Source: a virus
Direction: 5' to 3' (one strand)
DNA: 64,000 nt
Virus record (IMG/VR): IMGVR_UViG_3300050821_003659
Location: 1-64,000 of that record
The notes under the pieces are model-generated. The model made no database searches. It saw nothing but the letters and a program-made list of their open reading frames with translations, and was not told where the DNA came from. Below, one piece after another: positions 1-64,000 of the stretch. The number at the start of each line of letters is the position of its first letter. The first letter of the stretch is position 1. The translations under genes and the position numbers were made by a program.

Positions 1-719
1 AGAGGTGCCCACGTCTGGTTCACGCTTGTGACAAGGGGGGCAGTCAACTGCACGTGCAACGAGACAGGATACTTCTTGTCCGGTGCGGAGGCGAGTCGGA
101 ACGTCATGTTGCCCGCTGTGTCTTGAACGTGCGGCCCGATAAAGTTCGGACGATTCGCACTCGTCTCAAGAGCGAGGTTGTTCTTCACATCAAGTTCCCA
201 CCACTTCACAGGTGCTCCGGTGGAGTCAATATCCATCACAGAGGCGTGCTCGATGTGGGAGAAGTTCGGTACTGCGACCGTGTAGTCTTGGGTCGTCAGG
301 CATGTGAAGGTGCCGACTGTGTCGCTGCCGTTTGCCAGCCCCGGTACTGCTGCGGTGAACTGTGTTGCGGACGATGTGAGGACGATCAGAAGCAGACCGT
401 TCAGCTTCGTCAATGTCGCCAGCCCGGAACCAACAACAGGAGAGCCGACTGAGAAGTCGTTCGGAACCGTGACGGTAACGACGCCGCTCGTGATGCTCAC
501 GACGGTCGATGCCGCAGATGTCGGAGTCGGATTGCAGGTGAACCCAATCTCCAAATTATTCCACCACCAGTCGAACGGTGGTGCGAGAATCGTTTGGAGA
601 ACCATGTTGGCACTGGTCAACGCAGGTTCGAGAGAGTTCCCGATGACGGGGTTACGCTCGAACGAGAACCGCTTCGACCAGTTGATCGTGTCTTGAATTG
701 TTTTCGTTGTCAGTGCCAT
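1..719 (-). CDS. Structural-type protein, C-terminus cut by window edge
   Basis: Open frame from an ATG at 719-717 to the left edge without a stop; about 239 residues are visible. An AGGA ribosome-binding site lies just upstream. No family is recognised. The protein resembles the product of 1217-2290: both have a PF(D/N)W motif followed by a conserved Asn, an (H/Q)V(Q/R)D..GN segment, and a later FR(L/I)..P stretch. The two therefore look like tandem paralogues separated by the DUF5317 gene. Position at the end of the structural operon suggests a virion or tail component; that is inference. Confidence 0.75.
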   Translation of the reverse strand, partial: MALTTKTIQDTINWSKRFSFERNPVIGNSLEPALTSANMVLQTILAPPFDWWWNNLEIGFTCNPTPTSAASTVVSITSGVVTVTVPNDFSVGSPVVGSGLATLTKLNGLLLIVLTSSATQFTAAVPGLANGSDTVGTFTCLTTQDYTVAVPNFSHIEHASVMDIDSTGAPVKWWELDVKNNLALETSANRPNFIGPHVQDTAGNMTFRLASAPDKKYPVSLHVQLTAPLVTSVNQTWAP

Positions 720-725
720 ATAGTC

Positions 726-1115
726 CTATCTTTTCTCGTCTTCCTTCTTGCGGAGAGCGGCGTAGAGTGCCAACCCCCAGACGTACGGAATGAACTCCCC
801 AAGGTCTTGACTCGCGAAGATGAACACATCCCCGACACTGTACTTCACGCTACCGAAGTCGATGACATCGCACAGAACGTAGAAGCGTGAATCCGGCGTC
901 AAAACGCTGTGCGTGGAGTCGGTCAAAATCTCGCCCTGAGATTCCTTGGGATATCCTTCTTTGATAAAATCCTTGACATTGCCCGCGTTGTACAGCACAG
1001 GCATCGAATCGTGGTTGGCGTTGATGGCGATCTGGTTTAGTCCAGCACCCAGAGTCCAGAGGAGGAGGGGTAGTGCAAAAACATACAGCTTGGTCTTGCG
1101 TAAAAACTTCAGCAT
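726..1115 (-). CDS. DUF5317-like membrane protein
   Basis: About 129 residues from MLKFLRK. A longer frame is open upstream to 1271 but would overlap the preceding gene; an ATG at 1136 is an alternative start. Residues about 8-25 form a hydrophobic helix. The pattern G..N..A..AN...MPV, then H..L....R...L.D....G...YSVGD, followed by a second hydrophobic stretch, is typical of DUF5317. Function of the family is unknown. It sits between two paralogous structural genes. A 21-bp-period repeat lies upstream at 1152-1190 and may be regulatory. Confidence 0.7.
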   Translation of the reverse strand: MLKFLRKTKLYVFALPLLLWTLGAGLNQIAINANHDSMPVLYNAGNVKDFIKEGYPKESQGEILTDSTHSVLTPDSRFYVLCDVIDFGSVKYSVGDVFIFASQDLGEFIPYVWGLALYAALRKKEDEKR

Positions 1116-1151
1116 CGGTAGTGACCAACAGAGCATCCGATTTTCGTCGCC

Positions 1152-1190
1152 TGTACGCAAAATGAGTACGAATGTACGCAAATTGAGTAC
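1152..1190. repeat. Two 18-bp direct repeats with 21-bp period
   Basis: TGTACGCAAAATGAGTAC (1152-1169) and TGTACGCAAATTGAGTAC (1173-1190) differ at one base. They repeat every 21 bp, two helical turns, so both copies face the same side of DNA. They lie just upstream of the DUF5317 start on the minus strand. An operator or phage-specific promoter element is possible but unproven. Confidence 0.7.
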
Positions 1191-1216
1191 AGCCCTCTGC
1201 TCGACGCTCAACAAGT

Positions 1217-2290
1217 CTAGCCAGCCCACGGGCCATAAGGCATCGCAGGATTGACGGGGTTGAAGGCCCATCCTGTGTCCATCACGTTCGAACTCGGCAC
1301 GAAGCCGAAGTCGTCTTGCTCTCGGCTTCCCTGTCGCACTGCTGCGTCAAGAGATGCCATCCAAATTTTGTACTCGTCGTTGAACTTCAGTCGCACCTTT
1401 GGATCAGGCGACCGACGATAGCACTGAGCAAAAAACCCGTTCTGAATGTACGTGAAGTAGTCATCAGGAATCGGTTCGAGAAACTGGCTCAGCTTCGAGA
1501 ACTTGAGCGGCTTCATCTGTCCGATGGGAGCGATCTGCCACACGGGGCCAGTCTGGGTTGGCATCGGGTTGATGCGGAAACCCTGACCTTGTGGGTTGAT
1601 GGCTGTCCATACGACGCTGCCGTCAGTGACCGTCTGAGCCGTCTGCGTTGGCTTCGAGACTGTCGGGTAAAGATTGTTGGGGTTCTGATTCGTTGTGAAC
1701 GGGTTGGTGTTACCGCACGTTCCATACGTTGTGAGCACCCAGAGATTGCCGAAGCTGTCACGCACCTGCGTGATCGGATTCGCGGGCATCGAGATCGCAC
1801 CTGTCGGATCGGTGTACACGACGCCGGGGCCGGGGTTCACAAGACCCGTCAGACTCAGTTGAGTCGATTGTCCCCACGTGCCATAGGTGAGCGTCTCGTT
1901 CGAAAGTGTCTCGATCTTGGCGAGGTTGCCCGTTTGAGCGTTCGTGAGCAGCACGTCTCGTTTCACTTCAACGACACGGAAGGGCTTCGGACTCTGCGAA
2001 GACGAGGTGTTGTACGCCCCGCAACTCTCAAGCCAGCCAAGCGTGAGATAGTTCGCAGCGTAATCCTGCTGCCATGAGTTGATGAAAAACGGTGTGATGT
2101 TGATGCGGTTGAACTTCCAGTTGAACGGAGAACCGTGGGAACTGCCCGCCAGCATCGCTGTCATCGCGTCGTTGATCGCTGAGGTAGCAACGATCTCATA
2201 CGATCCACCTGTCGGCAGAGTCGGGGCGAGATCGCCCAGCCCGCGTGCGATGTCAACGAGGTTTTGTAGAGTGTAGCTTGAGTTACCCAT
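1217..2290 (-). CDS. Structural-type protein, paralogue of 1-719
   Basis: 357 residues starting MGNSSYTLQNLVDIARGLGD. No known domain is recognised. It is rich in Thr, Asn, Gly, Pro and aromatic residues, as virion proteins often are. A middle segment of about 100 residues, rich in Pro, Asn and Thr, appears as an insertion relative to the shorter-looking paralogue at 1-719. It follows a terminator-like hairpin at 2305-2342, so it may be a separate transcription unit or attenuated. Tail or head-tail role is inferred from position only. Confidence 0.8.
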   Translation of the reverse strand: MGNSSYTLQNLVDIARGLGDLAPTLPTGGSYEIVATSAINDAMTAMLAGSSHGSPFNWKFNRINITPFFINSWQQDYAANYLTLGWLESCGAYNTSSSQSPKPFRVVEVKRDVLLTNAQTGNLAKIETLSNETLTYGTWGQSTQLSLTGLVNPGPGVVYTDPTGAISMPANPITQVRDSFGNLWVLTTYGTCGNTNPFTTNQNPNNLYPTVSKPTQTAQTVTDGSVVWTAINPQGQGFRINPMPTQTGPVWQIAPIGQMKPLKFSKLSQFLEPIPDDYFTYIQNGFFAQCYRRSPDPKVRLKFNDEYKIWMASLDAAVRQGSREQDDFGFVPSSNVMDTGWAFNPVNPAMPYGPWAG

Positions 2291-2304
2291 TATGTCTCCC
2301 TATG

Positions 2305-2342
2305 CAAAAAGAGTGGGCGGATCAGCATTGAACTGTCCGCCC
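2305..2342 (-). terminator. Hairpin with T-run, minus strand
   Basis: On the minus strand GGGCGGA (2342-2336) pairs with TCCGCCC (2321-2315). A run of five T follows at 2310-2306. It lies between the stop at 2349 and the start at 2290 and fits an intrinsic terminator or attenuator. Confidence 0.65.
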
Positions 2343-2348
2343 ATTTTG

Positions 2349-3035
2349 TTACCGCAAAGTTGTTGAGGCAAGCCCTTCCCGGTACTTGTCTGCTGCATCG
2401 ACCATCTTGCCAGATTCCACGTCGAACGTGGAGAATCGGCACTGCACGGAACCCGACATCGAGTTGTTGGTTTCGAACATCGTCGCACGAAGATACTGAT
2501 CGCGTGCTTGTTCGAACTTCGCTCGGTCGAAAGTACCGTCCTGCGGGGCTACGCGTTTGCCCGCCTTGTCGAAGAAGAAGTTGATCTCGACCGGAGGTGC
2601 CCACGTGTTGCCGCAGCGGAGGCAGCGAACCCAGATGTCGCCGTTAATCATCTGATGTTTCATGACGGCGTACTGGATGTTGTTACCGCCAGTGGTCAGC
2701 ACTCGCATGTCACGAGGAGTGACGATTCCGCCCTTTTTGTGAGTGCAGATGCGATACCGATACGCGTCCGTCGCGTCTTGCTGTGCGAAGGTGCGGCCTT
2801 GCTGTGCACGGTCTTCCTGAATCTGCTTCTCTTGGATGTCGCGATCAGCGAGACGTGCCTTCAGGTCTTTAATGTGATATTCGCGTTCCTGCTTTTCGAG
2901 CAGCTTCGCTTCGAGTTCGGCTTTCTTCAATTCGAGGGCGAGGACTCGCTCCTGCAACTCGATTGCTTTGATTTGTTCATCCACGCTCGGGGCGGGGATC
3001 ACTGGGACTGTGGCGTTCGTATTTCCTGTGGTCAT
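2349..3035 (-). CDS. Coiled-coil zinc-ribbon protein
   Basis: 228 residues. Residues about 18-85 are a charged coiled coil rich in Glu, Lys and Gln. Then comes CTHKKGG and, further on, a treble-clef-like CLRCGNTW, a probable zinc site. The same coiled-coil plus single CxxC layout occurs, in reverse order, in the plus-strand gene at 27363. No function is assigned. It lies in the structural operon 8 bases after the stop of the 3044-3748 gene, so a virion or assembly role is plausible. Confidence 0.75.
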   Translation of the reverse strand: MTTGNTNATVPVIPAPSVDEQIKAIELQERVLALELKKAELEAKLLEKQEREYHIKDLKARLADRDIQEKQIQEDRAQQGRTFAQQDATDAYRYRICTHKKGGIVTPRDMRVLTTGGNNIQYAVMKHQMINGDIWVRCLRCGNTWAPPVEINFFFDKAGKRVAPQDGTFDRAKFEQARDQYLRATMFETNNSMSGSVQCRFSTFDVESGKMVDAADKYREGLASTTLR

Positions 3036-3043
3036 GACTCCTC

Positions 3044-3748
3044 CTAATCATCTAATCTTCCGCCTTGGTTGCGAAAGGTCTGCAACGTGGCGTTGTATCT
3101 GTGGAATGCCTCTGTCGTGGCGGGCTTTCCGAAAATCTCATCAGCTTTCTTCTCATCGATGACACTCTTGAGAATCAACTGAAGTAGGCACGTCCGCCAG
3201 CCGCGATACTTCTCGGTGGTGGGCACGCCGTGTTCATCAAATCGCATGACGGTCAGTTCTGGCATGAAGCCAATCTGAACCCAGCATCCGACTTCAGCGG
3301 GCAGATCGCCACGCTGTACAACGAGAGTGACCTTCCCCGGCTGAGGGTGTGTGCGATACCAGCACTTCACTCCTGCTCGTTGAAGATATGTGATGAACGT
3401 TGAACTGTGCATCACCCGTCCGATGCGTGCTCCCGCGTCGGCGTACTCATCTGGTGTTACGAACTGATACTCTTGAGCGGTCTTGTCGTTGAACTCTTTG
3501 CGTTCTGCCAGAGCGTCCAACGCCTCGCTAGACGGCTTCGCGTCACTCACCCGCCCCGCGTACTCTGCGATGGCTTCGAGCAGGGCAGGGTCGTCCTGTC
3601 CTAAGTCTTCCGCGTAAGTCTCCCAAGGTGCGGCGTTGTTCAGCCGCGTACCCTGATGCTTCTTAATTTCTTCTTCGGTCAGCGTGTTAGCGACTGGCGT
3701 TGGTGCCGCCGCTTCCCAACGATCAAAATATTCTTGGTTGGTGGTCAA
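3044..3748 (-). CDS. Hypothetical protein in structural operon
   Basis: 234 residues starting MTTNQEYFDRWEAA. The N-terminal half is acidic and Ala-rich and looks disordered or helical; the C-terminal half (about 105-200) is a mixed alpha/beta domain with several Trp and Cys. No family recognised. An inverted repeat AGGCTTC/GAAGCCT (3765-3789) lies in its leader, followed on the minus strand by an AGGAGGAG ribosome-binding site. Confidence 0.75.
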   Translation of the reverse strand: MTTNQEYFDRWEAAAPTPVANTLTEEEIKKHQGTRLNNAAPWETYAEDLGQDDPALLEAIAEYAGRVSDAKPSSEALDALAERKEFNDKTAQEYQFVTPDEYADAGARIGRVMHSSTFITYLQRAGVKCWYRTHPQPGKVTLVVQRGDLPAEVGCWVQIGFMPELTVMRFDEHGVPTTEKYRGWRTCLLQLILKSVIDEKKADEIFGKPATTEAFHRYNATLQTFRNQGGRLDD

Positions 3749-3764
3749 GGCTCCTCCTAATTGT

Positions 3765-3789
3765 AGGCTTCATCTACTAAGAGAAGCCT
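3765..3789 (-). other. Leader hairpin
   Basis: AGGCTTC (3765-3771) pairs with GAAGCCT (3783-3789), 11-nt loop, just ahead of the ribosome-binding site of the 3748 gene. There is no T-run, so an RNA-processing or stabilising hairpin is more likely than a terminator. Confidence 0.45.
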
Positions 3790-3863
3790 CTGCACCTTCA
3801 GTGCGTGGTAATCAGAACTTGCTGCGAGGATCAGTCACAGTAGACTCTGACGCATAGCAACCG

Positions 3864-4163
3864 CTAGCTAGACGATTGATCCGCCTGTGCTCCCGCCTCG
3901 GGTAATCCACCTTCCGCGTTCGCCTCTTCGACCACTGCATCAAACTGACCGGGGGCGTCAAATTGCCCCGAACAAAACTGCTTGAACAGATCGTCGTTGG
4001 TCTTTGCCAACTCAACCTGACGTTGTAAGCTACTGTTCGACTGGCGAATGGCTCTGTTCACATTCCGCAACAGCCGATTGCTGTCTCGAAGCCGCGTCAA
4101 CTCATCTTGCAGGATGTTGTTGGCCTCAAGCAAACTTTCGATGGTAAATGTCTCCTCCGACAT
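3864..4163 (-). CDS. Small coiled-coil protein
   Basis: 99 residues. Residues about 8-60 form a heptad-rich coiled coil (LLEANNILQDELTRLRDSN...), followed by an acidic, Gly/Ala/Gln-rich tail. No family recognised. It lies between the decoration candidate and other structural genes; an assembly or oligomerisation role is inference. The AGGAGGAG ribosome-binding site supports the start. Confidence 0.7.
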   Translation of the reverse strand: MSEETFTIESLLEANNILQDELTRLRDSNRLLRNVNRAIRQSNSSLQRQVELAKTNDDLFKQFCSGQFDAPGQFDAVVEEANAEGGLPEAGAQADQSSS

Positions 4164-4187
4164 TGCTCCTCCTAGATTATGTGGAGC

Positions 4188-4216
4188 GTGCCGCCACTTT
4201 TCTAAGGCAGCGGCAC
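4188..4216 (-). other. Intergenic hairpin GTGCCGC/GCGGCAC
   Basis: A perfect 7-bp stem, 4188-4194 with 4210-4216, 15-nt loop, between the decoration candidate and the 4163 start. No T-run follows in either direction. A processing or stabilising hairpin is possible. Confidence 0.5.
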
Positions 4217-4233
4217 ATTCTCCAGAACTTCAG

Positions 4234-4719
4234 TTACGGGATGACCGTAACGTCCAGACAAGCGTAGATACGCTCAGCGGGACTTGCCTCGGTGTTGTCG
4301 AACGTCGGGAAAGCAACGTTCAGTCGGGCGTGACCAACTGCCAGAGCAGTCAGGACGAAACTTCCGCCTGTTGCGGACGGTGTCACTGCACCGTTCGAAG
4401 CAACGCTCGGATCGTATCCGGCGAAGTTGCTCGGCTTATACCACGCGGGCGACCCTGCTGCGGGGTCGTTATAGTTGTTCACTAGAACGGCTCCCTGCAC
4501 GTCGTAAATCCCGCCATTAACGTCCACGACGGCTGCTGTGATCGTGACAGCCGAGTTCCAACCGGACACTGCACTCTTCGAGAGAGTGATCGCGTACTCA
4601 CGTCCTGCGACAACGGTGCTGATGGCTGACCCACCCTGACCGTCAGATGTCAAATTGATCTTCGCTGCTACGCCCAGACCATCGGTCGGGTTGTGCTGCG
4701 GTACTGGATTTCCACTCAT
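4234..4719 (-). CDS. Ig-like capsid decoration candidate
   Basis: 161 residues from MSGNPVPQHN; this ATG has an AGGAAGA ribosome-binding site, unlike the upstream ATG at 4740. The product is beta-rich, with repeated Ala, Val, Ser, Thr and Gly and paired short strands, resembling bacterial Ig-like domains. It sits directly downstream of the major capsid gene, the usual place for head decoration or fibre proteins. Family not recognised by name; function inferred. Confidence 0.7.
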   Translation of the reverse strand: MSGNPVPQHNPTDGLGVAAKINLTSDGQGGSAISTVVAGREYAITLSKSAVSGWNSAVTITAAVVDVNGGIYDVQGAVLVNNYNDPAAGSPAWYKPSNFAGYDPSVASNGAVTPSATGGSFVLTALAVGHARLNVAFPTFDNTEASPAERIYACLDVTVIP

Positions 4720-4850
4720 GATGTTCTTCCTATCTAACACGCAGCACTTACCTGCGTGCAGTGGCTAAAAAATTAAGGGGTACTAATCCCGGTGTTTGTA
4801 TCATCGCTTACGCGAGTACCAACTTGCTCCGAGATGTTCCCCCTGAATGT

Positions 4851-5882
4851 TTAGCTGATCGCGGATGCGGCGTCGATCTGACGCATACGGATCGTGGTAT
4901 CCGGGCCGAGCGACGTGGTGAAGTGCACACGGTAGCTCGTCCATCCGGGGATCAACCCTTCAGGATCGGCAACAGTCGGCTCTGCGTTCTGCACGATGTT
5001 GCACTTGATGTTACGCCAGTCGCCATCACCGTAGGTGGTGTCGTTCTGTGCACCGAGATTGATAGCGAAGATACCGTCGCGACCAAAGATGTAGGTGCGG
5101 AGTGCCGACAGACCAGTCACGCCCTTGTAGTTCGAGGTTTTCGTGACGAGGTTCGTCTGGAAGAAGTGAACGCCCGTGGAAGGCAGTTCGATCACTTCAG
5201 TCAAGTCCACGCTGACCAGTTCGTCCATCCGAGCCTGACCCACAGGGGTGTGCTTCAAGATGTCGATGGGGCTGTCGTTGCTGTTGTCAGCCAGCACGTC
5301 GCCAAGGGCGAACGGATGGATGACGCCAACGAATGCCTTGCTTGCTTCGTCAAACGGACGCACTGCACGACCCGCCAGCGACTGAACGCTGTTACGAATC
5401 TGAGACAGAGACAGAGCCGTGAAAGACGAGGTGCTGGTCGCAGCAAGCTGCGTCAACACGCTGGAGTCGATGCTGTTCGCACCGTCCGCAGTTGCACGGA
5501 CGAGGGCAGACAGAGACTCGCCAAGACGATACGACATTTCCTTCGCAACGTTCTCGACGGTGCTGTCGATGGCGGTTGCCAGAGACAGAGACGAGAAGTT
5601 CGCGTAGTCGGCGTACTCACCGATTGTGGCGGTGGTTGTCAGAACGCTCACAGACAAGCTGGAACCAACGGTTCCTTCGGTTGTCTGGTTGGTGTTCGCA
5701 GCCAGTGGAACGTACATGAACATCTCGTACTGGTTTCCACTCTTCATGGGCAGGTCAAGACGCTCTGCACATGCGACGAACGGGGTCTGTGCCTTCAGGT
5801 TCTCACGGAACCGTTTATCGTAGTACTTCACCGTGGACTGGGGCAGGTTTGAAAGCTGGTTGCCGCTAGGAGAAAAACTCAT
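4851..5882 (-). CDS. Major capsid protein, N4-gp56 family
   Basis: 343 residues. The order of conserved features matches N4-gp56-type HK97-fold capsid proteins: an N-terminal YYDKRF segment, an F...A....L....G..Y....Y..L acceptor region, the TTEGT loop, and IGEYADYANFSSLSLATAID. A central helix (about 110-150) and a P-domain with VGVIHPFALGDVL follow. It forms the icosahedral shell around the scaffold encoded just upstream (5899-7149). The CDS is preceded on its strand by the scaffold gene with a 16-base gap. Confidence 0.92.
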   Translation of the reverse strand: MSFSPSGNQLSNLPQSTVKYYDKRFRENLKAQTPFVACAERLDLPMKSGNQYEMFMYVPLAANTNQTTEGTVGSSLSVSVLTTTATIGEYADYANFSSLSLATAIDSTVENVAKEMSYRLGESLSALVRATADGANSIDSSVLTQLAATSTSSFTALSLSQIRNSVQSLAGRAVRPFDEASKAFVGVIHPFALGDVLADNSNDSPIDILKHTPVGQARMDELVSVDLTEVIELPSTGVHFFQTNLVTKTSNYKGVTGLSALRTYIFGRDGIFAINLGAQNDTTYGDGDWRNIKCNIVQNAEPTVADPEGLIPGWTSYRVHFTTSLGPDTTIRMRQIDAASAIS

Positions 5883-5898
5883 TTGCTTTTACCTTATT

Positions 5899-7149
5899 TT
5901 AGACTTGACCAGCACGCTGCCGACGTTTGGCAATCGCTTCGTTTTCGAGGCGGTTGACCAGTTCCTTGAAGGCGGGATTCTTTGCCGCTTTCTTGTACTC
6001 GTCCGCAGACATCTTGTCAATGTCAGCAAGAGTCACAGAATTGGCCGTCACGGGGGATACCCCGCTGGCTGAAGACACTCGGTCGTTCAAGCCTGACGGT
6101 ACTGGACTATGTCGCTTTGGTTGCACTGGTTCGGCGGGAGCAATCCGGCTCTCGGGCACCACAGGCTCCTGCGTTTTGGGAGCCACTGATTCCACGGGCA
6201 CTACAGCTTGGGGCTGCGGCACGGGCACCTGTTGCACAACAGGTGCTTCACTCAGCAATCCGGCTGAGCGAAGGTGCGAACATGCTAATTCGTAATTATC
6301 GACGGTTGGTGCTAGCTTGTTCTTGAACATCCAATCCGTCAGAGTCTGTGTGTTCTCGGTGTCTGTTGCCAGATCACCTGTAGCAAACTCATGCTGCTGT
6401 GTGAAGGTGATGAAATTTTCCTTCGCACGAAGTTGCAGAATGGTCATCTGCTGGTCGTTCAATCGATCCCGCAACACAGCGGGCGATACGCCGACAGCCG
6501 ACTCAAGCAGACGATCACGGGCAGAAGCGAACTTCTCCGGGTCGTTCAAGTCTTGCGTCAACTGAAACCGCTCATCAGCGGTCAACGGCTTCTCTTTGTA
6601 CTCGACCACGTCTTCGAAGCGTGCTGCTTCGCTCGGGATATTTTCCTTGGAGGTTCCAAGGCGATTCTCCCGAGTGACCTGTCGAAGTTTCCGAACGAGC
6701 AACACGTTCTGCTCGGTCAGCTTCTTCGCCAACTCATCCGGCGTGCGGTACTTGATAACTTGCTTGCCGCCGAGGGGACGGTTGTGTTCGTCCATCGGCT
6801 GGTATTCGTACACCAACTCCGGGGCTTCCGCAACTGGTGCGGGGGCAACCGGGGCGGGTGCGACGGGTGCGACAGGGGCAGGTGCCACGGGAGCGGGTGC
6901 TCCTGCGGGACGCTCTGCTCGGTCGCGAACCGACGTGCTCTGCGGAAGACCGTTGGTGGTCTTGCGGTCGGGCATCGACGGATCGATCTCTTCACCCTGC
7001 GGTGCTGCTCCGGGTGCGGCGACTGTCGCCGGGGCACTCGGCCCTTTGAAAAGCTGTTCAACTTCCGCGATGAACGCGGGGTCATTCTGCAACCGTTGCT
7101 TGTACTCCGCAGACGGCATGTTGTCGATATCTGCTAATGTCAGTGCCAT
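5899..7149 (-). CDS. Probable capsid scaffolding protein
   Basis: 416 residues, gene between portal and capsid. It has an Ala/Pro-rich linker (about 75-105), a charged helical middle and an Arg/Lys-rich C-terminus, as scaffolds often do. A motif LADID.M...EYK.......PAF...V..L occurs twice: residues 4-33 and about 374-403. Such duplication could let one chain bridge two shell or scaffold contacts. The identity is inferred from position, composition and size; no catalytic motif is seen. Confidence 0.75.
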   Translation of the reverse strand: MALTLADIDNMPSAEYKQRLQNDPAFIAEVEQLFKGPSAPATVAAPGAAPQGEEIDPSMPDRKTTNGLPQSTSVRDRAERPAGAPAPVAPAPVAPVAPAPVAPAPVAEAPELVYEYQPMDEHNRPLGGKQVIKYRTPDELAKKLTEQNVLLVRKLRQVTRENRLGTSKENIPSEAARFEDVVEYKEKPLTADERFQLTQDLNDPEKFASARDRLLESAVGVSPAVLRDRLNDQQMTILQLRAKENFITFTQQHEFATGDLATDTENTQTLTDWMFKNKLAPTVDNYELACSHLRSAGLLSEAPVVQQVPVPQPQAVVPVESVAPKTQEPVVPESRIAPAEPVQPKRHSPVPSGLNDRVSSASGVSPVTANSVTLADIDKMSADEYKKAAKNPAFKELVNRLENEAIAKRRQRAGQV

Positions 7150-7159
7150 AATCTTCCTC

Positions 7160-7510
7160 CTAGATTTGTGGTGCGTCGAACTCGTTCGGGTACAGCGGGA
7201 CTTCAGGGTTCTCAGGGGTTCCGACTCCTGAGTTGTTGTAGGCTTCGATAGCCGTCAGTTCCGCGATGCGTTGCATCACGCCCGAGTAAAACATCGAAGC
7301 ATACTTCACCATGCGGTGTGCTTCGAGTACGGTCTTCTCGTCGTCCGAGTTGACCAGCTTGACGTTCATCAAGCGAATCTCTTCCTCCATCAACTTCTGA
7401 AGGATGTCAAACCATTCCTGCTTGACCGCCGCCATCATGATTCCAAGAGAGCGGTCGTCCAGCGTGAAGGTCGGTTTGAAAACATTGGTTCCGTCAGTGG
7501 GCTTAATCAT
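7160..7510 (-). CDS. Small protein between portal and scaffold
   Basis: 116 residues, mainly helical (about 20-95), starting MIKPTDGTNVFKPTFTLDDR. No family recognised. It lies downstream of a strong hairpin (7530-7559) and ends 10 bases before the scaffold start. Location suggests a head-assembly accessory; this is inference. Confidence 0.75.
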   Translation of the reverse strand: MIKPTDGTNVFKPTFTLDDRSLGIMMAAVKQEWFDILQKLMEEEIRLMNVKLVNSDDEKTVLEAHRMVKYASMFYSGVMQRIAELTAIEAYNNSGVGTPENPEVPLYPNEFDAPQI

Positions 7511-7529
7511 TTTCTCCTCCGAAAATGGT

Positions 7530-7559
7530 GGAGCGATGACCAGTGAAAATCATCGCCCC
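7530..7559 (-). terminator. Strong intergenic hairpin, minus strand
   Basis: On the minus strand GGGGCGATGA (7559-7550) pairs with TCATCGCTCC (7539-7530), 10 bp with one G-U, loop of 10. ACCATTTTC follows, so termination may be partial. It separates the portal stop from the 7510 start. Confidence 0.5.
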
Positions 7560-7577
7560 GTTTCACTGTTACGCAGC

Positions 7578-9707
7578 TTATACGACGGTCGGAAGCGTGC
7601 CCTGTAGACCGCCAGTACTCGGAACGCCTTCAACGGCTTCACTCAGTCCGCTGGCTTTCGCCGCCTCGCGAGTGATGTCGCGTTTGATCCGGTTGTCGCT
7701 GGCTTGATCTTCCAGTTGCTGCTTCTGTGCGAACTTCTGCTGCTCACCTTGCTGCTTGGCGGCGATCTGCTGTTGCATCATCGCGGCCTTAGAGTTCGCA
7801 TCGCGTTTCTGTTTCATGGCATCAGTCATTGGCTTGATGATGTCGTTCTTGTTCTTCCACTCCGAGGCTTCGAGCCACATGCCGATGATCGGCTTGAAGT
7901 CGATGTACTCCTCGTTGATGTCAGCCAGTGACTGCTGAATCTGTGGATTGTCGAGAATCTGGGTCAGCATGACCATCGACTGGGCCATCGTTCGCTTTGC
8001 AGCGAGAGACGATCCAGCGAGAACCTCATACTCGATCTGAGCGTTGTGGAACTCGTCCAGTTTGAAGTCCTGAAGGAAGTCGTCACCCTGCTCTTTGCCG
8101 AGGATGTGGTAGATCGCGGCGTCTGACATGATATTGAACACCATCATGTCGATGACACCGAGGAACGGTTTGAAGACCTGCTCGATGAAGTTGTCCAGAG
8201 GGCCATCGAGACGAGTTGCACTTGCACCCGCGAGGATGTTCGCACCACCAGCCGTGCGACCCATTGAGGATCGCGGCCCAGCAGACGAGCCTTGCACCAA
8301 CATCTGATCTGCACCAGACGAGGACTCGGTCGCTTGCTCAGACTCTTTCAGAGCCGCCCAAATGTCGGCGGGCATCTTCGGAGTTTCCAGCAACTTGTAA
8401 GACTTCTCGACATCCGTCACCGACATGATCTTGCCAAGTCCGGTGCGGATCGTCTGCGTAGGAGCGTTGTCGTCTCGGTTACGCAGGTAAATCGGGTTGA
8501 CGCCGTAAGACAAAATCTTCAGGATGGCGTTGATGGTTCCCTGATCGACGCGTTGGTTCTGACCAACGATGAGTCCAAGACCCATGCCGTAGAACGCACG
8601 CGGACGGTTCCACCAGTTTGCCGAGAGGAACGGGATTCGTTTGAACTCGTTCTTGCCCGAGTAGATAACCTTGTCTTGGTTAAGAACCATGATCTTCTGG
8701 CCCTTGTCCCAATACTCAAGAACTTCCAGCTTCGTCCGTAGAGGATCGGGGCTGGACTTCACGTTATTCTTCTCGGCGTGATGAACACCACCGTCGATGT
8801 AAGTGGCTTGCTCTGTCTCCAGAGTTTGTGCCTTCGGCGGATTGTCCCACACGGATTTGAGTGCGGACGCTGCGGGGATTTTCCATCCCTTCAGGGCCTC
8901 ACTTGAATCTCCGTCTGCTCGTGCCTGTTCGATTGCTTTTCGCAGGTCTTCGAGTTGATACCAGTCCATGTATCGGACATCGACCACCCAACCTGCCTGT
9001 CGAATGTCGCTCACCGCGAGTTGCGGATCGACCAGCACCTTGTCCAGCGGACGCCACTCGAAGAACGGAATCGGCAGAGTCTTGCTTGTCTCTGTGATGT
9101 CCGGTGGTGCGTCTGTCGGAAGGAAGGTCGTATCTGCTACCGTGGCGGGATCGCCGTTTGCGATCTTCGCGACTGTCGCCTTACGTTTGCGGGTCGTGAT
9201 CTCTTGCCAATCATAACCCCACTTGAAAATGCTTGTGCCCAGATGTGCCATCTGCTCAAGGCCCCACTTAGTCTGGGTTTTGAACTGGCATTGATCTAGG
9301 ATGAAAGAGAAGATCGCGGTCTTCGCGTCTACCACTTTCTGGCTCGTGCCGGGGCGGGGCCGCATCAACATCGGAGGATCGTCGTAAAACAATCCCTTGT
9401 AGAGTTGCGGTACGACCGCGTTGCAGACCTTGGCGACAGTGAAACGCTGCACGTTCGGTTCAAGAACGTACGTGTTCTCGTACACTGTCATTGGGCGAGG
9501 CGATTGGTACAGAAGGTCTGCGTCTCGCCACAGTAATGTCCACTGGCGGTTGGCAATGAATGCCTTCGCCATCGCTGCTGACTGCACCACGAGGGCAAGT
9601 TCCTTATCGACAGGAAGTTCGCCTTGAAGGTTGAAGTCAGATGCTTGCAACGTTGCGTTCGGGTTCCCATCAGGAACGATACCAACACTGTCTACGATTT
9701 CTGCCAT
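7578..9707 (-). CDS. Portal protein
   Basis: 709 residues, next to the large terminase, the usual portal position. The central part (about 130-460) has the portal-type features seen in P22/N4-like proteins: a hydrophobic helix-rich core, VDVRYMDWYQLEDLRK, and FLSANWWNRPRAFYGMGLGL. A C-terminal Gln/Lys-rich helix (about 620-680) would form the crown or barrel. The protein forms the dodecameric DNA entry vertex and docks the terminase. Size matches N4-like portals. Confidence 0.88.
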   Translation of the reverse strand: MAEIVDSVGIVPDGNPNATLQASDFNLQGELPVDKELALVVQSAAMAKAFIANRQWTLLWRDADLLYQSPRPMTVYENTYVLEPNVQRFTVAKVCNAVVPQLYKGLFYDDPPMLMRPRPGTSQKVVDAKTAIFSFILDQCQFKTQTKWGLEQMAHLGTSIFKWGYDWQEITTRKRKATVAKIANGDPATVADTTFLPTDAPPDITETSKTLPIPFFEWRPLDKVLVDPQLAVSDIRQAGWVVDVRYMDWYQLEDLRKAIEQARADGDSSEALKGWKIPAASALKSVWDNPPKAQTLETEQATYIDGGVHHAEKNNVKSSPDPLRTKLEVLEYWDKGQKIMVLNQDKVIYSGKNEFKRIPFLSANWWNRPRAFYGMGLGLIVGQNQRVDQGTINAILKILSYGVNPIYLRNRDDNAPTQTIRTGLGKIMSVTDVEKSYKLLETPKMPADIWAALKESEQATESSSGADQMLVQGSSAGPRSSMGRTAGGANILAGASATRLDGPLDNFIEQVFKPFLGVIDMMVFNIMSDAAIYHILGKEQGDDFLQDFKLDEFHNAQIEYEVLAGSSLAAKRTMAQSMVMLTQILDNPQIQQSLADINEEYIDFKPIIGMWLEASEWKNKNDIIKPMTDAMKQKRDANSKAAMMQQQIAAKQQGEQQKFAQKQQLEDQASDNRIKRDITREAAKASGLSEAVEGVPSTGGLQGTLPTVV

Positions 9708-9718
9708 ATCGTCCCTTT

Positions 9719-11722
9719 CTAGGAGAATAGATCACCGAGGGGGTCGTGTGCCGCCTCGTATGCGTCCATCGCAGCTTGCTGAGCTAGCTGGCTGGGTGCC
9801 ATGTCAGGAAATTCTAGGGCCGCGTTGCTGATGTTGTGCTTCGAGTACTTCCCGTCGCAGTGCATCAGGTCGTGAAAGTTTTTCATCTTCACGTCGGCAA
9901 CGAACTCCGAACTCGACTCCGTCGTCTTCCCTTCGATGTCAGCGTATGACCCGAACTGGTTGATGAGGATTGCCAGCGAGTCCACGATGTCATCGTGAAC
10001 GCCCGCTGCGGTGCCGAACTTCGATAGCTCGTCGTACAGGTCTTCCAGACTCGGACAGGTGTTGACGAATCGCAACCTGTCGTCTCCGAGGAATCGGAGT
10101 ACTGGCCCTGCCTTAGTTTTCTTAGAGGAGGCTTTGCTGCCCTGTCCAAGCGGAACCATCTGGATCGGCACGCGAATCTTCAGCTTGTCCATCTCTCGAT
10201 AAACTTCACGCTGGACATATTTCTCTGCTTTGCCAGTGTCCTCGATGCAGATTCGTTTCGGTCGCCATTGCAACGCCGTCGCTGCGATCATCGCGGGCAG
10301 TTCGTACTCATTGAACTTCCCACGTTTCATGTCGATGATGTAAAACCGTCCGCCGTAAATCAGGGCGGTGATGATGACCGTGTAGTCCGCCCAACTCTTC
10401 GTAGAGTAAGCGGTGTCGATGCAGGTGACGATCATTCCGGTTCCCGGCAGTTCTGCCGCGTTCACGGTGCGACGGATCAGCAGTTCCCGAGGGAACTTGA
10501 TGACGTGCATCTGTGTCGGATCATTCAAATACTTGATCGCGAACCACGGATCGGTCTTGCGGAGGTAGCGGAGTTTTTCGTACGTCAGTGAGTGCGGATT
10601 CCCCGGTTCGTTGAACCAGAGATCGTAATCACCTTCCGTCATCTCCTCTTCGATCTTGCCCGCCTTGCGTGCGGCTTCATTAGCCCACCACGCTGCACGG
10701 ATGTAAACCTCCATCGGGAACTCTTCGCCTTCAGTGGCGTACTTGTCCCGGTTCTTAATGTCCTGCCCGTACGTGTCTTCCGAGTCGTACCACGTTCCAA
10801 TCTTGTCGTAAAATCCGAACGGGTGCAAGATGGCCTTATCGATGCTGACCTTCTTGTTGACATTTCTCATCCGGTCTACGGTCTGAGAGTTTTCTTCGGT
10901 GACCACGTCATCGAGTTTCAGAATGCAGACGTGCCATCCAGCAAGGTTCTGCTCGATAGATGCTGCGAACACCGTAGTCTCTTTTTCAACCTGACTTACT
11001 GCGGGGGTTTGATACTCCGCGTTCTGTCCGGTTGCCACGGGAATGCAGTGCTCAGGAAACAACACCTGAAATAAACTGGGTGTGCCGTCGTTCATCCGGC
11101 GAGGGCGTAACGCCTTCTTGCCGAACAAGTCCACTGTGCCACCCTCTTCGAGCGTGAAGTGTCCCTTGATCTCGCCAACGAAGTCATTCGCCAACGAGAG
11201 AACGCCCGTGAGCACGAGGATCGTGATCTCGGGGAAGCAGATGATCCACTGAACGCAGTCTGCCATGTCGATTGACGACTTGAAGCCGCCACGAGGCACG
11301 AGCAGAAGGCGTTCCTTCTTGCCCAACTTGTCAACCTCGTACTTCGCAGCGAATGCTTTGAAGTTCGGCTGTGTCGGGTCTTTGCGGACGAAAAACTTAT
11401 TGCAGATTTCCTCGTGAGTGTTGTGAGCCTGTCCGTCCGTCCAGATGTACTCGTGGTCGGTCGTGTCCTTGTACTTCTCCAGCAGTTTGCAGAGGAAGTA
11501 CAGGTTGGTCTGTGCCATGAAGCGATAGCGGGCGACTTTGTCCGCGTCGAGCAGGTCGTACAGCTTGCAGACCTTAGCGAGTTTTTCCTGTTGCTCGGGA
11601 ATCAAGCGGCTGACGCTCTGATTCGCTAGTTTCTGAAAATCCTCGGCTGGCATGTCCCGATACTGGTAGTTCTTGTCCTGCTTGTGCTTGTTGAACAACT
11701 CTTCCAAGTATTCGGGCTTCAC
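9719..11722 (-). CDS. terL: Terminase large subunit
   Basis: 667 residues. The ATPase has a Walker A-like VPRGGFKSS (142-150) and a Walker B-like CILKLDD. The C-terminal RNase H-like nuclease has CIDTAYSTKSWADYT (about 433) and HDDIVDSLAILI (about 582), giving the acidic metal ligands. It packages DNA through the portal encoded directly downstream. No small terminase subunit is recognised nearby; one of the small genes upstream on the same strand could serve. Confidence 0.93.
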   Translation of the reverse strand: MKPEYLEELFNKHKQDKNYQYRDMPAEDFQKLANQSVSRLIPEQQEKLAKVCKLYDLLDADKVARYRFMAQTNLYFLCKLLEKYKDTTDHEYIWTDGQAHNTHEEICNKFFVRKDPTQPNFKAFAAKYEVDKLGKKERLLLVPRGGFKSSIDMADCVQWIICFPEITILVLTGVLSLANDFVGEIKGHFTLEEGGTVDLFGKKALRPRRMNDGTPSLFQVLFPEHCIPVATGQNAEYQTPAVSQVEKETTVFAASIEQNLAGWHVCILKLDDVVTEENSQTVDRMRNVNKKVSIDKAILHPFGFYDKIGTWYDSEDTYGQDIKNRDKYATEGEEFPMEVYIRAAWWANEAARKAGKIEEEMTEGDYDLWFNEPGNPHSLTYEKLRYLRKTDPWFAIKYLNDPTQMHVIKFPRELLIRRTVNAAELPGTGMIVTCIDTAYSTKSWADYTVIITALIYGGRFYIIDMKRGKFNEYELPAMIAATALQWRPKRICIEDTGKAEKYVQREVYREMDKLKIRVPIQMVPLGQGSKASSKKTKAGPVLRFLGDDRLRFVNTCPSLEDLYDELSKFGTAAGVHDDIVDSLAILINQFGSYADIEGKTTESSSEFVADVKMKNFHDLMHCDGKYSKHNISNAALEFPDMAPSQLAQQAAMDAYEAAHDPLGDLFS

Positions 11723-11742
11723 AACTCCTCCGGTCTATTGAA

Positions 11743-12486
11743 TTACATTGCGGGAGCGGCGGCAGCAGCGGGTGCTCCAGCAGCAGGTGCTGCTTCGGGC
11801 ATTTCCTGCTCGGGCTGCGGTGGGTTCTGCTCCATGTGGTTCGCGGCATCGGAAAACTTCTCGAACATGTGCTGTTCGTCTTTGTGGCTCGGATCGTGAT
11901 GCTTGTGCGTCACAACGTGTTTGCCGTTGTGCGTCCGGTGGTACTCGTGCTTCTGAATCGTCTTGGGGGCCTTCTTCGGGGCCGAAACCATGTCGTACGG
12001 TGTGGCTGTCACTTTGCCGCCTTTGTCGTAAATCTTCGCTTCCATCGCGTCCTCCGCAGGGTTCTCTTTATCGAACGCCTCGCTCTTTTCATACTTCTTG
12101 TTCTGCTTCTCGGTCAGAACGCGTTCGCCTTCCTTCAGGATAGCGACGTGATGTTTTCCATCACCGACATTGACCTTGCTCTTTTTGACCTTGCCGCCTT
12201 TGTCGAAGACGGGCAGGGATTGGCCGAGAGGCTTCACCATCTCGCGAGTGTCGATCCGCTTCTCGCCGGGACGGTCGCCATACTTACGACCAGAGTTCAG
12301 CCTGTCACCTGCGACAGCAGCCTCGGCGGGCTTGTCTGGAGTTTCCGCGTTGCCGAGAGCGTTGCGGGTCATCTTCGCCCGCTCTGCTAATTCGTTGCCC
12401 AGACTGTCAGTCTGTTTGTTGCCTTCGCTGATGGCCTTTGCTCGGCTCTTTACTTCACCGACCAGCTTGTCGAAAATTCCCGGCAT
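11743..12486 (-). CDS. Lys/His-rich structural candidate
   Basis: 247 residues from MPGIFDKLVGE, chosen because an AGGAG site precedes it; the longer frame to 12528 would overlap the phosphatase gene. The motif FDKGGKV...VGDGKHHVAILKEGERVLT resembles the EGE.VL segments of phage structural and tape-measure-like proteins. A weaker second DKGGKV occurs about 65 residues later. There is a His-rich stretch and an Ala/Pro tail. Function unknown; virion role inferred from position beside terL. Confidence 0.7.
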   Translation of the reverse strand: MPGIFDKLVGEVKSRAKAISEGNKQTDSLGNELAERAKMTRNALGNAETPDKPAEAAVAGDRLNSGRKYGDRPGEKRIDTREMVKPLGQSLPVFDKGGKVKKSKVNVGDGKHHVAILKEGERVLTEKQNKKYEKSEAFDKENPAEDAMEAKIYDKGGKVTATPYDMVSAPKKAPKTIQKHEYHRTHNGKHVVTHKHHDPSHKDEQHMFEKFSDAANHMEQNPPQPEQEMPEAAPAAGAPAAAAAPAM

Positions 12487-12494
12487 GATAGCTC

Positions 12495-13010
12495 CTATTT
12501 CTTGAAGAACGTCGGAAGAGTCTTCCAACGCTCACGGGCCTTAGCCCGCATCCCTGTACCGGGATCGTAATCTGGGTAGAGTGAGCGAAACTTCCGCTCG
12601 GCTCCCAGCAGACTGTCGCCCATCTCTCCGATAGCTCGGAGAAACATCAGCATCAGTGTGGTGCTGCGTGAGTGACCTGCGATGCAGTGCACAAGAACCT
12701 TGTCACCTGCGTCGTATCTTTCCTTGATGAACTTCAACCCCGCGTCGATCACCTCGTCGGGGATCATGTCAACGTCGTCGGCGTCAATTAGGTTCAACGC
12801 CATGTGCTTCTCATCCACGCGGTAGAAGTAATAATTTTTGTCCTGCGGTGCACCGAGCGTTGTGTACCCGAGGACTGCCCTGTGGCAATCGTCGGAGCCA
12901 TCTTTGCACGCGGCGAGAATCGAGTACCCGCGTTTCTCTGCGATTGGCAGAGCCTCTTTGTCACCCACGTAAAGCCGTGGGATGATCTCTTCGAGAATGG
13001 CCTTGTACAT
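12495..13010 (-). CDS. Dual-specificity protein phosphatase
   Basis: 171 residues with the cysteine phosphatase signature HCIAGHSRS: Cys109 and Arg115 form CX5R, with Ser116 following. Asp77 or Asp78 and neighbours could supply the general acid. The fold removes phosphate from Tyr/Ser/Thr (or other phosphates) through a phosphocysteine intermediate. Finding it inside the morphogenesis operon, next to terL, is unusual and suggests late expression or packaging in the virion, acting on phage or host proteins. The family call is firm; the substrate is unknown. Confidence 0.88.
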   Translation of the reverse strand: MYKAILEEIIPRLYVGDKEALPIAEKRGYSILAACKDGSDDCHRAVLGYTTLGAPQDKNYYFYRVDEKHMALNLIDADDVDMIPDEVIDAGLKFIKERYDAGDKVLVHCIAGHSRSTTLMLMFLRAIGEMGDSLLGAERKFRSLYPDYDPGTGMRAKARERWKTLPTFFKK

Positions 13011-13020
13011 CGCTCCTCCG

Positions 13021-13323
13021 TTAATCGGTCAAGATGATGCTCGACTTCGGTGCGGGCGAGGGAACCACCTTGGTTGCTACGGCGTCAGTCGGGGTAACAG
13101 TTTCTCCCGCACCCTCAGCCTTCTTCTGTGCTGCGATCTTCGCTTCCGCGACCTTCTTCACCTGTGCCGCCATGTCAGCGACGAAAGACTTGAGAACGAT
13201 GTTCGCGTAATCTGTTGCGAACTGGCATGTCGTGCTATCGAGGATGACCTTGATACCGTTCAAGTCCCATGCCTGTGCGAAGGCTTTGGTCTGCTCCAAC
13301 GTGATGCTAGGAATTAGTGGCAT
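13021..13323 (-). CDS. Small helical hypothetical protein
   Basis: 100 residues starting MPLIPSITLEQTKAFAQAWD. Residues about 25-70 are helical and Ala/Lys-rich; the tail is Pro/Thr/Ser-rich. No family recognised. Its start overlaps the end of the 13307-13591 gene by 17 bases, indicating translational coupling. Confidence 0.7.
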   Translation of the reverse strand: MPLIPSITLEQTKAFAQAWDLNGIKVILDSTTCQFATDYANIVLKSFVADMAAQVKKVAEAKIAAQKKAEGAGETVTPTDAVATKVVPSPAPKSSIILTD

Positions 13324-13591
13324 CTGACCCTCCCTTCCATCGCGACAGAAAGTCGCTCACATCCATCTTGTCTTCCTTCGGCTCCTCTGGGGGCTGAGGC
13401 TCAGCCGCCGCTGCGGACTGCTCTTTGTATCGAGCGACTCCGGGGGGCGGCATCGTGATCGGGATCATCTTGGTGACGACCGCGAGTGCGTATGTACAAT
13501 ATATACGGATCGACCACGGGCAATCTTTGTCCCTTGCGAACTGCTTCCAAAACGCAAGGATAGTTTCTTCGTCTCGACGCTTTCGCGGCAT
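13307..13591 (-). CDS. Small hypothetical protein
   Basis: 94 residues starting MPRKRRDEETILAFWKQF; basic N-terminus, hydrophobic middle, Pro/Glu-rich C-terminal part. No family recognised. It overlaps the next gene (13021-13323) by 17 bases. A ribosome-binding site GGAGAG precedes it. Confidence 0.65.
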   Translation of the reverse strand: MPRKRRDEETILAFWKQFARDKDCPWSIRIYCTYALAVVTKMIPITMPPPGVARYKEQSAAAAEPQPPEEPKEDKMDVSDFLSRWKGGSDATNS

Positions 13592-13609
13592 CTCTCCTCC
13601 AAAATGTTT

Positions 13610-13975
13610 TTAGAACAGGGTGATGTTCGAAAGCAACGCACCCTTCTTGAATAGACCCCGCTCGGTCAGTTTCTTGTGCCAGTCGTCAAATGCCTCACCA
13701 TGCTCGTCTTTGTAGTTCGTCGCGATGTGAACCATCTCGTGTGCCAGCGACGATAGCTTGATCGACGCGGTCGGGTTCTTCGCTTTGTTGAGCAGGATTA
13801 AATACTTGTGCTTGTTGTCGGGGTTGTCGATAGGAGAGCAGGAGGCGACATCTGATTCCTCGCCCGCTCGTGCCCAGCGTACGATAACATTGTCAGGCAG
13901 TTCGTTGTTGAAGAACCGCTTGTTGATGTTCCGATACCACTTCTTGAGGCTAGCATCCGAGTGCTGGTCAGCCAT
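13610..13975 (-). CDS. SprT-like zinc metalloprotease
   Basis: 121 residues from MADQHSDASL, chosen for its GGAG site; the frame continues upstream without a better start. HEMVH (79-83) followed by His92 gives the HExxH...H zinc ligands of SprT/SprT-like proteases. The N-terminal part has the short beta segment YLILLN seen before the active-site helix in this family. SprT-type enzymes cleave protein bound to DNA or act as late processing proteases. Here, among structural genes, a role in maturation or entry is possible but not shown. Confidence 0.75.
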   Translation of the reverse strand: MADQHSDASLKKWYRNINKRFFNNELPDNVIVRWARAGEESDVASCSPIDNPDNKHKYLILLNKAKNPTASIKLSSLAHEMVHIATNYKDEHGEAFDDWHKKLTERGLFKKGALLSNITLF

Positions 13976-13996
13976 ACTGTCTCCAAGAAACACGCG

Positions 13997-14027
13997 GGGG
14001 AGTGGAGAACTTATCGTCACACTCCCC
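13997..14027 (-). other. Intergenic hairpin GGGGAGTG/CACTCCCC
   Basis: Perfect 8-bp stem (13997-14004 with 14020-14027) between the 14053 stop and the 13975 start. No long T-run follows on the minus strand, so termination is uncertain. Confidence 0.5.
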
Positions 14028-14052
14028 ACAAAGCAGGGCGTCCCCTGCGATG

Positions 14053-14343
14053 TTACTCGGTTTGAGGTGCCAGCGACAGACCGTTCGACTCGATCTGAGC
14101 GGAGTTGACTGTCGGATCGACGCCGACGCCAGAAGTGCATGCCAGCCAGTTTGCGACACCTGCGGTGCCGTCTGTGGTCAGGTCAGTCGCGTTCTGAACA
14201 GTGCCATCGATCAGCTTGATCCCGGCCTTGCCCGGAGGCACGGTGCCGAGAATGTTTCCAGAGTCGTACGGCTTGACGTTTGCAGAGTCGATGCCGTATT
14301 GGGCGACCTTCCCTGCGGTGCGTGCTGCTAAAGTTGTTGCCAT
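14053..14343 (-). CDS. Small hypothetical protein
   Basis: 96 residues from MATTLAARTAGKVAQY; start set by AGGAG seven bases upstream. Gly, Thr and Ala are frequent and the product looks beta-rich. No family recognised. It starts 8 bases after the glycosyltransferase-like gene, so it is probably co-transcribed with it. Confidence 0.7.
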   Translation of the reverse strand: MATTLAARTAGKVAQYGIDSANVKPYDSGNILGTVPPGKAGIKLIDGTVQNATDLTTDGTAGVANWLACTSGVGVDPTVNSAQIESNGLSLAPQTE

Positions 14344-14351
14344 GATATCTC

Positions 14352-15263
14352 CTAGCCCCACCAATCAATCGTCAGCCCATCGGCTGCGTAATTGATCCCC
14401 GGCTTTCTCTTCGGCGTCAGTCCAACACGGTACACGTCGCCCACAGGATATTTCCAATCCCGGTTGCGATCATATTGATGGACGATGCAGAACGGCGTGT
14501 CGCTGCCCTGCGGATAGAGGATGCCGTTTCTCAAATCTGGTTTGGGGTCAAGCCAGAAATGGTTCGGGAGGTTCCCGAAGCAATATCCGACAACTGCGAA
14601 GCCTTCGCTCAGTCGGGGTACGACGGTGATGCCTTTGAAATCGTCTTCACGTGCGATGACGTTCAACGCCGCTTGCTCAACGATTTGGTGGGTGTCCCAC
14701 TTGCAAATCTCGATGGTGCGGCGGAATATTTCTGCCATCTCTGCGGGCGTTCCTGCGAACGTGCCGCCGTTCAGGGCTTCCTCTTCGCGGATGCGTGCGT
14801 ACGTCTCGGGAGTGAAAATGTTCTTCACCCAGTTGTCGTTGCACTGCTCGTTCTTGATGAGGTAGCTCTCTGTGGCGATGACGATCTTCTTGTCACCAAC
14901 CAGATTCTTCTCCAACCAGATCGACGGGTCGGTCTGGAAGATGAGATCGCGGATGTCCATCCACATGATGTAGCGGAACTCGTGCCCTCGTTCTTTGATG
15001 AACTGATACGCGAGGGTGTCGCGATACTCGTAAAAGTTTTTGTGCATCTCGTGCCACGAACCTGTCGGCGCCTTCTGCTCCACGTCGATTAACTCGAACC
15101 CGTACTCGATCAACTGCTGTCGCACGTTCTGTGCAAGGCTCCAAACTAACAGAATCTTGCGTCCGCGAAAGCCGCTGCGTTTGATGCTCACCATGTAGGC
15201 TTCTATCCAACTGAAGTCCACGTTGGCGAATACACCGAGTAATAGGTCGTTAGTCGCGTCCAT
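14352..15263 (-). CDS. Glycosyltransferase-like protein
   Basis: 303 residues. The segment YIMWMDIRDLIFQTDPSIWL has a D.RD acidic pair like the nucleotide-sugar/metal site of GT-A transferases, and a following IVIATESYL suits the acceptor side. The extreme C-terminus, NYAADGLTIDWWG, repeats a motif present near the N-terminus of the two other transferases of this operon. It overlaps the RmlD-like gene by 14 bases. Likely works with the neighbouring sugar genes on virion, DNA or host glycan; substrate unknown. Confidence 0.65.
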   Translation of the reverse strand: MDATNDLLLGVFANVDFSWIEAYMVSIKRSGFRGRKILLVWSLAQNVRQQLIEYGFELIDVEQKAPTGSWHEMHKNFYEYRDTLAYQFIKERGHEFRYIMWMDIRDLIFQTDPSIWLEKNLVGDKKIVIATESYLIKNEQCNDNWVKNIFTPETYARIREEEALNGGTFAGTPAEMAEIFRRTIEICKWDTHQIVEQAALNVIAREDDFKGITVVPRLSEGFAVVGYCFGNLPNHFWLDPKPDLRNGILYPQGSDTPFCIVHQYDRNRDWKYPVGDVYRVGLTPKRKPGINYAADGLTIDWWG

Positions 15264-16110
15264 CTCTCCCCCGAAATTCCTTGGCGTAAACCGCGAGTGC
15301 CTCTTTCCAATGCCGAGGCGTGAAGCCCTCGATCCGGCTGTTCAGAAGAACTTCGCTCTTAGGTCGTGGGGCGTGATACTCTCGCTCGAAGAACGAGGAG
15401 TTCACTCTTTGAACCGCTACCGACACTCCCAAGAGGCGAACAAACTCTTGTGCGATCTCGAATCGGCTGGCTGAGCCATTGCAGCAGACGTGAAAGATTC
15501 CACGTCGTCCCGATGAGAGGATGCAATCGAGTGCGACCGCGAGATCGGGGAGATACGACAGAGAACCGAACTTGTCCTCGACTGCGGAGATGATTTTGTG
15601 ACCAGCGGCGATTTGCCTGTAAATCTTTCCGATGAACTTCGTGTCGTCCACAGGCCCGCCGCCGAAGCACCACTCGGTGCGGAGGACGATGTGATCCCGA
15701 AGTGAGCGGGCGATGTTTTCACCCATCAGCTTCGTTTTACCGTACGTTGAAATCGGGCGGGGCAGTGAAACCGCGTCGTACGCAGGGTCTTGTCCGTCGA
15801 ACACGCACGCGGAACTGAGATAGACGTACGTCGCACCTGCATGCTCAGCACAGAGGGCCGCGTTTGCGGAGCCGAGTGCGTGAAGCTGTAGGGCGACTGC
15901 GGGGAACGTCTCGCACTTCTCCATATCGCAGAGAGCCACGAGATTGATTACCGCGTCGGGTTTGAATTGTGTGATGGATTCGTTCAGGGCGTGAAAATCT
16001 TGAATGTTCACCGCACGGTGCGTCGGGGCGAGGACGGTGTGTTCGATGCTGAAGTGCTTGATGAGGGCGGAACCAATCATGCCTGATCCGCCAAGAATGT
16101 AAATCCTCAT
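15250..16110 (-). CDS. RmlD-like NAD(P)-dependent sugar reductase
   Basis: 286 residues from MRIYILGGSG; this ATG lies six bases from AAGGGGG and overlaps the preceding stop as TAATG. GGSGMIGSAL (about 7-16) is the Rossmann dinucleotide site. SSACVFDG and YGKTK give the Ser and Tyr-x-x-x-Lys of extended short-chain dehydrogenases. The layout matches dTDP-4-dehydrorhamnose reductase (RmlD). With three transferases around it, it probably makes or modifies a nucleotide sugar; the exact sugar is not determined. Confidence 0.82.
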   Translation of the reverse strand: MRIYILGGSGMIGSALIKHFSIEHTVLAPTHRAVNIQDFHALNESITQFKPDAVINLVALCDMEKCETFPAVALQLHALGSANAALCAEHAGATYVYLSSACVFDGQDPAYDAVSLPRPISTYGKTKLMGENIARSLRDHIVLRTEWCFGGGPVDDTKFIGKIYRQIAAGHKIISAVEDKFGSLSYLPDLAVALDCILSSGRRGIFHVCCNGSASRFEIAQEFVRLLGVSVAVQRVNSSFFEREYHAPRPKSEVLLNSRIEGFTPRHWKEALAVYAKEFRGRDGRD

Positions 16111-17096
16111 TAGCATCCCCCTTCTCGCATGCCCCCTTTCGGGTCGGTGTGAGCCTGAATCAAAACTTCGCCTAGCTGGATGATGTTCTCACGAGTCCAG
16201 CCTTTCGCTTTGATGATGCCGCGATAGTAAATCTGGTCATGCACCATCGAACCCGGAACCCATGTCGGAGTCGCGTCTTCTGCTCGAAGCCACGCCTCTT
16301 GGGTGTCATAACTGAAATCGCAGATCGTGCTGTCCAATCGCATCCCGCAGTGAACTACTCTCACCTTCGGGTCTGCAAACGGTGCGGCCATCTTCGAGAG
16401 ATAACCGGGGAGCATGTCGTTGTCGTCATCGAAGCAGCAGACGAGATCGCCTGTCACATACGGATAACCACAATTCTTCGCGTAGCAAGGATTCGCTACG
16501 TCGCTGTGCTCGAACACTCTGATACGCGGATCATCGGGTAGGCTTACAACCCCATCCTTCTCGTTGTTGACAACGATCAGTTCCCAGTTTTTATGATCCT
16601 GCTCTAACAGAGTTTTCACAGTCCGCCCGATGATGTGCTGGCGGCGAAACGTTCCCATAATGATACTGACCTTCGGCTGGTAATTCGGATCAACGACATA
16701 TTGACTGTCGTCGATCAACATGAGCCAGCGGTATCGGCAGTAAGGAAAAAGTTGTGGCGGGGTCAGGTCTTCCTCAAATTCGAGGAACTCCATCGGATGC
16801 CCCTTGACCAGTCGGGTCAACTCCGCTTTGATCGCGGAGACGCGTTCACGATTCGTGACGTTGAGGAAGCAGTAGGAGACGCCGTTCGTGCCGTCGATAT
16901 TGGCTGTCCACCACTCGGGAAGAGGGTAGGGCCACTTGTGCTCCTCAGGTTTGACTGGCTGTTGAGCGAACCAATCGAGCGTGAGTCCGTCCGCTGCGTA
17001 GCGACAACCGGGGGCACGATAAGGTCGGACAACAAGCGGGGGACGCTTCTGTCCCTGCGGGCCGAACGATGTGAGATTAGGCTTGACTTGCGACAT
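16110..17096 (-). CDS. GT2 (GT-A fold) glycosyltransferase
   Basis: 328 residues. From about residue 145: PKVSIIMGTFRRQHII, then LLEQDHKNWELIVVNNE, then CCFDDDNDMLPGYL, the classic GT2 order with a DDD/DXD metal site. The first 140 residues are an added domain containing RYAADGLTLDWF (32-43), shared with the adjacent transferases. Expected to transfer a sugar from a nucleotide donor. It overlaps the upstream gene by 20 bases and the downstream gene by one. Confidence 0.85.
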   Translation of the reverse strand: MSQVKPNLTSFGPQGQKRPPLVVRPYRAPGCRYAADGLTLDWFAQQPVKPEEHKWPYPLPEWWTANIDGTNGVSYCFLNVTNRERVSAIKAELTRLVKGHPMEFLEFEEDLTPPQLFPYCRYRWLMLIDDSQYVVDPNYQPKVSIIMGTFRRQHIIGRTVKTLLEQDHKNWELIVVNNEKDGVVSLPDDPRIRVFEHSDVANPCYAKNCGYPYVTGDLVCCFDDDNDMLPGYLSKMAAPFADPKVRVVHCGMRLDSTICDFSYDTQEAWLRAEDATPTWVPGSMVHDQIYYRGIIKAKGWTRENIIQLGEVLIQAHTDPKGGMREGGC

Positions 17097-17787
17097 GAAG
17101 CCTCCGCATTACATCAGGAGTGCAAGAATGGAACGACGAGATTCCTGTCGGGTCGATGTCAATCGGCACCTTGTACCCAGTGCCCCATTGGTTCCGCATC
17201 GAAGGGATGTGGTGCATCACGACTCGATTGTCGCGTGCGACCTTCCCTATCCAAACGTCATCTGCGTACGTCGTCACGCTCGATGAGATAACCAAGTCCA
17301 TCATGCGGCGTGAAAGGAACATGCAGCCGCCCGGATGAAAATCATTCGTGGCACATGCACCTGAATAGTCGAAGTCGGCCCAATCAGTGGCGAGAAGCCT
17401 GTCGAGATAGACGAACGTGTCGTCATCGCAACGCAGGATGTGAGTGTAGCCGTGTTCAATCGCCCAGCGACAGATCGCCTTCATCTTCGCGGGGTTCTCC
17501 GTGTACTGATCGCCGCAGTCGAGGAACACCTCGTCGGCCAGCGGTTCGCGGAGCAGAGTCTTGTCGGGCACGCGTTGGTTGCGTTTCGCGTCACGCAGTT
17601 TTGTGCCGTAGAAAAATTTGTAGTCAACACCTTCGGGAAGTTTTGTGAGCCACGTCGCACGGATCGTGTTGACGCGTGCTTGCTGATCGGTGCATCGCAG
17701 GTTCTGCTGAGTGCACCAGTCCACAGTGAGATCATCGATGTAGTAATCGAGACGATGACACGTCATGATGGCGATGAGTAGCTTCAT
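17077..17787 (-). CDS. GT31-like galactosyltransferase
   Basis: 236 residues from MKLLIAIMTC; GGAGGGG lies just upstream. The order ARVNTIRATWL, FFYGTKLRD, YTHILRCDDDTFVYLDRLL is that of GT31-type transferases, with DDD as the metal-binding DXD site. The N-terminus carries YYIDDLTVDW (15-24), related to the YAADGLTxDW motif of the other two transferases. It is the first gene of the left arm after the terminator at 17801-17843. Confidence 0.78.
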   Translation of the reverse strand: MKLLIAIMTCHRLDYYIDDLTVDWCTQQNLRCTDQQARVNTIRATWLTKLPEGVDYKFFYGTKLRDAKRNQRVPDKTLLREPLADEVFLDCGDQYTENPAKMKAICRWAIEHGYTHILRCDDDTFVYLDRLLATDWADFDYSGACATNDFHPGGCMFLSRRMMDLVISSSVTTYADDVWIGKVARDNRVVMHHIPSMRNQWGTGYKVPIDIDPTGISSFHSCTPDVMRRLHVASQA

Positions 17788-17800
17788 TTTCCCCTCCAGA

Positions 17801-17843
17801 AAAAAGTAAAGCCCACTCAACGCTTGGCAGCGGAGCGGGCTTT
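17801..17843 (-). terminator. Intrinsic terminator, minus strand
   Basis: On the minus strand AAAGCCC-GCTC (17843-17833 region) pairs with GAG-GGGCTTT ending at 17808, and a T-rich run (ACTTTTTT) follows. It should end the short operon 18669-18070 before the left arm begins. Confidence 0.75.
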
Positions 17844-18069
17844 GATCTCGGTGGTGTCGCCGCGTTGAACGCGACGAGGAGGAGGGTCACCACCGTCTCT
17901 CGTGGATGTTTGGCGGTTTTACTTAGTTGAGCGTCCGATTAGGTAAGGATTCATCTCATTCGAGGGCACCGTCGAGCCAAAAGGTCTTCATTCTCCCTTA
18001 CTATATGCACCGCTTTTCCCTTTTTCGGGAGAAGATTGTCCGTAAGTGCATGAAAAGAAAGCAAATATA
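17844..18069. other. Intergenic region with a branched stem
   Basis: 226 bases without a gene. GGTGGTG (17850-17856) pairs with CACCACC (17888-17894) and encloses a CGCG/CGCG hairpin. The remainder is T-rich on the plus strand. A promoter for the left arm could lie here, but no clear -35/-10 pair was found on the minus strand. Confidence 0.4.
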
Positions 18070-18291
18070 TTAGTTCGTTATCTCCCCGTTCTCGTCCCCT
18101 TTCTTATAACTGATGTCGAGATCGCCCCCTTTTGGGCGAGTTCCCATTGCCTGTGCCCCGTGTAGAGCGTCGAGGATCGCGGTGCCGCCGACGTACGAAA
18201 CGCGTTTAGATCGCCCACGTTCCATCGACAGCCCTTCCTTGCGAAGACGCTTTTCCCAGTACTCGGGTGAGTCTTTCTGCTTATGGGCCAA
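18070..18291 (-). CDS. Small basic hypothetical protein
   Basis: 73 residues if started at the TTG at 18291, seven bases after GGGGAG and 11 bases inside the preceding gene; an internal ATG would give about 46 residues. Contains KDSPEYWEKRLRKEG and a Gly/Lys/Asp-rich tail. No family recognised. Last gene of the short minus-strand operon. Confidence 0.5.
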   Translation of the reverse strand: MAHKQKDSPEYWEKRLRKEGLSMERGRSKRVSYVGGTAILDALHGAQAMGTRPKGGDLDISYKKGDENGEITN

Positions 18292-18481
18292 CGGACAACT
18301 CCCCGAACGGGCGTTGCCAACCGTACTTGTCGTCCAGCACGAGTTGAGATTTCTCTTTCTGATCTTGGGTGAGGAACACGGTGTTGTCAACCATCTTCTG
18401 ATAGTTGGGGTCGCTGCTGTACTGCTCAGCGTTCTTGATGATGAAGTTCGCACGACGTTCTCGTTCGATCTCAGGTGTCAT
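18281..18481 (-). CDS. Small charged hypothetical protein
   Basis: 66 residues from MTPEIERERRANFII, start chosen for AAGGGG upstream. Helical and charged; no family recognised. Overlaps the upstream gene by four bases (ATGA), indicating coupled translation. Confidence 0.6.
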   Translation of the reverse strand: MTPEIERERRANFIIKNAEQYSSDPNYQKMVDNTVFLTQDQKEKSQLVLDDKYGWQRPFGELSVGP

Positions 18482-18669
18482 TGAGTCCCCTTTCGTTTCA
18501 TCTCTTGACAGGCCGCACACTTCGGGTCAAACTTCCCCTCGTGGCATGCGAACTGATGATTCTGCGTGGGGCTAGTGCCCAAGAAGCGATGACGATCTCC
18601 TGTATCAACGCGACCGTACGGCTTCGTTGGGTATGTCGGCCCGACGCGGTTGTATTGCAGAAGTTTCAT
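18478..18669 (-). CDS. Small Cys-containing hypothetical protein
   Basis: 63 residues starting MKLLQYNRVGPTYPTKPYG. C-terminal CHEGKFDPKCAAC offers three Cys and one His that could bind zinc. GGGGGAAG precedes the start. First gene of the short leftward operon, divergent from the replication block. Confidence 0.65.
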   Translation of the reverse strand: MKLLQYNRVGPTYPTKPYGRVDTGDRHRFLGTSPTQNHQFACHEGKFDPKCAACQEMKRKGTQ

Positions 18670-18750
18670 CTCTTCCCCCTAAGTTCATCATCGCTTTTTT
18701 GCGGGAAGATTGCAACAGAAATCTTTCAAAAAGTTTTTGTGAAATAAAAC

Positions 18751-18779
18751 TTGACATCGTCGCCGCGATGCGTCACTAT
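18751..18779 (+). promoter_or_regulatory. Sigma70-like promoter of replication block
   Basis: TTGACA (18751-18756), 17-base spacer, CACTAT (18774-18779). The predicted transcript starts near 18786. Its leader contains GGGAG...CTCCC, a small hairpin ahead of the 18853 start. Confidence 0.75.
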
Positions 18780-18852
18780 GTACTTAGGGAGAAGAACGAC
18801 TGCTCCCGTCTGTAGTACCCAACGCCCAATTGAGGCAGAAAAGAGATGACCT

Positions 18853-19257
18853 ATGAGTCTGATTGTAAAAGATCGTGTGTTCGAGCAGATGACCGAAGGG
18901 CTTCACAACGTGGCAATCACGCGTGTTGAAGACCTTGGGTTGCAGGACACAATGTACGGCAGCAAAGATCAAGCCCGGATTTTCTTCACCGCTCAGGATC
19001 AGAAGGATGTCGAAGGCAAGGCAGTCGATTGCCCGATGACGGTGACCACCACCTCGCTGCATCCCAAGAGCAAGCTGGCGAAGCTGCTCAACTCTCTCGG
19101 CATCACCGCCGACGACACGTTTGACCTGAACTCCCTTGTGGGGATCAAGTGCCAAGTCGTGATCGAGCAGAACACGAACAAAGAGACTGGCAAGCCGTAC
19201 GCCAAGATCGTCTCTGTGCTCAAGAATCGCAAGGCGTCCGCACCTACCGAGGTGTAG
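18853..19257 (+). CDS. Putative OB-fold ssDNA-binding-like protein
   Basis: 134 residues, beta-rich, with the pattern ARIFFTAQDQ, then SLHPKSKLAKLLNSLG, then CQVVIEQNTNKETGKPYAKIVSV. This resembles small phage OB-fold proteins (DUF669-type) encoded just before primase/helicase genes. First gene of the early replication transcript; terminator at 19273 follows. Binding to single-stranded DNA is inferred from pattern and context. Confidence 0.55.
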   Translation: MSLIVKDRVFEQMTEGLHNVAITRVEDLGLQDTMYGSKDQARIFFTAQDQKDVEGKAVDCPMTVTTTSLHPKSKLAKLLNSLGITADDTFDLNSLVGIKCQVVIEQNTNKETGKPYAKIVSVLKNRKASAPTEV

Positions 19258-19272
19258 TCGTCTACAAAGTAC

Positions 19273-19302
19273 ACGGGGTCAGCAATGGCCCCGTTCTTTT
19301 TT
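19273..19302 (+). terminator. Intrinsic terminator
   Basis: ACGGGG (19273-19278) pairs with CCCCGT (19289-19294), followed by TCTTTTTT to 19302. It lies between 19257 and the primase start at 19318; read-through probably gives the primase gene a lower level than the upstream protein. Confidence 0.75.
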
Positions 19303-19317
19303 GTCCGAGGAGTTTTG

Positions 19318-21435
19318 ATGGCTGACCCCAAGATTGTCGCAGAGCTAAAAGCAGCCGCTGAAGACGCCCTGTCCCGTGGATTCGCGATTCTCACGTGCGA
19401 ACCTCATGACAAGGCACCGTACGCCAAGTACAGTCCCCATGCGGTCAATTCATCAACCCGAAAACCAGAAGTCGCACTCGCCGCGTGGGTCGCGGGCGAG
19501 GAGGCCAACTATGGCGTTGGCTGTGGCCCCAGTAACATCACCGTGGTTGACGTGGATCACGGGATCAATAATCTCGAAGAGTTCGAAGCGTGGCGAACCA
19601 AGCACGGTCTGCCTGAGACGTTCACTGTCATCTCAGGACGTGACGGCTTTGGTGCCCACATGTACTATTCAGGCAGTGTGCCGACCTGTGGATTCAACAT
19701 TGGTGAAGTCACCGGAGAACTGAAGGGTATCGGAGGATACGTCGTCGGCCCCGGCTCGATTCACCCGAGCGGCAAGAAGTATGCGTTGCTGAAAGACGTG
19801 GCTGTAGCTCCGCTTCCAGACGGACTCGTCGCGATGGCGAAGTCTAAGACGAAAGAGAAGCTGGAGTACAAGCCGAAGGCCCAAGGTGGCGGACTGATCG
19901 CGGCGGGCAACCGCTGGATTCACCTGCAATCAAAGGCGGGCACGTTCCGCAATGCAGGGCTGGATGAGGAAGGCATTTACCTCGCTCTGAAAAACTTCGC
20001 AGAGAACAACTGCGAGGATGGAGCGAATTATCCAGACGACAAGATTCGATCTCTCGCGAAGGCTGCGGTCGGCGTGTTCGATGCGACCGAGTCCGCACCT
20101 GTCATCTTTTTCAGCGACAACAACACGAAGCTGAAGGTCGGCATCGAAGAGTTGCCAAACGACGCCGCAGAGGGCGACTGGCTTGGTGAGATGGCTCATC
20201 ACGTCTCGGACGGGACTTTTATTCCGCTATCATTTGCACGCACACAGATCAAGACGATCCTTGCCTCATCGATCAACGGACTTGTCGGCTTCCCGAGCCA
20301 GCCTGATATTCACATGAAGCAGTGGTCGGTTCTCGTCTCGTCCCAGCCCGAGTCTGGTAAGGGCGAGTCGTGGAAACGCACGGCAGAAGCGGCTCTCGCG
20401 AACTACATCAAGAAGTCGAGCGTCGGACTCCCGAAGGCAGGATACTTCTCTTCGGGTGAGCACATGGTCAAGTACCTTGCTGATCCTGAAAACGGATTTC
20501 CCGACAACGGACTCGGCGGACGAAACGTCCTCGTGTACTTTGACGAGTTGAAGTCTCTGTTCGAGAAGGGAGCGTCTGTCGGATCGACGTTGTTCTCGAA
20601 GATGATCGAACTCTACGAACGCGACGACTCCAGTGCGGGATCACTCTCGCACGAGGGCGGCGAGTTCAAGAACATCGCACTCTCGTTCACCGGAGGTTTC
20701 ACTGGATCGTCGTTCGATGCGGCGGTTGCTGGCAAAGGTGCGGGCGGCGACGGATTTCTGTCGCGTTGCGTCCTCGCGTACACTGGCGACGTGAAGCACT
20801 GCGGCGACTGGGCGGATCAGGACACTGCGGCGATCAATGCTCTCTCGCAGAAGATGCTCAAGAAGTACAGCGAGTTGTTGCAATCGTTTCTCGATAAGAA
20901 GAACGCTGATTCCGGTAAAGAGGAGTTCGATCCTCTAAAGTGGCGATACGTGCCTGTAGAAACATCCGAAGCGAAGCAACTCCGCATGGACTTTCAGAAG
21001 TGGCTCTTTGAAAAACGCAAAGAGCACAACGAACGTCATCCGGGGTTGGGATACATGTCGCGTATCGAGGCTCACTTCAAACGCGATCTGCTGATGCGGA
21101 CAGTGTTCTCTGATGACACGACGATCACTGCTGACAAGACGCAGAGGGCCATCGACTGGGCGAAGCATGAGTTGTATCTGCGTGAGGAACTCTGGCCTGT
21201 TGATCGAGGCTCTGTGGTCACTCGCATGGAGGCAACGATCATCCGGGCGTTGGAGAAGCACGAGCACCTCACGAAGATGGAACTGCAACGCTTCTGCAAC
21301 GTCAAGCGATCCGAATCAGGCGGCGTCGGAACGTTCAATATGGCGTGGAAGAACATGATGCAGGGCGGCTGCGTCGAGGTGGTTGGCAAGACGCACAAGG
21401 GCACGGAGAAGTTCGGATTGGTCGAAGGCTTCTAA
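19318..21435 (+). CDS. Prim-pol / DUF3987 primase-helicase
   Basis: 705 residues from MADPKIVAELK; GAGGAG precedes this ATG, so the upstream ATG at 19285 inside the terminator is rejected. Residues 1 to about 175 form an archaeo-eukaryotic primase/polymerase domain: VVDVDHG (about 77) supplies the metal-binding Asp pair and GSIHPSGKKY (about 147) the His motif. After a helical linker, a DUF3987-type domain has a Walker A-like SSQPESGKGES (about 341). Such fusions prime and unwind at phage replication forks. It precedes the DNA polymerase gene. Confidence 0.85.
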   Translation: MADPKIVAELKAAAEDALSRGFAILTCEPHDKAPYAKYSPHAVNSSTRKPEVALAAWVAGEEANYGVGCGPSNITVVDVDHGINNLEEFEAWRTKHGLPETFTVISGRDGFGAHMYYSGSVPTCGFNIGEVTGELKGIGGYVVGPGSIHPSGKKYALLKDVAVAPLPDGLVAMAKSKTKEKLEYKPKAQGGGLIAAGNRWIHLQSKAGTFRNAGLDEEGIYLALKNFAENNCEDGANYPDDKIRSLAKAAVGVFDATESAPVIFFSDNNTKLKVGIEELPNDAAEGDWLGEMAHHVSDGTFIPLSFARTQIKTILASSINGLVGFPSQPDIHMKQWSVLVSSQPESGKGESWKRTAEAALANYIKKSSVGLPKAGYFSSGEHMVKYLADPENGFPDNGLGGRNVLVYFDELKSLFEKGASVGSTLFSKMIELYERDDSSAGSLSHEGGEFKNIALSFTGGFTGSSFDAAVAGKGAGGDGFLSRCVLAYTGDVKHCGDWADQDTAAINALSQKMLKKYSELLQSFLDKKNADSGKEEFDPLKWRYVPVETSEAKQLRMDFQKWLFEKRKEHNERHPGLGYMSRIEAHFKRDLLMRTVFSDDTTITADKTQRAIDWAKHELYLREELWPVDRGSVVTRMEATIIRALEKHEHLTKMELQRFCNVKRSESGGVGTFNMAWKNMMQGGCVEVVGKTHKGTEKFGLVEGF

Positions 21436-21458
21436 TCGGAGTCAGAGGCTCCTGACAG

Positions 21459-21526
21459 ACCCCCCTAAGCTCGTACGCACAAATATTCTTTTGTTTCATA
21501 TATTTACAGACATACAGGGGGGTGTC
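21459..21526 (+). other. Long intergenic stem with AT-rich loop
   Basis: ACCCCCCT (21459-21466) pairs with AGGGGGGT (21516-21523), extended by GAC/GTC with a small bulge, around an AT-rich loop of 49 bases. It lies between primase and the TTG-start gene. Confidence 0.45.
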
Positions 21527-21541
21527 ACGGGAACTCTTCGT

Positions 21542-21628
21542 GACTACGATTCCCAAAACAGCCCCTAAACCTTTGAAACTAAAGAAAGAGCGGAGAAAAC
21601 AACTTGACTACGATTCAGACTACGATTC
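21542..21628. repeat. Three copies of GACTACGATTC
   Basis: The 11-mer occurs at 21542-21552, 21606-21616 and 21618-21628. The last two are 12 bases apart and encode the first residues of the next protein. Iterons or chance; too few copies to decide. Confidence 0.5.
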
Positions 21629-21915
21629 GCGGCAAAGAGCCAAAAGTCGTCTATCTCGATGGAAACATTGAGCTTGGATGGTTTCGGATGGGCCGGGGCG
21701 TTCCTGACGGCGTGTCTGTGGCTCCTGTAGGAGGGACAATCCACCTCCAGACCTTCCGCATCGCGGAGTGTGCGAGGTTGAAGGATGCCCGCCTCTTTCG
21801 CGATCTGTTTCACAAACGGTTCCGGCACTGCTGGGCACGCGGCGACTGGTTTAAGAACCTCGACATCGTGGACGCGATCAAAGCATTCGACGTGTTGATG
21901 AGGAGTGAACAGTGA
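21604..21915 (+). CDS. Small hypothetical protein (TTG start)
   Basis: 103 residues starting at TTG 21604 after GGAG; there is no ATG until the middle. Product begins MTTIQTTIRGKEPKVVYLD and has a basic helix RLFRDLFHKRFRHCW. No family recognised. It overlaps the polymerase start by four bases (GTGA), so the two are probably translated together. Confidence 0.65.
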   Translation: MTTIQTTIRGKEPKVVYLDGNIELGWFRMGRGVPDGVSVAPVGGTIHLQTFRIAECARLKDARLFRDLFHKRFRHCWARGDWFKNLDIVDAIKAFDVLMRSEQ

Positions 21916-23999
21916 GACGACTCTGGCTGGACTTCGAAACTCGTTCGATGCTGAACATCAAAAAGGTCGGTCTTGACCGCTACGGCAAGGACAAGACGAC
22001 TCAGGTGCTCATGCTGGCGTGGGCTTTTGATTACGACAAACCCCGTCTGTGGCTCCCCTGTCTCGGGGAACCGATGCCCCCGGAACTCTACGCCGGATTG
22101 ACAGACCCGACAGTTCTGAAGTGTGCGTGGAACTTTAACTTCGAAAAAGACATCCTGCACTTTCAACTCGGGATCGCGATTCCGCTGGTTGAGTGGTACG
22201 ACCCCGCAACGCTTTGTGCTTACATGTCGCTGCCTATCGGCTTGCACCGAGCCAGCCAAGCACTCGACATCGACACGAAGAAAGTTCACATCACGGGCGA
22301 CGAGCGTCCTGTGAAGATGTTCTCGAATCCGTCGAAGCAGTTGAAACGCGTGCTGAAGAAAAATCCTGACGCACCTGCGTTTTACTTCAAGGATTGGAAC
22401 TCGCATCCTGAGGACTGGGCGATCTTCTGCTCGTACTGTATTCAGGACGTGGAGGCGGAACGCGGCGTGTGGGAGGCTGCGGTCGCATTCAACTCCCCGA
22501 TGACGCACGGCGAGAAAGAGGCGTGGCTCCTCGACCAGAGGATGAACGACAACGGTGTCTGGATCGACATGCAGTACGTCCTGAACGCGATGAAGGTCGC
22601 ACAGGGCGAGGCCGACCAGATCATCGCAGAGATGAAACTGGAAACGGGTCTGGAGAATCCGAACAGCCGCGACCAGATTCTCGAATGGTTGCAAGCACGC
22701 AATTATCCGTTCGAGAGCGTGGACGTTGAGCACATCGAGGAGGCACTGAAAGAACAGAAGCGTTACAAGATGCCGCCACTCGCGATCAAGATTCTGCTGC
22801 TGAAGCAGAAGCTGGGCGGCTCCGCGTACAAGAAGCTGCAAAGCATTCTCGACCGCGTCGGCCCTGATGGTCGCTTGCGAGATCAGTTCACTTATCACGG
22901 AGCACACACGGGTCGGTGGTCTGGACGCGGCGTGCAGTTGCAAAATCTGTACAAGCCTGACCGTGAAGTCTCTCGTGCGTTGGAGCAGCTAGTCACCGCA
23001 CTGCGAGACGGTACGCTCGACATTCCGAATGTCATCACCACGTTTGACGCGGAGATTGACACATGGAACTCCGCAAATCCTGCGGAGAAACCAAAGAAGC
23101 ACCTTGACCCGAAGCCCTTCACACCGATGGAGGTGGTCGCGTCAACGATCCGGGCCGCGTTCGCTGCGGCACCGGGGAACAAACTGGTTGTCGGTGACCT
23201 TGCACAGATCGAGTCACGCGTGCTGGCTGCAATCGCACAGTGTCCGACGATGCTCTCCGCGTACGCAGAGGGCCGCGATCTTTACAAGGAAGTGATGGCG
23301 GCACAACTCGGCATTCCGCTGAGCGAAGTCACCAAGGCACACCGCGACCGAGGCAAGGTCATCATCCTCGGCTGCGGATACGGGATGGGCTGGGAAAAGT
23401 TCATCGACTACGCCCTCACGTACGGCATCGTGCTCACCGAGAAGGAAGCGAAGGATGCAGTCTGGGGATTCCGCGAGACGTACAGCGAGATCGTGGACTT
23501 CTGGGCAGAGATCAATCAGGCAGTCATCACGGCGTTCAAGGCGGGCATCTGCGTGTACGTACGCGGGCTGGTCGTAGATGGGCGAGATGAGAAGTGCCTG
23601 AAGATCAAGCTGCCGAGCGGACGGTACATTCACTACCACAAGCCGACACTGCTGTTCGAGCCTCCACCGTGGGGCGGGCCACCTAAAGAGTCGATCAGCT
23701 TCATCATGTACGGCTCGAAGGGTGCGGAGAGCAAGCGGCTTTACGGCGGGCTGCTCACTGAGAACATCGTTCAAGCGGTCGCACGCGATCTGTTGTTGAA
23801 CGGCATGCTTGAGGCCGAGAAGATGGGCTTCAAGATCATTATGACGATTCACGACGAGATAGCTGGTGAGGTGCCAATAGATTCTCCGCTGGGAGAGAAG
23901 GAACTTCTGGCGGCGATGTGCATCGTCCCCGAGTGGGGCGAGGGCATGGGGTTCGTACTCAAGGCAGAAGGGTACGAGAATCCGTACTACAAGAAATAG
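21912..23999 (+). CDS. Family A DNA polymerase with 3'-5' exonuclease
   Basis: 695 residues from GTG. LDFETRS (6-12) begins a DnaQ-like exonuclease, with the CAWNFNFE segment following. The polymerase domain shows motif A VVGDLAQIESRVLA (about 426), the O-helix region HRDRGKVIILGCGYG (about 476), and motif C IHDEIAGEVP (about 645). This is the replicative polymerase type of many phages. It overlaps the preceding gene by four bases. Confidence 0.93.
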   Translation: MRRLWLDFETRSMLNIKKVGLDRYGKDKTTQVLMLAWAFDYDKPRLWLPCLGEPMPPELYAGLTDPTVLKCAWNFNFEKDILHFQLGIAIPLVEWYDPATLCAYMSLPIGLHRASQALDIDTKKVHITGDERPVKMFSNPSKQLKRVLKKNPDAPAFYFKDWNSHPEDWAIFCSYCIQDVEAERGVWEAAVAFNSPMTHGEKEAWLLDQRMNDNGVWIDMQYVLNAMKVAQGEADQIIAEMKLETGLENPNSRDQILEWLQARNYPFESVDVEHIEEALKEQKRYKMPPLAIKILLLKQKLGGSAYKKLQSILDRVGPDGRLRDQFTYHGAHTGRWSGRGVQLQNLYKPDREVSRALEQLVTALRDGTLDIPNVITTFDAEIDTWNSANPAEKPKKHLDPKPFTPMEVVASTIRAAFAAAPGNKLVVGDLAQIESRVLAAIAQCPTMLSAYAEGRDLYKEVMAAQLGIPLSEVTKAHRDRGKVIILGCGYGMGWEKFIDYALTYGIVLTEKEAKDAVWGFRETYSEIVDFWAEINQAVITAFKAGICVYVRGLVVDGRDEKCLKIKLPSGRYIHYHKPTLLFEPPPWGGPPKESISFIMYGSKGAESKRLYGGLLTENIVQAVARDLLLNGMLEAEKMGFKIIMTIHDEIAGEVPIDSPLGEKELLAAMCIVPEWGEGMGFVLKAEGYENPYYKK

Positions 24000-24000
24000 C

Positions 24001-24029
24001 TTGACACGGGGCGTGGCGGCTGCTACGCT
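24001..24029 (+). promoter_or_regulatory. Sigma70-like promoter, leaderless start
   Basis: TTGACA (24001-24006), 17 bases, TACGCT (24024-24029). The expected +1 is about 24036, which is the A of the next ATG, so this transcript may be leaderless. Confidence 0.65.
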
Positions 24030-24035
24030 CCTGTC

Positions 24036-24197
24036 ATGACGAAACTGAAGTGCGGATGCAAACCGACAGATGCCTGTCCACACGCTCTGGCTCACGTCTT
24101 CTTCATCACGAAGACTGTGTCGAAGCCAAAGACACACGAGTGTGTTGTGTGCCACGGGCCTTACCCAAACTGCCGATGTTTCGAGGAGGAAAAATGA
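24036..24197 (+). CDS. Small Cys-rich protein
   Basis: 53 residues, MTKLKCGCKPTDACPH..., ending CVVCHGPYPNCRCFEEEK. Paired CxC, CxxC and CxC motifs suggest zinc binding. It begins at the predicted transcription start and has no ribosome-binding site, pointing to leaderless translation. The stop overlaps the next start (ATGA). No family recognised. Confidence 0.6.
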   Translation: MTKLKCGCKPTDACPHALAHVFFITKTVSKPKTHECVVCHGPYPNCRCFEEEK

Positions 24198-24394
24198 AAA
24201 TCGAAGTGACGCCCATTCAGGGCACAGCAAATCAGTTCACCGTCACGCTGGCGGGAAATTACCGTCTGGCGTTTGCGGGCACGCAGGACAACGCAGTTCA
24301 AGTCGCGGCTGACCTTCGCAAGTCGATCAACCGCAGCGGTCGCAAGACTTCAAAAAAGGTCTTGACAGCGACCCCCATCCTTGCTACTGTGTAA
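24194..24394 (+). CDS. Small hypothetical protein
   Basis: 66 residues from MKIEVTPIQGTANQF; the start foll ows AGGAGGA and overlaps the preceding stop. Beta-like N-terminal half and basic C-terminal tail. No family recognised. A promoter for downstream sequence lies inside its 3' end. Confidence 0.65.
   Translation: MKIEVTPIQGTANQFTVTLAGNYRLAFAGTQDNAVQVAADLRKSINRSGRKTSKKVLTATPILATV
24362..24390 (+). promoter_or_regulatory. Sigma70-like promoter
   Basis: TTGACA (24362-24367), 17 bases, TACTGT (24385-24390). The predicted leader contains GGGAG...CTCCC, as in the leader of the 18751 promoter. Confidence 0.65.
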
Positions 24395-24432
24395 GTAGAG
24401 GGGAGTGAGGTAAAGCGGCTCCCTACCAGCCC

Positions 24433-24461
24433 TTGACAGAACACCGCATCTGGGCGATCAT
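24433..24461 (+). promoter_or_regulatory. Possible second promoter
   Basis: TTGACA (24433-24438), 17 bases, GATCAT (24456-24461). The -10 is weak. It would drive the 24497 gene and the RNA region beyond. Confidence 0.4.
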
Positions 24462-24496
24462 GCCGCTTGGGTCACTCCCAAATTTTAGGAGGAACG

Positions 24497-24739
24497 ATGA
24501 CAGTTTTCGGAGCGATTGTAGCAGCAGTTTTGCGGAAGGCCGAGGCGTTCCTCGCGGAATGCAAGGCCCTCGTCGTGAAGGCCAAGGCGATTGAGAAGAA
24601 TCTCGTCGCGACGGCTGAGCACGATGTGCACGAAGTGATCTTGAAGGCGAAGGAAGACGTGATCGACATCGAGACGAAGGTCGAGAACGAAGTCAAGACT
24701 CTGAAGAACGAGTTGGTTGACAAAATCTCGAAGCTGTAA
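24497..24739 (+). CDS. Small helical, possibly membrane-associated protein
   Basis: 80 residues from MTVFGAIVAAVLRKAEAF; AGGAGGA precedes the ATG. A short hydrophobic N-terminus is followed by an amphipathic charged helix with heptads (about 30-80). No family recognised. Confidence 0.65.
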   Translation: MTVFGAIVAAVLRKAEAFLAECKALVVKAKAIEKNLVATAEHDVHEVILKAKEDVIDIETKVENEVKTLKNELVDKISKL

Positions 24740-24744
24740 GTTAC

Positions 24745-24891
24745 GGGCACACGCGGTTACGGAACTGGGTGTTCAATCACTCAGATCGCAACCAACGGAG
24801 ACTTTGTCAGAAAAGAACGCACGTGAAACGTCGCGACGAGTAGCGTGCAAGTAATCCGTTGGGAATGGTGGTTCGAGTCCACAGGTGCCCA
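24745..24891 (+). ncRNA. tRNA-like element with enlarged arms
   Basis: GGGCAC (24745-24750) pairs with GTGCCC (24885-24890), followed by A and CC. A T-arm with loop TTCGAGT sits at 24868-24882. GCGG (24753-24756) can pair with TCGC (24786-24789) as a D-stem whose loop holds a 7-bp hairpin CTGGGTG/CACTCAG. The anticodon position holds an 8-bp stem CCAACGGA/TCCGTTGG (24792-24799 with 24855-24862) around 55 bases. No anticodon loop is apparent. It could be a decayed or intron-bearing tRNA or a tRNA mimic. Confidence 0.5.
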
Positions 24892-24980
24892 CCGACATTG
24901 AGGTTGCTGATGTGAGAAGGCTAAACTCTGACGTGTAAAATGCGACCGAGCCTTGGAAGTAGGTCGTGTTTCCAAAAAGT

Positions 24981-25009
24981 TTGACCCCCAATTGATAGGC
25001 AGATACTGT
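24981..25009 (+). promoter_or_regulatory. Probable tmRNA promoter
   Basis: TTGACC (24981-24986), 17 bases, TACTGT (25004-25009), the same -10 as the 24362 promoter. Transcription from about 25016 would cover the acceptor piece and then the coding piece of the tmRNA. Confidence 0.6.
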
Positions 25010-25080
25010 CAGCACGTGAAGTCGTGCGTCGAGCCGCCACGTAAGGGGCGGGGAGATATAGTCATAATGCTGCTGGGTCA

Positions 25081-25177
25081 TTTTGGGCGAGGGGCTTCAC
25101 TCGCCCACCGAATTACGCAAGTATGAAGGCGTTGTTTCCGTTTTCGGACGCGGGTTCGATTCCCGCCGCCTCCACCA
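25081..25177 (+). ncRNA. ssrA: Permuted tmRNA, acceptor piece
   Basis: The 3' end of a tmRNA, placed before the 5' part. T-stem GCGGG (25150-25154), loop TTCGATT, CCCGC (25162-25166), acceptor strand CGCCTCC (25167-25173), A74-equivalent and encoded CCA (25175-25177). The preceding TTTTCGGAC is typical of tmRNA. The acceptor strand pairs with GGGGGCG at 25277-25283 and includes the G3-U70 wobble needed by alanyl-tRNA synthetase. The mature 5' end of this piece is not determined; a GGGCGAG/CTCGCCC hairpin lies at 25085-25106. Confidence 0.88.
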
Positions 25178-25276
25178 AAGATGCTGAATCAGCGACACAG
25201 TGTGCACACGTCGTGTGATTGAGGTTCGTTTAACTCCTCACGATAGAACACGCTTGAGAGGTTCAGCACTTTTGAT
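25178..25276 (+). other. Intervening segment of the permuted tmRNA
   Basis: Between the CCA of the acceptor piece and the 5' G of the coding piece. Its ends can pair: TGCTGAA (25182-25188) with TTCAGCA (25262-25268). It is expected to be removed during processing, leaving a two-piece RNA. Confidence 0.75.
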
Positions 25277-25595
25277 GGGGGCGTCAAGGCTTCGACGGAG
25301 GCGATGAGATGGCGTTGGACTTGCCGAGGTTGTATGGCTCCTCGTTAAACAGACATGCAAAAACCAAACGCAGAGACTAAACCCCTCGCGATGGCTGCTG
25401 CCGCTGGTCGGTAGAAGTCAGGAGGCTTTGCTCCCACCTTCTCAAATAACGGGAGCACTTTCATAGTCGCTCGTGATAGCATGAGGGCGACTGTTCAACC
25501 AGTTCGAACAAACGCACGGCACCTTGAGTACCCGTGCGACCCGTTGTCCCCATCGGATTGTGGCGGGACGTGAATCGTTGAACGAGCGACTATGA
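25277..25595 (+). ncRNA. ssrA: Permuted tmRNA, coding piece
   Basis: Starts GGGGGCG then TCAAGGCTTCGACGG, the tmRNA D-loop hallmark, then a GCCGAGG...CCTCGTTAAA segment matching pseudoknot 1. The resume codon is probably GCA at 25370, 20 bases after CCTCGTTAAA as in other tmRNAs. The tag reads AETKPLAMAAAAGR and stops at TAG 25412-25414. Downstream pairings include TGCTCCC/GGGAGCA and a perfect 12-bp CATAGTCGCTCG/CGAGCGACTATG (25462-25473 with 25583-25594). The 3' end is uncertain. It would rescue stalled ribosomes with SmpB; no phage smpB is seen. Confidence 0.85.
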
Positions 25596-25599
25596 ACTT

Positions 25600-25752
25600 A
25601 TGAACACACTGAAACTAGCACACGCGGTCATCGTAGCAATGTCAGTCGAGAGCCTCGTGGCATCGGCTGCATTCGCGTACGAACACAACTGGAAACTCGC
25701 ACTGTACTGGTTTCTCGTCTCTGCGATCAATGCGGTCGCATCGACGTTTTGA
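25600..25752 (+). CDS. Small two-helix membrane protein
   Basis: 50 residues, MNTLKLAHAVIVAMSV..., with hydrophobic segments at about 6-26 and 32-48 and LALYWFLVSAINA, a pattern common in tiny phage membrane proteins. The ribosome-binding site is weak and lies inside the last tmRNA-region stem. Function unknown. Confidence 0.6.
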   Translation: MNTLKLAHAVIVAMSVESLVASAAFAYEHNWKLALYWFLVSAINAVASTF

Positions 25753-25832
25753 CATCCGCACCCACCTACACCCATGCACCGCGTTCATGACGGTGGTGTA
25801 AGCATGGTGATATGGATCGAGCCGTGGTGGGC

Positions 25833-25851
25833 GGGGGAGCTAGTCTCCCCC
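25833..25851 (+). other. GC hairpin before gene start
   Basis: GGGGGAG (25833-25839), loop CTAGT, CTCCCCC (25845-25851), 18 bases before ATG 25869. No T-run. One of several G5/C5 hairpins placed just upstream of genes in this phage. Confidence 0.5.
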
Positions 25852-25868
25852 CGACATTAGGAGGAGCA

Positions 25869-26249
25869 ATGGCTGTGAAGAAAAAGCCGAGCAAACGCGT
25901 CACGATGAGAAAACCGAGACAAAATAAGCTGGCACAGGTCGCCGCCGAACTCGCACGCACGAAGATCGAGATCGCGAAGAAGTCAGTTGCGGGGACTGCT
26001 TGGAAGGCACCCGCGATCAACGTCCGTCCTATCGCGGAGCCTCAGGCATTCTGGGTTCGGGCACGCATGATCGAGACGCCGGAAATTGGCTACGGGCCGA
26101 AGACGTTCCTCGCCCGCATACCAGTTACACTCACGACGATCCCTGAACTGCCCGAGGTGGTTCGGATCGCGAATCAGTTTTTTGTGTTGACGACCACGCT
26201 GCCTGTCACGTACAGTCAGAAGCAGTACGCAGAGGCCACAAGACTATGA
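25869..26249 (+). CDS. Basic hypothetical protein
   Basis: 126 residues from MAVKKKPSKRVTMRKPR; AGGAGC precedes. The first 35 residues are strongly basic and may bind nucleic acid; the rest is a small alpha/beta domain ending PVTYSQKQYAEATRL. No family recognised. Overlaps the next gene by four bases. Confidence 0.7.
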   Translation: MAVKKKPSKRVTMRKPRQNKLAQVAAELARTKIEIAKKSVAGTAWKAPAINVRPIAEPQAFWVRARMIETPEIGYGPKTFLARIPVTLTTIPELPEVVRIANQFFVLTTTLPVTYSQKQYAEATRL

Positions 26250-27172
26250 GCGAAATCTTCATCACTTCCGACGAGCACTATGGGCACGCGAACATCATCC
26301 AGTTCTGCGACCGTCCCTTCGTCTCGACGGAGCAGATGCAGGAGACGATCATCGAGCGGCACAACAAGAAAGTTCCGAACAACAAGCACCACCTCACTAT
26401 CCACGCAGGTGACATGTTCTGGCAGACGATGACTGAGGGAGAAGCCCTCGCCATCCTCACGCGGCTGAACGGTCGGCACGCGTTTCTCTACGGTAATCAC
26501 GACGAGTTGATGGAGCGGTCGCGGCTGCTGCCTGATGCGTTCGAGTGGGTTCGCGGTCGCAACAAAGAGAACACGAGCCACAGCGTTCAGTTCAACAAGC
26601 ATCGCATCGTCATCAGTCACTTCGCTCAGCGAGTCTGGCAGAACAGTCACAAAGGTTCGTGGCACGTGTACGGGCACTCGCACGGTGAGATCGCTGAGTT
26701 GGGCAAGTCGTTCGACATCGGCGTTGACTGTCACAACTTCGAACCGTGGTCGCTTGAAGAGATCGAAGCGAAGATGAGCAAGCTGTCCTCGCATCACGTG
26801 ATCCCTGCGGCGAAGCGGTGGCACCCTTGCAATCCGGCAGAGTCGCAATACTGCGGCGTCTGTCCTGACTGCCTTGCTCACCTCCGCGAGACGGGCACCT
26901 CCCTGATGCCTCGACGCGGCGACGGTGATCCCCTCCCCCTCGGCTCTTTGTACGAGAAGCCGATCATGGGGCACGACGGAAAGACCGCGATAGGCACCAT
27001 CGTCGCGTACGATCCGAGCATCAAGAACGCCAGTGTAGCTCAGACGGTAGAGCAGGGCACCTGTAATGCCAAGGTCGGGGGTTCAAATCCCTCCGCTGGC
27101 TCCACTGTTCACTTCCATCCCGTGGGCGAGACTTGCGGGTTCTGTGCAATGCAGGGAAGGATGGATATATGA
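26246..27172 (+). CDS. Calcineurin-like metallophosphoesterase with zinc-finger tail
   Basis: 308 residues. DEHYGHANI (about 9), AGDMFW, GNHDE, SHFAQ and GHSH give the five metallophosphoesterase motifs for a two-metal site. After about residue 185 comes CNPAESQYCGVCPDC, a likely zinc site. The frame then runs through the tRNA-Thr gene (27029-27104) and ends with TCGFCAMQG. The tRNA-derived residues are an odd insert or extension. Substrate unknown; relatives cut phosphodiesters of nucleotides or nucleic acids. Confidence 0.82.
   Translation: MSEIFITSDEHYGHANIIQFCDRPFVSTEQMQETIIERHNKKVPNNKHHLTIHAGDMFWQTMTEGEALAILTRLNGRHAFLYGNHDELMERSRLLPDAFEWVRGRNKENTSHSVQFNKHRIVISHFAQRVWQNSHKGSWHVYGHSHGEIAELGKSFDIGVDCHNFEPWSLEEIEAKMSKLSSHHVIPAAKRWHPCNPAESQYCGVCPDCLAHLRETGTSLMPRRGDGDPLPLGSLYEKPIMGHDGKTAIGTIVAYDPSIKNASVAQTVEQGTCNAKVGGSNPSAGSTVHFHPVGETCGFCAMQGRMDI
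27029..27104 (+). tRNA. tRNA-Thr (anticodon TGT)
   Basis: Acceptor GCCAGTG pairs with CGCTGGC, D-arm GCTC/GAGC, T-arm GGGGG-TTCAAAT-CCCTC, CCA encoded. Anticodon stem GGGCA/TGCCA (one G-A mismatch) with loop CCTGTAA gives TGT. The normally invariant T33 is C, which is unusual and may lower activity. It lies wholly inside the phosphoesterase frame on the same strand. Confidence 0.85.
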
Positions 27173-27354
27173 ACAAAGACAAGCGGGACTGGCTTTTCAT
27201 GGCAGGAGTCGCGGCTGTGATCTGGCTCTGGGCGAGTGCGTTCTGTCTTACGATGGCAGTGCTCGGTCAGTGTCTTCCGAAAGACTTGTTCTGGTACGGA
27301 CTCAGCACACTTGCAAGCGGGGTGACTTTCAAAACAATCTTTGACCAATTCTAG
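27169..27354 (+). CDS. Small membrane protein
   Basis: 61 residues from MNKDKRDWLFMAGVAA; the start overlaps the preceding stop. Two hydrophobic helices, about 9-33 and 40-56. No family recognised. Confidence 0.65.
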   Translation: MNKDKRDWLFMAGVAAVIWLWASAFCLTMAVLGQCLPKDLFWYGLSTLASGVTFKTIFDQF

Positions 27355-27362
27355 GAGACAGC

Positions 27363-28028
27363 ATGGCGATGACAGGCGACATCAAATCGTACATGCAGCA
27401 GTGGCTCCAAACGGCAACGAAGGGCGATGTCGTCGTAGACTACGCGTGGTTTCAAGACCGCATGGAGTTGCGGTGCAAGAAGTGCCACGCGGTGTTCCGC
27501 TGCACGCTGCCTGAGAGTCCGACTGAGATTGACTGGTCAATCCAGAAGTGGGTAAAGCAGCACGCACCCGGAGGAGAGCACGACACAAAAGAGTTGCACT
27601 GTCCTGTCGATCCGATTCCGCTCACTGCGGACTTTCACAAGCTGCCGAGTTTCAATCCGATTCCGTTACAGACGGGCGGGCAAACAGGGATCATCGACGC
27701 CAGCGAAGCGAAGGCCGCGATCCTGAAAGCCCAGATGGAGACGTACAAAGCTGAGCAGGAAAAGAAAGACATCGACGGCAAGGTTGAGTGGTTGAAGAAG
27801 ACGGCGGCACAGAAGGCTGAGGTTGCTGCGGCACAGACTGAGAAGGCGAAGGAACAAGCTCTTGCGAATCTGCTTCTGATGATGACACAGATGACGCAGA
27901 ACCCCCAGATCGTCAAGGCGATGAAGCCGCCAGAGGCCGTCCTTCCGAAAGAATGGGAGACAACAGTCACGCCGCAACCGAGAATACCGAAGGCCGCGAA
28001 GATCGTCACAGGACGGAGGTTCCGATGA
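27363..28028 (+). CDS. Zinc-ribbon coiled-coil protein with GRRFR tail
   Basis: 221 residues. CKKCHAVFRC (about 39-48) is a likely zinc site, with a later Cys at about 79. Residues about 118-175 form an Ala/Lys/Glu-rich coiled coil. The last residues are VTGRRFR, one of six copies of this C-terminal peptide in the window. Here the coding DNA also contains GGAGG, the ribosome-binding site of the overlapping next gene. No family recognised. Confidence 0.75.
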   Translation: MAMTGDIKSYMQQWLQTATKGDVVVDYAWFQDRMELRCKKCHAVFRCTLPESPTEIDWSIQKWVKQHAPGGEHDTKELHCPVDPIPLTADFHKLPSFNPIPLQTGGQTGIIDASEAKAAILKAQMETYKAEQEKKDIDGKVEWLKKTAAQKAEVAAAQTEKAKEQALANLLLMMTQMTQNPQIVKAMKPPEAVLPKEWETTVTPQPRIPKAAKIVTGRRFR

Positions 28029-28453
28029 GACTGACCGCACGTGAAAAAGATTCTGACATGTTCGAGCGGCTGCTGAGAATCAACGACGAGAGTTTCAATC
28101 TTGATGAGCGGGCGTCCCGCGAGAAGTTCAAGGCCCTGTTCGATGCGAACGCGGTGTACGTTGACAGTGCACTGACACCAGCCGCCTTCGCGATAGTCAC
28201 TGATCGCGGCGGGCCTTATGTCATCGTGATCGCGGTGACGAGCAGTCTGCGGGGTCAGGGCGTCGGCTCTGCTCTCCTGCGGGAGATCGCAGAGTACAGC
28301 CGAGCATGTGGTGAGTACGGCGTGGCTCTGATGTGCAAGATTGACAACTGGCAAGCCCAGAGACTATACTTGAAAAATGAGTACCGAGTGGTTCGCGTCG
28401 TGCCGGGATATTACGGAGCGACAGACGGGCTTCTCATGAGGAGAAAAATATGA
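28025..28453 (+). CDS. GNAT-family N-acetyltransferase
   Basis: 142 residues. VIAVTSSLRGQGVGSALL holds the acetyl-CoA motif A (R/Q-x-x-G-x-G). The later NWQAQRLYLKNEYRVVR matches motif B. It would transfer an acetyl group to a small molecule or protein; target unknown. The start overlaps the preceding stop (ATGA). Confidence 0.85.
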   Translation: MRLTAREKDSDMFERLLRINDESFNLDERASREKFKALFDANAVYVDSALTPAAFAIVTDRGGPYVIVIAVTSSLRGQGVGSALLREIAEYSRACGEYGVALMCKIDNWQAQRLYLKNEYRVVRVVPGYYGATDGLLMRRKI

Positions 28454-29286
28454 CCAACATCGAATGCACCAAGTGCGGAGACGTAGTCGAAGTCACGGCG
28501 GACACCGTCGTGCTGCCTTTCGTTTGCATGTCCTGCGAAGACGCCATCGCGAAGTTCACGCAGGAGTTCGTTCCGCCCGCCCCCGTCACCGACGAACAGG
28601 CCGAGGTTGCCGCGTTCTACGAGAAGATGGCTCCCGAGTCTGAGACGACCGAGCCTGAGGAAGAGTTCGCGACCGTCGAGAACACGACGCTTCTCATCGC
28701 TGACCTTGAGGAGCAGTTGCGTCAGGAGAGAATCCTGTCAGACTCGCTGAAACTCCGCATCGAAAACGGAGAGGAAAAGAACACTCAACTGCTGATCGAG
28801 AAGAATCGTCAGGCTGACACGATCCGTACGCGTGGAGTACAGATCGAGAATCAGGCGAAGACCATCGCGTCGTATGAGAACGACATCGACGGGCTGCTCG
28901 ATAAGCAGGTACGCTCGAACGTCGCCCTCCAGTTCCTGAAGGCCGTTATCTACCAACTCGGCAAGGCCGGGATGGAACTTCGCAAGGAAGTTGATACGCT
29001 GAAGACCAAGGTCGTGAGTGAGCAGCGACGTACGGAGATCGAGAAGATGATCTCGCAGATGAATGCGTCCTCCGCAAATGGATACGCTTCTCAGGCTGCT
29101 GACCTGCGATACGAGATCGACCAGTTGAACGCCGAGATCGATACTCTGAAGCTGAACCTGAAGTGCACGAAAGAAGAACTAGCGACCGAACGTCGTAAGT
29201 CTCTTTGGACGCGGTTCGTAGAGCAGTGGCGTGCAGAGGCGAAGCGTGCTGCTGAAGAGAACAAGGACTACTACGGCGAGATATAA
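28450..29286 (+). CDS. Zinc-finger coiled-coil protein
   Basis: 278 residues. N-terminal CTKCGD...CMSC (6-29) is a two-CxxC zinc site. Residues about 80-245 form a long heptad coiled coil, then WTRFVEQWRAEAKR. No family recognised; an oligomeric scaffold is possible. Overlaps the previous gene by four bases. Confidence 0.75.
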   Translation: MTNIECTKCGDVVEVTADTVVLPFVCMSCEDAIAKFTQEFVPPAPVTDEQAEVAAFYEKMAPESETTEPEEEFATVENTTLLIADLEEQLRQERILSDSLKLRIENGEEKNTQLLIEKNRQADTIRTRGVQIENQAKTIASYENDIDGLLDKQVRSNVALQFLKAVIYQLGKAGMELRKEVDTLKTKVVSEQRRTEIEKMISQMNASSANGYASQAADLRYEIDQLNAEIDTLKLNLKCTKEELATERRKSLWTRFVEQWRAEAKRAAEENKDYYGEI

Positions 29287-29517
29287 ATGACCGACCCCTT
29301 CAAGTTTCAACGTGCGTTGTTTCCCGAGATGGAGCCTCGCACGATTGTTGTCTCGAAGGGCGGCACGCCGCACAGGTGTTACGTCGTCTGGTGCGACAAG
29401 ATCACAGACGAGATCAGAAAGAGGGTTCGGGGCAAGAACAGTAAGCTGTTCGTCTCGATGCACACAAGTCATAGTGAACCAAACGACGAGGAGGTAGCAT
29501 GGGAATTAAAAATCTAA
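29287..29517 (+). CDS. Small hypothetical protein
   Basis: 76 residues, MTDPFKFQRALFPEMEPR..., small alpha/beta domain with RCYVVWCDKI. No family recognised. Starts directly after the preceding stop and overlaps the next gene by 19 bases. Confidence 0.6.
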   Translation: MTDPFKFQRALFPEMEPRTIVVSKGGTPHRCYVVWCDKITDEIRKRVRGKNSKLFVSMHTSHSEPNDEEVAWELKI

Positions 29518-30185
29518 TGCTCGTTCTTCTCCTCGTCGCCTCCTCTTTCGCACGCACCAAAATGTTTCCTGCAACACATGACTCTGTCCCTGCTGAGAAC
29601 AGGAGAGCCGAGATGCTGGGTCTGAAGAGGTACGAGACATTGGAGCAAGTCCAACAGGACGTAGCTTCTCTCAAACTCGTACCTCTCACAGTTCCGACAT
29701 CGAACAAGTTGCCGTTGAACCGGAGATACGCTCTGCCAGAGACGGTTGCCTTCGTGGAGAAGTTGGATCATGACTTCTATGAGATGACTGAGCATCGTCT
29801 GGTGGTTGACTCCGCAGTTCGTCCGCGTGACGTGCAGAAACGTCTGACACGCCGCAACCGGAACGCCGCCCCAGCGGATGGGGCAAGAGCATCAAGTCAT
29901 GAACGTGGCACGACAGTTGATCTCGCCCGCCCCCGTAAAAAGGGCGACCTGCGATGGCTTCTGCTGCGGCTGGCCTATTACAAGGCACGCGGCGATATTC
30001 TGGTCATCGAGGAGCGGGCCTGTATCCACGTCTTTGTCGGAGGGTCGCATGAGTTGCGTCTACAAGATTCGCAGGAAGTCGGATGGTCTGTACTCGAAGG
30101 GCAAGACCAGCCCCAGTTTCAACAAGGTGGGCAAGACGTGGAGTTCGTGGAGGAATCTCGTCCTGCACCTCTCCCTTGTCCGTGA
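29499..30185 (+). CDS. DUF5715-like secreted protein (LAS-type fold)
   Basis: 228 residues. Hydrophobic N-terminus (about 5-18) is a probable signal peptide. Residues about 65-190 contain RYALPETVAFVEKLD, LVVDSAVRPRDVQ, ASSHERGTTVDLA and RGDILVIEE. SxH.......D matches the zinc-site layout of M15/LAS peptidases. It may cut peptidoglycan crosslinks. The last 45 residues overlap the next gene (30049) in another frame, an unusually long 137-base overlap. Confidence 0.65.
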   Translation: MGIKNLMLVLLLVASSFARTKMFPATHDSVPAENRRAEMLGLKRYETLEQVQQDVASLKLVPLTVPTSNKLPLNRRYALPETVAFVEKLDHDFYEMTEHRLVVDSAVRPRDVQKRLTRRNRNAAPADGARASSHERGTTVDLARPRKKGDLRWLLLRLAYYKARGDILVIEERACIHVFVGGSHELRLQDSQEVGWSVLEGQDQPQFQQGGQDVEFVEESRPAPLPCP

Positions 30186-30336
30186 CGGTCTGACTCACGT
30201 GAAGCCACAGGACAGGCTCCGTGAGGTGTACAACGGCTGCGAGATCGTGGAGTTCAAGGAAACGAGCAGCGTGCGGATCGACAGCTTCTTCGCAACATTT
30301 TTTGAAGAGAAGAAATCTCGCTTCGAGGGGGACTGA
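30049..30336 (+). CDS. Small phage protein, KIRRKSDGL family
   Basis: 95 residues from MSCVYKIRRKSDGLYS; GGAGG lies upstream. The pattern YKIRRKSDGLYSKGK..P.FNKVGKTW is shared by many small phage proteins of unknown role. Starts inside the DUF5715-like gene. Confidence 0.7.
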   Translation: MSCVYKIRRKSDGLYSKGKTSPSFNKVGKTWSSWRNLVLHLSLVRDGLTHVKPQDRLREVYNGCEIVEFKETSSVRIDSFFATFFEEKKSRFEGD

Positions 30337-30563
30337 TGAGCTATCTCACATTCACGGAGTATCCAGCAAAGGGAGTGACGAAACGCTGGACGGTCGCATC
30401 GAAGACGGGCGTTGTTCTCGGAGAGGTGAAGTGGTACTCCGCGTGGCGTCGGTACATCTTCTTTCCGAACGCACTCACGTGTTACGACGCCGACTGTCTG
30501 CTCGACATCGTGACGTTTCTCAATTCGCAGATGCAGTGCTATCGCGATCAGAGAACCGTATGA
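30336..30563 (+). CDS. Small conserved phage protein
   Basis: 75 residues with GEVKWYSAWRRYIFFPNAL, a beta-rich motif seen in many phage and bacterial small proteins of unknown function. The start overlaps the preceding stop. Confidence 0.7.
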   Translation: MSYLTFTEYPAKGVTKRWTVASKTGVVLGEVKWYSAWRRYIFFPNALTCYDADCLLDIVTFLNSQMQCYRDQRTV

Positions 30564-30751
30564 ACCACTGGGAGACACCCGAGGAGTTCCGAAGCTGGTG
30601 CCTGAGGATGGCGGCACTGCTCGACAAGAATCTGGAGGAGGCGAAACGTGGAAAGCCAAGTGACGATCAACGCGGAGCAGTTGTCGAAGACCGCACAGCA
30701 TCTGCGGACGACACTGTTCGAGATGAGCAAGACAGTCGAGCGGTTCGATAA
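30560..30751 (+). CDS. Small hypothetical protein
   Basis: 63 residues, MNHWETPEEFRSWCLRM.... The first 30 residues look like real protein; the rest overlaps the 30648 gene by 104 bases. No family recognised. Confidence 0.5.
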   Translation: MNHWETPEEFRSWCLRMAALLDKNLEEAKRGKPSDDQRGAVVEDRTASADDTVRDEQDSRAVR

Positions 30752-30881
30752 CACGTCCGCCGCACTGATGCAGTACAGCGAAGGCTTCCTCGAACGTCTG
30801 GAAGCGATCATGAAACGAATGGAGAAGATCAATGAGCCAACCATCCACCCCGACGCCGTTCGCCCCGCTACTTTCCTGTGA
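30648..30881 (+). CDS. Small coiled-coil protein (GTG start)
   Basis: 77 residues, MESQVTINAEQLSKTAQ..., mostly one amphipathic helix (about 10-62). GGAGG lies nine bases before the GTG. No family recognised. Confidence 0.6.
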   Translation: MESQVTINAEQLSKTAQHLRTTLFEMSKTVERFDNTSAALMQYSEGFLERLEAIMKRMEKINEPTIHPDAVRPATFL

Positions 30882-31209
30882 GATCACGACTGAGACGGTC
30901 GTCGCGACTGACGGGCACGAGGAGCATCCCGAGTCGATGCGTCCCCGAGTGTTCCTCACTGTCGTACAGAACGACAGCCGAGGGGACATCTTTTACGCGA
31001 GACATTACGAAGTTCTCGCCACAGGGTATGTGATCCCGTGGCAGACGCTGCCTGAGGGCAAGTTCGACTATCTGCACTTCTCGGTGCCCACGCTGAAAGC
31101 CTTCCGGCTGGCACACGCCAGCAATCCGAGTACGGCATTCTGGAACGGCACGCTGCGTCGGGTGTACGAATCTGTCGGCCCGAGCATTCCGACACTGGAG
31201 ATGAAATGA
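30832..31209 (+). CDS. Hypothetical protein
   Basis: 125 residues, MSQPSTPTPFAPLL..., with RPRVFLTVVQNDSRGD and a beta-rich middle. No family recognised. Overlaps neighbours on both sides. Confidence 0.6.
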   Translation: MSQPSTPTPFAPLLSCEITTETVVATDGHEEHPESMRPRVFLTVVQNDSRGDIFYARHYEVLATGYVIPWQTLPEGKFDYLHFSVPTLKAFRLAHASNPSTAFWNGTLRRVYESVGPSIPTLEMK

Positions 31210-31439
31210 TCCGACATCTGCACATGACGCCGGGGCCGAGCATCGCTGACCCCTGCAACACCGCCGTCTTTTACGAGGCACGGTACGCCGACCCGAAGCT
31301 GGGTCAGGAGCATAAAATCTGGGGCGGCTGGCGATGCCGTCTGATCCGCTGGCTCGTTCAGCGGTGGATGCCGACGCCGACCGTCTGGTGGGCTGATCTG
31401 AGGAAACGTGAGACTACCGTCACCACCGATCCCCGCTGA
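31206..31439 (+). CDS. Trp-rich small hypothetical protein
   Basis: 77 residues, MIRHLHMTPGPSIADPCN..., ending in a Trp/Arg-rich helix WGGWRCRLIRWLVQRWMP that could associate with membranes. No family recognised. Confidence 0.55.
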   Translation: MIRHLHMTPGPSIADPCNTAVFYEARYADPKLGQEHKIWGGWRCRLIRWLVQRWMPTPTVWWADLRKRETTVTTDPR

Positions 31440-31572
31440 AGTGTGGGAGTTCCTGAGGATCGCAGAGGAGCAAAATGACCGAATCACAGGCGTACAGGAT
31501 GCTGGGCTGGCCCGCAGGGGGCGGGGAGCCACACAGCGAGAACAGGTTCGTCCTGCCACTGAGCGGGAGTGA
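31408..31572 (+). CDS. Possible small protein (GTG start)
   Basis: 54-residue frame starting MRLPSPPIPAEVWEFLR after GAGG. Most of it overlaps the 31475 gene, so it may be spurious. Confidence 0.3.
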   Translation: MRLPSPPIPAEVWEFLRIAEEQNDRITGVQDAGLARRGRGATQREQVRPATERE

Positions 31573-31693
31573 GTCCGAGGACTGGTTCGTCACCCGATGT
31601 TACGACTGTCGATGGAGCGGCGTCTCGCTGGGACATATTCTTCCAGAGGGATGTCCGTCGTGCGGAAAGGCGTGGAGCCATGTCATCGGATAA
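31475..31693 (+). CDS. Small zinc-ribbon protein
   Basis: 72 residues with CYDC...CPSCG (about 42-64), a zinc ribbon. AGAGGAGC precedes the start. No family recognised. Confidence 0.6.
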   Translation: MTESQAYRMLGWPAGGGEPHSENRFVLPLSGSESEDWFVTRCYDCRWSGVSLGHILPEGCPSCGKAWSHVIG

Positions 31694-31892
31694 CCGTGTA
31701 CCAGATAAACCCGAGAACGATCCTCTCGTGATAATGGAGGAGTACGTCGCCGGGGAGTGGATCAGGGTGCCGCAGTACCCCCGGCTCCTGCACCCCGTGC
31801 ACGGGGCCTCCTGCCTGTCGGCTCTCAAGCGGGTGCACAAGTCGAGGAAGTTTCGACTCACACCTGTCCCAGAAGAGGACATACCGTTTTGA
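31680..31892 (+). CDS. Small hypothetical protein
   Basis: 70 residues from MSSDNRVPDKPENDPL; starts 14 bases inside the previous gene. Beta-like middle GEWIRVPQYPRL. No family recognised. Confidence 0.5.
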   Translation: MSSDNRVPDKPENDPLVIMEEYVAGEWIRVPQYPRLLHPVHGASCLSALKRVHKSRKFRLTPVPEEDIPF

Positions 31893-32299
31893 GCATCGAC
31901 AGCGTAGTCGCCAATCTCGCGGCCCAACTGTCGCACAGAGCCGCCGTGTCGATGAACGCCATCCTCGCTGGCATGGCTCCGAGCCAGAAGGAACTTTTCA
32001 CCCTCCCGGCTCCGGGCATCTGGGTTTACAAAGTAGAGTACCGAGTCTGGCTCCGATACGCGGACGGGCGAGAGTGCTGGTCGCCAGACTGGTACCACGC
32101 TGTGAACGGCAGAACCTGCCTCGCGTGGTACAAGCGACGGGCCGACGCGGAGAAGGCTCTCGTGCGTCACAGGGCACGGCATTCGTGCTGGGGAGTCAAA
32201 GAGTACCGCGTGCGTGCTGAGACGCACCCCGAGTATCCCTACCGCCGCGATCTCGATCCCCGAGCCAAGAACATCAACAGACTACGATCTATAAAGTAA
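31889..32299 (+). CDS. Hypothetical protein (TTG start)
   Basis: 136 residues. TTG at 31889 follows AGAGGAC and overlaps the preceding stop; the frame is open further upstream but has no better start. Trp- and Arg-rich: YRVWLRYADGRECWSPDWYH. No family recognised. Last gene before the terminator. Confidence 0.6.
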   Translation: MSIDSVVANLAAQLSHRAAVSMNAILAGMAPSQKELFTLPAPGIWVYKVEYRVWLRYADGRECWSPDWYHAVNGRTCLAWYKRRADAEKALVRHRARHSCWGVKEYRVRAETHPEYPYRRDLDPRAKNINRLRSIK

Positions 32300-32302
32300 A
32301 CT

Positions 32303-32337
32303 CGCCACGTACCCGTGATTCGGGGCGTGGCGTTTTT
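32303..32337 (+). terminator. Intrinsic terminator ending the early block
   Basis: CGCCACG (32303-32309) pairs with CGTGGCG (32326-32332), followed by TTTTT. ACCC/GGGG can extend the stem. It closes the gene run that started near 24036. Confidence 0.85.
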
Positions 32338-33673
32338 GCGTTTCCCTTCCTGCCCCGGTGCCGCCCCGATCCCTCCCGCTGAGCACGGCGTTCCAGATTC
32401 GCGAATACGGAATGCAGCTTAGCCAGAGGGGGGTCGCAGGGGAGGTAACCTCCTATGAAAAACCATATATGCAGGGGGACTCAGTCAGGGAGTCCCTTAG
32501 GGGAGGTATGAAAAATAATATCCCCCCATGCGTCGAGTAGAGGGTCAGGAGTCCCTTGGCTAAGCCAAGCTCCGCTGGCCCGCGAGGGGTGCCGGGACTC
32601 CCCCGCCGCCGCCCTCGGCCCTAAGTACTGACCCCCTGTCAACGCTCTGATTCCAAAGAGTTTAGTACCCCTGACCCTGTACCCCTTTCGCTCTGTGTTC
32701 TCCCCGAGCTAACTCGTTTACAATGTGCAGTTACAGCGGTGGGACGCCACGCGAGTGCAGAATGTAGCGTAAGGCGTGTAGAATCACAGCGTTACAGCGT
32801 CCTGCACCAATATAGTGTTTTGGTGCACGGCATTTCAGCGTCCCGCGTCCCACTTCAGAGGGGCGAAGGGATTGCGTAGCCAAACCGACCAGTTGGTTGT
32901 GACGCTGGGACACAGCGAAGGGAAAGCGATGATATGGTTTATCATAGATCGCTACTGTTTCTCATAGGCGAATGGAATGCGTAAGGCTGTGTACTGTGTA
33001 AACGGTACAGCGAATGAACAGCGAATGCTGTAACCCTGCGTGTGGTGTATTGTGTACAGTGGCTGCGTGCTGTGCTCTGCGTGTGGCGTGCAGTGCTTCG
33101 CCTTTGGTTCTCCCTTGAGTGTATTCCTATCAGAGTCCTTAGCGTCTGCCCGATTTGCCCGAGTTCGCCGTGCGTTCGCCCTGCGTTGGTTTGTATCAGG
33201 TATTGGCCCGCCCAGTGACTATATACGATACAGATCGATCAGGCGAAGAGAATGCGAAGGTCTGCATGAAACGTTCCTGACGCTGGGGCGAACATAGAGC
33301 GAATGTGACGTATACATCACATTTGACTGATGAGTACACAGTTGCAATTCTGTTATCTAATCAGTAACGCATGCGTGTGTCATATCGTGCACACGCGGTG
33401 CCGTGCGTGGGTGAGCTATGACGCGTTACGCTTCGCCCTGCGTTCGCCCTGCACTGTCGTGCCTTGACAGTCTCTGGTCTGTCTGCCTGTCGGTGCAATC
33501 GATTGGCCCGATTCGTTCAATTTTCGCCTCTGTTCACGGTGCGTGAACGTCACCAAATGTTGAACAGTTGGTGACAGTCAATAGCACGAAAGTGTGTACA
33601 TGGTACATGCACCTTCGTGCCATTGCACGCAATACAAGGAAGAGTAGAATAGTCACAGTAAAGGGAGGCTGTG
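32338..33673. other. Hairpin-rich non-coding region (~1.3 kb)
   Basis: No convincing gene in either strand. Perfect stems include CTTGGC/GCCAAG (32555-32569), GCACCAA/TTGGTGC (32804-32826), AATGTGA/TCACATT (33304-33325), GTCACCAA/TTGGTGAC (33549-33575) and GCACGAA/TTCGTGC (33584-33620). GGAGGTAACCTCC (32441-32453) is palindromic. Short words such as GCGAATG, GCGTAAGGC and TTCGCCCTGC recur. Candidate replication origin or regulatory junction between two gene blocks. Confidence 0.55.
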
Positions 33674-34258
33674 ATGAACGAATGCACATGCAAGGCAGTA
33701 GCGATTGACGGGCAGGTCTGGCATTCGATGTCGTGCCCAGCGAACGTCAAGGTGCGTGAGCATGCCAAGCTATCGCGTGCAGGTCTGAAGGCTGTGCGGA
33801 TGGGCGTGCGTGACGCGGGTTTCGAAGCCGAGGACAATGACTGTTTCGTCAAGGCAGTTCAGGCCATCACTGGCGTGCCCTATCGCGATGCACACGCGTT
33901 CGTGGCGAAGCGTTTCAACCGCAAGGTAGGCCGAGGCACCTTCGATGTCGTCACAATCACAATGGCGATAGAAACAGGCAAGGAACTGATCTACGGCTTC
34001 CGCCTGTTCATCAAGCCCGCTGCGATAGGCACAGGCATACGCCGCAGCCGTTTCGGGTATCGTCAGGTCACACGCTATCGCACACTCGAACAGTTCGCAC
34101 GCACGCATCGCACGGGACGCTGGTTGCTCTGGTCGAATGACCACGCGTTTGCAATGGTCGATGGCGTCGTGTACGATAGCGGTGCCGCTGGTGCACGCAC
34201 GCAGGTCACTGGCGTTTGCGAGTTCATCGAGTCCAGCAAGGTCGAAGGGGGCAACTAA
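33674..34258 (+). CDS. Papain-like (C39-type) cysteine protein
   Basis: 194 residues; the ATG after GTG at 33671 is chosen for spacing from GGGAGG. NDCFVKAVQAITGVPYRDAH has a Cys at a helix start, and WSNDHAFAMVDGVVYDSG has a His and an Asp/Asn-like partner, as in papain/C39-like folds. Such proteins are common in phages; protease activity is unproven. First gene after the non-coding region. Confidence 0.6.
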   Translation: MNECTCKAVAIDGQVWHSMSCPANVKVREHAKLSRAGLKAVRMGVRDAGFEAEDNDCFVKAVQAITGVPYRDAHAFVAKRFNRKVGRGTFDVVTITMAIETGKELIYGFRLFIKPAAIGTGIRRSRFGYRQVTRYRTLEQFARTHRTGRWLLWSNDHAFAMVDGVVYDSGAAGARTQVTGVCEFIESSKVEGGN

Positions 34259-34434
34259 TGAAACGCATGTGGATCAATCAGCCGTCAACTCTTCAGCCGC
34301 ATCACAGCATGCACGGCGTGAACGTGCTAGCGTGCGAGGAACGTCCGGGCACAATGCGTGTTTACTTTCTGTCTGGCAACGTGGTCAGTCAGGAAATGTT
34401 TTCTAACTGTCTCTCACTTGGATGGAGGAGCTAA
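34258..34434 (+). CDS. Small hypothetical protein
   Basis: 58 residues from MKRMWINQPSTLQPHHS; the start overlaps the preceding stop (TAATG). RPGTMRVYFLSGNVVS is beta-like. No family recognised. Confidence 0.6.
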   Translation: MKRMWINQPSTLQPHHSMHGVNVLACEERPGTMRVYFLSGNVVSQEMFSNCLSLGWRS

Positions 34435-34769
34435 TGACAGGTATAACGCAGGGTCGCAGGTTTCGCTCAACGTCGCCGTTCACGTTCAAGCCGCAGGTCA
34501 CGCGTCAACGCACGCCAGCACAGCAACTGCAAGCCGACACGCGTCGTGTGAACCGTGCACTGCACGCGTTTGGCAACTATCACGACTTCATCCCGCTCGA
34601 TGCCGTCAACATCGAGTTGGCGGATGCTGGCTTTGATGAGTTGCCAGACATGCTGCTGTGCGGTGCACAAGGATCGATCAATGAGTCTGTCGGTCGCAAC
34701 CGCTGGCTCTCGCTCACGTGGTACAAAATGGAATCCGGTCGCTATGAGGTGGTGGCTTATGTCTCCTAA
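34434..34769 (+). CDS. Hypothetical protein with N-terminal GRRFR
   Basis: 111 residues from MTGITQGRRFRSTSPF; GGAGGAG precedes. The GRRFR pentapeptide, elsewhere C-terminal, is here at residues 7-11 with other codons. The C-terminal half is alpha/beta with LSLTWYKMESGRYEV. No family recognised. Confidence 0.65.
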   Translation: MTGITQGRRFRSTSPFTFKPQVTRQRTPAQQLQADTRRVNRALHAFGNYHDFIPLDAVNIELADAGFDELPDMLLCGAQGSINESVGRNRWLSLTWYKMESGRYEVVAYVS

Positions 34770-34980
34770 CATCGAAGTGCACGTCACGCTGTTCGACACT
34801 CAGGTCGCTATGCTGCATGCACTGCATCGCAGCGATCCGTTTCAGAACACCAACTCACAGGGCGTCGTATACGCTGAGACGCCCTGCTGGTCGCTGCTGG
34901 CAATGCCTGTGCCTGAACTGCACAGTGCAGAGACGCAGGAACGTCGCAGACTTCAACGCATCACATGGAGGGCACGATGA
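34759..34980 (+). CDS. Small hypothetical protein
   Basis: 73 residues from MSPNIEVHVTLFDTQVA; overlaps the previous gene by 11 bases. No family recognised. Confidence 0.55.
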   Translation: MSPNIEVHVTLFDTQVAMLHALHRSDPFQNTNSQGVVYAETPCWSLLAMPVPELHSAETQERRRLQRITWRAR

Positions 34981-35228
34981 GAGGCGGACTGGTCTGGCAG
35001 TATCTCGAACGTAAACTGGAATGGGCCGCGAGTGTGCAGACTGTCGCGAAGCTGGCACGCGTGCAGTCGTATCTCGCAAACCGTCCCATGCTCGACTACA
35101 CGCAGCCGTGCAACATCGAATCACACTGGGATGCGATATACCTGATCGATGCTGTGCGTCGTGCGTGCAAGTACAATCACGGCGTCTGCTACTCTGGTCA
35201 ACTCGCGAAGTACAGGAGGGCACGATGA
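34977..35228 (+). CDS. Small hypothetical protein
   Basis: 83 residues from MRGGLVWQYLERKLEW, helical and basic. GAGGGCACG precedes the ATG, the same leader as in the next gene. No family recognised. Confidence 0.6.
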   Translation: MRGGLVWQYLERKLEWAASVQTVAKLARVQSYLANRPMLDYTQPCNIESHWDAIYLIDAVRRACKYNHGVCYSGQLAKYRRAR

Positions 35229-35392
35229 AAGCTGACTCAACACTCATCTCAATAGCCGCAGACCTCGATACGTTCGCACGGTTCTATGCGGACGAAGTCA
35301 AACAGGAGTATGCGTTCGCACTGCAATATGGCAGCGAGGAAGATGCCGCCGAAGTCGCCGCTGATCTAATGAAGCTGAGGTGTGACGCGTGA
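35225..35392 (+). CDS. Small acidic hypothetical protein
   Basis: 55 residues from MKADSTLISIAADLDTF, acidic and helical. Overlaps the previous stop (ATGA). No family recognised. Confidence 0.6.
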   Translation: MKADSTLISIAADLDTFARFYADEVKQEYAFALQYGSEEDAAEVAADLMKLRCDA

Positions 35393-35793
35393 CACGCGAC
35401 CGCATCATCCAACGCATACAGGATGCACTCTCGCCTGATCTAATCGACAAGCACTGGCAGGAGCAAGCGAAGGAACGTCCCCTGCATAACTACTGCTATG
35501 TCGCAAGCGAGGCACTGTATCACGCGTGGGGGCGTGCGTTTGGTTTCAAGCCCGCTCACATCAAAGTGCACATCGGACACGGCACACGCTGTAATCACTG
35601 GCTGCTGCGTCGTGGCGATGAGGTGCTCGACATCACAGCGTCACAGTTTGGTCGCGTGCGTATCCCATACCGTAAGGCGATCAACTGCGGTTTTCTCACT
35701 GGTGAGCGACCGTCGAATGCGTGCAAGGAAATTCTTCGACGCATCAGAATCGAACCTGAGTATCTGGCAAACTATCGCGACGAGGTGAAGTGA
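35389..35793 (+). CDS. Papain/transglutaminase-like protein
   Basis: 134 residues (GTG start). HNYCYVASEALYHAWG has the Cys at a helix start; RCNHWLLRRGDEVLDITASQFG has the His and Asp. The same Cys...His...LD.TA.Q layout is in the 44801 gene. Thiol protease or related activity is possible; not shown. Confidence 0.6.
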   Translation: MTRDRIIQRIQDALSPDLIDKHWQEQAKERPLHNYCYVASEALYHAWGRAFGFKPAHIKVHIGHGTRCNHWLLRRGDEVLDITASQFGRVRIPYRKAINCGFLTGERPSNACKEILRRIRIEPEYLANYRDEVK

Positions 35794-36134
35794 TGATCTG
35801 CCCATACTGCGGTGAGCACATGCACAGGACTGGCGAGGTGCCGAAGCGACCGAAGGGAATGCCGCGTCCGCAGTGGCGTGCGATGCACAAGAGACGCATA
35901 GCAACGCGGGATCACATCCTGCCACGCTCACGTGGTGGTGCTGGTCAACGCACGGTGCGTGTCTGTCACCAGTGCAACATGGAGAAGGGTGCACTCACGC
36001 TGAGCGAATATCGTGCAGTGTTGACGCGGTCGAAACGCATGCCGCACCTGTTTCACTTCGAGCGACAGATACCACGACTGCTGGTGACAGTTCTGTGTGC
36101 ACGCATGTGGTGGATCGTCCGACTCGCCTTCTAA
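35793..36134 (+). CDS. HNH endonuclease
   Basis: 113 residues. CPYCG, then RDHILPRSRGG, then VCHQCNMEKGALT, the order of HNH nucleases with structural zinc. A basic and hydrophobic C-terminal tail follows. May act in homing, packaging or host DNA breakdown. Confidence 0.85.
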   Translation: MICPYCGEHMHRTGEVPKRPKGMPRPQWRAMHKRRIATRDHILPRSRGGAGQRTVRVCHQCNMEKGALTLSEYRAVLTRSKRMPHLFHFERQIPRLLVTVLCARMWWIVRLAF

Positions 36135-36172
36135 CTTGTTGAAAACAAGCCAAATATAGTTGTATTTTTTCC

Positions 36173-36200
36173 TTGCAATAGTGTGGGCGTATGCTATGAT
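36173..36200 (+). promoter_or_regulatory. Promoter with extended -10
   Basis: TTGCAA (36173-36178), 16 bases, TATGAT (36195-36200) preceded by TGC. An AT-rich stretch with CTTGTT/AACAAG and a T-run precedes it and may end the upstream unit. Confidence 0.65.
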
Positions 36201-36206
36201 TGTTTC

Positions 36207-36654
36207 AGTTCAGTTGATTCTTTGACAACCTAGAGCACAGGCCCACAGGGGAGATTCAAAGCTAAAGCCTCTGAGACTAGCCGGGACGAGCCGAATAAAG
36301 TCGATACAGTCGCCTTCGCCGGGACTGTGCCAGCGTAAAGCACTAATCTAGGCTCTGCTGAGATGCCGCACCAATGCCTCAGCAACGTAGTACAGCAGCC
36401 GCACATGAGGATGCTAACCGCGAGAAACGCCACAAGCGTACGGCACGGTAAGAGCGGAGGGCACGAGACGCAAGAGCAACTGTCGCTCTAATCGCAAGGT
36501 TGAACCCGATACCTAAAATCGGCGGTTTACCGAATCGAAAACGTGTTCAGCACACGAACCCAGAAAGCAGATTGCCTTCGATGGCACACGGCACGTGCAG
36601 ACGACCGTATCTGACGACAACGAGAAGCGTATGCTGAGCGAGTGAGTCGATTCT
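36207..36654 (+). ncRNA. Candidate structured RNA after promoter
   Basis: About 450 bases without a gene directly downstream of the 36173 promoter. Local stems include ACAGTC/GACTGT, GCTGAG/CTCAGC, AGAGC/GCTCT and CCGAT/ATCGG. Either a long leader for the 36655 gene or an independent non-coding RNA. Confidence 0.4.
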
Positions 36655-36804
36655 ATGAAACAAGAATACGAAAGTCGCATGGACGCGGCACTGTTAGTTA
36701 TCCGCATGTGGAACGCGTCACACCTTCCTGAACAGAAACGCGTAGCAGAACACATCTACAACTTCGCAGAACAACTGAGGAGATTATCATGTCAGCAGGA
36801 CTGA
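36655..36804 (+). CDS. Small helical protein
   Basis: 49 residues, MKQEYESRMDAALLVIRMW..., one or two amphipathic helices; ends 16 bases inside the next gene. No family recognised. Confidence 0.6.
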   Translation: MKQEYESRMDAALLVIRMWNASHLPEQKRVAEHIYNFAEQLRRLSCQQD

Positions 36805-37259
36805 GCCGTAAGCAGATCACATCCCGCATCTACACCCGCTTGCAGTCGATCAAGTACGACCTTTCGAAAGCTGGCGTGTCCACCATATACAAGCGTGGCG
36901 GCACGCTGGTGTTCAACGAAGGCGACTCGCACATCGATGGCGGCTTCAACGTCACCTATGGCGTCTCGACCGCGTCGAATGGTGAGACGTTTGGCTTCGC
37001 TCATCTCTACGTTGTCTTCGAAGGCGTGACCACGCAGTACGGTCGCTACGACGGTGAGACGTTCGAGAAGGGCATCGAGTTCATCAAGACGCACTTCGCA
37101 CCGAAGCCCGCTGTTGAAGATGACACGCTCGACTGCTCTGGCGTGTGCAAGGACTGCGGCAACGGCACGATGAACAACAAGCTGCACGAAGCCTTCGACT
37201 TCAACGGCAACGGAGTGTACTGCCTCAACTGTGGCAGCACACACCTCGACCTTCTGTAG
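36789..37259 (+). CDS. Zinc-binding hypothetical protein
   Basis: 156 residues. N-terminal alpha/beta domain; C-terminal CKDCG...CLNCG (about 119-149) forms a zinc ribbon. GAGGAG precedes the start. No family recognised. Confidence 0.7.
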   Translation: MSAGLSRKQITSRIYTRLQSIKYDLSKAGVSTIYKRGGTLVFNEGDSHIDGGFNVTYGVSTASNGETFGFAHLYVVFEGVTTQYGRYDGETFEKGIEFIKTHFAPKPAVEDDTLDCSGVCKDCGNGTMNNKLHEAFDFNGNGVYCLNCGSTHLDLL

Positions 37260-37267
37260 ATACAAGG

Positions 37268-37385
37268 CACGCTGATGTCGTGCCTCATGCTAACACCTTA
37301 GGCCGGATCGTAGGGGACTGGCAGCACACTCGAAGCACCCTGTGGGCGTGTGCGATGGATGCAGGTTCGAATCCTGCTAGCGTGA
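37268..37385 (+). ncRNA. tRNA-like element with long D-loop and stem
   Basis: CACGCTG (37268-37274) pairs with TAGCGTG (37378-37384), then A. A perfect T-arm GCAGG-TTCGAAT-CCTGC (37361-37377) precedes. GTC/GAC may form a D-stem around about 34 bases. The anticodon position holds GCACAC/GTGTGC (37323-37352 region) without a clear 7-base anticodon loop. 118 bases in all. It resembles the element at 24745. Confidence 0.45.
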
Positions 37386-37412
37386 GAGACGACATCAACG
37401 TCTGGAGGCAAT

Positions 37413-37631
37413 ATGATTATCACAGAGACGGTGCACGACAGCGGTCGCTCGTTTCGCACATCACGTGAGCGGTTCATCAGCATGGAGCAAGCACTCAACA
37501 TCCACGACCCTTTCATCATGTCCGGTTACAAGGGACTGGCGAACGGGCCAAACTGGGAGAAGGGCGAAGCGTATGGCCCTGAGTGGCGTGAGTACTTCTA
37601 TCCCCCACAACGCAACGGAATGGGGCAGTAA
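37413..37631 (+). CDS. Small hypothetical protein
   Basis: 72 residues, MIITETVHDSGRSFRTS..., with Gly/Tyr/Pro-rich C-terminal half. GGAGG lies upstream. No family recognised. Confidence 0.6.
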   Translation: MIITETVHDSGRSFRTSRERFISMEQALNIHDPFIMSGYKGLANGPNWEKGEAYGPEWREYFYPPQRNGMGQ

Positions 37632-37728
37632 CGAGGCTAGTAGCCTCGCACAGCATCACGACGAACGCTGGCCTTGCCTGAGCAATCACCTTGGCCTATA
37701 TCGTGGTGCTGTGTGAGTCTTCTGACTC
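37632..37728 (+). ncRNA. Structured intergenic RNA, copy A
   Basis: Hairpin 1 CGAGGCT-AGT-AGCCTCG (37632-37648) abuts a 13-bp stem CACAGCATCACGA (37649-37661) with TCGTGGTGCTGTG (37701-37713). Hairpin 3 GAGTC-TTCT-GACTC (37715-37728) precedes the next ribosome-binding site. Same architecture at 42308-42435. Confidence 0.65.
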
Positions 37729-37739
37729 TGGAGATTACA

Positions 37740-38129
37740 GTGCTGAGCAAACATCGCAGACAGATGTCACCCGCTGAGATACGATTCGCGGAGACTACGG
37801 TTCACGCAGTGGACACGTGGTGCTTCGACAACGATCACCTGCTACAACGCATGCAGCAGAAGCAGATCAGCAAGAAGGACGCGGTACTCGCTGCGAAGTA
37901 CGGCGAAGTCATCCGCGTTCAAGACGACGGTCGCGTGGTAATGCGGCTGATGCGACCAACGCAGCCGTTCGCGACTGACAAGGTCGGCACCGTCGTTTGC
38001 GTCTCGCTGCTCGACAAGACAATCGTCACCGCATGGCACAATGACCCGAAAGACAATCACATGTCTGCGGGCTTGGATGCGTACACTTGGCAGGTCAACG
38101 TCATCGAATATCTGAGGAGCATACAATGA
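37740..38129 (+). CDS. Hypothetical protein (GTG start)
   Basis: 129 residues; GTG at 37740 follows GGAG just after RNA copy A, so the longer frame from 37674 is rejected. Contains EVIRVQDDGRVVMRLMRP and a beta-rich domain. No family recognised. Overlaps the ATPase gene by four bases. Confidence 0.65.
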   Translation: MLSKHRRQMSPAEIRFAETTVHAVDTWCFDNDHLLQRMQQKQISKKDAVLAAKYGEVIRVQDDGRVVMRLMRPTQPFATDKVGTVVCVSLLDKTIVTAWHNDPKDNHMSAGLDAYTWQVNVIEYLRSIQ

Positions 38130-39679
38130 AAACTTTCATCGAGTTGTTCACCGACGCCCGTGCGGTATCGACGCCGTCAGTCGCTATCAAGACCTTCGAC
38201 GCAACGTCTAGCATCCTCGCTGTGCAGAACAGCATGTCCCCTGAGGAAGCTGAGTTGACGCCGTTCATCACGTGGGACGCGATACACGGTCTGCGTGGTC
38301 TGACTGACGCGGGCACCGAAGCACTCGCTACGATGTGCAACGATGCCAGCGTGCCTGAGGTTGGTATCTCATGCGATCTGCCCACCGCACTCGGCATCCT
38401 CGAACGTGCGAAGCAGGATGTCATCGCCTTCATCCACAATCCACAGTTGGTGTGGAACGAAGCGAAGTCGGTCGTGCAAGGGTACGCGAACCTTCGCAAC
38501 GACTACAAGGCACGCGGCAACATGGTCGTCACACTCTTCGGAGTTGGCGACACGATGCCCATCGAACTCCAGCAAGACACGCTGGTGCTCGAACACCCAC
38601 TGCCCACGCGTGACGAACTCGCGAAGATCGTGCGAGAGACGTACGCGTACGCATACAACAGCGACCCCAAGAAGTACAAGGCGTGCAAGACAGTCGATGA
38701 GACGGTCGTTGCACTCGCGGTCGATGCACTGATCGGTCTGCCAGCGTTCCCTGCTGAGCAGAGCACAGCGATGTGCCTGAACAAAGAGTCTGGCGTGCTC
38801 GACATCGTCACACTCTGGGATCGCAAGAAGACAATCGTCGGACAACGCAAGGGCTTGACCTACCGCACAGGCGGGCTGAAGCTGCACGACCTGTACGGCG
38901 TCGAATCGTTCAAGACCTACGGCAAGCGGCTGATGTCTGGCAGCAAGCCTCCGACAGTCATCCTGAGAATGGACGAGATACAACGTCAACTCTCAGGCAA
39001 CGATACAGACTCAAGCGGCGTCAAGGGTGACCTGCTTGGTGAGTGGCTGACGTGGATCAACGACCACGACATCTACTGCACTCTGCTCCTCGGCGTTCCG
39101 GGCAGCAGCAAGTCACACAGCATCGACTGCATCGCTGGTGAGTACGGCAAGCCTGTGATCGACTACTCGATCTCACGCATGCAAGACTCGCTGGTCGGCA
39201 ACAGCAACAAGAACATGACGGTCGCCAACAGCACCGTGGACTCGATCAGCGACAAGAACGTATGGCTTGTAGCTACGGCGAACAAGCTGGACGGTCTGCC
39301 GCCTGAGTTGCTCTCTCGCTTCGCGGACATCTTCTTCTTCGATGCACCGGACGCGGATGAGTTGGCTGGCATCATGAACCTGAAGCTGGAGGCATACAAA
39401 CTCGACACGACTCAGCCGCATCCTGACATGACGGGCTGGACTGGTCGTGACGTGAAGAACTGTGCTGTGAAAGCACAGCGTATGAACTCCACCGTTGTCG
39501 AGTGCGGCGAGTACATCATCCCACTGATGACATCGCAGAAGGAAGCGATGGACAAGTTGAGGCACGATGCTGCTGACCGCTTCCTCAGTGCTTCGAAGCC
39601 CGGAGTATACAAGTACACCGAGCCGACAGTGAAGCACACCGCGACCGTGAAGATCACGGAAGGTCGCAAGATGCGGTAG
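38126..39679 (+). CDS. Ycf46-like AAA+ ATPase
   Basis: 517 residues from MKTFIELFTD. The N-terminal half has the degenerate RecA-like pattern MVVTLFGVGDTMPIELQQD and PLPTRDEL found in Ycf46-like ATPases. Walker A GVPGSSKS (about 323-330) and sensor ATANKLDGLPPELLSRF (about 381) with the Arg finger make up the AAA+ core. The C-terminus EGRKMR is a variant of the recurring GRRFR peptide. Neighbours DUF3150, DUF1257 and DUF2997 form a known association with such ATPases. Confidence 0.8.
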   Translation: MKTFIELFTDARAVSTPSVAIKTFDATSSILAVQNSMSPEEAELTPFITWDAIHGLRGLTDAGTEALATMCNDASVPEVGISCDLPTALGILERAKQDVIAFIHNPQLVWNEAKSVVQGYANLRNDYKARGNMVVTLFGVGDTMPIELQQDTLVLEHPLPTRDELAKIVRETYAYAYNSDPKKYKACKTVDETVVALAVDALIGLPAFPAEQSTAMCLNKESGVLDIVTLWDRKKTIVGQRKGLTYRTGGLKLHDLYGVESFKTYGKRLMSGSKPPTVILRMDEIQRQLSGNDTDSSGVKGDLLGEWLTWINDHDIYCTLLLGVPGSSKSHSIDCIAGEYGKPVIDYSISRMQDSLVGNSNKNMTVANSTVDSISDKNVWLVATANKLDGLPPELLSRFADIFFFDAPDADELAGIMNLKLEAYKLDTTQPHPDMTGWTGRDVKNCAVKAQRMNSTVVECGEYIIPLMTSQKEAMDKLRHDAADRFLSASKPGVYKYTEPTVKHTATVKITEGRKMR

Positions 39680-39760
39680 TCCAACCGTCTATACGCTCAC
39701 TCATGACGTTAAACTGTGTGAACTGAAGTCGCATCAAGTGCGGCGACTCAGGCTGACCGA

Positions 39761-39791
39761 GGCACGACGTAGTCACAAAATAAATCGTGCC
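39761..39791 (+). other. Leader hairpin GGCACGA/TCGTGCC
   Basis: Perfect 7-bp stem (39761-39767 with 39785-39791) about 30 bases before the 39821 start; an AGTCG/CGACT hairpin lies upstream. No T-run. May regulate or stabilise the DUF3150-like mRNA. Confidence 0.45.
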
Positions 39792-39820
39792 ACACATTCT
39801 GCTCCACTGGAGAAAACATC

Positions 39821-40750
39821 ATGGCGTCACCAGCACCTGCTCTCTCAACTCTGACCACCGACGTAGCGAAACTCGACCTGAGCAAGACTGAGGACTGCGT
39901 CTTCATCACGACCCACTTCACGATGGGCATCGGTCGCATGAAGCAGATCACCAACCTGAACGTCATCACCGACGCAGACCAGAGCCAGTTGCGTCACCAG
40001 AAGAAACTGATCGACTCTCCTGAACTCGAAGAGATCAGAAGCCAAGACGGTTTCCTCAAGCGTTACCTCGACAGCAAGATGTGCCGCTACTCTGAGTCCA
40101 CTGGGTTTCTGCCACACGTGTTCCTGAAAGAAGTTGACCGTGCGATCATCGCGTACCAGACCATCCGGCGTCCGAAGCTGGTGCAGAAGTTCATGGAGAA
40201 GTACCGAGCACTCGAAGCGATGGACTTCGCACCGCTGAAGGCTGCACTCGGTTCGCACTTCAACCGCAGCGACTATCCATCGAGCGAGATCGTAGAGCGT
40301 GGCTTCGACTTCACGTTCTACTACCGTCCGGTTGGCAAGGTAAACCTCGAAGGCATCAGCGATGTCATCATCGCACGCGAAGCCGAAAAGGAACAGGCCA
40401 TCCGCCTCGCAGCCGTCACAGAGTGGCGTGACGCACTGCGGTTGGCTGGTGCAGAGATGGTCGATGCACTCTTCGACATGCTCAAACCTGAGGCTGGCAA
40501 GACGAAGAAGCTGTACGGTTGCCACGTCGAAAAGTTGCAAGAGTTCCTCGCGACGTTGCCTGACCGTGACCTAGCGAACGACACAGACTTCACCAAGAAC
40601 ATGAACGTGGTGAAGGCTGCACTCGAAGGCGTCACCATCGACAGACTGCGAGAGAGCAAGAGCCTCCAGCAGTACGTTGCTGACAAGGTCGCCACGGTTC
40701 GCGAGGACATCAAGAACCTGACAATCGTCTCCGGTCGTCGCTTCCGGTAG
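39821..40750 (+). CDS. DUF3150-like protein with GRRFR tail
   Basis: 309 residues. The start pattern VFITTHFTMGIGRMKQI followed by KKLIDSPELEEIRSQDGFLKRYL and GFLPHVFLKEVD matches DUF3150 proteins, which are encoded beside MoxR/Ycf46-type ATPases. C-terminus VSGRRFR uses codons unrelated to a ribosome-binding site (GGTCGTCGCTTCCGG) and no gene starts there. Probable partner of the ATPase. Confidence 0.7.
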   Translation: MASPAPALSTLTTDVAKLDLSKTEDCVFITTHFTMGIGRMKQITNLNVITDADQSQLRHQKKLIDSPELEEIRSQDGFLKRYLDSKMCRYSESTGFLPHVFLKEVDRAIIAYQTIRRPKLVQKFMEKYRALEAMDFAPLKAALGSHFNRSDYPSSEIVERGFDFTFYYRPVGKVNLEGISDVIIAREAEKEQAIRLAAVTEWRDALRLAGAEMVDALFDMLKPEAGKTKKLYGCHVEKLQEFLATLPDRDLANDTDFTKNMNVVKAALEGVTIDRLRESKSLQQYVADKVATVREDIKNLTIVSGRRFR

Positions 40751-40805
40751 ACACAGACAGGGGCGGGTTGACAACAGCCCGCCCTTTGATTATCATGAGG
40801 GCCAC

Positions 40806-41222
40806 ATGGACAAACCATTCGCACCAACGCCGCAGAAGATCGTGACCATCACCATCGACGAGAACGGCGACCAAGTCTTTCTGAAGACCGACTCCGCTGA
40901 TGTGTTTCTCGAACAGGGCGAAGTCATCACACGTCGTGCATCGCACGTTGAACCCGCCGACTTCTGGCGGCGTCTGGCGTTCAGTGTACTTCGTAAACTC
41001 ACACCCGACACGAGCCGCATCGCAGCGTGGACACGCACATGGAACTGCCTCTGGCGTGTGAACACGAAGCCTGTCGGTGGCCCGATACTCACGCACTTCC
41101 ATGTGAAGCCCGAGACGCAGTCGCTGATGTGGGACGCCATCGCGTGGTTCCCCAACAGGCAGGATGCAATCGATGCTGAGGTTCAGTTTCTGAATCGCTG
41201 GTTCGCTGAGAGGACAATCTAA
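40806..41222 (+). CDS. Protein with DUF2997-like N-terminus
   Basis: 138 residues. KIVTITIDENGDQ (about 11-23) nearly matches KIITITIDEEGDQ of the DUF2997 protein at 41631, so the N-terminus looks like a diverged duplicate. The rest is Trp-rich and unrecognised. Overlaps the DUF1257 start by one base. Confidence 0.65.
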   Translation: MDKPFAPTPQKIVTITIDENGDQVFLKTDSADVFLEQGEVITRRASHVEPADFWRRLAFSVLRKLTPDTSRIAAWTRTWNCLWRVNTKPVGGPILTHFHVKPETQSLMWDAIAWFPNRQDAIDAEVQFLNRWFAERTI

Positions 41223-41629
41223 TGAGTGCATACCACACGCAGAAGACGCAGTACAAAGATCGCGACTGTCTAGTGAAGGCCCTGAACGATCAAGGCTACA
41301 CGACAGTCGAAGTGCATGAAGTCGCGACGAACCTGTACGGTTATCACGGTGACATGCGTTCGCAGAAGGCCAACGTCATCGTCCGCCGTCAGTACGTTGG
41401 ATGTGCAGCGAACGACCTTGGCTTCGTGAAGGCTGAAGACGGCACGTACAGTGCAATCGTCTCTCAGTTCGACAGCGGCAAGCATGACGCGGGCTGGTTC
41501 AAGGGGCTGAAGAAGTCCTACACCGAAGCACGCGACATGAAGACCGCAGCGGCACAGGGTTTCAAGTTCCTCGGCAAGAAGATCGTCGGGGGCAAAGTTC
41601 AACTCCAGTTCGCAGACACGAGGAGCTAA
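41222..41629 (+). CDS. DUF1257 (Ycf35-like) protein
   Basis: 135 residues. KTQYKDRDCLVKALNDQGY, GYHGDMRSQKANVIVRRQ, LGFVKAEDGTYSAIV and a C-terminal GGKVQLQF match DUF1257. Usually next to DUF2997 and a Ycf46-like ATPase, as here. Biochemical role unknown. Confidence 0.78.
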   Translation: MSAYHTQKTQYKDRDCLVKALNDQGYTTVEVHEVATNLYGYHGDMRSQKANVIVRRQYVGCAANDLGFVKAEDGTYSAIVSQFDSGKHDAGWFKGLKKSYTEARDMKTAAAQGFKFLGKKIVGGKVQLQFADTRS

Positions 41630-41630
41630 C

Positions 41631-41822
41631 ATGGCACTCAAGATAATCACCATCACCATCGATGAAGAGGGCGACCAGACGGTCGATCTCACTGGCTACC
41701 ACGGCAAAGGCTGCGACGCCGTCGCTGATGTCTTCGGTCGAGCACTCGGAGAGACGACCAAGGTCACTCACAAGCCTGAGTTTAACAAGCCAGCGATCAA
41801 CAAGAACCTGCTAAGACACTAG
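41631..41822 (+). CDS. DUF2997 protein
   Basis: 63 residues: ITITIDEEGDQTVDLTGYHGKGCDAVAD...ALGE fits DUF2997. Partner of the DUF1257 gene upstream. Confidence 0.72.
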   Translation: MALKIITITIDEEGDQTVDLTGYHGKGCDAVADVFGRALGETTKVTHKPEFNKPAINKNLLRH

Positions 41823-41828
41823 CAGAAC

Positions 41829-41846
41829 GGGGGCAGCGATGCCCCC
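41829..41846 (+). other. GC hairpin with GNRA loop
   Basis: GGGGGCA, loop GCGA, TGCCCCC (41829-41846), 22 bases before the next ATG. GCGA is a stable GNRA tetraloop. No T-run. Confidence 0.55.
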
Positions 41847-41867
41847 AGATTGCCTTGGAGGGCAAAC

Positions 41868-42002
41868 ATGAGCAGATACTCTCGCGACTCTGACTACTCG
41901 TTTCTGATCTTCTTCGTGTGGCTGGCTGGCGTCGTAGGCACCGTGGCGTTCTGGGGCACAGTGTTCTATGTCGCGTGGCACTTCCTGAGCAAGTACTGGT
42001 AA
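41868..42002 (+). CDS. Small membrane protein
   Basis: 44 residues, MSRYSRDSDYSFLIFFVW..., one long hydrophobic helix (about 11-38) with aromatic ends. GGAGG precedes the ATG. Function unknown. Confidence 0.65.
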   Translation: MSRYSRDSDYSFLIFFVWLAGVVGTVAFWGTVFYVAWHFLSKYW

Positions 42003-42119
42003 CCGCTCACGGCGTCGATGGAGGGCAGCAGCATGAGGGCTGCAATGCAGAGGGTGCGGCCACACCCCGAGCAAGCGAGTACCGCAAACACTCGCAGCAC
42101 TCCACCGACGCCGCGATTA

Positions 42120-42316
42120 TGGCAAACACACGGATCGTAATCTCAATGCCTGTGGACGCGATGAAACGTCTGCAAGAGAAACTGGCAACGATGACACCCG
42201 AGCAGATCAATGCCGAGTTCGGCGTTCCGGTTTTGAGCATCACCTACCCTTCGACAATCGAGTTGGAAGTTGAAGACGAAGTGAACCACGAAACACGAGC
42301 AGGTAAGCGAGGCTAG
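42120..42316 (+). CDS. Small hypothetical protein
   Basis: 65 residues from MANTRIVISMPVDAMKR; its ribosome-binding site is weak. A competing 35-residue frame at 42033-42140 has a better site (GGAGGG) and could couple into it. The stop TAG sits in the first hairpin of RNA copy B. No family recognised. Confidence 0.55.
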
Positions 42317-42435
42317 TTGCCTCGCACAACACTCGGTGAGCAATGCACTGGTGAGGGAACGCCGCCAGCAACACGCTGGTTTGCCCCCATATATTCCAAG
42401 TGCTAGGCCGAGTGTTGTGTGAGTCAACCCGACTC
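42308..42435 (+). ncRNA. Structured intergenic RNA, copy B
   Basis: Hairpin 1 CGAGGC-TAGTT-GCCTCG (42308-42324) abuts a 12-bp stem CACAACACTCGG (42325-42336) with CCGAGTGTTGTG (42408-42419). Hairpin 3 GAGTC-AACCC-GACTC (42421-42435) precedes the next ribosome-binding site. An inner CCAGC/GCTGG hairpin is present. Confidence 0.65.
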
Positions 42436-42450
42436 TAAAAGGGAGAACAC

Positions 42451-43008
42451 ATGATAAACAAACTCGCAGTAGAGTTTCTGAACGACGCCATCAAGCATCT
42501 GCAATCGCAGTCGTACTCTGACTCCGGTCGCGGTCTGTCCTTCCAGCAGTGGTTCAAGACGCTGGAGAACTCCATCGAAAAACTTCGCGAGGCCAAGAGC
42601 CGCGTGCCTCACGTGAAGACGCCCATCGAGAAGGCGACCACGGTGTTCGATGTCGTGGACGCGACGAACGATGTCGCGGAGTCTGTCGGCACGCTGGTCG
42701 TGATCGACATGCAGCGTCTCGAACGCGAGGTGCTGATCGGCAGCATCGCAGATGCGGACGTGCAGAAACTTCTGCCCTTCGCCAACGTGATCGGTGACGG
42801 CGAGAACTTCCGCCACATCATAAACAAGTCCGCGTACGTGGTCGAAACTAACAGCCACGTGATCGCAGAGAACGAAACACTCTGCAAGCGTGCGGGCAAG
42901 ACGTGGGAGACGTACTACGGCAGCGATGCCGTCAGTGTCGCGACCTGCCCCGGTTGCCTTGCGAAAGGCAAAGCGGTCATCGTCAACCATCTACTCAAGA
43001 CACTCTGA
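42451..43008 (+). CDS. Hypothetical protein
   Basis: 185 residues, helical N-terminal half, alpha/beta C-terminal half with CPGCLAKGKAV. GGGAGAAC precedes the start, right after RNA copy B. No family recognised. Confidence 0.7.
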   Translation: MINKLAVEFLNDAIKHLQSQSYSDSGRGLSFQQWFKTLENSIEKLREAKSRVPHVKTPIEKATTVFDVVDATNDVAESVGTLVVIDMQRLEREVLIGSIADADVQKLLPFANVIGDGENFRHIINKSAYVVETNSHVIAENETLCKRAGKTWETYYGSDAVSVATCPGCLAKGKAVIVNHLLKTL

Positions 43009-43024
43009 GGAGGTGATCCTATCT

Positions 43025-43158
43025 CGGCACAGTGCTGCTGTGCCGTCTGCTCTACTCTGTTCACGCTGACAGCATCGGGCTACCCAACGGGGGCCGACAG
43101 TGTGAGCATGGGGCTACTAAACCGCTATCGCAGGACGCTGCGGTGGAGTAGAGCAGAC
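43025..43158 (+). ncRNA. Structured intergenic RNA, copy C
   Basis: Hairpin 1 CGGCACAG-TGCTG-CTGTGCCG (43025-43045) abuts a 12-13-bp stem GTCTGCTCTACTC (43045-43057) with GAGTAGAGCAGAC (43146-43158). Inner stems TCACGCTG/CAGTGTGA and ACCGC/GCGGT. GTGAGCATG inside resembles GTGAGCAATG of copy B. tRNA-Ser follows. Confidence 0.6.
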
Positions 43159-43183
43159 GAGACAGCAGCAACGTCAAAAGTTC

Positions 43184-43273
43184 GGAAGGTTGGGTGAGTG
43201 GATGAAACCATCGCTCTGCTAAGGCGACGTACCCGCAAGGGTGCCGTAGGTTCGAATCCTACACCTTCCGCCA
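43184..43273 (+). tRNA. tRNA-Ser (anticodon GCT)
   Basis: Acceptor GGAAGGT/ACCTTCC, anticodon stem TCGCT/GGCGA with loop CTGCTAA, long variable arm GTACCCGCAAGGGTGCC typical of Ser, T-arm GTAGG-TTCGAAT-CCTAC, G73, CCA encoded. Reads AGC/AGU. Confidence 0.93.
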
Positions 43274-43431
43274 AGCGTGTCGGACTATCCGTTGGGACGT
43301 TTCTAGAGCCACCCCCAACGGTGGAGAGCCGATATCCAGCAGTCTGCACTGGGGAGTATAAGAGCGGCGTCATGAACCGTTCGCCCTATCACTGAGACTT
43401 CTGGAGTATCTGCTGGTTCCACGGAGGACAC

Positions 43432-43491
43432 ATGGAAACAACTTTATTGTTGCTGGCAATCGCGTTACTTCTAGCGTTCAGGGGGGCATAA
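43432..43491 (+). CDS. Tiny membrane peptide
   Basis: 19 residues, METTLLLLAIALLLAFRGA, one hydrophobic helix. GGAGGAC sits at good spacing and the stop overlaps the next start (TAATG), which supports translation. Confidence 0.5.
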   Translation: METTLLLLAIALLLAFRGA

Positions 43492-43697
43492 TGGCAACCG
43501 AAGAGAGCAGGGCAATACTTCCGCCAACAATCGCTGGGCTTGACCTTGCCATCACGGTCACTCTCGGTCTGCGACGGTGCGGTCACAAGACGCGGCTGGT
43601 CGAGCGTGCCATCTGTGGCTTCCCTGTCATCGAAGTTCTGGCAACTCCACCGCCGCGACCGACGCGTGCGGAACGGGGGTGCAACCTTGGACTGTGA
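43491..43697 (+). CDS. Small hypothetical protein
   Basis: 68 residues, MATEESRAILPPTIAGLD..., GGGGGG upstream. No family recognised. Confidence 0.5.
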   Translation: MATEESRAILPPTIAGLDLAITVTLGLRRCGHKTRLVERAICGFPVIEVLATPPPRPTRAERGCNLGL

Positions 43698-43875
43698 CAC
43701 GATCCCCGAGTACGTGCTGAGGCTGTGGAAGCTGATGGAACCCCCACGCAGCCTCAGCTTGAACGCGGCGAAGGCGGTTGTCAACGCCGCGATGTACGGT
43801 GTAGGATGTATCGAAGGCAAAGTGAGAGAGGAGCAACAACGTGTCGAAGAAAACGCTCGACGTGATCTTCGTTGA
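43687..43875 (+). CDS. Small hypothetical protein (TTG start)
   Basis: 62 residues from TTG after GGGGG, MDCDTIPEYVLRLWKL..., helical. Overlaps both neighbours. No family recognised. Confidence 0.5.
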   Translation: MDCDTIPEYVLRLWKLMEPPRSLSLNAAKAVVNAAMYGVGCIEGKVREEQQRVEENARRDLR

Positions 43876-44077
43876 ATATCTGAAAGAGCAGGTTGAGGAT
43901 GCGAAGGCTGAGTACGTGGGCATCCAAGAGTGCGAGGGTGTTGGATACGATCTCGTCCTCTTCAACTCCCCCAAGACGGGCAGCACGCTAGCCGTCAAAT
44001 CAAATGTCGATGACGTGCGTGACGCAGTCGCCAAGCGTCTCGCCGCTCACGACAGGGACTGGAAGAAACATGGATAA
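43841..44077 (+). CDS. Small hypothetical protein (GTG start)
   Basis: 78 residues, MSKKTLDVIFVEYLKEQ..., acidic helix then a beta segment. AGAGGAG precedes the GTG. No family recognised. Confidence 0.6.
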   Translation: MSKKTLDVIFVEYLKEQVEDAKAEYVGIQECEGVGYDLVLFNSPKTGSTLAVKSNVDDVRDAVAKRLAAHDRDWKKHG

Positions 44078-44384
44078 CCAGTGGGGAGTGGGCGTGCCTG
44101 ACTCAGCGATCATCATGCTTGCCAGACTGATGCTCACACGCATCAAGCTGAAGGGCATGAAGGTCACGACGAGACAGGACGCCATCGCGATCATCAAGGG
44201 GCTACGACCCGCAGTGAGCAAGGACACTCCGCTCAGTGCCGTCGTGAAGCCTGTGACTGACAAGCCTGTCGTGGAAGGCAGGTGCTCGTCCTGCGGCAAG
44301 CCGTTGCTGAGGGGTTCCCTCTGTCGTACGGTCTGGACGATGCACGACGGGGAGCACATCAGATGTCCGGGCGGGAAAATATAA
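44070..44384 (+). CDS. Small zinc-ribbon-like protein
   Basis: 104 residues from MDNQWGVGVPDSAII. C-terminal CSSCGKPLLRGSLC...C offers a zinc site. No family recognised. Confidence 0.6.
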   Translation: MDNQWGVGVPDSAIIMLARLMLTRIKLKGMKVTTRQDAIAIIKGLRPAVSKDTPLSAVVKPVTDKPVVEGRCSSCGKPLLRGSLCRTVWTMHDGEHIRCPGGKI

Positions 44385-44385
44385 C

Positions 44386-44414
44386 TTGTCAATATAGTTC
44401 CGTTATGGCACTAT
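44386..44414 (+). promoter_or_regulatory. Sigma70-like promoter
   Basis: TTGTCA (44386-44391), 17 bases, CACTAT (44409-44414), same -10 as the 18751 and 54335 promoters. Expected start near 44421. Confidence 0.65.
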
Positions 44415-44422
44415 GTTGGCAT

Positions 44423-44436
44423 CTCACGGAGGTGAG
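44423..44436 (+). promoter_or_regulatory. Ribosome-binding site in a hairpin loop
   Basis: CTCAC-GGAG-GTGAG: the 4-base loop is the Shine-Dalgarno core. It starts two bases after the predicted transcription start and one base before the ATG at 44438. May stabilise the mRNA end or control ribosome access. Confidence 0.55.
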
Positions 44437-44437
44437 C

Positions 44438-44701
44438 ATGCAAGCAGGAAAGACAAAGGCAGAGCGTAAGGCGTCCCGAGCAGGACGTGTCGCAGATCGT
44501 CCGACGAAACGCGGCGAACGTCGTGCAGCGAACACGCTGCGGCGTGTCGAGCAGAAGACCACGGCAACACTGAAGGAAGATCGCAAGCGTTCGTACCTCG
44601 CGACCTACACCGAGGGCGTGCGTGCGGCAAGGGAACTGAAGAAAACGTTGCGGGCTAACGCAACCACACCTGCTGAGGCAGCGACCAACGAGACGCGGTA
44701 A
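44438..44701 (+). CDS. Small basic protein
   Basis: 87 residues, MQAGKTKAERKASRAGR..., strongly Arg/Lys-rich helix, possibly nucleic-acid binding. Driven by the 44386 promoter. No family recognised. Confidence 0.65.
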   Translation: MQAGKTKAERKASRAGRVADRPTKRGERRAANTLRRVEQKTTATLKEDRKRSYLATYTEGVRAARELKKTLRANATTPAEAATNETR

Positions 44702-44800
44702 GCCGTCTCAACAACGGTGGACGGGGGAGAGGCTGGTGACTCGATGATCCCGTCCGCTGATTAAGAAAAACTATACCACTTTTTCTCAACGGAGGATGCG

Positions 44801-45265
44801 ATGGACGGGCAACTCGACAGTGCAGAGCAGCAACTGAAACTGATGCAGGTGATCGAGAAGTTCGCGGAGACGCGGACGACCGAGAAGTCGGGCCGCATGC
44901 ACGGACTTGAGACTGTCGAGGGTGCGTACTGCATGTGCGACTCCACGAGCGATGCGTTCATCCGCTTCGCACACGCTGCGGGCGTCACGCTCGAACTCTC
45001 CCGCTATGACTTCGATCTCGACACGACAATATGTTTGCCTGAGGGCGGCATCCAGTCTCAGCCGTCACCACGCAACCCCGACCCGACACTTTACCAGCGT
45101 GGGAAACATCCGACCGCAGAGTTCCACCGTGCGGGCTGGCACGCAATCGTAGAGACGCCCGAGTTTTTTCTTGACTTCACGGCACGCCAGTATCATCATG
45201 AGGCTTGCTATCCGCACATCATCAGCAAGAAACTAGCAGCGGCAGCAGCCGCAGGAGGCGACTGA
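44801..45265 (+). CDS. Papain/transglutaminase-like protein
   Basis: 154 residues. GAYCMCDSTSDAFIRFA holds the candidate Cys; AGWHAIVETPEFFLDFTARQYH holds His and Asp in the same LD.TA.Q context as the 35389 gene. An Ala-rich tail follows. Activity unproven. Confidence 0.6.
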   Translation: MDGQLDSAEQQLKLMQVIEKFAETRTTEKSGRMHGLETVEGAYCMCDSTSDAFIRFAHAAGVTLELSRYDFDLDTTICLPEGGIQSQPSPRNPDPTLYQRGKHPTAEFHRAGWHAIVETPEFFLDFTARQYHHEACYPHIISKKLAAAAAAGGD

Positions 45266-45429
45266 TGTGTGACGAGACACCGTCTCTGTTCGACATCCTG
45301 ACTCGATATGAGAACGCGATGGTGCAGGTGCACTACGAGCAGGATGACAGCGAAGCAGCACAGACAGAACTGAGCGAGGCTCGACAGGCTCTGCTCACAA
45401 TCTTACGAGAAGCACTAGGGAGGAACTGA
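45265..45429 (+). CDS. Small acidic helical protein
   Basis: 54 residues, MCDETPSLFDILTRYEN.... The start overlaps the preceding stop after GGAGG. No family recognised. Confidence 0.55.
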   Translation: MCDETPSLFDILTRYENAMVQVHYEQDDSEAAQTELSEARQALLTILREALGRN

Positions 45430-45430
45430 C

Positions 45431-45616
45431 ATGTCGTTCGGAGCAAAAGAAGCACGCGAGACACGCATCAAGGCAGACCGCAAGCCGCGAGTCAATCTCT
45501 GCGGCGACTGCGGCGACGAGATCAGCGAGACAGAACTGCTCTGCGAATCGTGCAGACGAACGGGCGAGAATCGGTGGGAGCCAATCCATGATCTGTCCTC
45601 GCTGCAAACTCGCTAG
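45431..45616 (+). CDS. Small zinc-ribbon protein
   Basis: 61 residues; CGDCGDEISETELLCESC is a two-CxxC zinc site. GGGAGGA precedes the ATG. Confidence 0.65.
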   Translation: MSFGAKEARETRIKADRKPRVNLCGDCGDEISETELLCESCRRTGENRWEPIHDLSSLQTR

Positions 45617-45791
45617 GCCCCAGCGTTACGGCGTCATGCTTCGCTGTGGCTGCTGTGGGCGTGTATACGGTACACAACTCCTGAGTCCCGAAGCCGACGA
45701 GGGGCGTGGCTGCAACCCACGTGAAACTGGTGCGAGTCCAGTTCAGGAGTCCAACATCTGGCTGGTAGGCACGTTCTTAGGGTCACAATAA
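45588..45791 (+). CDS. Small zinc-ribbon protein overlapping tRNA
   Basis: 67 residues; CPRCK...CGCC (3-23) is a zinc ribbon. After about residue 30 the frame is read through the tRNA-Cys gene, so the functional protein may be short or the tail recent. Confidence 0.5.
   Translation: MICPRCKLARPQRYGVMLRCGCCGRVYGTQLLSPEADEGRGCNPRETGASPVQESNIWLVGTFLGSQ
45678..45753 (+). tRNA. tRNA-Cys (anticodon GCA)
   Basis: 76 bases. Acceptor CTCCTGA pairs with TCAGGAG, T73 and CCA encoded. Anticodon stem CGTGG/CCACG, loop CTGCAAC gives GCA. T-arm ACTGG-TGCGAGT-CCAGT has G in place of the usual T55. U73 fits tRNA-Cys. Confidence 0.8.
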
Positions 45792-45843
45792 CGATATTCT
45801 AACCCCGCCCTGATGGGTTTAGATCGTGGGTGACCATCGACAA

Positions 45844-45875
45844 GGGGGTTGCTGTGTAACGGCACAGGAACCCCC
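45844..45875 (+). other. Strong leader hairpin
   Basis: GGGGGTT-G-CTGTG with CACAG-G-AACCCCC (45844-45875), 12 pairs around one G-G mismatch, 18 bases before the next ATG. No T-run. Confidence 0.55.
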
Positions 45876-45892
45876 GGAACAGGGAGATCAGC

Positions 45893-45982
45893 ATGAGGGC
45901 GTACGCGGTCGAAAGTCTGGTCGTCGTGATCCTGATGGAAGTCATCTGGATCGTGGCGAAACTCGAAGCACTGGCGAGGTGA
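45893..45982 (+). CDS. Tiny membrane peptide
   Basis: 29 residues, MRAYAVESLVVVILMEVIW..., one hydrophobic helix. GGGAG precedes at suitable spacing. Function unknown. Confidence 0.5.
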   Translation: MRAYAVESLVVVILMEVIWIVAKLEALAR

Positions 45983-45984
45983 GT

Positions 45985-46623
45985 GTGGGATATAAGCTGA
46001 CGAACAAAAATCTGGCGGTCACGCGGCTGATGCCTCGCGGCCCAAAGGCAGACAAGCGGCTGAAGTACATGCACGTCTCGCCGCAGGGCACCGTGTGTCT
46101 GACGCCGTCGTATCTCGTGCGAGTGTCGCTGCCGAATGTACCGCAGCCACGTCTGCCTGTCCTGCACATGCAGAAGCAGATCGATGACGGCGGCTGGATC
46201 AATCACGGCACCCAACACGGAGAACCGTTTGACATGGGAGAAGGTCGGCCCGCGACGAACGGCCCCGAGCACATCGTTCCTCGAATCGATGACGCGATCC
46301 CCGTGCCCGAAGATCAGACGGCGACGTTTACCTGCAACGCAGAGACGCTGCTGAAGATGCTGAAGATCGTGAACGAGGTGAGCGAAGACAGCGAGAAGCC
46401 GATACGTCTGCGGCTGTACGGCGGCGAGAACGCGACCGAGCTACGCATCGACTCATACCGTCAACCGGGAAAGCAGGAGTTCCTCGGCGTGCTCAAGTGC
46501 ATGGAGTACTACGGGAGCCTGATCCCCGGCGACAAGCCGAGCGACATGCCCGTGAAAGAAGAACCACCGAAGCAGATGGTCGAGACGCTGAAGGTGAGCA
46601 CAGGTCGGAGGTTCAGATCGTGA
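45985..46623 (+). CDS. Sliding-clamp-like protein with GRRFRS tail
   Basis: 212 residues from GTG 45985 (GTG 45979 is an alternative). MHVSPQGTVCLTPSYLVRVSLP resembles the clamp pattern before TDG-R/H-L, and LLKMLKIVNEV...IRLRLYG...FLGVLKCM resembles the later clamp strands ending in a VLMPM-like segment. Shorter than bacterial DnaN (three domains), like phage one-domain relatives. C-terminus STGRRFRS. The clamp identity is tentative. Confidence 0.5.
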   Translation: MGYKLTNKNLAVTRLMPRGPKADKRLKYMHVSPQGTVCLTPSYLVRVSLPNVPQPRLPVLHMQKQIDDGGWINHGTQHGEPFDMGEGRPATNGPEHIVPRIDDAIPVPEDQTATFTCNAETLLKMLKIVNEVSEDSEKPIRLRLYGGENATELRIDSYRQPGKQEFLGVLKCMEYYGSLIPGDKPSDMPVKEEPPKQMVETLKVSTGRRFRS

Positions 46624-47678
46624 AGGGTGAAGAGGACGCGACACTGATCTCGAAACCGACAGGGAATCTACTGGGCTACTACCACCGCCTGACAGGATTC
46701 GCGAAGAAGGGCGAGTCCTGTCTGGATAGCGGCAAGTACATGTGGTCGTACACGAAGTGGTCGCAGCCTGTGAACATCGCGAACGTGATCGACAACATCG
46801 AGAAGTGGCACACGAACGTTCAGGAGTACGCGGTCGTGCGGTGCGTGAACTGCGGAGACTATCACGGACAGAGTGACTGGTCTGGCGTGCGGTGCCCGAA
46901 GTGTGAGAAGCTGACGTTGAAGGCATCGCTGAAAGACGCGGGCGGATGGCCCCTGCCTGTCTGTGTGTTGGCGGGCAATCGAGTTCAGTTCACGCAGTAC
47001 TGCAAAGATAAGGGTGAGAACCCGTACACGACAGACGCGTTCATCGACGGTTCGCAGGGCATGATCCACGGGCACCACTTCAGCGGCATCGTGATCGTCG
47101 GAACGTTTGAAGAAAAAGTTGACGCCAATGAAATTCTGATGTACGCTAAGGCGAACCTCGAACCCGGAGGGCAGATCACCGGAGGAAACGTCGTGAAGCC
47201 GAAGCCGCTGCTGGTGGTGAAACCCGTGAACATCTGGAAAGGTGCAGACGGCGTGCCGACAGCGTCGAAGCCGTTTCTGTTGCCGAAAAAAGAAGAACCG
47301 AAGATGAAGAACGGCGAGGTGCGAAAACTTCCCAAGGCGAATAGCCCGATGTGGGTGACGCAGTGGGCGGCACAGGGCACAGCGAAGACGCCGTACATCG
47401 TGAGCAAGAAAGATACGCCGAGTGGAGCAACGACAAGCGAGGGCTGGGCGTGCTCTTGTCCTAGCTTCACACAAAACTCTCCCCGAGCGGACTGCAAGCA
47501 CATCTGCTGGGTGAGGAAGTTCGAGAACATCCCGATGAGTGCTGCACCTGTCGCGATGTTGCCAAAGGAACAGCAGGAGGCGTTCAAGAAGTTTTTGCTG
47601 GAGCAAGCGAAGGCGGGCAATCCCGCGATCAAGGTCGAGAAGAAACCGTTCATCACGCAGGGCAGGAGGTTCCGATGA
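46620..47678 (+). CDS. SWIM zinc-finger protein with GRRFR tail
   Basis: 352 residues (GTG start, GGAGG upstream). CVNCGDYHGQSDWSGVRCPKC is cut here as CVNCG...CPKC, a zinc ribbon (about 77-99). A C-terminal SWIM finger reads WACSCPSF...CKHICWV (CxCxnCxH). The product ends TQGRRFR. SWIM domains bind nucleic acid or protein; role unknown. Confidence 0.75.
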   Translation: MKGEEDATLISKPTGNLLGYYHRLTGFAKKGESCLDSGKYMWSYTKWSQPVNIANVIDNIEKWHTNVQEYAVVRCVNCGDYHGQSDWSGVRCPKCEKLTLKASLKDAGGWPLPVCVLAGNRVQFTQYCKDKGENPYTTDAFIDGSQGMIHGHHFSGIVIVGTFEEKVDANEILMYAKANLEPGGQITGGNVVKPKPLLVVKPVNIWKGADGVPTASKPFLLPKKEEPKMKNGEVRKLPKANSPMWVTQWAAQGTAKTPYIVSKKDTPSGATTSEGWACSCPSFTQNSPRADCKHICWVRKFENIPMSAAPVAMLPKEQQEAFKKFLLEQAKAGNPAIKVEKKPFITQGRRFR

Positions 47679-48169
47679 TATCACAGCACAGGACAGACCG
47701 AGCGACCGCGTACAACCACATGCCACCACACGAGCGTGCGGCGTCGTTCATCAAATCGAGCATCTACTTCTGTGAGCAGAATATCGGCGGTCTGCAATCG
47801 GAAATAAAAATGTGGGGCGAACCGGAGATCGTCGCACTCCTCGGTGACGAGACGTGCTACATGAAACGTTGTCAGGCCGAGTCTGCTCTCAAAGAGCACG
47901 AAGCAGAGAAGCAGAGTTGGGAACATCTCTACGACAAACTCGGAGCGTGCCAGACGTGCAACGGGCAAGGATGGCTCTGGCAGTGCGTCTCACAAGACGA
48001 ATCGATCAAGGTGAAGTGCGACTCGTGCGGAGGGTTAGGCAAGACGTTGGCCGCGACTGCGGCGGTCAAGACTGTGGAAGCACAGAAGGCAGTTGCCGCA
48101 GCCGAAGCCGCGAAGAAGCCGACTCTGCTGGACAACATGAAGACGGCGTTGGGAAGGAAGTTCCGATGA
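47675..48169 (+). CDS. DnaJ-type zinc-finger protein with GRKFR tail
   Basis: 164 residues. CQTCNGQG and CDSCGGLG are two CxxCxGxG repeats of the DnaJ central zinc finger; no J domain is present. A charged Ala-rich helix leads to the C-terminus LGRKFR. The start overlaps the preceding GRRFR stop (ATGA). Confidence 0.75.
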   Translation: MISQHRTDRATAYNHMPPHERAASFIKSSIYFCEQNIGGLQSEIKMWGEPEIVALLGDETCYMKRCQAESALKEHEAEKQSWEHLYDKLGACQTCNGQGWLWQCVSQDESIKVKCDSCGGLGKTLAATAAVKTVEAQKAVAAAEAAKKPTLLDNMKTALGRKFR

Positions 48170-48423
48170 CACTGGCGTATGTCCTCTTCAGCGTCATGTT
48201 CACGGTGCTGCTGATCGGCACCATACTCGAAGACAGGAGATCAACTCAGATGGAGCAAACGATCAAGGCAATTCTGGCACGGTGTCACGGCAACGTGGGC
48301 GAGGCTGTGAACTACTGCGTGTCGATCATCACCACGACGAGCAACCCGCATCTGAAGCAGGAGTATCAGACGCTGCTCGACGCGATCCGACAGAACAAAG
48401 CGGAGGGTGCCCATGCTTCATAA
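48166..48423 (+). CDS. Small membrane-anchored protein
   Basis: 85 residues, MTLAYVLFSVMFTVLLIG..., N-terminal transmembrane helix then a soluble helical part. No family recognised. Confidence 0.6.
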   Translation: MTLAYVLFSVMFTVLLIGTILEDRRSTQMEQTIKAILARCHGNVGEAVNYCVSIITTTSNPHLKQEYQTLLDAIRQNKAEGAHAS

Positions 48424-48556
48424 CGGCTACCTCGTGCATCCCGACATCTGGATGCTGTGGTTCTCGTTCGTCGTCTCGGCGTTTGTCTTCTCCTGTTACG
48501 TCATCAGGGTCGCACTCGCGACGTACGATCTAATCAAATCGCTCTGGAGGAAATAA
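48413..48556 (+). CDS. Small membrane protein
   Basis: 47 residues, MLHNGYLVHPDIWMLWFS..., one hydrophobic helix (about 12-36). GGAGGG precedes. Stop overlaps the next start (TAATG). Confidence 0.6.
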   Translation: MLHNGYLVHPDIWMLWFSFVVSAFVFSCYVIRVALATYDLIKSLWRK

Positions 48557-48735
48557 TGGCAAAGCAAGTTCAGGTGCACATCACGACGCCAACAACGAAC
48601 GGCGAGATCAACCGAGTGGACTGGGTTGACGAATCGCTGAAACCGAAACCGGGAATGGTTCTCCCCATGAAGGGCGACTCACGTGTGTGGACAGTGAAGT
48701 ACGCGTACACCAACACCGTACAGGACTTGAAGTGA
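48556..48735 (+). CDS. Small beta-rich hypothetical protein
   Basis: 59 residues, MAKQVQVHITTPTTNGE..., GGAGG upstream. No family recognised. Confidence 0.6.
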   Translation: MAKQVQVHITTPTTNGEINRVDWVDESLKPKPGMVLPMKGDSRVWTVKYAYTNTVQDLK

Positions 48736-48911
48736 GTTGCGGGGTCACGACTAACGGCGGGCATCAGGTCGAAGGTGCCCCACTGCACTGCGGGACGCGT
48801 CTGTACTGGAAGACGAATCCCGCACGACCACAGGACAGGGAACTCGAAGTCGTCCTGTGTGGCGAATGTAAGGCGAAGGGGGAACATGAGCAATCCACGG
48901 TTACAACGTAA
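48732..48911 (+). CDS. Small zinc-ribbon-like protein (GTG start)
   Basis: 59 residues with HCG and CGEC (about 19-45). Overlaps the preceding stop (GTGA). No family recognised. Confidence 0.5.
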   Translation: MSCGVTTNGGHQVEGAPLHCGTRLYWKTNPARPQDRELEVVLCGECKAKGEHEQSTVTT

Positions 48912-49140
48912 AGCTGAGTGGGATGGAACCTTCAGCCTGTTGCTTGACGGCGAGGTGATCCGCGAACGGCGACCGCTGGCAGAGATCGAAGAGGCCGAAA
49001 CGTACGTCGGTGCACTGGTGTCGCTGCCACGGGGGAAGTCGGTGCCCACGACACTTCCACGCTTCGAATGCCAGTGTGAGGACTGCATGGAGCCGACGCT
49101 GCGGGACACGGGCGAGATCGACCCGCCGTCTCTCAGATAG
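48886..49140 (+). CDS. Small Cys-containing hypothetical protein
   Basis: 84 residues, MSNPRLQRKAEWDGTFS..., with CQCEDC near the C-terminus. GGGGGAAC precedes the ATG. No family recognised. Confidence 0.6.
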   Translation: MSNPRLQRKAEWDGTFSLLLDGEVIRERRPLAEIEEAETYVGALVSLPRGKSVPTTLPRFECQCEDCMEPTLRDTGEIDPPSLR

Positions 49141-49143
49141 TGC

Positions 49144-49172
49144 TTGACTCGGTCACCTCGCTTGTGTATCCT
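49144..49172 (+). promoter_or_regulatory. Sigma70-like promoter
   Basis: TTGACT (49144-49149), 17 bases, TATCCT (49167-49172). Short leader with AGGGG before the recombinase ATG at 49192. Confidence 0.65.
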
Positions 49173-49191
49173 GTAAATAGAGGGGTGTACC

Positions 49192-49674
49192 ATGAAAAGC
49201 CTTTCCAAAGACGAGTTGAAGTCGCTGCTCGAAGTCGCTGGCCCGGACAGACTTCTGTTCACGGTGATGTTCAATCACGGGCTGCGGGTGTCTGAGGCTA
49301 TCGCCCTGAACGACACGAACGTCGTAGACGGACACCTTGTGGTGCAGCGTCTGAAGGGTTCGGAGAAGACCACCCAGCGTATCCTCGCGGACGAGGCACA
49401 ACTGCTCACGATGAAGGGCCGCTTCTTCCCGATGTCTCGCTGGACTGTGAACCGCCGTCTGCAAGAGGCGGGCGTGAAGGCGGGAATCCCCGAGCACAAG
49501 CTGCACGCTCACGTGTTGAAGCACACGACGGGGCGACTGGCGTATAAGGGCGGCTGCGGAGTGGCTGAGATACAGTCGATCCTCGGTCACAAGTGTGGCG
49601 GCAACTCGATGATCTACATGCAAGCTGATGAGTCCGAAGCGTACGCGGCGTTTGCTGCGGCGGTAGGCAAATAG
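49192..49674 (+). CDS. Mini tyrosine recombinase
   Basis: 160 residues, catalytic domain only. HGLRVSEA gives Arg32; HVLKHTTG has His107 and Lys110 where most members have HxxR; LGHK gives His133; Tyr142 is the likely nucleophile. Arm- and core-binding domains are missing. It may resolve genome multimers rather than integrate; no attachment site is seen. Has its own promoter. Confidence 0.8.
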   Translation: MKSLSKDELKSLLEVAGPDRLLFTVMFNHGLRVSEAIALNDTNVVDGHLVVQRLKGSEKTTQRILADEAQLLTMKGRFFPMSRWTVNRRLQEAGVKAGIPEHKLHAHVLKHTTGRLAYKGGCGVAEIQSILGHKCGGNSMIYMQADESEAYAAFAAAVGK

Positions 49675-49682
49675 GAGGAAAC

Positions 49683-50048
49683 ATGGGATACAATCTGGAG
49701 CAGTGCACGGACGAGGGAGACACGATCTCACACGCGTTGGCACGCACGGCGACGGGCACGGCTTTACTGCTCTCGCCTGAGATGCAGGAGATCGAACGAG
49801 AGATCGAGTACATGGAGCAGCGTGCGGAGAACCGCAACCCCGGAGAGAACAAACTTCTAGGCATGCTGGCTCTGGGCAACGCGTTTCGCTTTGTCGAGAA
49901 TCTGTTTCGCACCGAGCAGATCGACTGGCTCACATACGCACGTGCGGGGCGAATCCTCTGCGACAGATACGAGGCTCTGCGGAAAGATGCGTACATCATC
50001 GACTTCAGCAAGACGATGAACTCTGCCTTCGGAAAGGAAACCCTGTGA
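49683..50048 (+). CDS. Helical hypothetical protein
   Basis: 121 residues, MGYNLEQCTDEGDTISH..., mainly helical. AGGAGG precedes. No family recognised. Confidence 0.65.
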   Translation: MGYNLEQCTDEGDTISHALARTATGTALLLSPEMQEIEREIEYMEQRAENRNPGENKLLGMLALGNAFRFVENLFRTEQIDWLTYARAGRILCDRYEALRKDAYIIDFSKTMNSAFGKETL

Positions 50049-50566
50049 AACGACTGCTCATGCTGAAGTTGGTTGCTCTGCTGCTGGTTGGCACCGCACA
50101 CGCTCAGATGGACAAGGTCGCCAAGTTCGCCACAGCAATCGCCCGCACCGAAGGTTTTTTCGTGAAGGGCACGATACCCAACCGCTATCACAACCCCGGC
50201 GACATCCGGGCCGAGAAGCTGCACGTCTACCCCGGACAGGTCGGACTCTCGAAGCGAGGATACGTGATCTTCAAAAATGACGCGTGGGGCTGGGCTGCAC
50301 TCGAACGTCAAATCCAGAAGGTGATCGACGGCACGTCTACAAAGTACACGCAGGACATGACGATGCTCCAGATCGCGAAAGTTTACGCGGCGAGTCCGCA
50401 GTGGCCCAAGACGCTCTGCAAAATCCTGCGGATCAGTCCTCGGCTCACGTTCCAAGAGTACTTCGATCTTGCACCACGAGTGAACGTCACGGAGTTGCGT
50501 TATGATATCTTGCGGACACTTGCCGGAACATCTCTGCCCGAGATGCCAACGTTGCAGGGCATGTAG
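50045..50566 (+). CDS. Secreted lysozyme-like muralytic protein
   Basis: 173 residues (GTG start). Signal peptide about 1-21 ending TAHA. ARTEGFF with its Glu, then NRYHNPGDIR and GYVIFKNDAWGWAALERQI match the lysozyme-like/transglycosylase fold of phage enzymes. Probably cleaves peptidoglycan glycan strands; endolysin or virion lysin not distinguished. No holin is identified with confidence nearby. Confidence 0.7.
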   Translation: MKRLLMLKLVALLLVGTAHAQMDKVAKFATAIARTEGFFVKGTIPNRYHNPGDIRAEKLHVYPGQVGLSKRGYVIFKNDAWGWAALERQIQKVIDGTSTKYTQDMTMLQIAKVYAASPQWPKTLCKILRISPRLTFQEYFDLAPRVNVTELRYDILRTLAGTSLPEMPTLQGM

Positions 50567-50735
50567 TCACACGTACGTCGAACGGGCTGATGGCTGGTGG
50601 ATCAAGTGCCCGACAGGACGCTGGCACAAACCAACGTGGAGGGAAGATGGCTACAACACGCGAGTTAATCCAGTCGGTAGCGAAGTCGCCGCTGATGCAA
50701 AAGATGAACACGGATCACCTCATCCATCTTTTTGA
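50502..50735 (+). CDS. Small Cys/His-rich protein
   Basis: 77 residues; CGH...CPRCQRCRAC (4-21) and a later Cys suggest zinc binding. Overlaps both neighbours by 65 and 89 bases, so only the first half may be selected. Tentative. Confidence 0.45.
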   Translation: MISCGHLPEHLCPRCQRCRACSHTYVERADGWWIKCPTGRWHKPTWREDGYNTRVNPVGSEVAADAKDEHGSPHPSF

Positions 50736-51450
50736 GGGCGGGTCTGCACTGCACGGTGCACGGCTGGCTACGAAGTCAGACCTTGACATCTGCGGCGTGT
50801 TCATCGAGCCGAAGGCGAACGTCTTCGGACTCACGCCTTTCGAGCACATGGTGACGAGCACGAGCGATCAGACCGAGCGGAACACGAGCGATGACACAGA
50901 CATCTGCCTCTACGGTCTGAAACGCTGGGCCGAGCTAGCCTGTAAGGGCAACCCGACAGCGATCAGCTACCTGTTCGCAGAGAACTGTGCACCGACGAAC
51001 TGGCTCTGGGGCTACGCCGTCCTCGGTCGCATGAAGGAAGCGATCATCAGCAAGAAGGCCGCGTTGCACTTCCTCGGCTTTGTCGATGGACAGATGAAAC
51101 GGCTGCTGGGCCAGAAGGGTCAGGGCAAGCACGGGCAGCGTCCCGAGCTAATCGAGAACTTCGGATACGACACGAAGGCCGCGATGCACGCGATGCGGCT
51201 GTGTGGCGAAGGTCTGGAGTTGATGCGTGAGGGTTTCATCCGATATCCACGCCCCAATGCGAAAGACTTAATCCGAATCCGCGAGGGAGGATGGTCGCTT
51301 GACATTGTGAATCGCGAGGTGTCACGCGGGCTGTACGAACTCGAAGATGCGATGGAAAAATCTTCCTTGCGTTCGAAGCCCGACTACGATATCGTGAACG
51401 AGGAGTTGGTGAATGCCTACGAAGAGTTTTACTACCACCGAGAAAACTGA
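50647..51450 (+). CDS. RlaP-like nucleotidyltransferase
   Basis: 267 residues from MATTRELIQS after GGAGGG. GGSALHGARLATKSDLDICG (31-50) is the GS...SDxD site of polymerase-beta-superfamily nucleotidyltransferases; the following helical part matches RlaP-type proteins. These may add nucleotides to RNA or protein; with RNA ligase and tRNAs present, an RNA substrate is plausible. Confidence 0.78.
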   Translation: MATTRELIQSVAKSPLMQKMNTDHLIHLFEGGSALHGARLATKSDLDICGVFIEPKANVFGLTPFEHMVTSTSDQTERNTSDDTDICLYGLKRWAELACKGNPTAISYLFAENCAPTNWLWGYAVLGRMKEAIISKKAALHFLGFVDGQMKRLLGQKGQGKHGQRPELIENFGYDTKAAMHAMRLCGEGLELMREGFIRYPRPNAKDLIRIREGGWSLDIVNREVSRGLYELEDAMEKSSLRSKPDYDIVNEELVNAYEEFYYHREN

Positions 51451-51598
51451 GTTGCCGAAGGGCTTCACCTGTGAGTGTGGGACGTTCAACCGCTTTCCCC
51501 CTTACGTATATGCCCACTGGGACATCATTCTGGTGTTCACGTGCGAGTGCAAACGCAAATATATCATCAGGCGAGGAATCGCTTTGGAGGACAAATGA
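51413..51598 (+). CDS. Small zinc-binding protein
   Basis: 61 residues; CECG...CECK (about 20-48) forms a zinc site. Overlaps the previous gene by 38 bases. Confidence 0.6.
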   Translation: MPTKSFTTTEKTELPKGFTCECGTFNRFPPYVYAHWDIILVFTCECKRKYIIRRGIALEDK

Positions 51599-51822
51599 AA
51601 AACGTAATCAGTCTCATGCAGTTGAAGGCCAATCTTCAGAGCGAAGAAGACAAGCGTCAGGCTCTGATCGACCAAGGACGCCGAGCGTATAAACTCGGCA
51701 TCGAAGAAGTGAACTGTCCGCTCAAGGAACTGAGCGAACGCAAACTGTGGAGCCTCGGCTGGACAAAAGCCCGGAACGAGTTCCTCGAACTCTTGCGGCG
51801 GAACGGAGGCAACATGAGATAA
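51595..51822 (+). CDS. Small helical protein
   Basis: 75 residues, MKNVISLMQLKANLQSE..., helical and charged, with GLGWTKARNEFLELLRR-like C-terminal helix (observed SLGWTKARNEFLE). GGAGG precedes. No family recognised. Confidence 0.6.
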   Translation: MKNVISLMQLKANLQSEEDKRQALIDQGRRAYKLGIEEVNCPLKELSERKLWSLGWTKARNEFLELLRRNGGNMR

Positions 51823-52263
51823 CAACCAAATCAACACCTAAGACTGATAATAAGCACCACCTATAGAACTTACAGAGGCAAGGCCCACCGACTGTGCGTG
51901 GGTGTTCTGAGGCACGAACGAGTAGCACCGTCTAGTCCACGCGTGCGATGCGGTCGTGATAGGAGCGAACAGCACAGAGGGTCAAAGCCGCCGAGACAGT
52001 AGCGAAGGGCTGGCTGTAGGGTGCCGCACGGGGAGGAATCCCATCCGAAAGGTAAACGTGAGACATCGTCTGACACCGAGGAGTGCGGATCGGGGAGCAA
52101 ACGCCCGTGCCGTAAAAGAGAGAACCGAGTATACAGCACGGTGGGGATCGACTCCCGCTGCGTGCGACAGCCTCTCATCACTTCGTTGACGATGCCAAAT
52201 GCTGATGCGTCCTACCCTACCGGAACAAAAACAAAGTGGGGAGAAAAACATGGAGAGAATATC
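51823..52263. other. Non-coding region with hairpins
   Basis: 440 bases without a convincing gene. CCCAC/GTGGG (51884-51902) and GGGG...CCC near 52146-52160 can fold. No clear promoter found. It may be a leader or non-coding RNA upstream of the 52264 gene. Confidence 0.4.
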
Positions 52264-52656
52264 ATGACTACCAAAAGTTCACGACGCAACATCGTTCGCG
52301 ATGTCGATGGCGACCGCTATCTGCTCACCTCACGTCGCATCGTCCAGATGGACAGTGCGGACGCGAAGGAAGGCACACCGTGGTACGCGTACAATGCCGA
52401 GATCAAACGCGTCACGGCTGACGGCATCGAAGGCTTCAACCTCATCAACGTCTCGTCTCGTGTGAGCACTGACAGCAATGCGACCATACGTGTGCAGGTT
52501 CGTTTCGGCAAGACATCCGACGAAGCGAAGGGCCTTCATATCGGGACGTATCAGATCGGCTGCGGTCACTTCACCCGCAAGACGTTTCTGCGTATCCTCA
52601 AGAACGCTGGTGTGCAGACCACCAAGAAAGCGTTCGCAGCAGTGGCGGGCTTATGA
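52264..52656 (+). CDS. Hypothetical protein
   Basis: 130 residues from MTTKSSRRNIVRDVDGD; GGAGAG precedes. Beta-rich with HFTRKTFLRILKNAGV at the end. No family recognised. Confidence 0.65.
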   Translation: MTTKSSRRNIVRDVDGDRYLLTSRRIVQMDSADAKEGTPWYAYNAEIKRVTADGIEGFNLINVSSRVSTDSNATIRVQVRFGKTSDEAKGLHIGTYQIGCGHFTRKTFLRILKNAGVQTTKKAFAAVAGL

Positions 52657-52937
52657 AGACCCTAGCCCAAGAGTACGCCGAGTACTCGCGGCAGCAAGCA
52701 GGTGACGGTTCTGTGAGTCCGACAGTCGATACTGGTTTTCGAATGCCGCCCACTGAACCCTTCACCTACACGCCGCGACCGAATCCCCCGACCAAGGAAC
52801 TCTGGGACATCGACACCGTCCACGAGGACGACATCACCTCGAAAGAGTCCACCGGAATCCGGGGTATCAACTTCATCACCATCGACGTTGCGAAGGCACG
52901 AGCACGAAAGAACCAGTTGACACCTGTGCTACAATAG
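52653..52937 (+). CDS. Pro-rich hypothetical protein
   Basis: 94 residues, MKTLAQEYAEYSRQQAG..., Pro/Thr-rich middle, likely disordered. Overlaps the preceding stop. No family recognised. Confidence 0.6.
   Translation: MKTLAQEYAEYSRQQAGDGSVSPTVDTGFRMPPTEPFTYTPRPNPPTKELWDIDTVHEDDITSKESTGIRGINFITIDVAKARARKNQLTPVLQ
52928..52935 (+). promoter_or_regulatory. Possible extended -10 promoter
   Basis: TGCTACAAT gives TGn-TACAAT just before AGGAGG and the 52951 start; no good -35 at normal spacing. Confidence 0.35.
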
Positions 52938-52950
52938 TTCAGGAGGAAAC

Positions 52951-53265
52951 ATGGCTCGTTTATCGAAGCGTACGAAACCTGAACCCGTCCCCCAGACTGA
53001 TGCGGTCGTCGGTCGCGATCTGATCGAACACTACCGCAAGCAGAGCGAAGAACAGGCGGACAAGCTGACCGAGGGTGAAGCCTGCCAGTACTGGGATGAC
53101 GGCTGGCGTTACGGGCACATCGAGAAGTTGCCCGATGCAGATGAACCGAAGTACGGACAGGTGAGGATCGTGCATCAGGTCACAGGCCGCGTCTGGGTTC
53201 CAGCACGTGATGTGAAGCCGATGAACCAAGAGTGGGAGCAGTACTTTGCGTGGAGGCGGGAATGA
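52951..53265 (+). CDS. Hypothetical protein with SH3-like pattern
   Basis: 104 residues. CQYWDDGWRYGHIEKLP...GQVRIVHQVTGRVWVPARDV looks like a small SH3/Tudor-like barrel. AGGAGG precedes. No family named. Confidence 0.6.
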   Translation: MARLSKRTKPEPVPQTDAVVGRDLIEHYRKQSEEQADKLTEGEACQYWDDGWRYGHIEKLPDADEPKYGQVRIVHQVTGRVWVPARDVKPMNQEWEQYFAWRRE

Positions 53266-54338
53266 GTCTGGTCATAAAGCGTTACCCTGATCTTTCGCCG
53301 CCCGTGCTCTTTTATTCTGGCACGGAATCGTTGCGGTTCAGTGAGGCTCACTGGCTCTGGCTCCGCGAGACGACGACAGGTCTGGTGCCGTTGGACGGTG
53401 TCACGACCGTTTTGAAAGCAACACACAACGCAGCCGAGCCGCTCATCAACTGGGCACTGCGTCAGGGCTTCGACAAGTTCAAGGCGATGTTGTCGAAACA
53501 CATGGGGCCGAATCATGCGTACGAACTCTGGGAAACGGAACTCGACAGTCTCATCGTTGAGGCAAAGAAAGCTGCAAAGGAAAAACTCAATGACGCTGGT
53601 GATGTTGGAACGCAAGCCCACCGCCACCTTGAAAAAGTTGCCAAGGCGACTCTTGGCTCTGATACACGAAGACTTGCTGAGCTAATCGCCCTGATGCCGG
53701 AAGACCCGCGTGCCGAGTCCTGCGTCATCGCGGCGATCCTCTGGTGCGTCGAGCACGACATCGAGTGGATATACTCAGAACGGCCCGTGTACCATATAGA
53801 CCACGGGTACTGCGGCACGCTGGATAACGTCGCGTGGGCGTCAAGCTGCAAGAACCCGCTCTGTTGCCCCACACCGTTCACACGGCGTCGGGTGCAGGTC
53901 GATTACAAGAGTTCGAATGCCCTGAGGGTAGAATATTGCCTTCAAACAGCGGCGTACACCGCTGCTCTCGAACGCGAGAAACCGGACGAGGTGATCGATG
54001 ACAGGTTCATCCTCCGACTCGATAAAGAGACGGCGGCGTTCGAACCGTGGCACCTTGAGGGCCGAGATTTGCAGAAGCAAGACTTCGCGGCCTACCTCGA
54101 TGCCCTAGCCTGTTTTCGGTCTGGGCGTGCGGTCGAGGCCCGGATGAACACTATCCGCGAGGTTCGGCGGGCGGCTGAGAGGGAGATCAAGAAGGCGGCG
54201 AAGGAAGCTGCCCACCGCAAGGAATGCCCGAAGGCGGCTGACTACAAGGGTTCCCGGCTCACGAAGTGCTTCGAGGACGGGACGCAGTGCGAGGCGTGCC
54301 GTGCAAAATATATTGCGAATCACCCAGAAAACAGTTGA
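53262..54338 (+). CDS. PD-(D/E)XK nuclease
   Basis: 358 residues. VTTVLKA near the N-terminus, GTQAHRHLEK, GTLDNVAW (about 184), VDYKSSNA (about 212) and CLQTAAYTAAL form the Cas4/RecB-type PD-(D/E)XK order. A Lys-rich helix leads to CPKAADY...CFEDGTQCEAC, a Cys cluster that may bind metal. Likely DNA end processing in recombination or host DNA degradation. Confidence 0.8.
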   Translation: MSLVIKRYPDLSPPVLFYSGTESLRFSEAHWLWLRETTTGLVPLDGVTTVLKATHNAAEPLINWALRQGFDKFKAMLSKHMGPNHAYELWETELDSLIVEAKKAAKEKLNDAGDVGTQAHRHLEKVAKATLGSDTRRLAELIALMPEDPRAESCVIAAILWCVEHDIEWIYSERPVYHIDHGYCGTLDNVAWASSCKNPLCCPTPFTRRRVQVDYKSSNALRVEYCLQTAAYTAALEREKPDEVIDDRFILRLDKETAAFEPWHLEGRDLQKQDFAAYLDALACFRSGRAVEARMNTIREVRRAAEREIKKAAKEAAHRKECPKAADYKGSRLTKCFEDGTQCEACRAKYIANHPENS

Positions 54339-54363
54339 CACGGTACACCAGTTCTGTCACTAT
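54335..54363 (+). promoter_or_regulatory. Sigma70-like promoter
   Basis: TTGACA (54335-54340), 17 bases, CACTAT (54358-54363). The predicted leader to ATG 54380 is about ten bases and holds GGGGGG. Confidence 0.75.
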
Positions 54364-54379
54364 GAATGTAGGGGGGAAC

Positions 54380-55003
54380 ATGCAAAAATTATATCGCGGT
54401 GAACTGGTCGAGGTGATCGAGGAGAGTGGTTCCCTCGTTCGAGTGCGGTACGCCAATGGCGACGAAAGCAACTGGTTCCCGGCTACCCTGCTGAAAGAAC
54501 CGAAGCCTGTGAAGCTGCGAATCTCCCGAGACGCCGACTACGAAGCCGCCGTCACCGAAGGTCTGACGCACTTCTACACCGTTGACACGTTCGACCGAGA
54601 CGAACCGAAGCTGAACATCCCCGAGTACAACTGGCTGAAGGTTGAACTTCAGTCTCGCGGATACGTCATCACCGTTTACTCCGCAACGAAAGACGCACAG
54701 AAGACGGCTGAGACGCTGGCGACTCTGGCGGGTGTCACTGCGGAGCAAGCGTTGCCGTTTATCACCGTGCGAGATCGCAAGGGTGGGCCGAAGTGGAACG
54801 TTGACTTCGCAAACTTTCCAGCGTTGAACACCTCCGTGCGTGACCTGCTCGAAGTGAACTTCGGGCACATGCGTGCGAAGGGACGCAAACCGAACATCCG
54901 TAAAATCCGCATCGGCTCAACGAAGCTGGTGCAAAAACTTATCAGCGAGGGCTTCACCGTCACGAAGCGGTCGGAAGAGACTTCGCAACTGGAGGGGAAA
55001 TGA
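54380..55003 (+). CDS. Hypothetical protein with SH3-like N-terminus
   Basis: 207 residues from MQKLYRGELVEVIEES. First 40 residues look like a Tudor/SH3 barrel (VRVRYANGDESNWFPATLL). The rest is alpha/beta and unrecognised. Has its own promoter and overlaps the next gene by four bases. Confidence 0.65.
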   Translation: MQKLYRGELVEVIEESGSLVRVRYANGDESNWFPATLLKEPKPVKLRISRDADYEAAVTEGLTHFYTVDTFDRDEPKLNIPEYNWLKVELQSRGYVITVYSATKDAQKTAETLATLAGVTAEQALPFITVRDRKGGPKWNVDFANFPALNTSVRDLLEVNFGHMRAKGRKPNIRKIRIGSTKLVQKLISEGFTVTKRSEETSQLEGK

Positions 55004-55755
55004 CTTTCACCAAAGGACAGATCGTGTATCACCCCACGCTGGGTAAAGGCGTCGTCGGTTTAGTGGATGAGAAGGTTCGCGTCAAGTGGGCGGGGCAGAA
55101 GTTCGAGAACTGCTATCTTCCCTCAGCGAACGTTCTGTCTGAGTTGATCGACAAACCTGTCAAGGCTGGCAAGCCCCCTGTGCTTCCGCCTGATCTAACA
55201 CAGATCAAAATCGCGGGCGACGACTCTGGGTTTCAGTTTCCTGACGAGCAGAAACTTCTGGCACTCATCGAAACGAAGCGGGTGCCACGCACCACAGCGT
55301 ATGAAGAGACGAGCCGTCTCGCGTATCTACTGCGACCGGACTCTCTCAAACTCGCAGACTCTGCTAAGGCTGCGGAGGAAGACGCACACACAGTTGTGTT
55401 CGAAGCGATACAGCAGGTCGGCGGTGTCTTCACGACGGTGCCCGCACAGACTGCGGTCGCCGCTGACGGACAGAAGACTGAAGTCGGTGAACTGTACCTG
55501 AACGTCTTCGCTGAGAAGAAGATCGTGGTCTGGCTGCGTACGTCGCAACCGAACGCGTCTCAGTCCAAGTTTTATACGTTCGTCCGTGATGAGGTGCTGC
55601 CTGTGCAGTTTCCGGGCTACACCGTGTACGTCACGACTCACGGGGATGTGCCGTCAAAGAATCCCTCTGTCAACGTCCGAGCACGCGACATGTGGACGGC
55701 AGTCACGGGGCATGTCGGAGCGTATGCTCGACTCGAATCTCTGTTCACTTACTAG
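55000..55755 (+). CDS. Hypothetical protein with KOW/SH3-like N-terminus
   Basis: 251 residues. KGQIVYHPTLGKGVVGLVDEKVR is cut here as KGQIVYHPTLGKGVV and VRVKW, a small barrel as in the gene before. Larger C-terminal domain unrecognised. The shared N-terminal barrel type suggests related function of the pair. Confidence 0.65.
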   Translation: MTFTKGQIVYHPTLGKGVVGLVDEKVRVKWAGQKFENCYLPSANVLSELIDKPVKAGKPPVLPPDLTQIKIAGDDSGFQFPDEQKLLALIETKRVPRTTAYEETSRLAYLLRPDSLKLADSAKAAEEDAHTVVFEAIQQVGGVFTTVPAQTAVAADGQKTEVGELYLNVFAEKKIVVWLRTSQPNASQSKFYTFVRDEVLPVQFPGYTVYVTTHGDVPSKNPSVNVRARDMWTAVTGHVGAYARLESLFTY

Positions 55756-55763
55756 GAGGCATC

Positions 55764-55949
55764 ATGCTGAATCGTTTCTACTGGATCGGACTCAAGTCGC
55801 AGCCGTCGAGTTTTTCCTCTCGTCGCAACCGCTCTGGTCAACTGACCGAGCACATCGAAGCCATCCGCGAGAATCTTCTGCGTGCCGCTGAGGTACTCGC
55901 CCACATCGGAGAGCAGCCCGCTCAACTGCTGCTCACTGAGGGAAAATGA
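55764..55949 (+). CDS. Small helical protein
   Basis: 61 residues, MLNRFYWIGLKSQPSSF..., C-terminal helix of about 30 residues. AGGAGG precedes. Overlaps the RNA ligase start. Confidence 0.6.
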   Translation: MLNRFYWIGLKSQPSSFSSRRNRSGQLTEHIEAIRENLLRAAEVLAHIGEQPAQLLLTEGK

Positions 55950-57136
55950 ACTTCTATACCTACATCGGACTGACGCCCACGGAGTTTCAGGAGCAGTACA
56001 TCGATGCAGGGTACGTGTCGATGCAGAAGCATCACGAGTTTCCGCTGGCGATCTTTGCCTACGCACGCGACACCGTGAAAGAGCAGAAGTGGGATCACGT
56101 CACCTCGCGTTGCCGTGGCATCGTCATCAACACAGAGACAGGTGAGATCGTCTCTCGCCCGTTCGAGAAGTTTCACAACTACGGCAGCGAACTCGGCTGC
56201 ATGGACACTCTGGGTGAGATGTTGAACGGTCACGAGCCGACCATCTGGGAAAAGATGGACGGGTTCATGTGTACTCTGTATACGTGGCAAGGCGTTGACT
56301 ACATCGCGTCGAAGGGATCGTTTCACTCGATCCACGCGAAGTGGGCGACCGCGTGGCTACGGAAAAAGTTTAGCACCTCTCTTGGCATCCCTGCGGGCCA
56401 CACCGCTGTGTTCGAAGGGCTGCACCGCGATCTGCGGATCGTCGTTGACTACGGGCTGCGTCAAGAACTTGTTCTTCTCGCGATCATCAACAACGAGACA
56501 GGAGAAGAGTTTTCGCCCGGAGCACTGTTCGCGTTCGCGGACAGCAAGGGCCTGTCAACTCCGAAGCCGTACAACATCGGACTAGACGCCGCCGTTCGAA
56601 TCACAATGGCGACTGGCGTCTTCGAAGACGGAGGAGACGAGGGCTTTGTGCTCACGTGGTATCAGAAGGGCCAACCGCCCTTCCGCTTGAAGTTGAAGTA
56701 CATCGAGTACCTGCGACTGCACCGGATGGTCACGGGCGTGTCTCCCAAACGCATCTGGGAAGTTTTGGCGAACAACCAATCGTCAGAGTTGGACGAATAC
56801 CTCAAGCAATCGACTCCGTGGTTCAGTGCCTTCGTCAACAAATGGCTGAAGGCCCTGACACTGGAGTTCAAACGAATCGAGAAGGAAGTGGAGACACGCT
56901 ACGCGTTCTCAGGCGTGAACCCGAATGACTTCCTGCAACCAAACAACACCGTCCCTGTGGACTTCGCTGGGCTGCGGAAAGCCTATGCCCTGAAGTTCAC
57001 GACCGAAGAGAACAAGCCGTACTCGGCGGGGCTGTTCGCACTGCTGGATGGCAAGGACATCAAGCCTGTCATCTGGAAGATGGTCAAGCACATGACTGCC
57101 GGGGCGAACCCGATGGTCGATGCACACAACACATAG
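55946..57136 (+). CDS. RNA ligase, T4 Rnl1-like
   Basis: 396 residues. EKMDG (102-106) carries the nucleotidyl-acceptor Lys103. SRCRGIVIN upstream, AVFEGL (motif III), EGFVLTW (motif IV) and LKLKYIEYL (motif V) complete the set; the C-terminal helical part fits Rnl1. It seals RNA ends, for example tRNAs cut by host anticodon nucleases. The phage's tRNAs and permuted tmRNA are possible substrates. Confidence 0.88.
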   Translation: MNFYTYIGLTPTEFQEQYIDAGYVSMQKHHEFPLAIFAYARDTVKEQKWDHVTSRCRGIVINTETGEIVSRPFEKFHNYGSELGCMDTLGEMLNGHEPTIWEKMDGFMCTLYTWQGVDYIASKGSFHSIHAKWATAWLRKKFSTSLGIPAGHTAVFEGLHRDLRIVVDYGLRQELVLLAIINNETGEEFSPGALFAFADSKGLSTPKPYNIGLDAAVRITMATGVFEDGGDEGFVLTWYQKGQPPFRLKLKYIEYLRLHRMVTGVSPKRIWEVLANNQSSELDEYLKQSTPWFSAFVNKWLKALTLEFKRIEKEVETRYAFSGVNPNDFLQPNNTVPVDFAGLRKAYALKFTTEENKPYSAGLFALLDGKDIKPVIWKMVKHMTAGANPMVDAHNT

Positions 57137-57144
57137 GAGGAAAC

Positions 57145-57486
57145 ATGGCAACAAAAATCCGTAAGTTCAAGGTCGTGAAGCCGACCCTCAAGGCTGTACA
57201 GGCACAGTTTGCCGCGTACAAGGTGAACGCTCTGGCTCTCATCAACAAGTTCCGCTATGCCGGGGCTGAGACGTTCTTCTCGGTGAAGGGATACGAGAAG
57301 GTCGAAGGCAAGCTGAAGCCGAACGTCATCAACGTGCCCGAGCTACTCGCCATCGTTGGCACAGCGAAGCGTCTGGGCAAGCTGGTTGTCCTCACGACTT
57401 CCGGCGTGGAAGACGGTGGACAGGTGAACGTCCTGCTGCAAGACGATCCGTCTCGCGTCGTGATCCCATCTGAACTGACGTACTAG
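57145..57486 (+). CDS. Hypothetical protein
   Basis: 113 residues, MATKIRKFKVVKPTLKA..., alpha/beta with KLVVLTTSGVEDGGQVNVLL. AGGAGG precedes. No family recognised. Confidence 0.65.
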   Translation: MATKIRKFKVVKPTLKAVQAQFAAYKVNALALINKFRYAGAETFFSVKGYEKVEGKLKPNVINVPELLAIVGTAKRLGKLVVLTTSGVEDGGQVNVLLQDDPSRVVIPSELTY

Positions 57487-57494
57487 GAGGAAGC

Positions 57495-57986
57495 ATGCGT
57501 AAGGACACACTCGCTGCGGGGGCACGCTCCGCAAAGTTTGCTGGCGGCGTCGGAGAGAACGACATCGACCGGAACATCATGAGCGACGAGGATCGTGCGG
57601 CACTCGAAGCTGAGACGGCTGCGGTCGTCGTAGAGAAGACGGCGGCACCGAAGAAAGTGTTCCGTCCTCTCGGCACGACTCTGCTCATTCGCCGCATCTC
57701 TGAGGAAGAGTTGTCGAGCGTCCTCATCACCGAGACTATCGAGAAAGAGAAGCCCGCAGAGGGCACCGTTCTCGCAGTCGGCAAGAAAGTTGTTGACACG
57801 GTCGTCGGTGATCGCGTAGTGTTTGGCAAGTACAGCGGCACCGAGTTCAAGCTGAACGGCGAAACGCTGCTCATCATGGACGAGGCAGATATCAAGGGCT
57901 TCATCGAAGACGAGAACCTTCCGGCGTCGAGCGTAAACTTTTCAAGCACGTACGAAGTCGGCGGCTGCATCGTCGCCCGAGCGTAA
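57495..57986 (+). CDS. GroES-like co-chaperonin with extensions
   Basis: 163 residues. Residues about 55-140 are GroES: PLGTTLLIRR, ITETIEKEKPAEGTVLAVG, VGDRVVFGKYSGTEF, LLIMDEADIKGFIE. An extra 54 residues precede and about 20 follow. It should cap the host GroEL to fold phage proteins such as the capsid, as T4 gp31 does. Confidence 0.88.
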   Translation: MRKDTLAAGARSAKFAGGVGENDIDRNIMSDEDRAALEAETAAVVVEKTAAPKKVFRPLGTTLLIRRISEEELSSVLITETIEKEKPAEGTVLAVGKKVVDTVVGDRVVFGKYSGTEFKLNGETLLIMDEADIKGFIEDENLPASSVNFSSTYEVGGCIVARA

Positions 57987-57992
57987 CCCGGA

Positions 57993-58071
57993 GGGCACGT
58001 AGGGGAGTCTGGTCGTCCCTGCCACCTTGTCACGGTGGAGATCATGGGTTCGAATCCCATCGTGCCCGCCA
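57993..58071 (+). tRNA. tRNA-Asp (anticodon GTC)
   Basis: Acceptor GGGCACG/CGTGCCC, anticodon stem CCACC/GGTGG with loop TTGTCAC giving GTC, T-arm ATGGG-TTCGAAT-CCCAT, G73, CCA encoded. Lies in the gap between the GroES gene and 58083. Confidence 0.92.
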
Positions 58072-58082
58072 TAGGAGAAAAC

Positions 58083-58799
58083 ATGGAACCGAATATCCCA
58101 GCGGTCGTCGGAGAAGTCGAAGCTGGGCGTGCCGCGAAGGTACGCCGCGAGATCAACAAACTCATCAAGGGTGTGAACACCAGCAACTTCGATCTGATGG
58201 ACTTGCTGTTCGAGGCGAAGACCAATCACTACTACTCGCCTGAGTACGAATCTTTCAGCAAGTACGCGAAGTCTCTTGACATCAAGTACACCAAGAGCTA
58301 CTATCTCGTGAAGATCAGGGCACTGATGCAGGGTGTCGGTCTTGAGCGGGCAGCGTACGAGCCTGTCGGAATGGGCAAGCTGCGTGTCATCTCGAAGCTG
58401 AACCTCGAAGGCGAGTTCAAGGGTGTTCCGATGCCCCTCGTCATCAAGGAACTGACCGAGAAGGCACTGCACATGTCTCTCGAAGATGTCACGTTCGAAG
58501 TCGATACGATCCTCGGACTCACAGAAGACGAGTCGATGGTCTGGCTGAACGTGCACCTGAAAAAGCTGGCCCGCGACAACGCGGTGAAGCCCGCTCTGGC
58601 TCTGGCGAAGAAGCACATGCCCGAATCACAGACAAAGGACGACGATGGAAACTTTGTCGATCCCGGCGACGGTGCCGCACTCGAAATGATCTGTGCGAAC
58701 TTCCTCGCTGATCCAAACTACAACCCGACCGACGAACAGGTCGCCAACGAACAGCCCGCTGAACTTGAACCCGAAGACGAACAAATCCAAGACGCATAG
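58083..58799 (+). CDS. Hypothetical protein
   Basis: 238 residues from MEPNIPAVVGEVEAGRA. Helical, with LLFEAKTNHYYSPEYESFSKYAK cut here as EAKTNHYYSPEYESF; very acidic C-terminus EPEDEQIQDA. No family recognised. Confidence 0.7.
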   Translation: MEPNIPAVVGEVEAGRAAKVRREINKLIKGVNTSNFDLMDLLFEAKTNHYYSPEYESFSKYAKSLDIKYTKSYYLVKIRALMQGVGLERAAYEPVGMGKLRVISKLNLEGEFKGVPMPLVIKELTEKALHMSLEDVTFEVDTILGLTEDESMVWLNVHLKKLARDNAVKPALALAKKHMPESQTKDDDGNFVDPGDGAALEMICANFLADPNYNPTDEQVANEQPAELEPEDEQIQDA

Positions 58800-58808
58800 A
58801 GGTGACGC

Positions 58809-59843
58809 ATGGCAGTTCGCACACTCGATCCGAAGCGACAGAGTTACAAAGCTGAGGCACTCGCGTCACGCCTCTCCCTCCGCATCGTCGGACAGACGGG
58901 GCCGACACAGGCCCTCCTCTCCGCAATCGCAAAGTATCAGAGCGGCTTCTACGACAAGACGAAGCCTATCTTCAGCATGCTTGGACTGGGGCCTACGGGC
59001 GTCGGCAAGACTGGCGTGTTTGAAGCCTTCGCGGAGGGCCTGTTCGGTTCTCCGAAGCACATGCTGAAGGTTGACTGTGCGGAGTTTCAGCACAGCCACG
59101 AGATCGCAAAGTTGGTCGGCTCTCCTCCCGGATATCTCGGACACCGTGAGACGCACCCGTTCTTTACGAACGCGTCTCTCGCGGCTCTGCGGACTCCTGA
59201 GCTAGACTTCACCATCGTTCTCTGGGACGAGATCGAGAAGGCAAGCGACTCTCTCTGGAATCTCCTACTCGGCATCCTCGACAAAGGGACGCTAACCACG
59301 GGGACGAACGAGAAGGTTGACATGACGAAGACGGTTCACCTCATGACCAGCAACGTCGGCTCTGCGGACATCAGCGACGAGGCATCTATCGGCTTCGACG
59401 CTGGACAGAAGCAGATGACCGACCAGCAGGTGAGCGACACCGTGATGGCTGCGGCACGCCGCAAGTTCATGCCCGAGTTCCTCGGTCGTCTGGACGAGAT
59501 CGCGGTGTTCAAGACTCTGACCGAGTCTGAGATCGCAGAGGTGCTGGGGCTGCAACTGAACGACCTGAGCGACCGCATCATGCTCAGTGCACCTGTACCT
59601 TTCGAGTTCAACGTGTCGCCCGCTGCTATCCGGCAACTGCTGAAGGAAGGATACGACAGGCGATACAACGCACGCGGTTTGAAGCACGTGATCGAGAAGC
59701 ACATCGCCCTCCCCCTTGGACGGCTGATGTCAACCGGACAGGTGATGCCAAATGACATCATCATCGTGGACTTCGACCAGAACTGGAAATACTATGCCCA
59801 AATCCCCCTTGCCCGAGCCGCTGCGGAAGGCGATATACTTTAG
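58809..59843 (+). CDS. ClpA/ClpB D2-type AAA+ ATPase
   Basis: 344 residues, a single AAA+ module. Walker A GPTGVGKT (61-68), VGSPPGYLGH pore segment, LWDEIEKA Walker B, TSNVG sensor 1, FLGRLDEIAVF with the Arg finger and RYNARGLKHVIE sensor 2 match the second ATPase domain of ClpA/B/C. N-domain, D1 and middle domain are absent. Pore GYLG suggests it threads protein; partner unknown. Confidence 0.85.
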   Translation: MAVRTLDPKRQSYKAEALASRLSLRIVGQTGPTQALLSAIAKYQSGFYDKTKPIFSMLGLGPTGVGKTGVFEAFAEGLFGSPKHMLKVDCAEFQHSHEIAKLVGSPPGYLGHRETHPFFTNASLAALRTPELDFTIVLWDEIEKASDSLWNLLLGILDKGTLTTGTNEKVDMTKTVHLMTSNVGSADISDEASIGFDAGQKQMTDQQVSDTVMAAARRKFMPEFLGRLDEIAVFKTLTESEIAEVLGLQLNDLSDRIMLSAPVPFEFNVSPAAIRQLLKEGYDRRYNARGLKHVIEKHIALPLGRLMSTGQVMPNDIIIVDFDQNWKYYAQIPLARAAAEGDIL

Positions 59844-60066
59844 GGATGAGTGGAAGTGCCGTCACTGCGGCAACCGTCAAACGCTAGACCCCCATCACGT
59901 CGAGTATCGAAGTGCTGGGGGCGAACATTCAATGACCAACCTGCTCACGCTATGTCGTAAGTGTCACGACGATGAGCACGCGGGACGACTCCGAATCGAA
60001 GTTCTGGACGTGCTGACCAACGATCTCCGCGTGAGATTCTGGCGGCTGAAAGGATGGAAACCATGA
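59794..60066 (+). CDS. HNH endonuclease
   Basis: 90 residues from MPKSPLPEPLRKAIYFR. CRHCG, DPHHVEYRSAGG, HSMTNLLTLCRKCHDDEH is the HNH order (split here for length). Overlaps the Clp-like gene by 50 bases. Confidence 0.85.
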   Translation: MPKSPLPEPLRKAIYFRDEWKCRHCGNRQTLDPHHVEYRSAGGEHSMTNLLTLCRKCHDDEHAGRLRIEVLDVLTNDLRVRFWRLKGWKP

Positions 60067-60644
60067 GCGGACTACCGAGCAGTTCTCTGGGAGAGGTACT
60101 CTTCGGCGGCGACGTGCTACCGGATGGACAGACCGTCGTGAACGCGTTGGCAAAAAAGAAACTGAATGATCCCCTCAATGATGAAGTCGCGGCGATCACT
60201 CGCAGTGTGCAACACGACTATGATCTCGATGAGCCGAACTCTGACCGAGCGATCAAAGAGGCCGAAGACAACAACCTCGAAGTGATCTTCCCGGCTGAGA
60301 ATCAGTTGCTAATCGACATCGACAGCGACCGAGCCTTCGACGTGTACATCGCGATGAAGCCTCTGCTGGAGAAGTACTACGGCATCCGCGAAGAGAAGGT
60401 CGCGTACAGCCGAAGCGGTACACCAAAGCGGCACATCACCGTCGATCTGTTCAGGACGATCACCAACGAAGAACGCATCACACTGCAAGTGATGATGGGT
60501 TCCGACCGCGTGCGGGAGTTCCTTGGACTCATCCAGTTGGGCAACGGTGATCCGCACCCCGTGTTGTTTTTAGAAAAGAAGCCTGAGGTGACCAATGCAG
60601 GATCGACCGTATCAGATGGAAGCGGAGCAAGCGACCCTCAGTGA
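60063..60644 (+). CDS. Conserved phage protein of unknown function
   Basis: 193 residues from MSGLPSSSLGE. ENQLLIDIDSD, SRSGTPKRHITVDL and ERITLQVMMGSDRVREFL recur in phage proteins encoded near helicases; the paired Asp of LIDIDSD recalls nucleotidyl-transfer folds but is not proof. Overlaps the helicase by 50 bases. Confidence 0.65.
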   Translation: MSGLPSSSLGEVLFGGDVLPDGQTVVNALAKKKLNDPLNDEVAAITRSVQHDYDLDEPNSDRAIKEAEDNNLEVIFPAENQLLIDIDSDRAFDVYIAMKPLLEKYYGIREEKVAYSRSGTPKRHITVDLFRTITNEERITLQVMMGSDRVREFLGLIQLGNGDPHPVLFLEKKPEVTNAGSTVSDGSGASDPQ

Positions 60645-62259
60645 ATACGACAAGGGCGTGCGTCGGATGATGCACGTGATGGCGACCGGGACTGGCAAGA
60701 CAGTCGTGTTCTCCAAGCTGTACGAGGCGATGAAAAGTCGATTGCCCGGACAGATGTTAGTCGTGGCACACACCGAGGAGTTGGTGAAGCAGAACGCCGA
60801 CGCGATGCTGGAGTGGAATCCGGGCATCAAGGTCGGCATCGAGATGTCAGGATCGTACGCCGATGAAACGGGCGACGATGTCATCAGCACCTGCGTTGGA
60901 ACGCTAGGTCGAAAGGATACCAAACGTGTCAGTCGATTTAATTGGGACAACGTGGACAAAGTCGTCATCGATGAGGCTCATCATGGGGTCACGGATGGAT
61001 ATCGCCGCATCCTTGACGCGGCAGGAAGCCTTCACGCTGATACTCATAAGCTGTTGCTGGGCGTTACTGCGACTCCGAACCGTCCTGACGGCGAACCCCT
61101 TTCGGACTTATTCGAGAAAGTCGCTTACGTCTATTCAATCAGACAGGCGATCAAAGACAAGTGGCTCGTCCCGATTCGAGGATATCGAACCGTAACAGAC
61201 ACGAGTCTGGCTGATGTGTCGAGCAATGACGGCGACTTCGTCAAAAGTGAACTGTCCGCTGCGGTGAACAACCACAAGCGGAACAATCAGATCGTGGACG
61301 TGTGGATGGCGAAGGCCGAGGGCCGACGCACGCTGTGCTTCACCGTTGACATCGAGCACGCCAAGGCACAGGCTCTGGCGTTCAACATCCGGGGCGTCGA
61401 AGCCGCCGCAGTCTGGGGCGACGATCCGATGCGGGCTGAGAAACTGGAGGCGTTCCGTGAAGGAAAAATTCGTGTACTTTGTAACTGCAATCTGCTCATT
61501 GAGGGTTTCAACGATCCGGGCATTGCGTGCGTACTACTTGCTCGTCCTACCCAAAGTGGCATCCTATTTACCCAGATGGTAGGTCGCGGCACCCGACTGT
61601 ATCCGGGCAAGCTGGATTTGATCGTGATCGACGTTGTGGACGGCACCACGAAGCACACACTGCTCACGCTGCCGACACTGATGGGCATGCAAGCCTATCT
61701 CGATCTGAAGGGCCGCTCGTTGCTTGAGGTGGTCGAGGAGTTGGAGGCACTGAAGGAAGAACATCCGGGCGTGAACTTCGACAGTCTGGAGTCGATGGAG
61801 AAGGCGGCTTGGCTCATCGAGCAGGTCGATCTCTTCCAGATTCGATTCCCCAAGGAAGTCGAAGAGAACAGCGAACTGATGTGGTTCAAGGCGGTTGACG
61901 GCGGATACAAGATGCTCGTCCCCAAGGAAGGCGACACGCGGGCGGGCTTCCTGAAAGTTTACGAGAACGCCATTGGTCGCTGGGAACTGGTAGGCCGGAT
62001 CAACGACGTTGAATTGCACGGCACGCGTCCGACGATGGAAGAGATATTCAAGGTGAGCGACGAACAGGTTCGCAAGCGTGTGAACAAGATGACGCTCACC
62101 AAGGTTCTGCGTGAGGCAACGTGGCACGGCAAGCCTGTCACGAAGGGCCAGCGGAAGATGCTGGAGCAGTTGTTCCCTCACAAGCAGTTCCTGTACGACC
62201 AGATGAACTCGGGGCAAGCCTCGAAACTCATCAGCGAAAGATTAGCGAGGAAGAAATGA
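60595..62259 (+). CDS. SF2 DNA/RNA helicase
   Basis: 554 residues. ATGTGKT (30-36, motif I), VVIDEAHH (about 122, motif II), GVTATPNRPDG (motif III region), and the C-terminal LLIEGFNDPG and QMVGRGTRLYPGK (motifs V and VI) are those of superfamily 2 (UvsW/type III restriction-like). Extra about 180 residues follow. Likely acts in replication, recombination or branch migration, with endonuclease VII nearby. Confidence 0.9.
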   Translation: MQDRPYQMEAEQATLSEYDKGVRRMMHVMATGTGKTVVFSKLYEAMKSRLPGQMLVVAHTEELVKQNADAMLEWNPGIKVGIEMSGSYADETGDDVISTCVGTLGRKDTKRVSRFNWDNVDKVVIDEAHHGVTDGYRRILDAAGSLHADTHKLLLGVTATPNRPDGEPLSDLFEKVAYVYSIRQAIKDKWLVPIRGYRTVTDTSLADVSSNDGDFVKSELSAAVNNHKRNNQIVDVWMAKAEGRRTLCFTVDIEHAKAQALAFNIRGVEAAAVWGDDPMRAEKLEAFREGKIRVLCNCNLLIEGFNDPGIACVLLARPTQSGILFTQMVGRGTRLYPGKLDLIVIDVVDGTTKHTLLTLPTLMGMQAYLDLKGRSLLEVVEELEALKEEHPGVNFDSLESMEKAAWLIEQVDLFQIRFPKEVEENSELMWFKAVDGGYKMLVPKEGDTRAGFLKVYENAIGRWELVGRINDVELHGTRPTMEEIFKVSDEQVRKRVNKMTLTKVLREATWHGKPVTKGQRKMLEQLFPHKQFLYDQMNSGQASKLISERLARKK

Positions 62260-62606
62260 GACTAGACACACTGCATCTGTCAACAGGTGAGAAGGTCGCA
62301 CGTTTCTGGCGTGAGCACGCGGCGTGGTCACAGGAGACGTTCGGCACCGACCAAGAGCGAGGGCCTATCGGGGCACTCAAGCATCTGGCAAAGGAAGCTG
62401 TAGAAGCACAGGCCGACATCAGCGACCGTTCAGAATTTGCGGACTGTCTCTTCCTCACCTTCGACGCGGCACGTCGTGCGGGTATGACGCTCGATGACCT
62501 GATAGACGAGGCGTTTGCGAAGCTGGAGAAGAATCGGAAACGCGTTTGGGCTAAGCCCACCAACTCGGATGAGCCGATTGAGCACGTCCGAGGCATCCAT
62601 GACTAG
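62256..62606 (+). CDS. DUF550 (dATP/dGTP diphosphohydrolase-like)
   Basis: 116 residues. WSQETFGTDQERGPIGAL, HLAKEAVEAQ, EFADCLFLTFDAARRAG and KLEKNRKRVW fit the DUF550 all-helical MazG-type fold with its Glu/Asp metal site. It would hydrolyse purine dNTPs or similar, adjusting nucleotide pools. Confidence 0.78.
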   Translation: MRLDTLHLSTGEKVARFWREHAAWSQETFGTDQERGPIGALKHLAKEAVEAQADISDRSEFADCLFLTFDAARRAGMTLDDLIDEAFAKLEKNRKRVWAKPTNSDEPIEHVRGIHD

Positions 62607-63024
62607 CAGTGAGAAGGCGAAGGACAAACGCCTTCGCGAGATTTATAATCAGACACTGGAGGAGCACAATGCAAAACGCCAAGAACAACTCAACGCCTGT
62701 GCCATCTGTCGTCGTTCCTTCACCCAGTTCCAACCCTACCAAGACCACGATCACGCGTGCTGTCCCCGGCGACAGAAACGTTACTGTGGCAAGTGCAACC
62801 GGGGTCTGCTTTGTTTCCTGTGTAACAAAAAAGTCGTAGCGTGGATCGAGTACGCTCGAAAGGTTGGCATCGACCCTCACGTCGCCATCAAGTACATTGA
62901 CGACTGGACGGTGAAGATTCGTGCGAAGGGCGGCTATGAACAAAAAGAAGAAAGTCCCAAACTTCGGAAAGCAAAAAAGAGCGTTCGATCAAGTGCTCGA
63001 AGCCTATCGAAAAACAAGGGCTAA
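62599..63024 (+). CDS. Recombination endonuclease VII-like
   Basis: 141 residues. CAICRRSF, DHDHACC, and RGLLCFLCNKK follow the zinc-bound His-Me motif of T4 endonuclease VII. It would cut Holliday junctions or branched DNA before packaging. Basic C-terminal tail. Overlaps the next gene by 89 bases. Confidence 0.85.
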   Translation: MTSSEKAKDKRLREIYNQTLEEHNAKRQEQLNACAICRRSFTQFQPYQDHDHACCPRRQKRYCGKCNRGLLCFLCNKKVVAWIEYARKVGIDPHVAIKYIDDWTVKIRAKGGYEQKEESPKLRKAKKSVRSSARSLSKNKG

Positions 63025-63340
63025 CGTCACTCTCATTGGATGCGTGAACATCAACCCCAGCGGAGGTGGTGGAGGATCGGTGGACAAGGCAAAGCCGCTG
63101 CCTTCAGAGTTCCGCTGCGATGTCGAGCGAGTGGTCGAGGCTCTGGTCGCGACCAAGTATCATCTGCACTTCTGGGCGGCGTACACGTGGTACGACAGCG
63201 ACGACGCTCTCGACCGCGAGATGTTCGCACAGAAGATGCTAGGCGACAGGCGGCATTCGTGGGAGCAGCGATTAGGTGCCAAGTTCATCGAGATCGGGCT
63301 TCACCCGCCGACTCTTTATTTCCGTCACAAGAGGGTCTGA
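62936..63340 (+). CDS. Hypothetical protein
   Basis: 134 residues from MNKKKKVPNFGKQKRAF. Gly-rich PSGGGGGS loop, then alpha/beta segment LHFWAAYTWYDSDD. No family recognised. Confidence 0.65.
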   Translation: MNKKKKVPNFGKQKRAFDQVLEAYRKTRANVTLIGCVNINPSGGGGGSVDKAKPLPSEFRCDVERVVEALVATKYHLHFWAAYTWYDSDDALDREMFAQKMLGDRRHSWEQRLGAKFIEIGLHPPTLYFRHKRV

Positions 63341-63936
63341 TGAAATATCCTCGTCGCAAGGTCAAACGCACGAAACACGGCGACTATGAACGGGTTGTCA
63401 AGTTTCCCGTCTGGTCTGGTTATCAGGTTCACGTCATTTTCACGAACGACATCGCGGCGTCTCGCAAGGCCCGCTACGGATCGGCTGGAGCGTCTGAGGG
63501 TGCCCGAGCACTGCATTCGAGTGCAGAGGGTGGACACAGTCATCTGTTCTTCAGGATCGGCAACTCTCCTGCGGGTGTGATCTCGCACGAGTCTTGGCAC
63601 GCGATTCGTTGCATGATGGTGGACTTCGGTGGAGTCACAATCATGGAGAACGAGGTGACCGCGTATCACCTCGGCTACCTCACGCAAGAAGTCGTCAGCT
63701 TTCAGATCGATCTGATGGACGCAAAGATTGGAGTTAAATCTAGCAGTAGAAAGAAGGCAACACATGGCAACAAAGATTCACAAAGGTCTGTGGCTGGAAT
63801 GCAAGGTGTGCCCACACACTCCCGAGGAGTTGGAACTGAAAAAGCGGGAGAAGCGGGAACGCCTGAACCTTCGTCGCAAGCGGATGGACACGGGGGCGAC
63901 CTTGGATACCGTCGTGAGACGACAGGTGGCCTATGA
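63340..63936 (+). CDS. Zincin-like protein (HESWH)
   Basis: 198 residues from MKYPRRKVKRTKHGDYE. SHESWHAIRCMM has HExxH and ENEVTAYHLGYL 20 residues later has Glu/His that could complete a zinc site. This is the layout of small phage metallopeptidase-like proteins. The last 57 residues overlap the 63764 gene in another frame (173 bases) and look like a shadow tail. Confidence 0.6.
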   Translation: MKYPRRKVKRTKHGDYERVVKFPVWSGYQVHVIFTNDIAASRKARYGSAGASEGARALHSSAEGGHSHLFFRIGNSPAGVISHESWHAIRCMMVDFGGVTIMENEVTAYHLGYLTQEVVSFQIDLMDAKIGVKSSSRKKATHGNKDSQRSVAGMQGVPTHSRGVGTEKAGEAGTPEPSSQADGHGGDLGYRRETTGGL

Positions 63937-64000
63937 GCTAGGCGGGCCTGACGCCGAACCAACGAAGGATGAGAAGTTTCAAATCCTTCAGAAGTACGGC
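63764..64000 (+). CDS. Hypothetical protein, cut by window edge
   Basis: 79 residues visible from MATKIHKGLWLECKVCP; AGAAGG precedes. CKVC, then an Arg/Lys/Glu-rich helix. The C-terminus lies outside the window. Confidence 0.6.
   Translation, partial: MATKIHKGLWLECKVCPHTPEELELKKREKRERLNLRRKRMDTGATLDTVVRRQVAYELGGPDAEPTKDEKFQILQKYG

Follow-up and report, generated by a model that had tools for sequence, protein, structure and literature searches.

A circularly permuted two-piece tmRNA gene with a Gly-Arg tag end in a soil phage linked to Acidobacteriota

The IMG/VR virus record IMGVR_UViG_3300050821_003659 carries a genuine circularly permuted two-piece tmRNA gene, located in the genome of a tailed phage. 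The window, the whole stretch of DNA analysed here, comprises positions 1 to 64,000 of this record, which is 75,961 bases long. From the gene as observed, with its base pairing, conservation and tag sequence, it appears likely that the phage possesses a functional ribosome-rescue tmRNA, which would be processed, charged and used on stalled ribosomes, and whose tag probably escapes proteolysis. Permuted tmRNAs in phages are less rare than the earlier note on this DNA had claimed: 53 probable two-piece tmRNAs have been counted by ARAGORN in isolate phages, mostly marine (PMC9004378), and more unannotated cases were found in this study. The most unusual points were absent from that note, namely a tag end that is not of the degron type, the one-piece form of tmRNA in the likely host class, and the structured RNAs that adjoin the gene.

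Anatomy and conservation of the permuted gene

The Rfam family RF04321 (tmRNA_permuted) matches positions 25117-25402 with 73.7 bits (E 2.9e-12; gathering cut-off 47 bits), and a permuted tmRNA at 25085-25505, its tag AETKPLAMAAAAGR followed by a stop, is predicted by ARAGORN. RF00023 finds the two halves separately (43.2 and 31.8 bits), and the alphaproteobacterial family RF01849 has no match at its cut-off in the window. The two checks that the earlier note had proposed, Infernal with a permuted model and ARAGORN, were both passed and, together with the same anatomy in relatives, bear out its reading of a phage-encoded circularly permuted tmRNA. The gene comprises the following parts.

25117-25177 (plus strand): acceptor (tRNA-like 3') piece, from the sequence and from H2 covariation between phages; the RF04321 match begins at 25117
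25117-25122 (plus strand): 3' strand of helix H2, GCAAGT, part of the acceptor piece
25150-25166 (plus strand): T-arm GCGGG-TTCGATT-CCCGC, from the sequence
25167-25173 (plus strand): acceptor 3' strand CGCCTCC, from the sequence
25174 and 25175-25177 (plus strand): discriminator A and then CCA, from the sequence
25178-25276 (plus strand): intervening spacer of 99 nt, with its closing helix
25182-25190 with 25260-25268 (plus strand): spacer-closing helix, TGCTGAATC with GGTTCAGCA, from pairing
25277-25460 (plus strand): mRNA piece, 3' end approximate, from the RF04321 and RF00023 matches, pairing and the 3' stem
25277-25283 (plus strand): acceptor 5' strand GGGGGCG, from the sequence
25291-25298 (plus strand): D-loop TTCGACGG, from the sequence
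25319-25324 (plus strand): 5' strand of H2, ACTTGC, from the sequence
From 25324 (plus strand): PK1-like segment in the mRNA piece
25370-25414 (plus strand): tag reading frame, with resume codon GCA at 25370-25372 and stop TAG at 25412-25414, from ARAGORN and manual reading
25429-25457 (plus strand): stem TGCTCCC/GGGAGCA after the tag, from comparison with relatives

The order of the parts is permuted, the 3' acceptor part lying 5' of the 5' part, with the spacer and its closing helix between them. The acceptor strands form seven of seven pairs, G3-U70 included, as had been noticed earlier, and CCA is encoded in the gene. The cmscan alignment contains a T-arm with a TTCGATT loop on a 5-bp stem and a D-loop without a D-stem. 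Helix H2 connects the tRNA-like and mRNA-like parts, the PK1 segment aligns to RF00023, the 3' stem is kept among relatives, and the tag frame with its resume codon and stop is kept in eight phages. The 5' end GGGGGCG at 25277, the loop, the PK1-like segment and the tag frame named in the earlier note could all be located, and the spacer proved to be exactly 99 nt long with pairing ends, as described there. The CCA that it placed at 25167-25177 is present, but only at 25175-25177, the remainder being the acceptor strand and the discriminator A. The spacer has a folding z of -2.5; by analogy with known two-piece tmRNAs, its removal would be expected.

Fifteen permuted phage tmRNAs were compared, including those of Xanthomonas phage Rb1 and Alcaligenes phage QDWS595. 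The acceptor is paired at seven of seven positions with G3-U70 in all 15, on six different acceptor sequences. The H2 strands pair better within phages than between them, a value reached by none of 20,000 permutations (15 phages), and H2 covariation is also found in the eight clade members described below (permutation p ~1e-4). A spacer-closing helix of 9-16 bp occurs in 13/15 genes, and relatives including Tunturiibacter phage Tunturi_3 have stems matching the post-tag stem, in which the sequence differs and the loop is similar. The structured segment 25472-25592, which lies 3' of the window tmRNA, resembles positions 13092-13196 of the related contig L004, which lie inside the L004 tmRNA spacer. 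The same contig has an open reading frame at 12624-13058 that is like the start of a LAGLIDADG endonuclease (YAAGLFDGEG; no Pfam match) and stops just 5' of the tmRNA T-arm, overlapping the acceptor piece.

The phage, its likely host and the neighbouring RNAs

The virus is a soil, podovirus-type phage linked to Acidobacteriota. Its record encodes a large terminase, a portal-type protein, a major capsid protein, a family A DNA polymerase, a primase/helicase and an RNA ligase. Also in the window are an AAA+ protein resembling the second domain of ClpB (58809-59843; PF07724, PF10431) and a small tyrosine recombinase-like gene (49192-49674) related to a Tunturi_3 gene annotated as integrase. The tmRNA is housed in a gene-poor stretch 3' of the polymerase; three features lie 5' of it.

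21912-23999 (plus strand): family A DNA polymerase gene (PHROG 17, E 1e-107), which marks a clade always accompanied by the tmRNA
24745-24893 (plus strand): tRNA-like RNA with acceptor GGGCAC/GTGCCC, a T-arm and two further arms
24917-24966 (plus strand): H-type pseudoknot, AAGGCT/AGCCTT with GCGACC/GGTCG

Polymerase searches in IMG/VR recovered relatives with 56-78% identity to the window. A permuted tmRNA lies 3' of the DNA polymerase in 8/8 clade members with a complete locus, these being the window and the seven relatives with a contig long enough (L004, L005, L006, L007, L008, L019 and L024); L017 and L023 were left out of the count, their contigs stopping before the locus could appear. 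The nearest cultured phage is Tunturi_3, with which the window phage has about 30 proteins in common (capsid 83%, portal 61% and terminase 47% identity) and whose host belongs to the Acidobacteriota (PMC11924767). Judged from such relatives, the host of the window phage is probably also a member of the Acidobacteriota. SmpB was found in none of 13 phage records, so host SmpB would be needed by the phage tmRNA. An RF-1 domain (PF00472, E 3.4e-9) is present in gp125 of Tunturi_3 (L067 34469-34807, minus strand), a protein some 110 residues long that may serve this cultured relative as a second ribosome-rescue factor.

Neither Rfam (E up to 10) nor ARAGORN recognises the tRNA-like RNA. Six homologues could be aligned, with 25 consensus pairs, of which 13 have a two-sided compensatory change; besides the window they lie at L004 12373, L005 13696, L007 12467, L024 about 9511 and L026 6855. 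This RNA lies near the permuted tmRNA in five phages, and a 332-kb contig has it within a tRNA cluster. A search with its model gave strong matches in six phage records only, and its presence in hosts was rejected, weak matches alone being obtained, in 2/151 Terriglobia genomes. As judged from this alignment, it is a new covarying family of tRNA-like RNA. The pseudoknot is also present in L004 and L005, the second stem of L005 being changed and still complementary (GTGCC/GGCAC; three sequences only). The motif gagatatagtc at 25052 had raised the possibility of a group I intron lying between pseudoknot and tmRNA, which Rfam did not support (E up to 5). L025, matched by the pattern GGGCAYACGCNGTTANGGAA, was set aside as it looks like coding sequence. 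A scan for sigma-70 promoters and terminators returned two weak promoter-like sites and no terminator.

The Gly-Arg tag end and its possible role

The window tag AETKPLAMAAAAGR ends in Gly-Arg instead of the hydrophobic Ala-Ala end of the degron type. An Ala-Ala end is usual in tmRNA tags without strictly defining them, the Carsonella tag ending in Lys; among 710 unique tags, Carsonella was the only species with a charged tag end as known in 2014 (PMC4131195). Five of the eight clade tags end in Gly-Arg: that of the window, AKTNTLAMGAAAGR (L005), ATPKRAFAAAAGR (L007), AETEKPRAFAAAAGR (L019) and ATTKPRAMAAAAGR (L024). They are spread over three polymerase subclades, and the two residues are encoded by synonymous codons, GGT CGG in four phages and GGA CGC in L007. 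RNA structure could account for part of the conservation of GGTCGGTA seen in four phages. The other three tags are ATTEKPKAFAAAA (L004), ending in AAAA, AKTNVKAFAAHA (L008), ending in AAHA, and ATTEKPKAMSATAGM (L006), ending in AGM, so that the Gly-Arg end is not essential. Elsewhere among the phages, the tag of the jumbo contig L026 is ANAPKAMAAHA, the permuted tmRNA of L002, an unrelated contig of IMG/VR, encodes ANENVYALAA followed by a stop, and those of Tunturi_3, Tunturi_4 and Tunturi_5 end in LAA, VAA and MAA (ARAGORN or manual reading). An Ala-Ala end was found in 30/30 one-piece Terriglobia tags and 27/27 two-piece alphaproteobacterial tags that were read. The narrow exact pattern of a permuted tmRNA with AAAAGR and a stop identified no bacterial gene with the same tag end in genome_contigs.

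In the proposed mechanism, the precursor would be held by the acceptor stem and the spacer helix, and host tRNA-processing enzymes would cut it after CCA (25177) and before 25277. The two products, acceptor and mRNA piece, would stay together through the acceptor stem and H2; charged with alanine and carried by host SmpB, they would release ribosomes that have stalled on broken mRNA during infection. Proteins freed in this way would probably escape degradation, because AETKPLAMAAAAGR ends in Gly-Arg and not in the Ala-Ala carboxylate read by E. coli ClpX. This enzyme makes contact with the final two alanines of the tag and with its alpha-carboxylate (PMC7652416), and a Gly-Arg end is for this reason expected to be poorly recognised. 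Escape of the tag from proteolysis is probable by analogy with E. coli ClpX, which may not match the ClpX of Acidobacteriota.

The strongest competing explanation, although on balance unlikely, is that of an ordinary auxiliary tmRNA with a host-like function that includes proteolysis by a host or phage protease accepting Gly-Arg, the tag end being meaningless. Rescue is independent of how the tag ends, Gly-Arg is missing in three clade members and in the Tunturi phages, and the ClpB-D2-like AAA+ protein could be cited in its favour. However, Gly-Arg has been kept over three subclades, once through other synonymous codons, where the sampled bacterial tags end in Ala-Ala; a charged end is found in a single species among the 710 tags (PMC4131195), and the AAA+ protein is a fragment without a shown protease partner. 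Less probable still is a competitor role, in which the phage RNA would mainly titrate SmpB or occupy stalled ribosomes and so inhibit host trans-translation. A passage of PMC4131195 citing Mao et al. (2009) states that tag-less tmRNA domains inhibit tmRNA, and mini-tmRNAs without a tag are common in other phages; against this, the window gene has an intact, conserved tag frame closed by a stop codon, and 15/15 genes keep G3-U70, for which a pure decoy would have no use.

Retention of the gene as an integration site, its 3' end serving as attP by matching host tmRNA, is very improbable. Up to 38 identical bases are shared with Terriglobia tmRNA 3' ends (at least 32 in 9/30), and the tyrosine recombinase-like gene would fit such a role. 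For this purpose the 3' end alone would suffice, yet both pieces, H2, the tag and the spacer helix are conserved; moreover, the recombinase is 24 kb distant and Tunturi phages form clear plaques (PMC11924767). A non-functional remnant or an assembly artefact might be suspected in a contig derived from a metagenome, but this can practically be dismissed: independent contigs share this gene and its position, with covariation, and the gene is also present in three cultured Acidobacteriota phages, and it is this conservation and covariation that refute the suspicion. Ribosome rescue with a tag that probably escapes proteolysis remains the preferred reading. If the Gly-Arg tag is truly proteolysis-proof, it would constitute a natural experiment separating ribosome release from protein destruction, showing which half a virus needs.

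Relationship to bacterial and other phage tmRNAs

One-piece tmRNA scored above the cut-off in 54/61 Terriglobia genomes sampled. RF04321 did so in 1/299 genomes of this class, at a sole locus, L104, and in 68 of the 76 alphaproteobacterial genomes used as positive control. The Terriglobia locus (1264-2040) is a head-to-tail tandem of one-piece tmRNA genes that mimics a permuted gene across the junction. Tandem genes of this kind have been proposed as an intermediate on the way to permutation. A host two-piece tmRNA as source was rejected, the only Terriglobia match being these tandem one-piece genes. Descent from the alphaproteobacterial two-piece lineage was likewise rejected, as the T-loop differs. 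The genes nearest to the phage tRNA-like domain are one-piece genes, those of Terriglobia and, equally close, some others; the alphaproteobacterial identities in this comparison rest on two Microvirga loci only, the automatic extraction having missed others with a differing T-loop. A separate permutation is plausible from these sequences, in a comparison with one-piece and alphaproteobacterial genes. Two-piece phage tmRNA, one-piece hosts and a tRNA-like domain nearest to one-piece genes suggest a further origin of the split form. It may tentatively be proposed, with more doubt than confidence, that an Acidobacteriota-phage lineage obtained its tmRNA via a permutation separate from the alphaproteobacterial, betaproteobacterial and cyanobacterial ones, and that its Gly-Arg tag uncouples rescue from proteolysis, so that stalled ribosomes would be recycled for phage translation without feeding ClpXP.

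Unannotated permuted tmRNAs were found in five cultured phages, Tunturi_3, Tunturi_4, Tunturi_5, Xanthomonas phage Rb1 and Alcaligenes phage QDWS595 (PP885686 88172-88396, PP885687 43532-43941, PP885688 157899-158195, PQ569993 16300-16605 and OK149171 55063-55316). The Tunturi_3 gene scores 63.3 bits, and the paper describing this phage reports tRNAs only and no tmRNA (PMC11924767); one such gene is also present in Tunturi_4 (79 bits) and one in Tunturi_5 (86 bits), and Tunturi_1 has no permuted tmRNA. With their host Tunturiibacter, Tunturi_3, Tunturi_4 and Tunturi_5 make phage two-piece tmRNAs testable beyond marine systems. The tmRNA database holds 79 phage sequences (PMC11915505). Tag-less mini-tmRNAs of 78-82 nt, consisting of the tRNA-like domain only, occur in 18 viral contigs, about a dozen of them distinct (L169-L186, with L009 8555-8636 as the starting point); 18/18 have seven of seven acceptor pairs and G3-U70, and 10/10 contigs tested pass RF00023. 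Pistol ribozymes share the contigs L175, L177 and L180 with them. A published phage example is the tag-less tmRNA domain of mycobacteriophage DS6A (PMC4131195, PMC11915505), which is likewise phage-altered but is not permuted, whereas the window gene has a full tag. These cases point to frequent remodelling of the tag-coding half of tmRNA by phages.

Among known systems, the one-piece Terriglobia tmRNA (RF00023) resembles the phage gene in its tRNA-like domain, where identity reaches 0.95 with the window and 0.96 with other members of the clade, but differs in its one-piece order and in tags such as ANTELALAA. The alphaproteobacterial two-piece tmRNA (RF01849) has the same permuted order, spacer and two pieces, and the clade member L008 even passes its cut-off (72.8 vs 50 bits); those of its genes that were inspected, however, have the T-loop GGGGGCGGTACCC in place of the TTCGANT of the phage clade, and its tags are of the form ANDN...AA. 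The marine phage two-piece tmRNAs of Melnitz and others (PMC9004378) share a complete permuted ssrA, a virulent-type phage and presumed ribosome rescue with the window gene, which differs in belonging to a podovirus-type soil phage linked to Acidobacteriota, in adjoining a tRNA-like RNA and a pseudoknot, and in a tag that ends in Gly-Arg. Two-piece tmRNAs in phages were thus already known, and what is new is the association with Acidobacteriota phages, a tmRNA form at odds with that of the likely hosts, and a tag ending in Gly-Arg.
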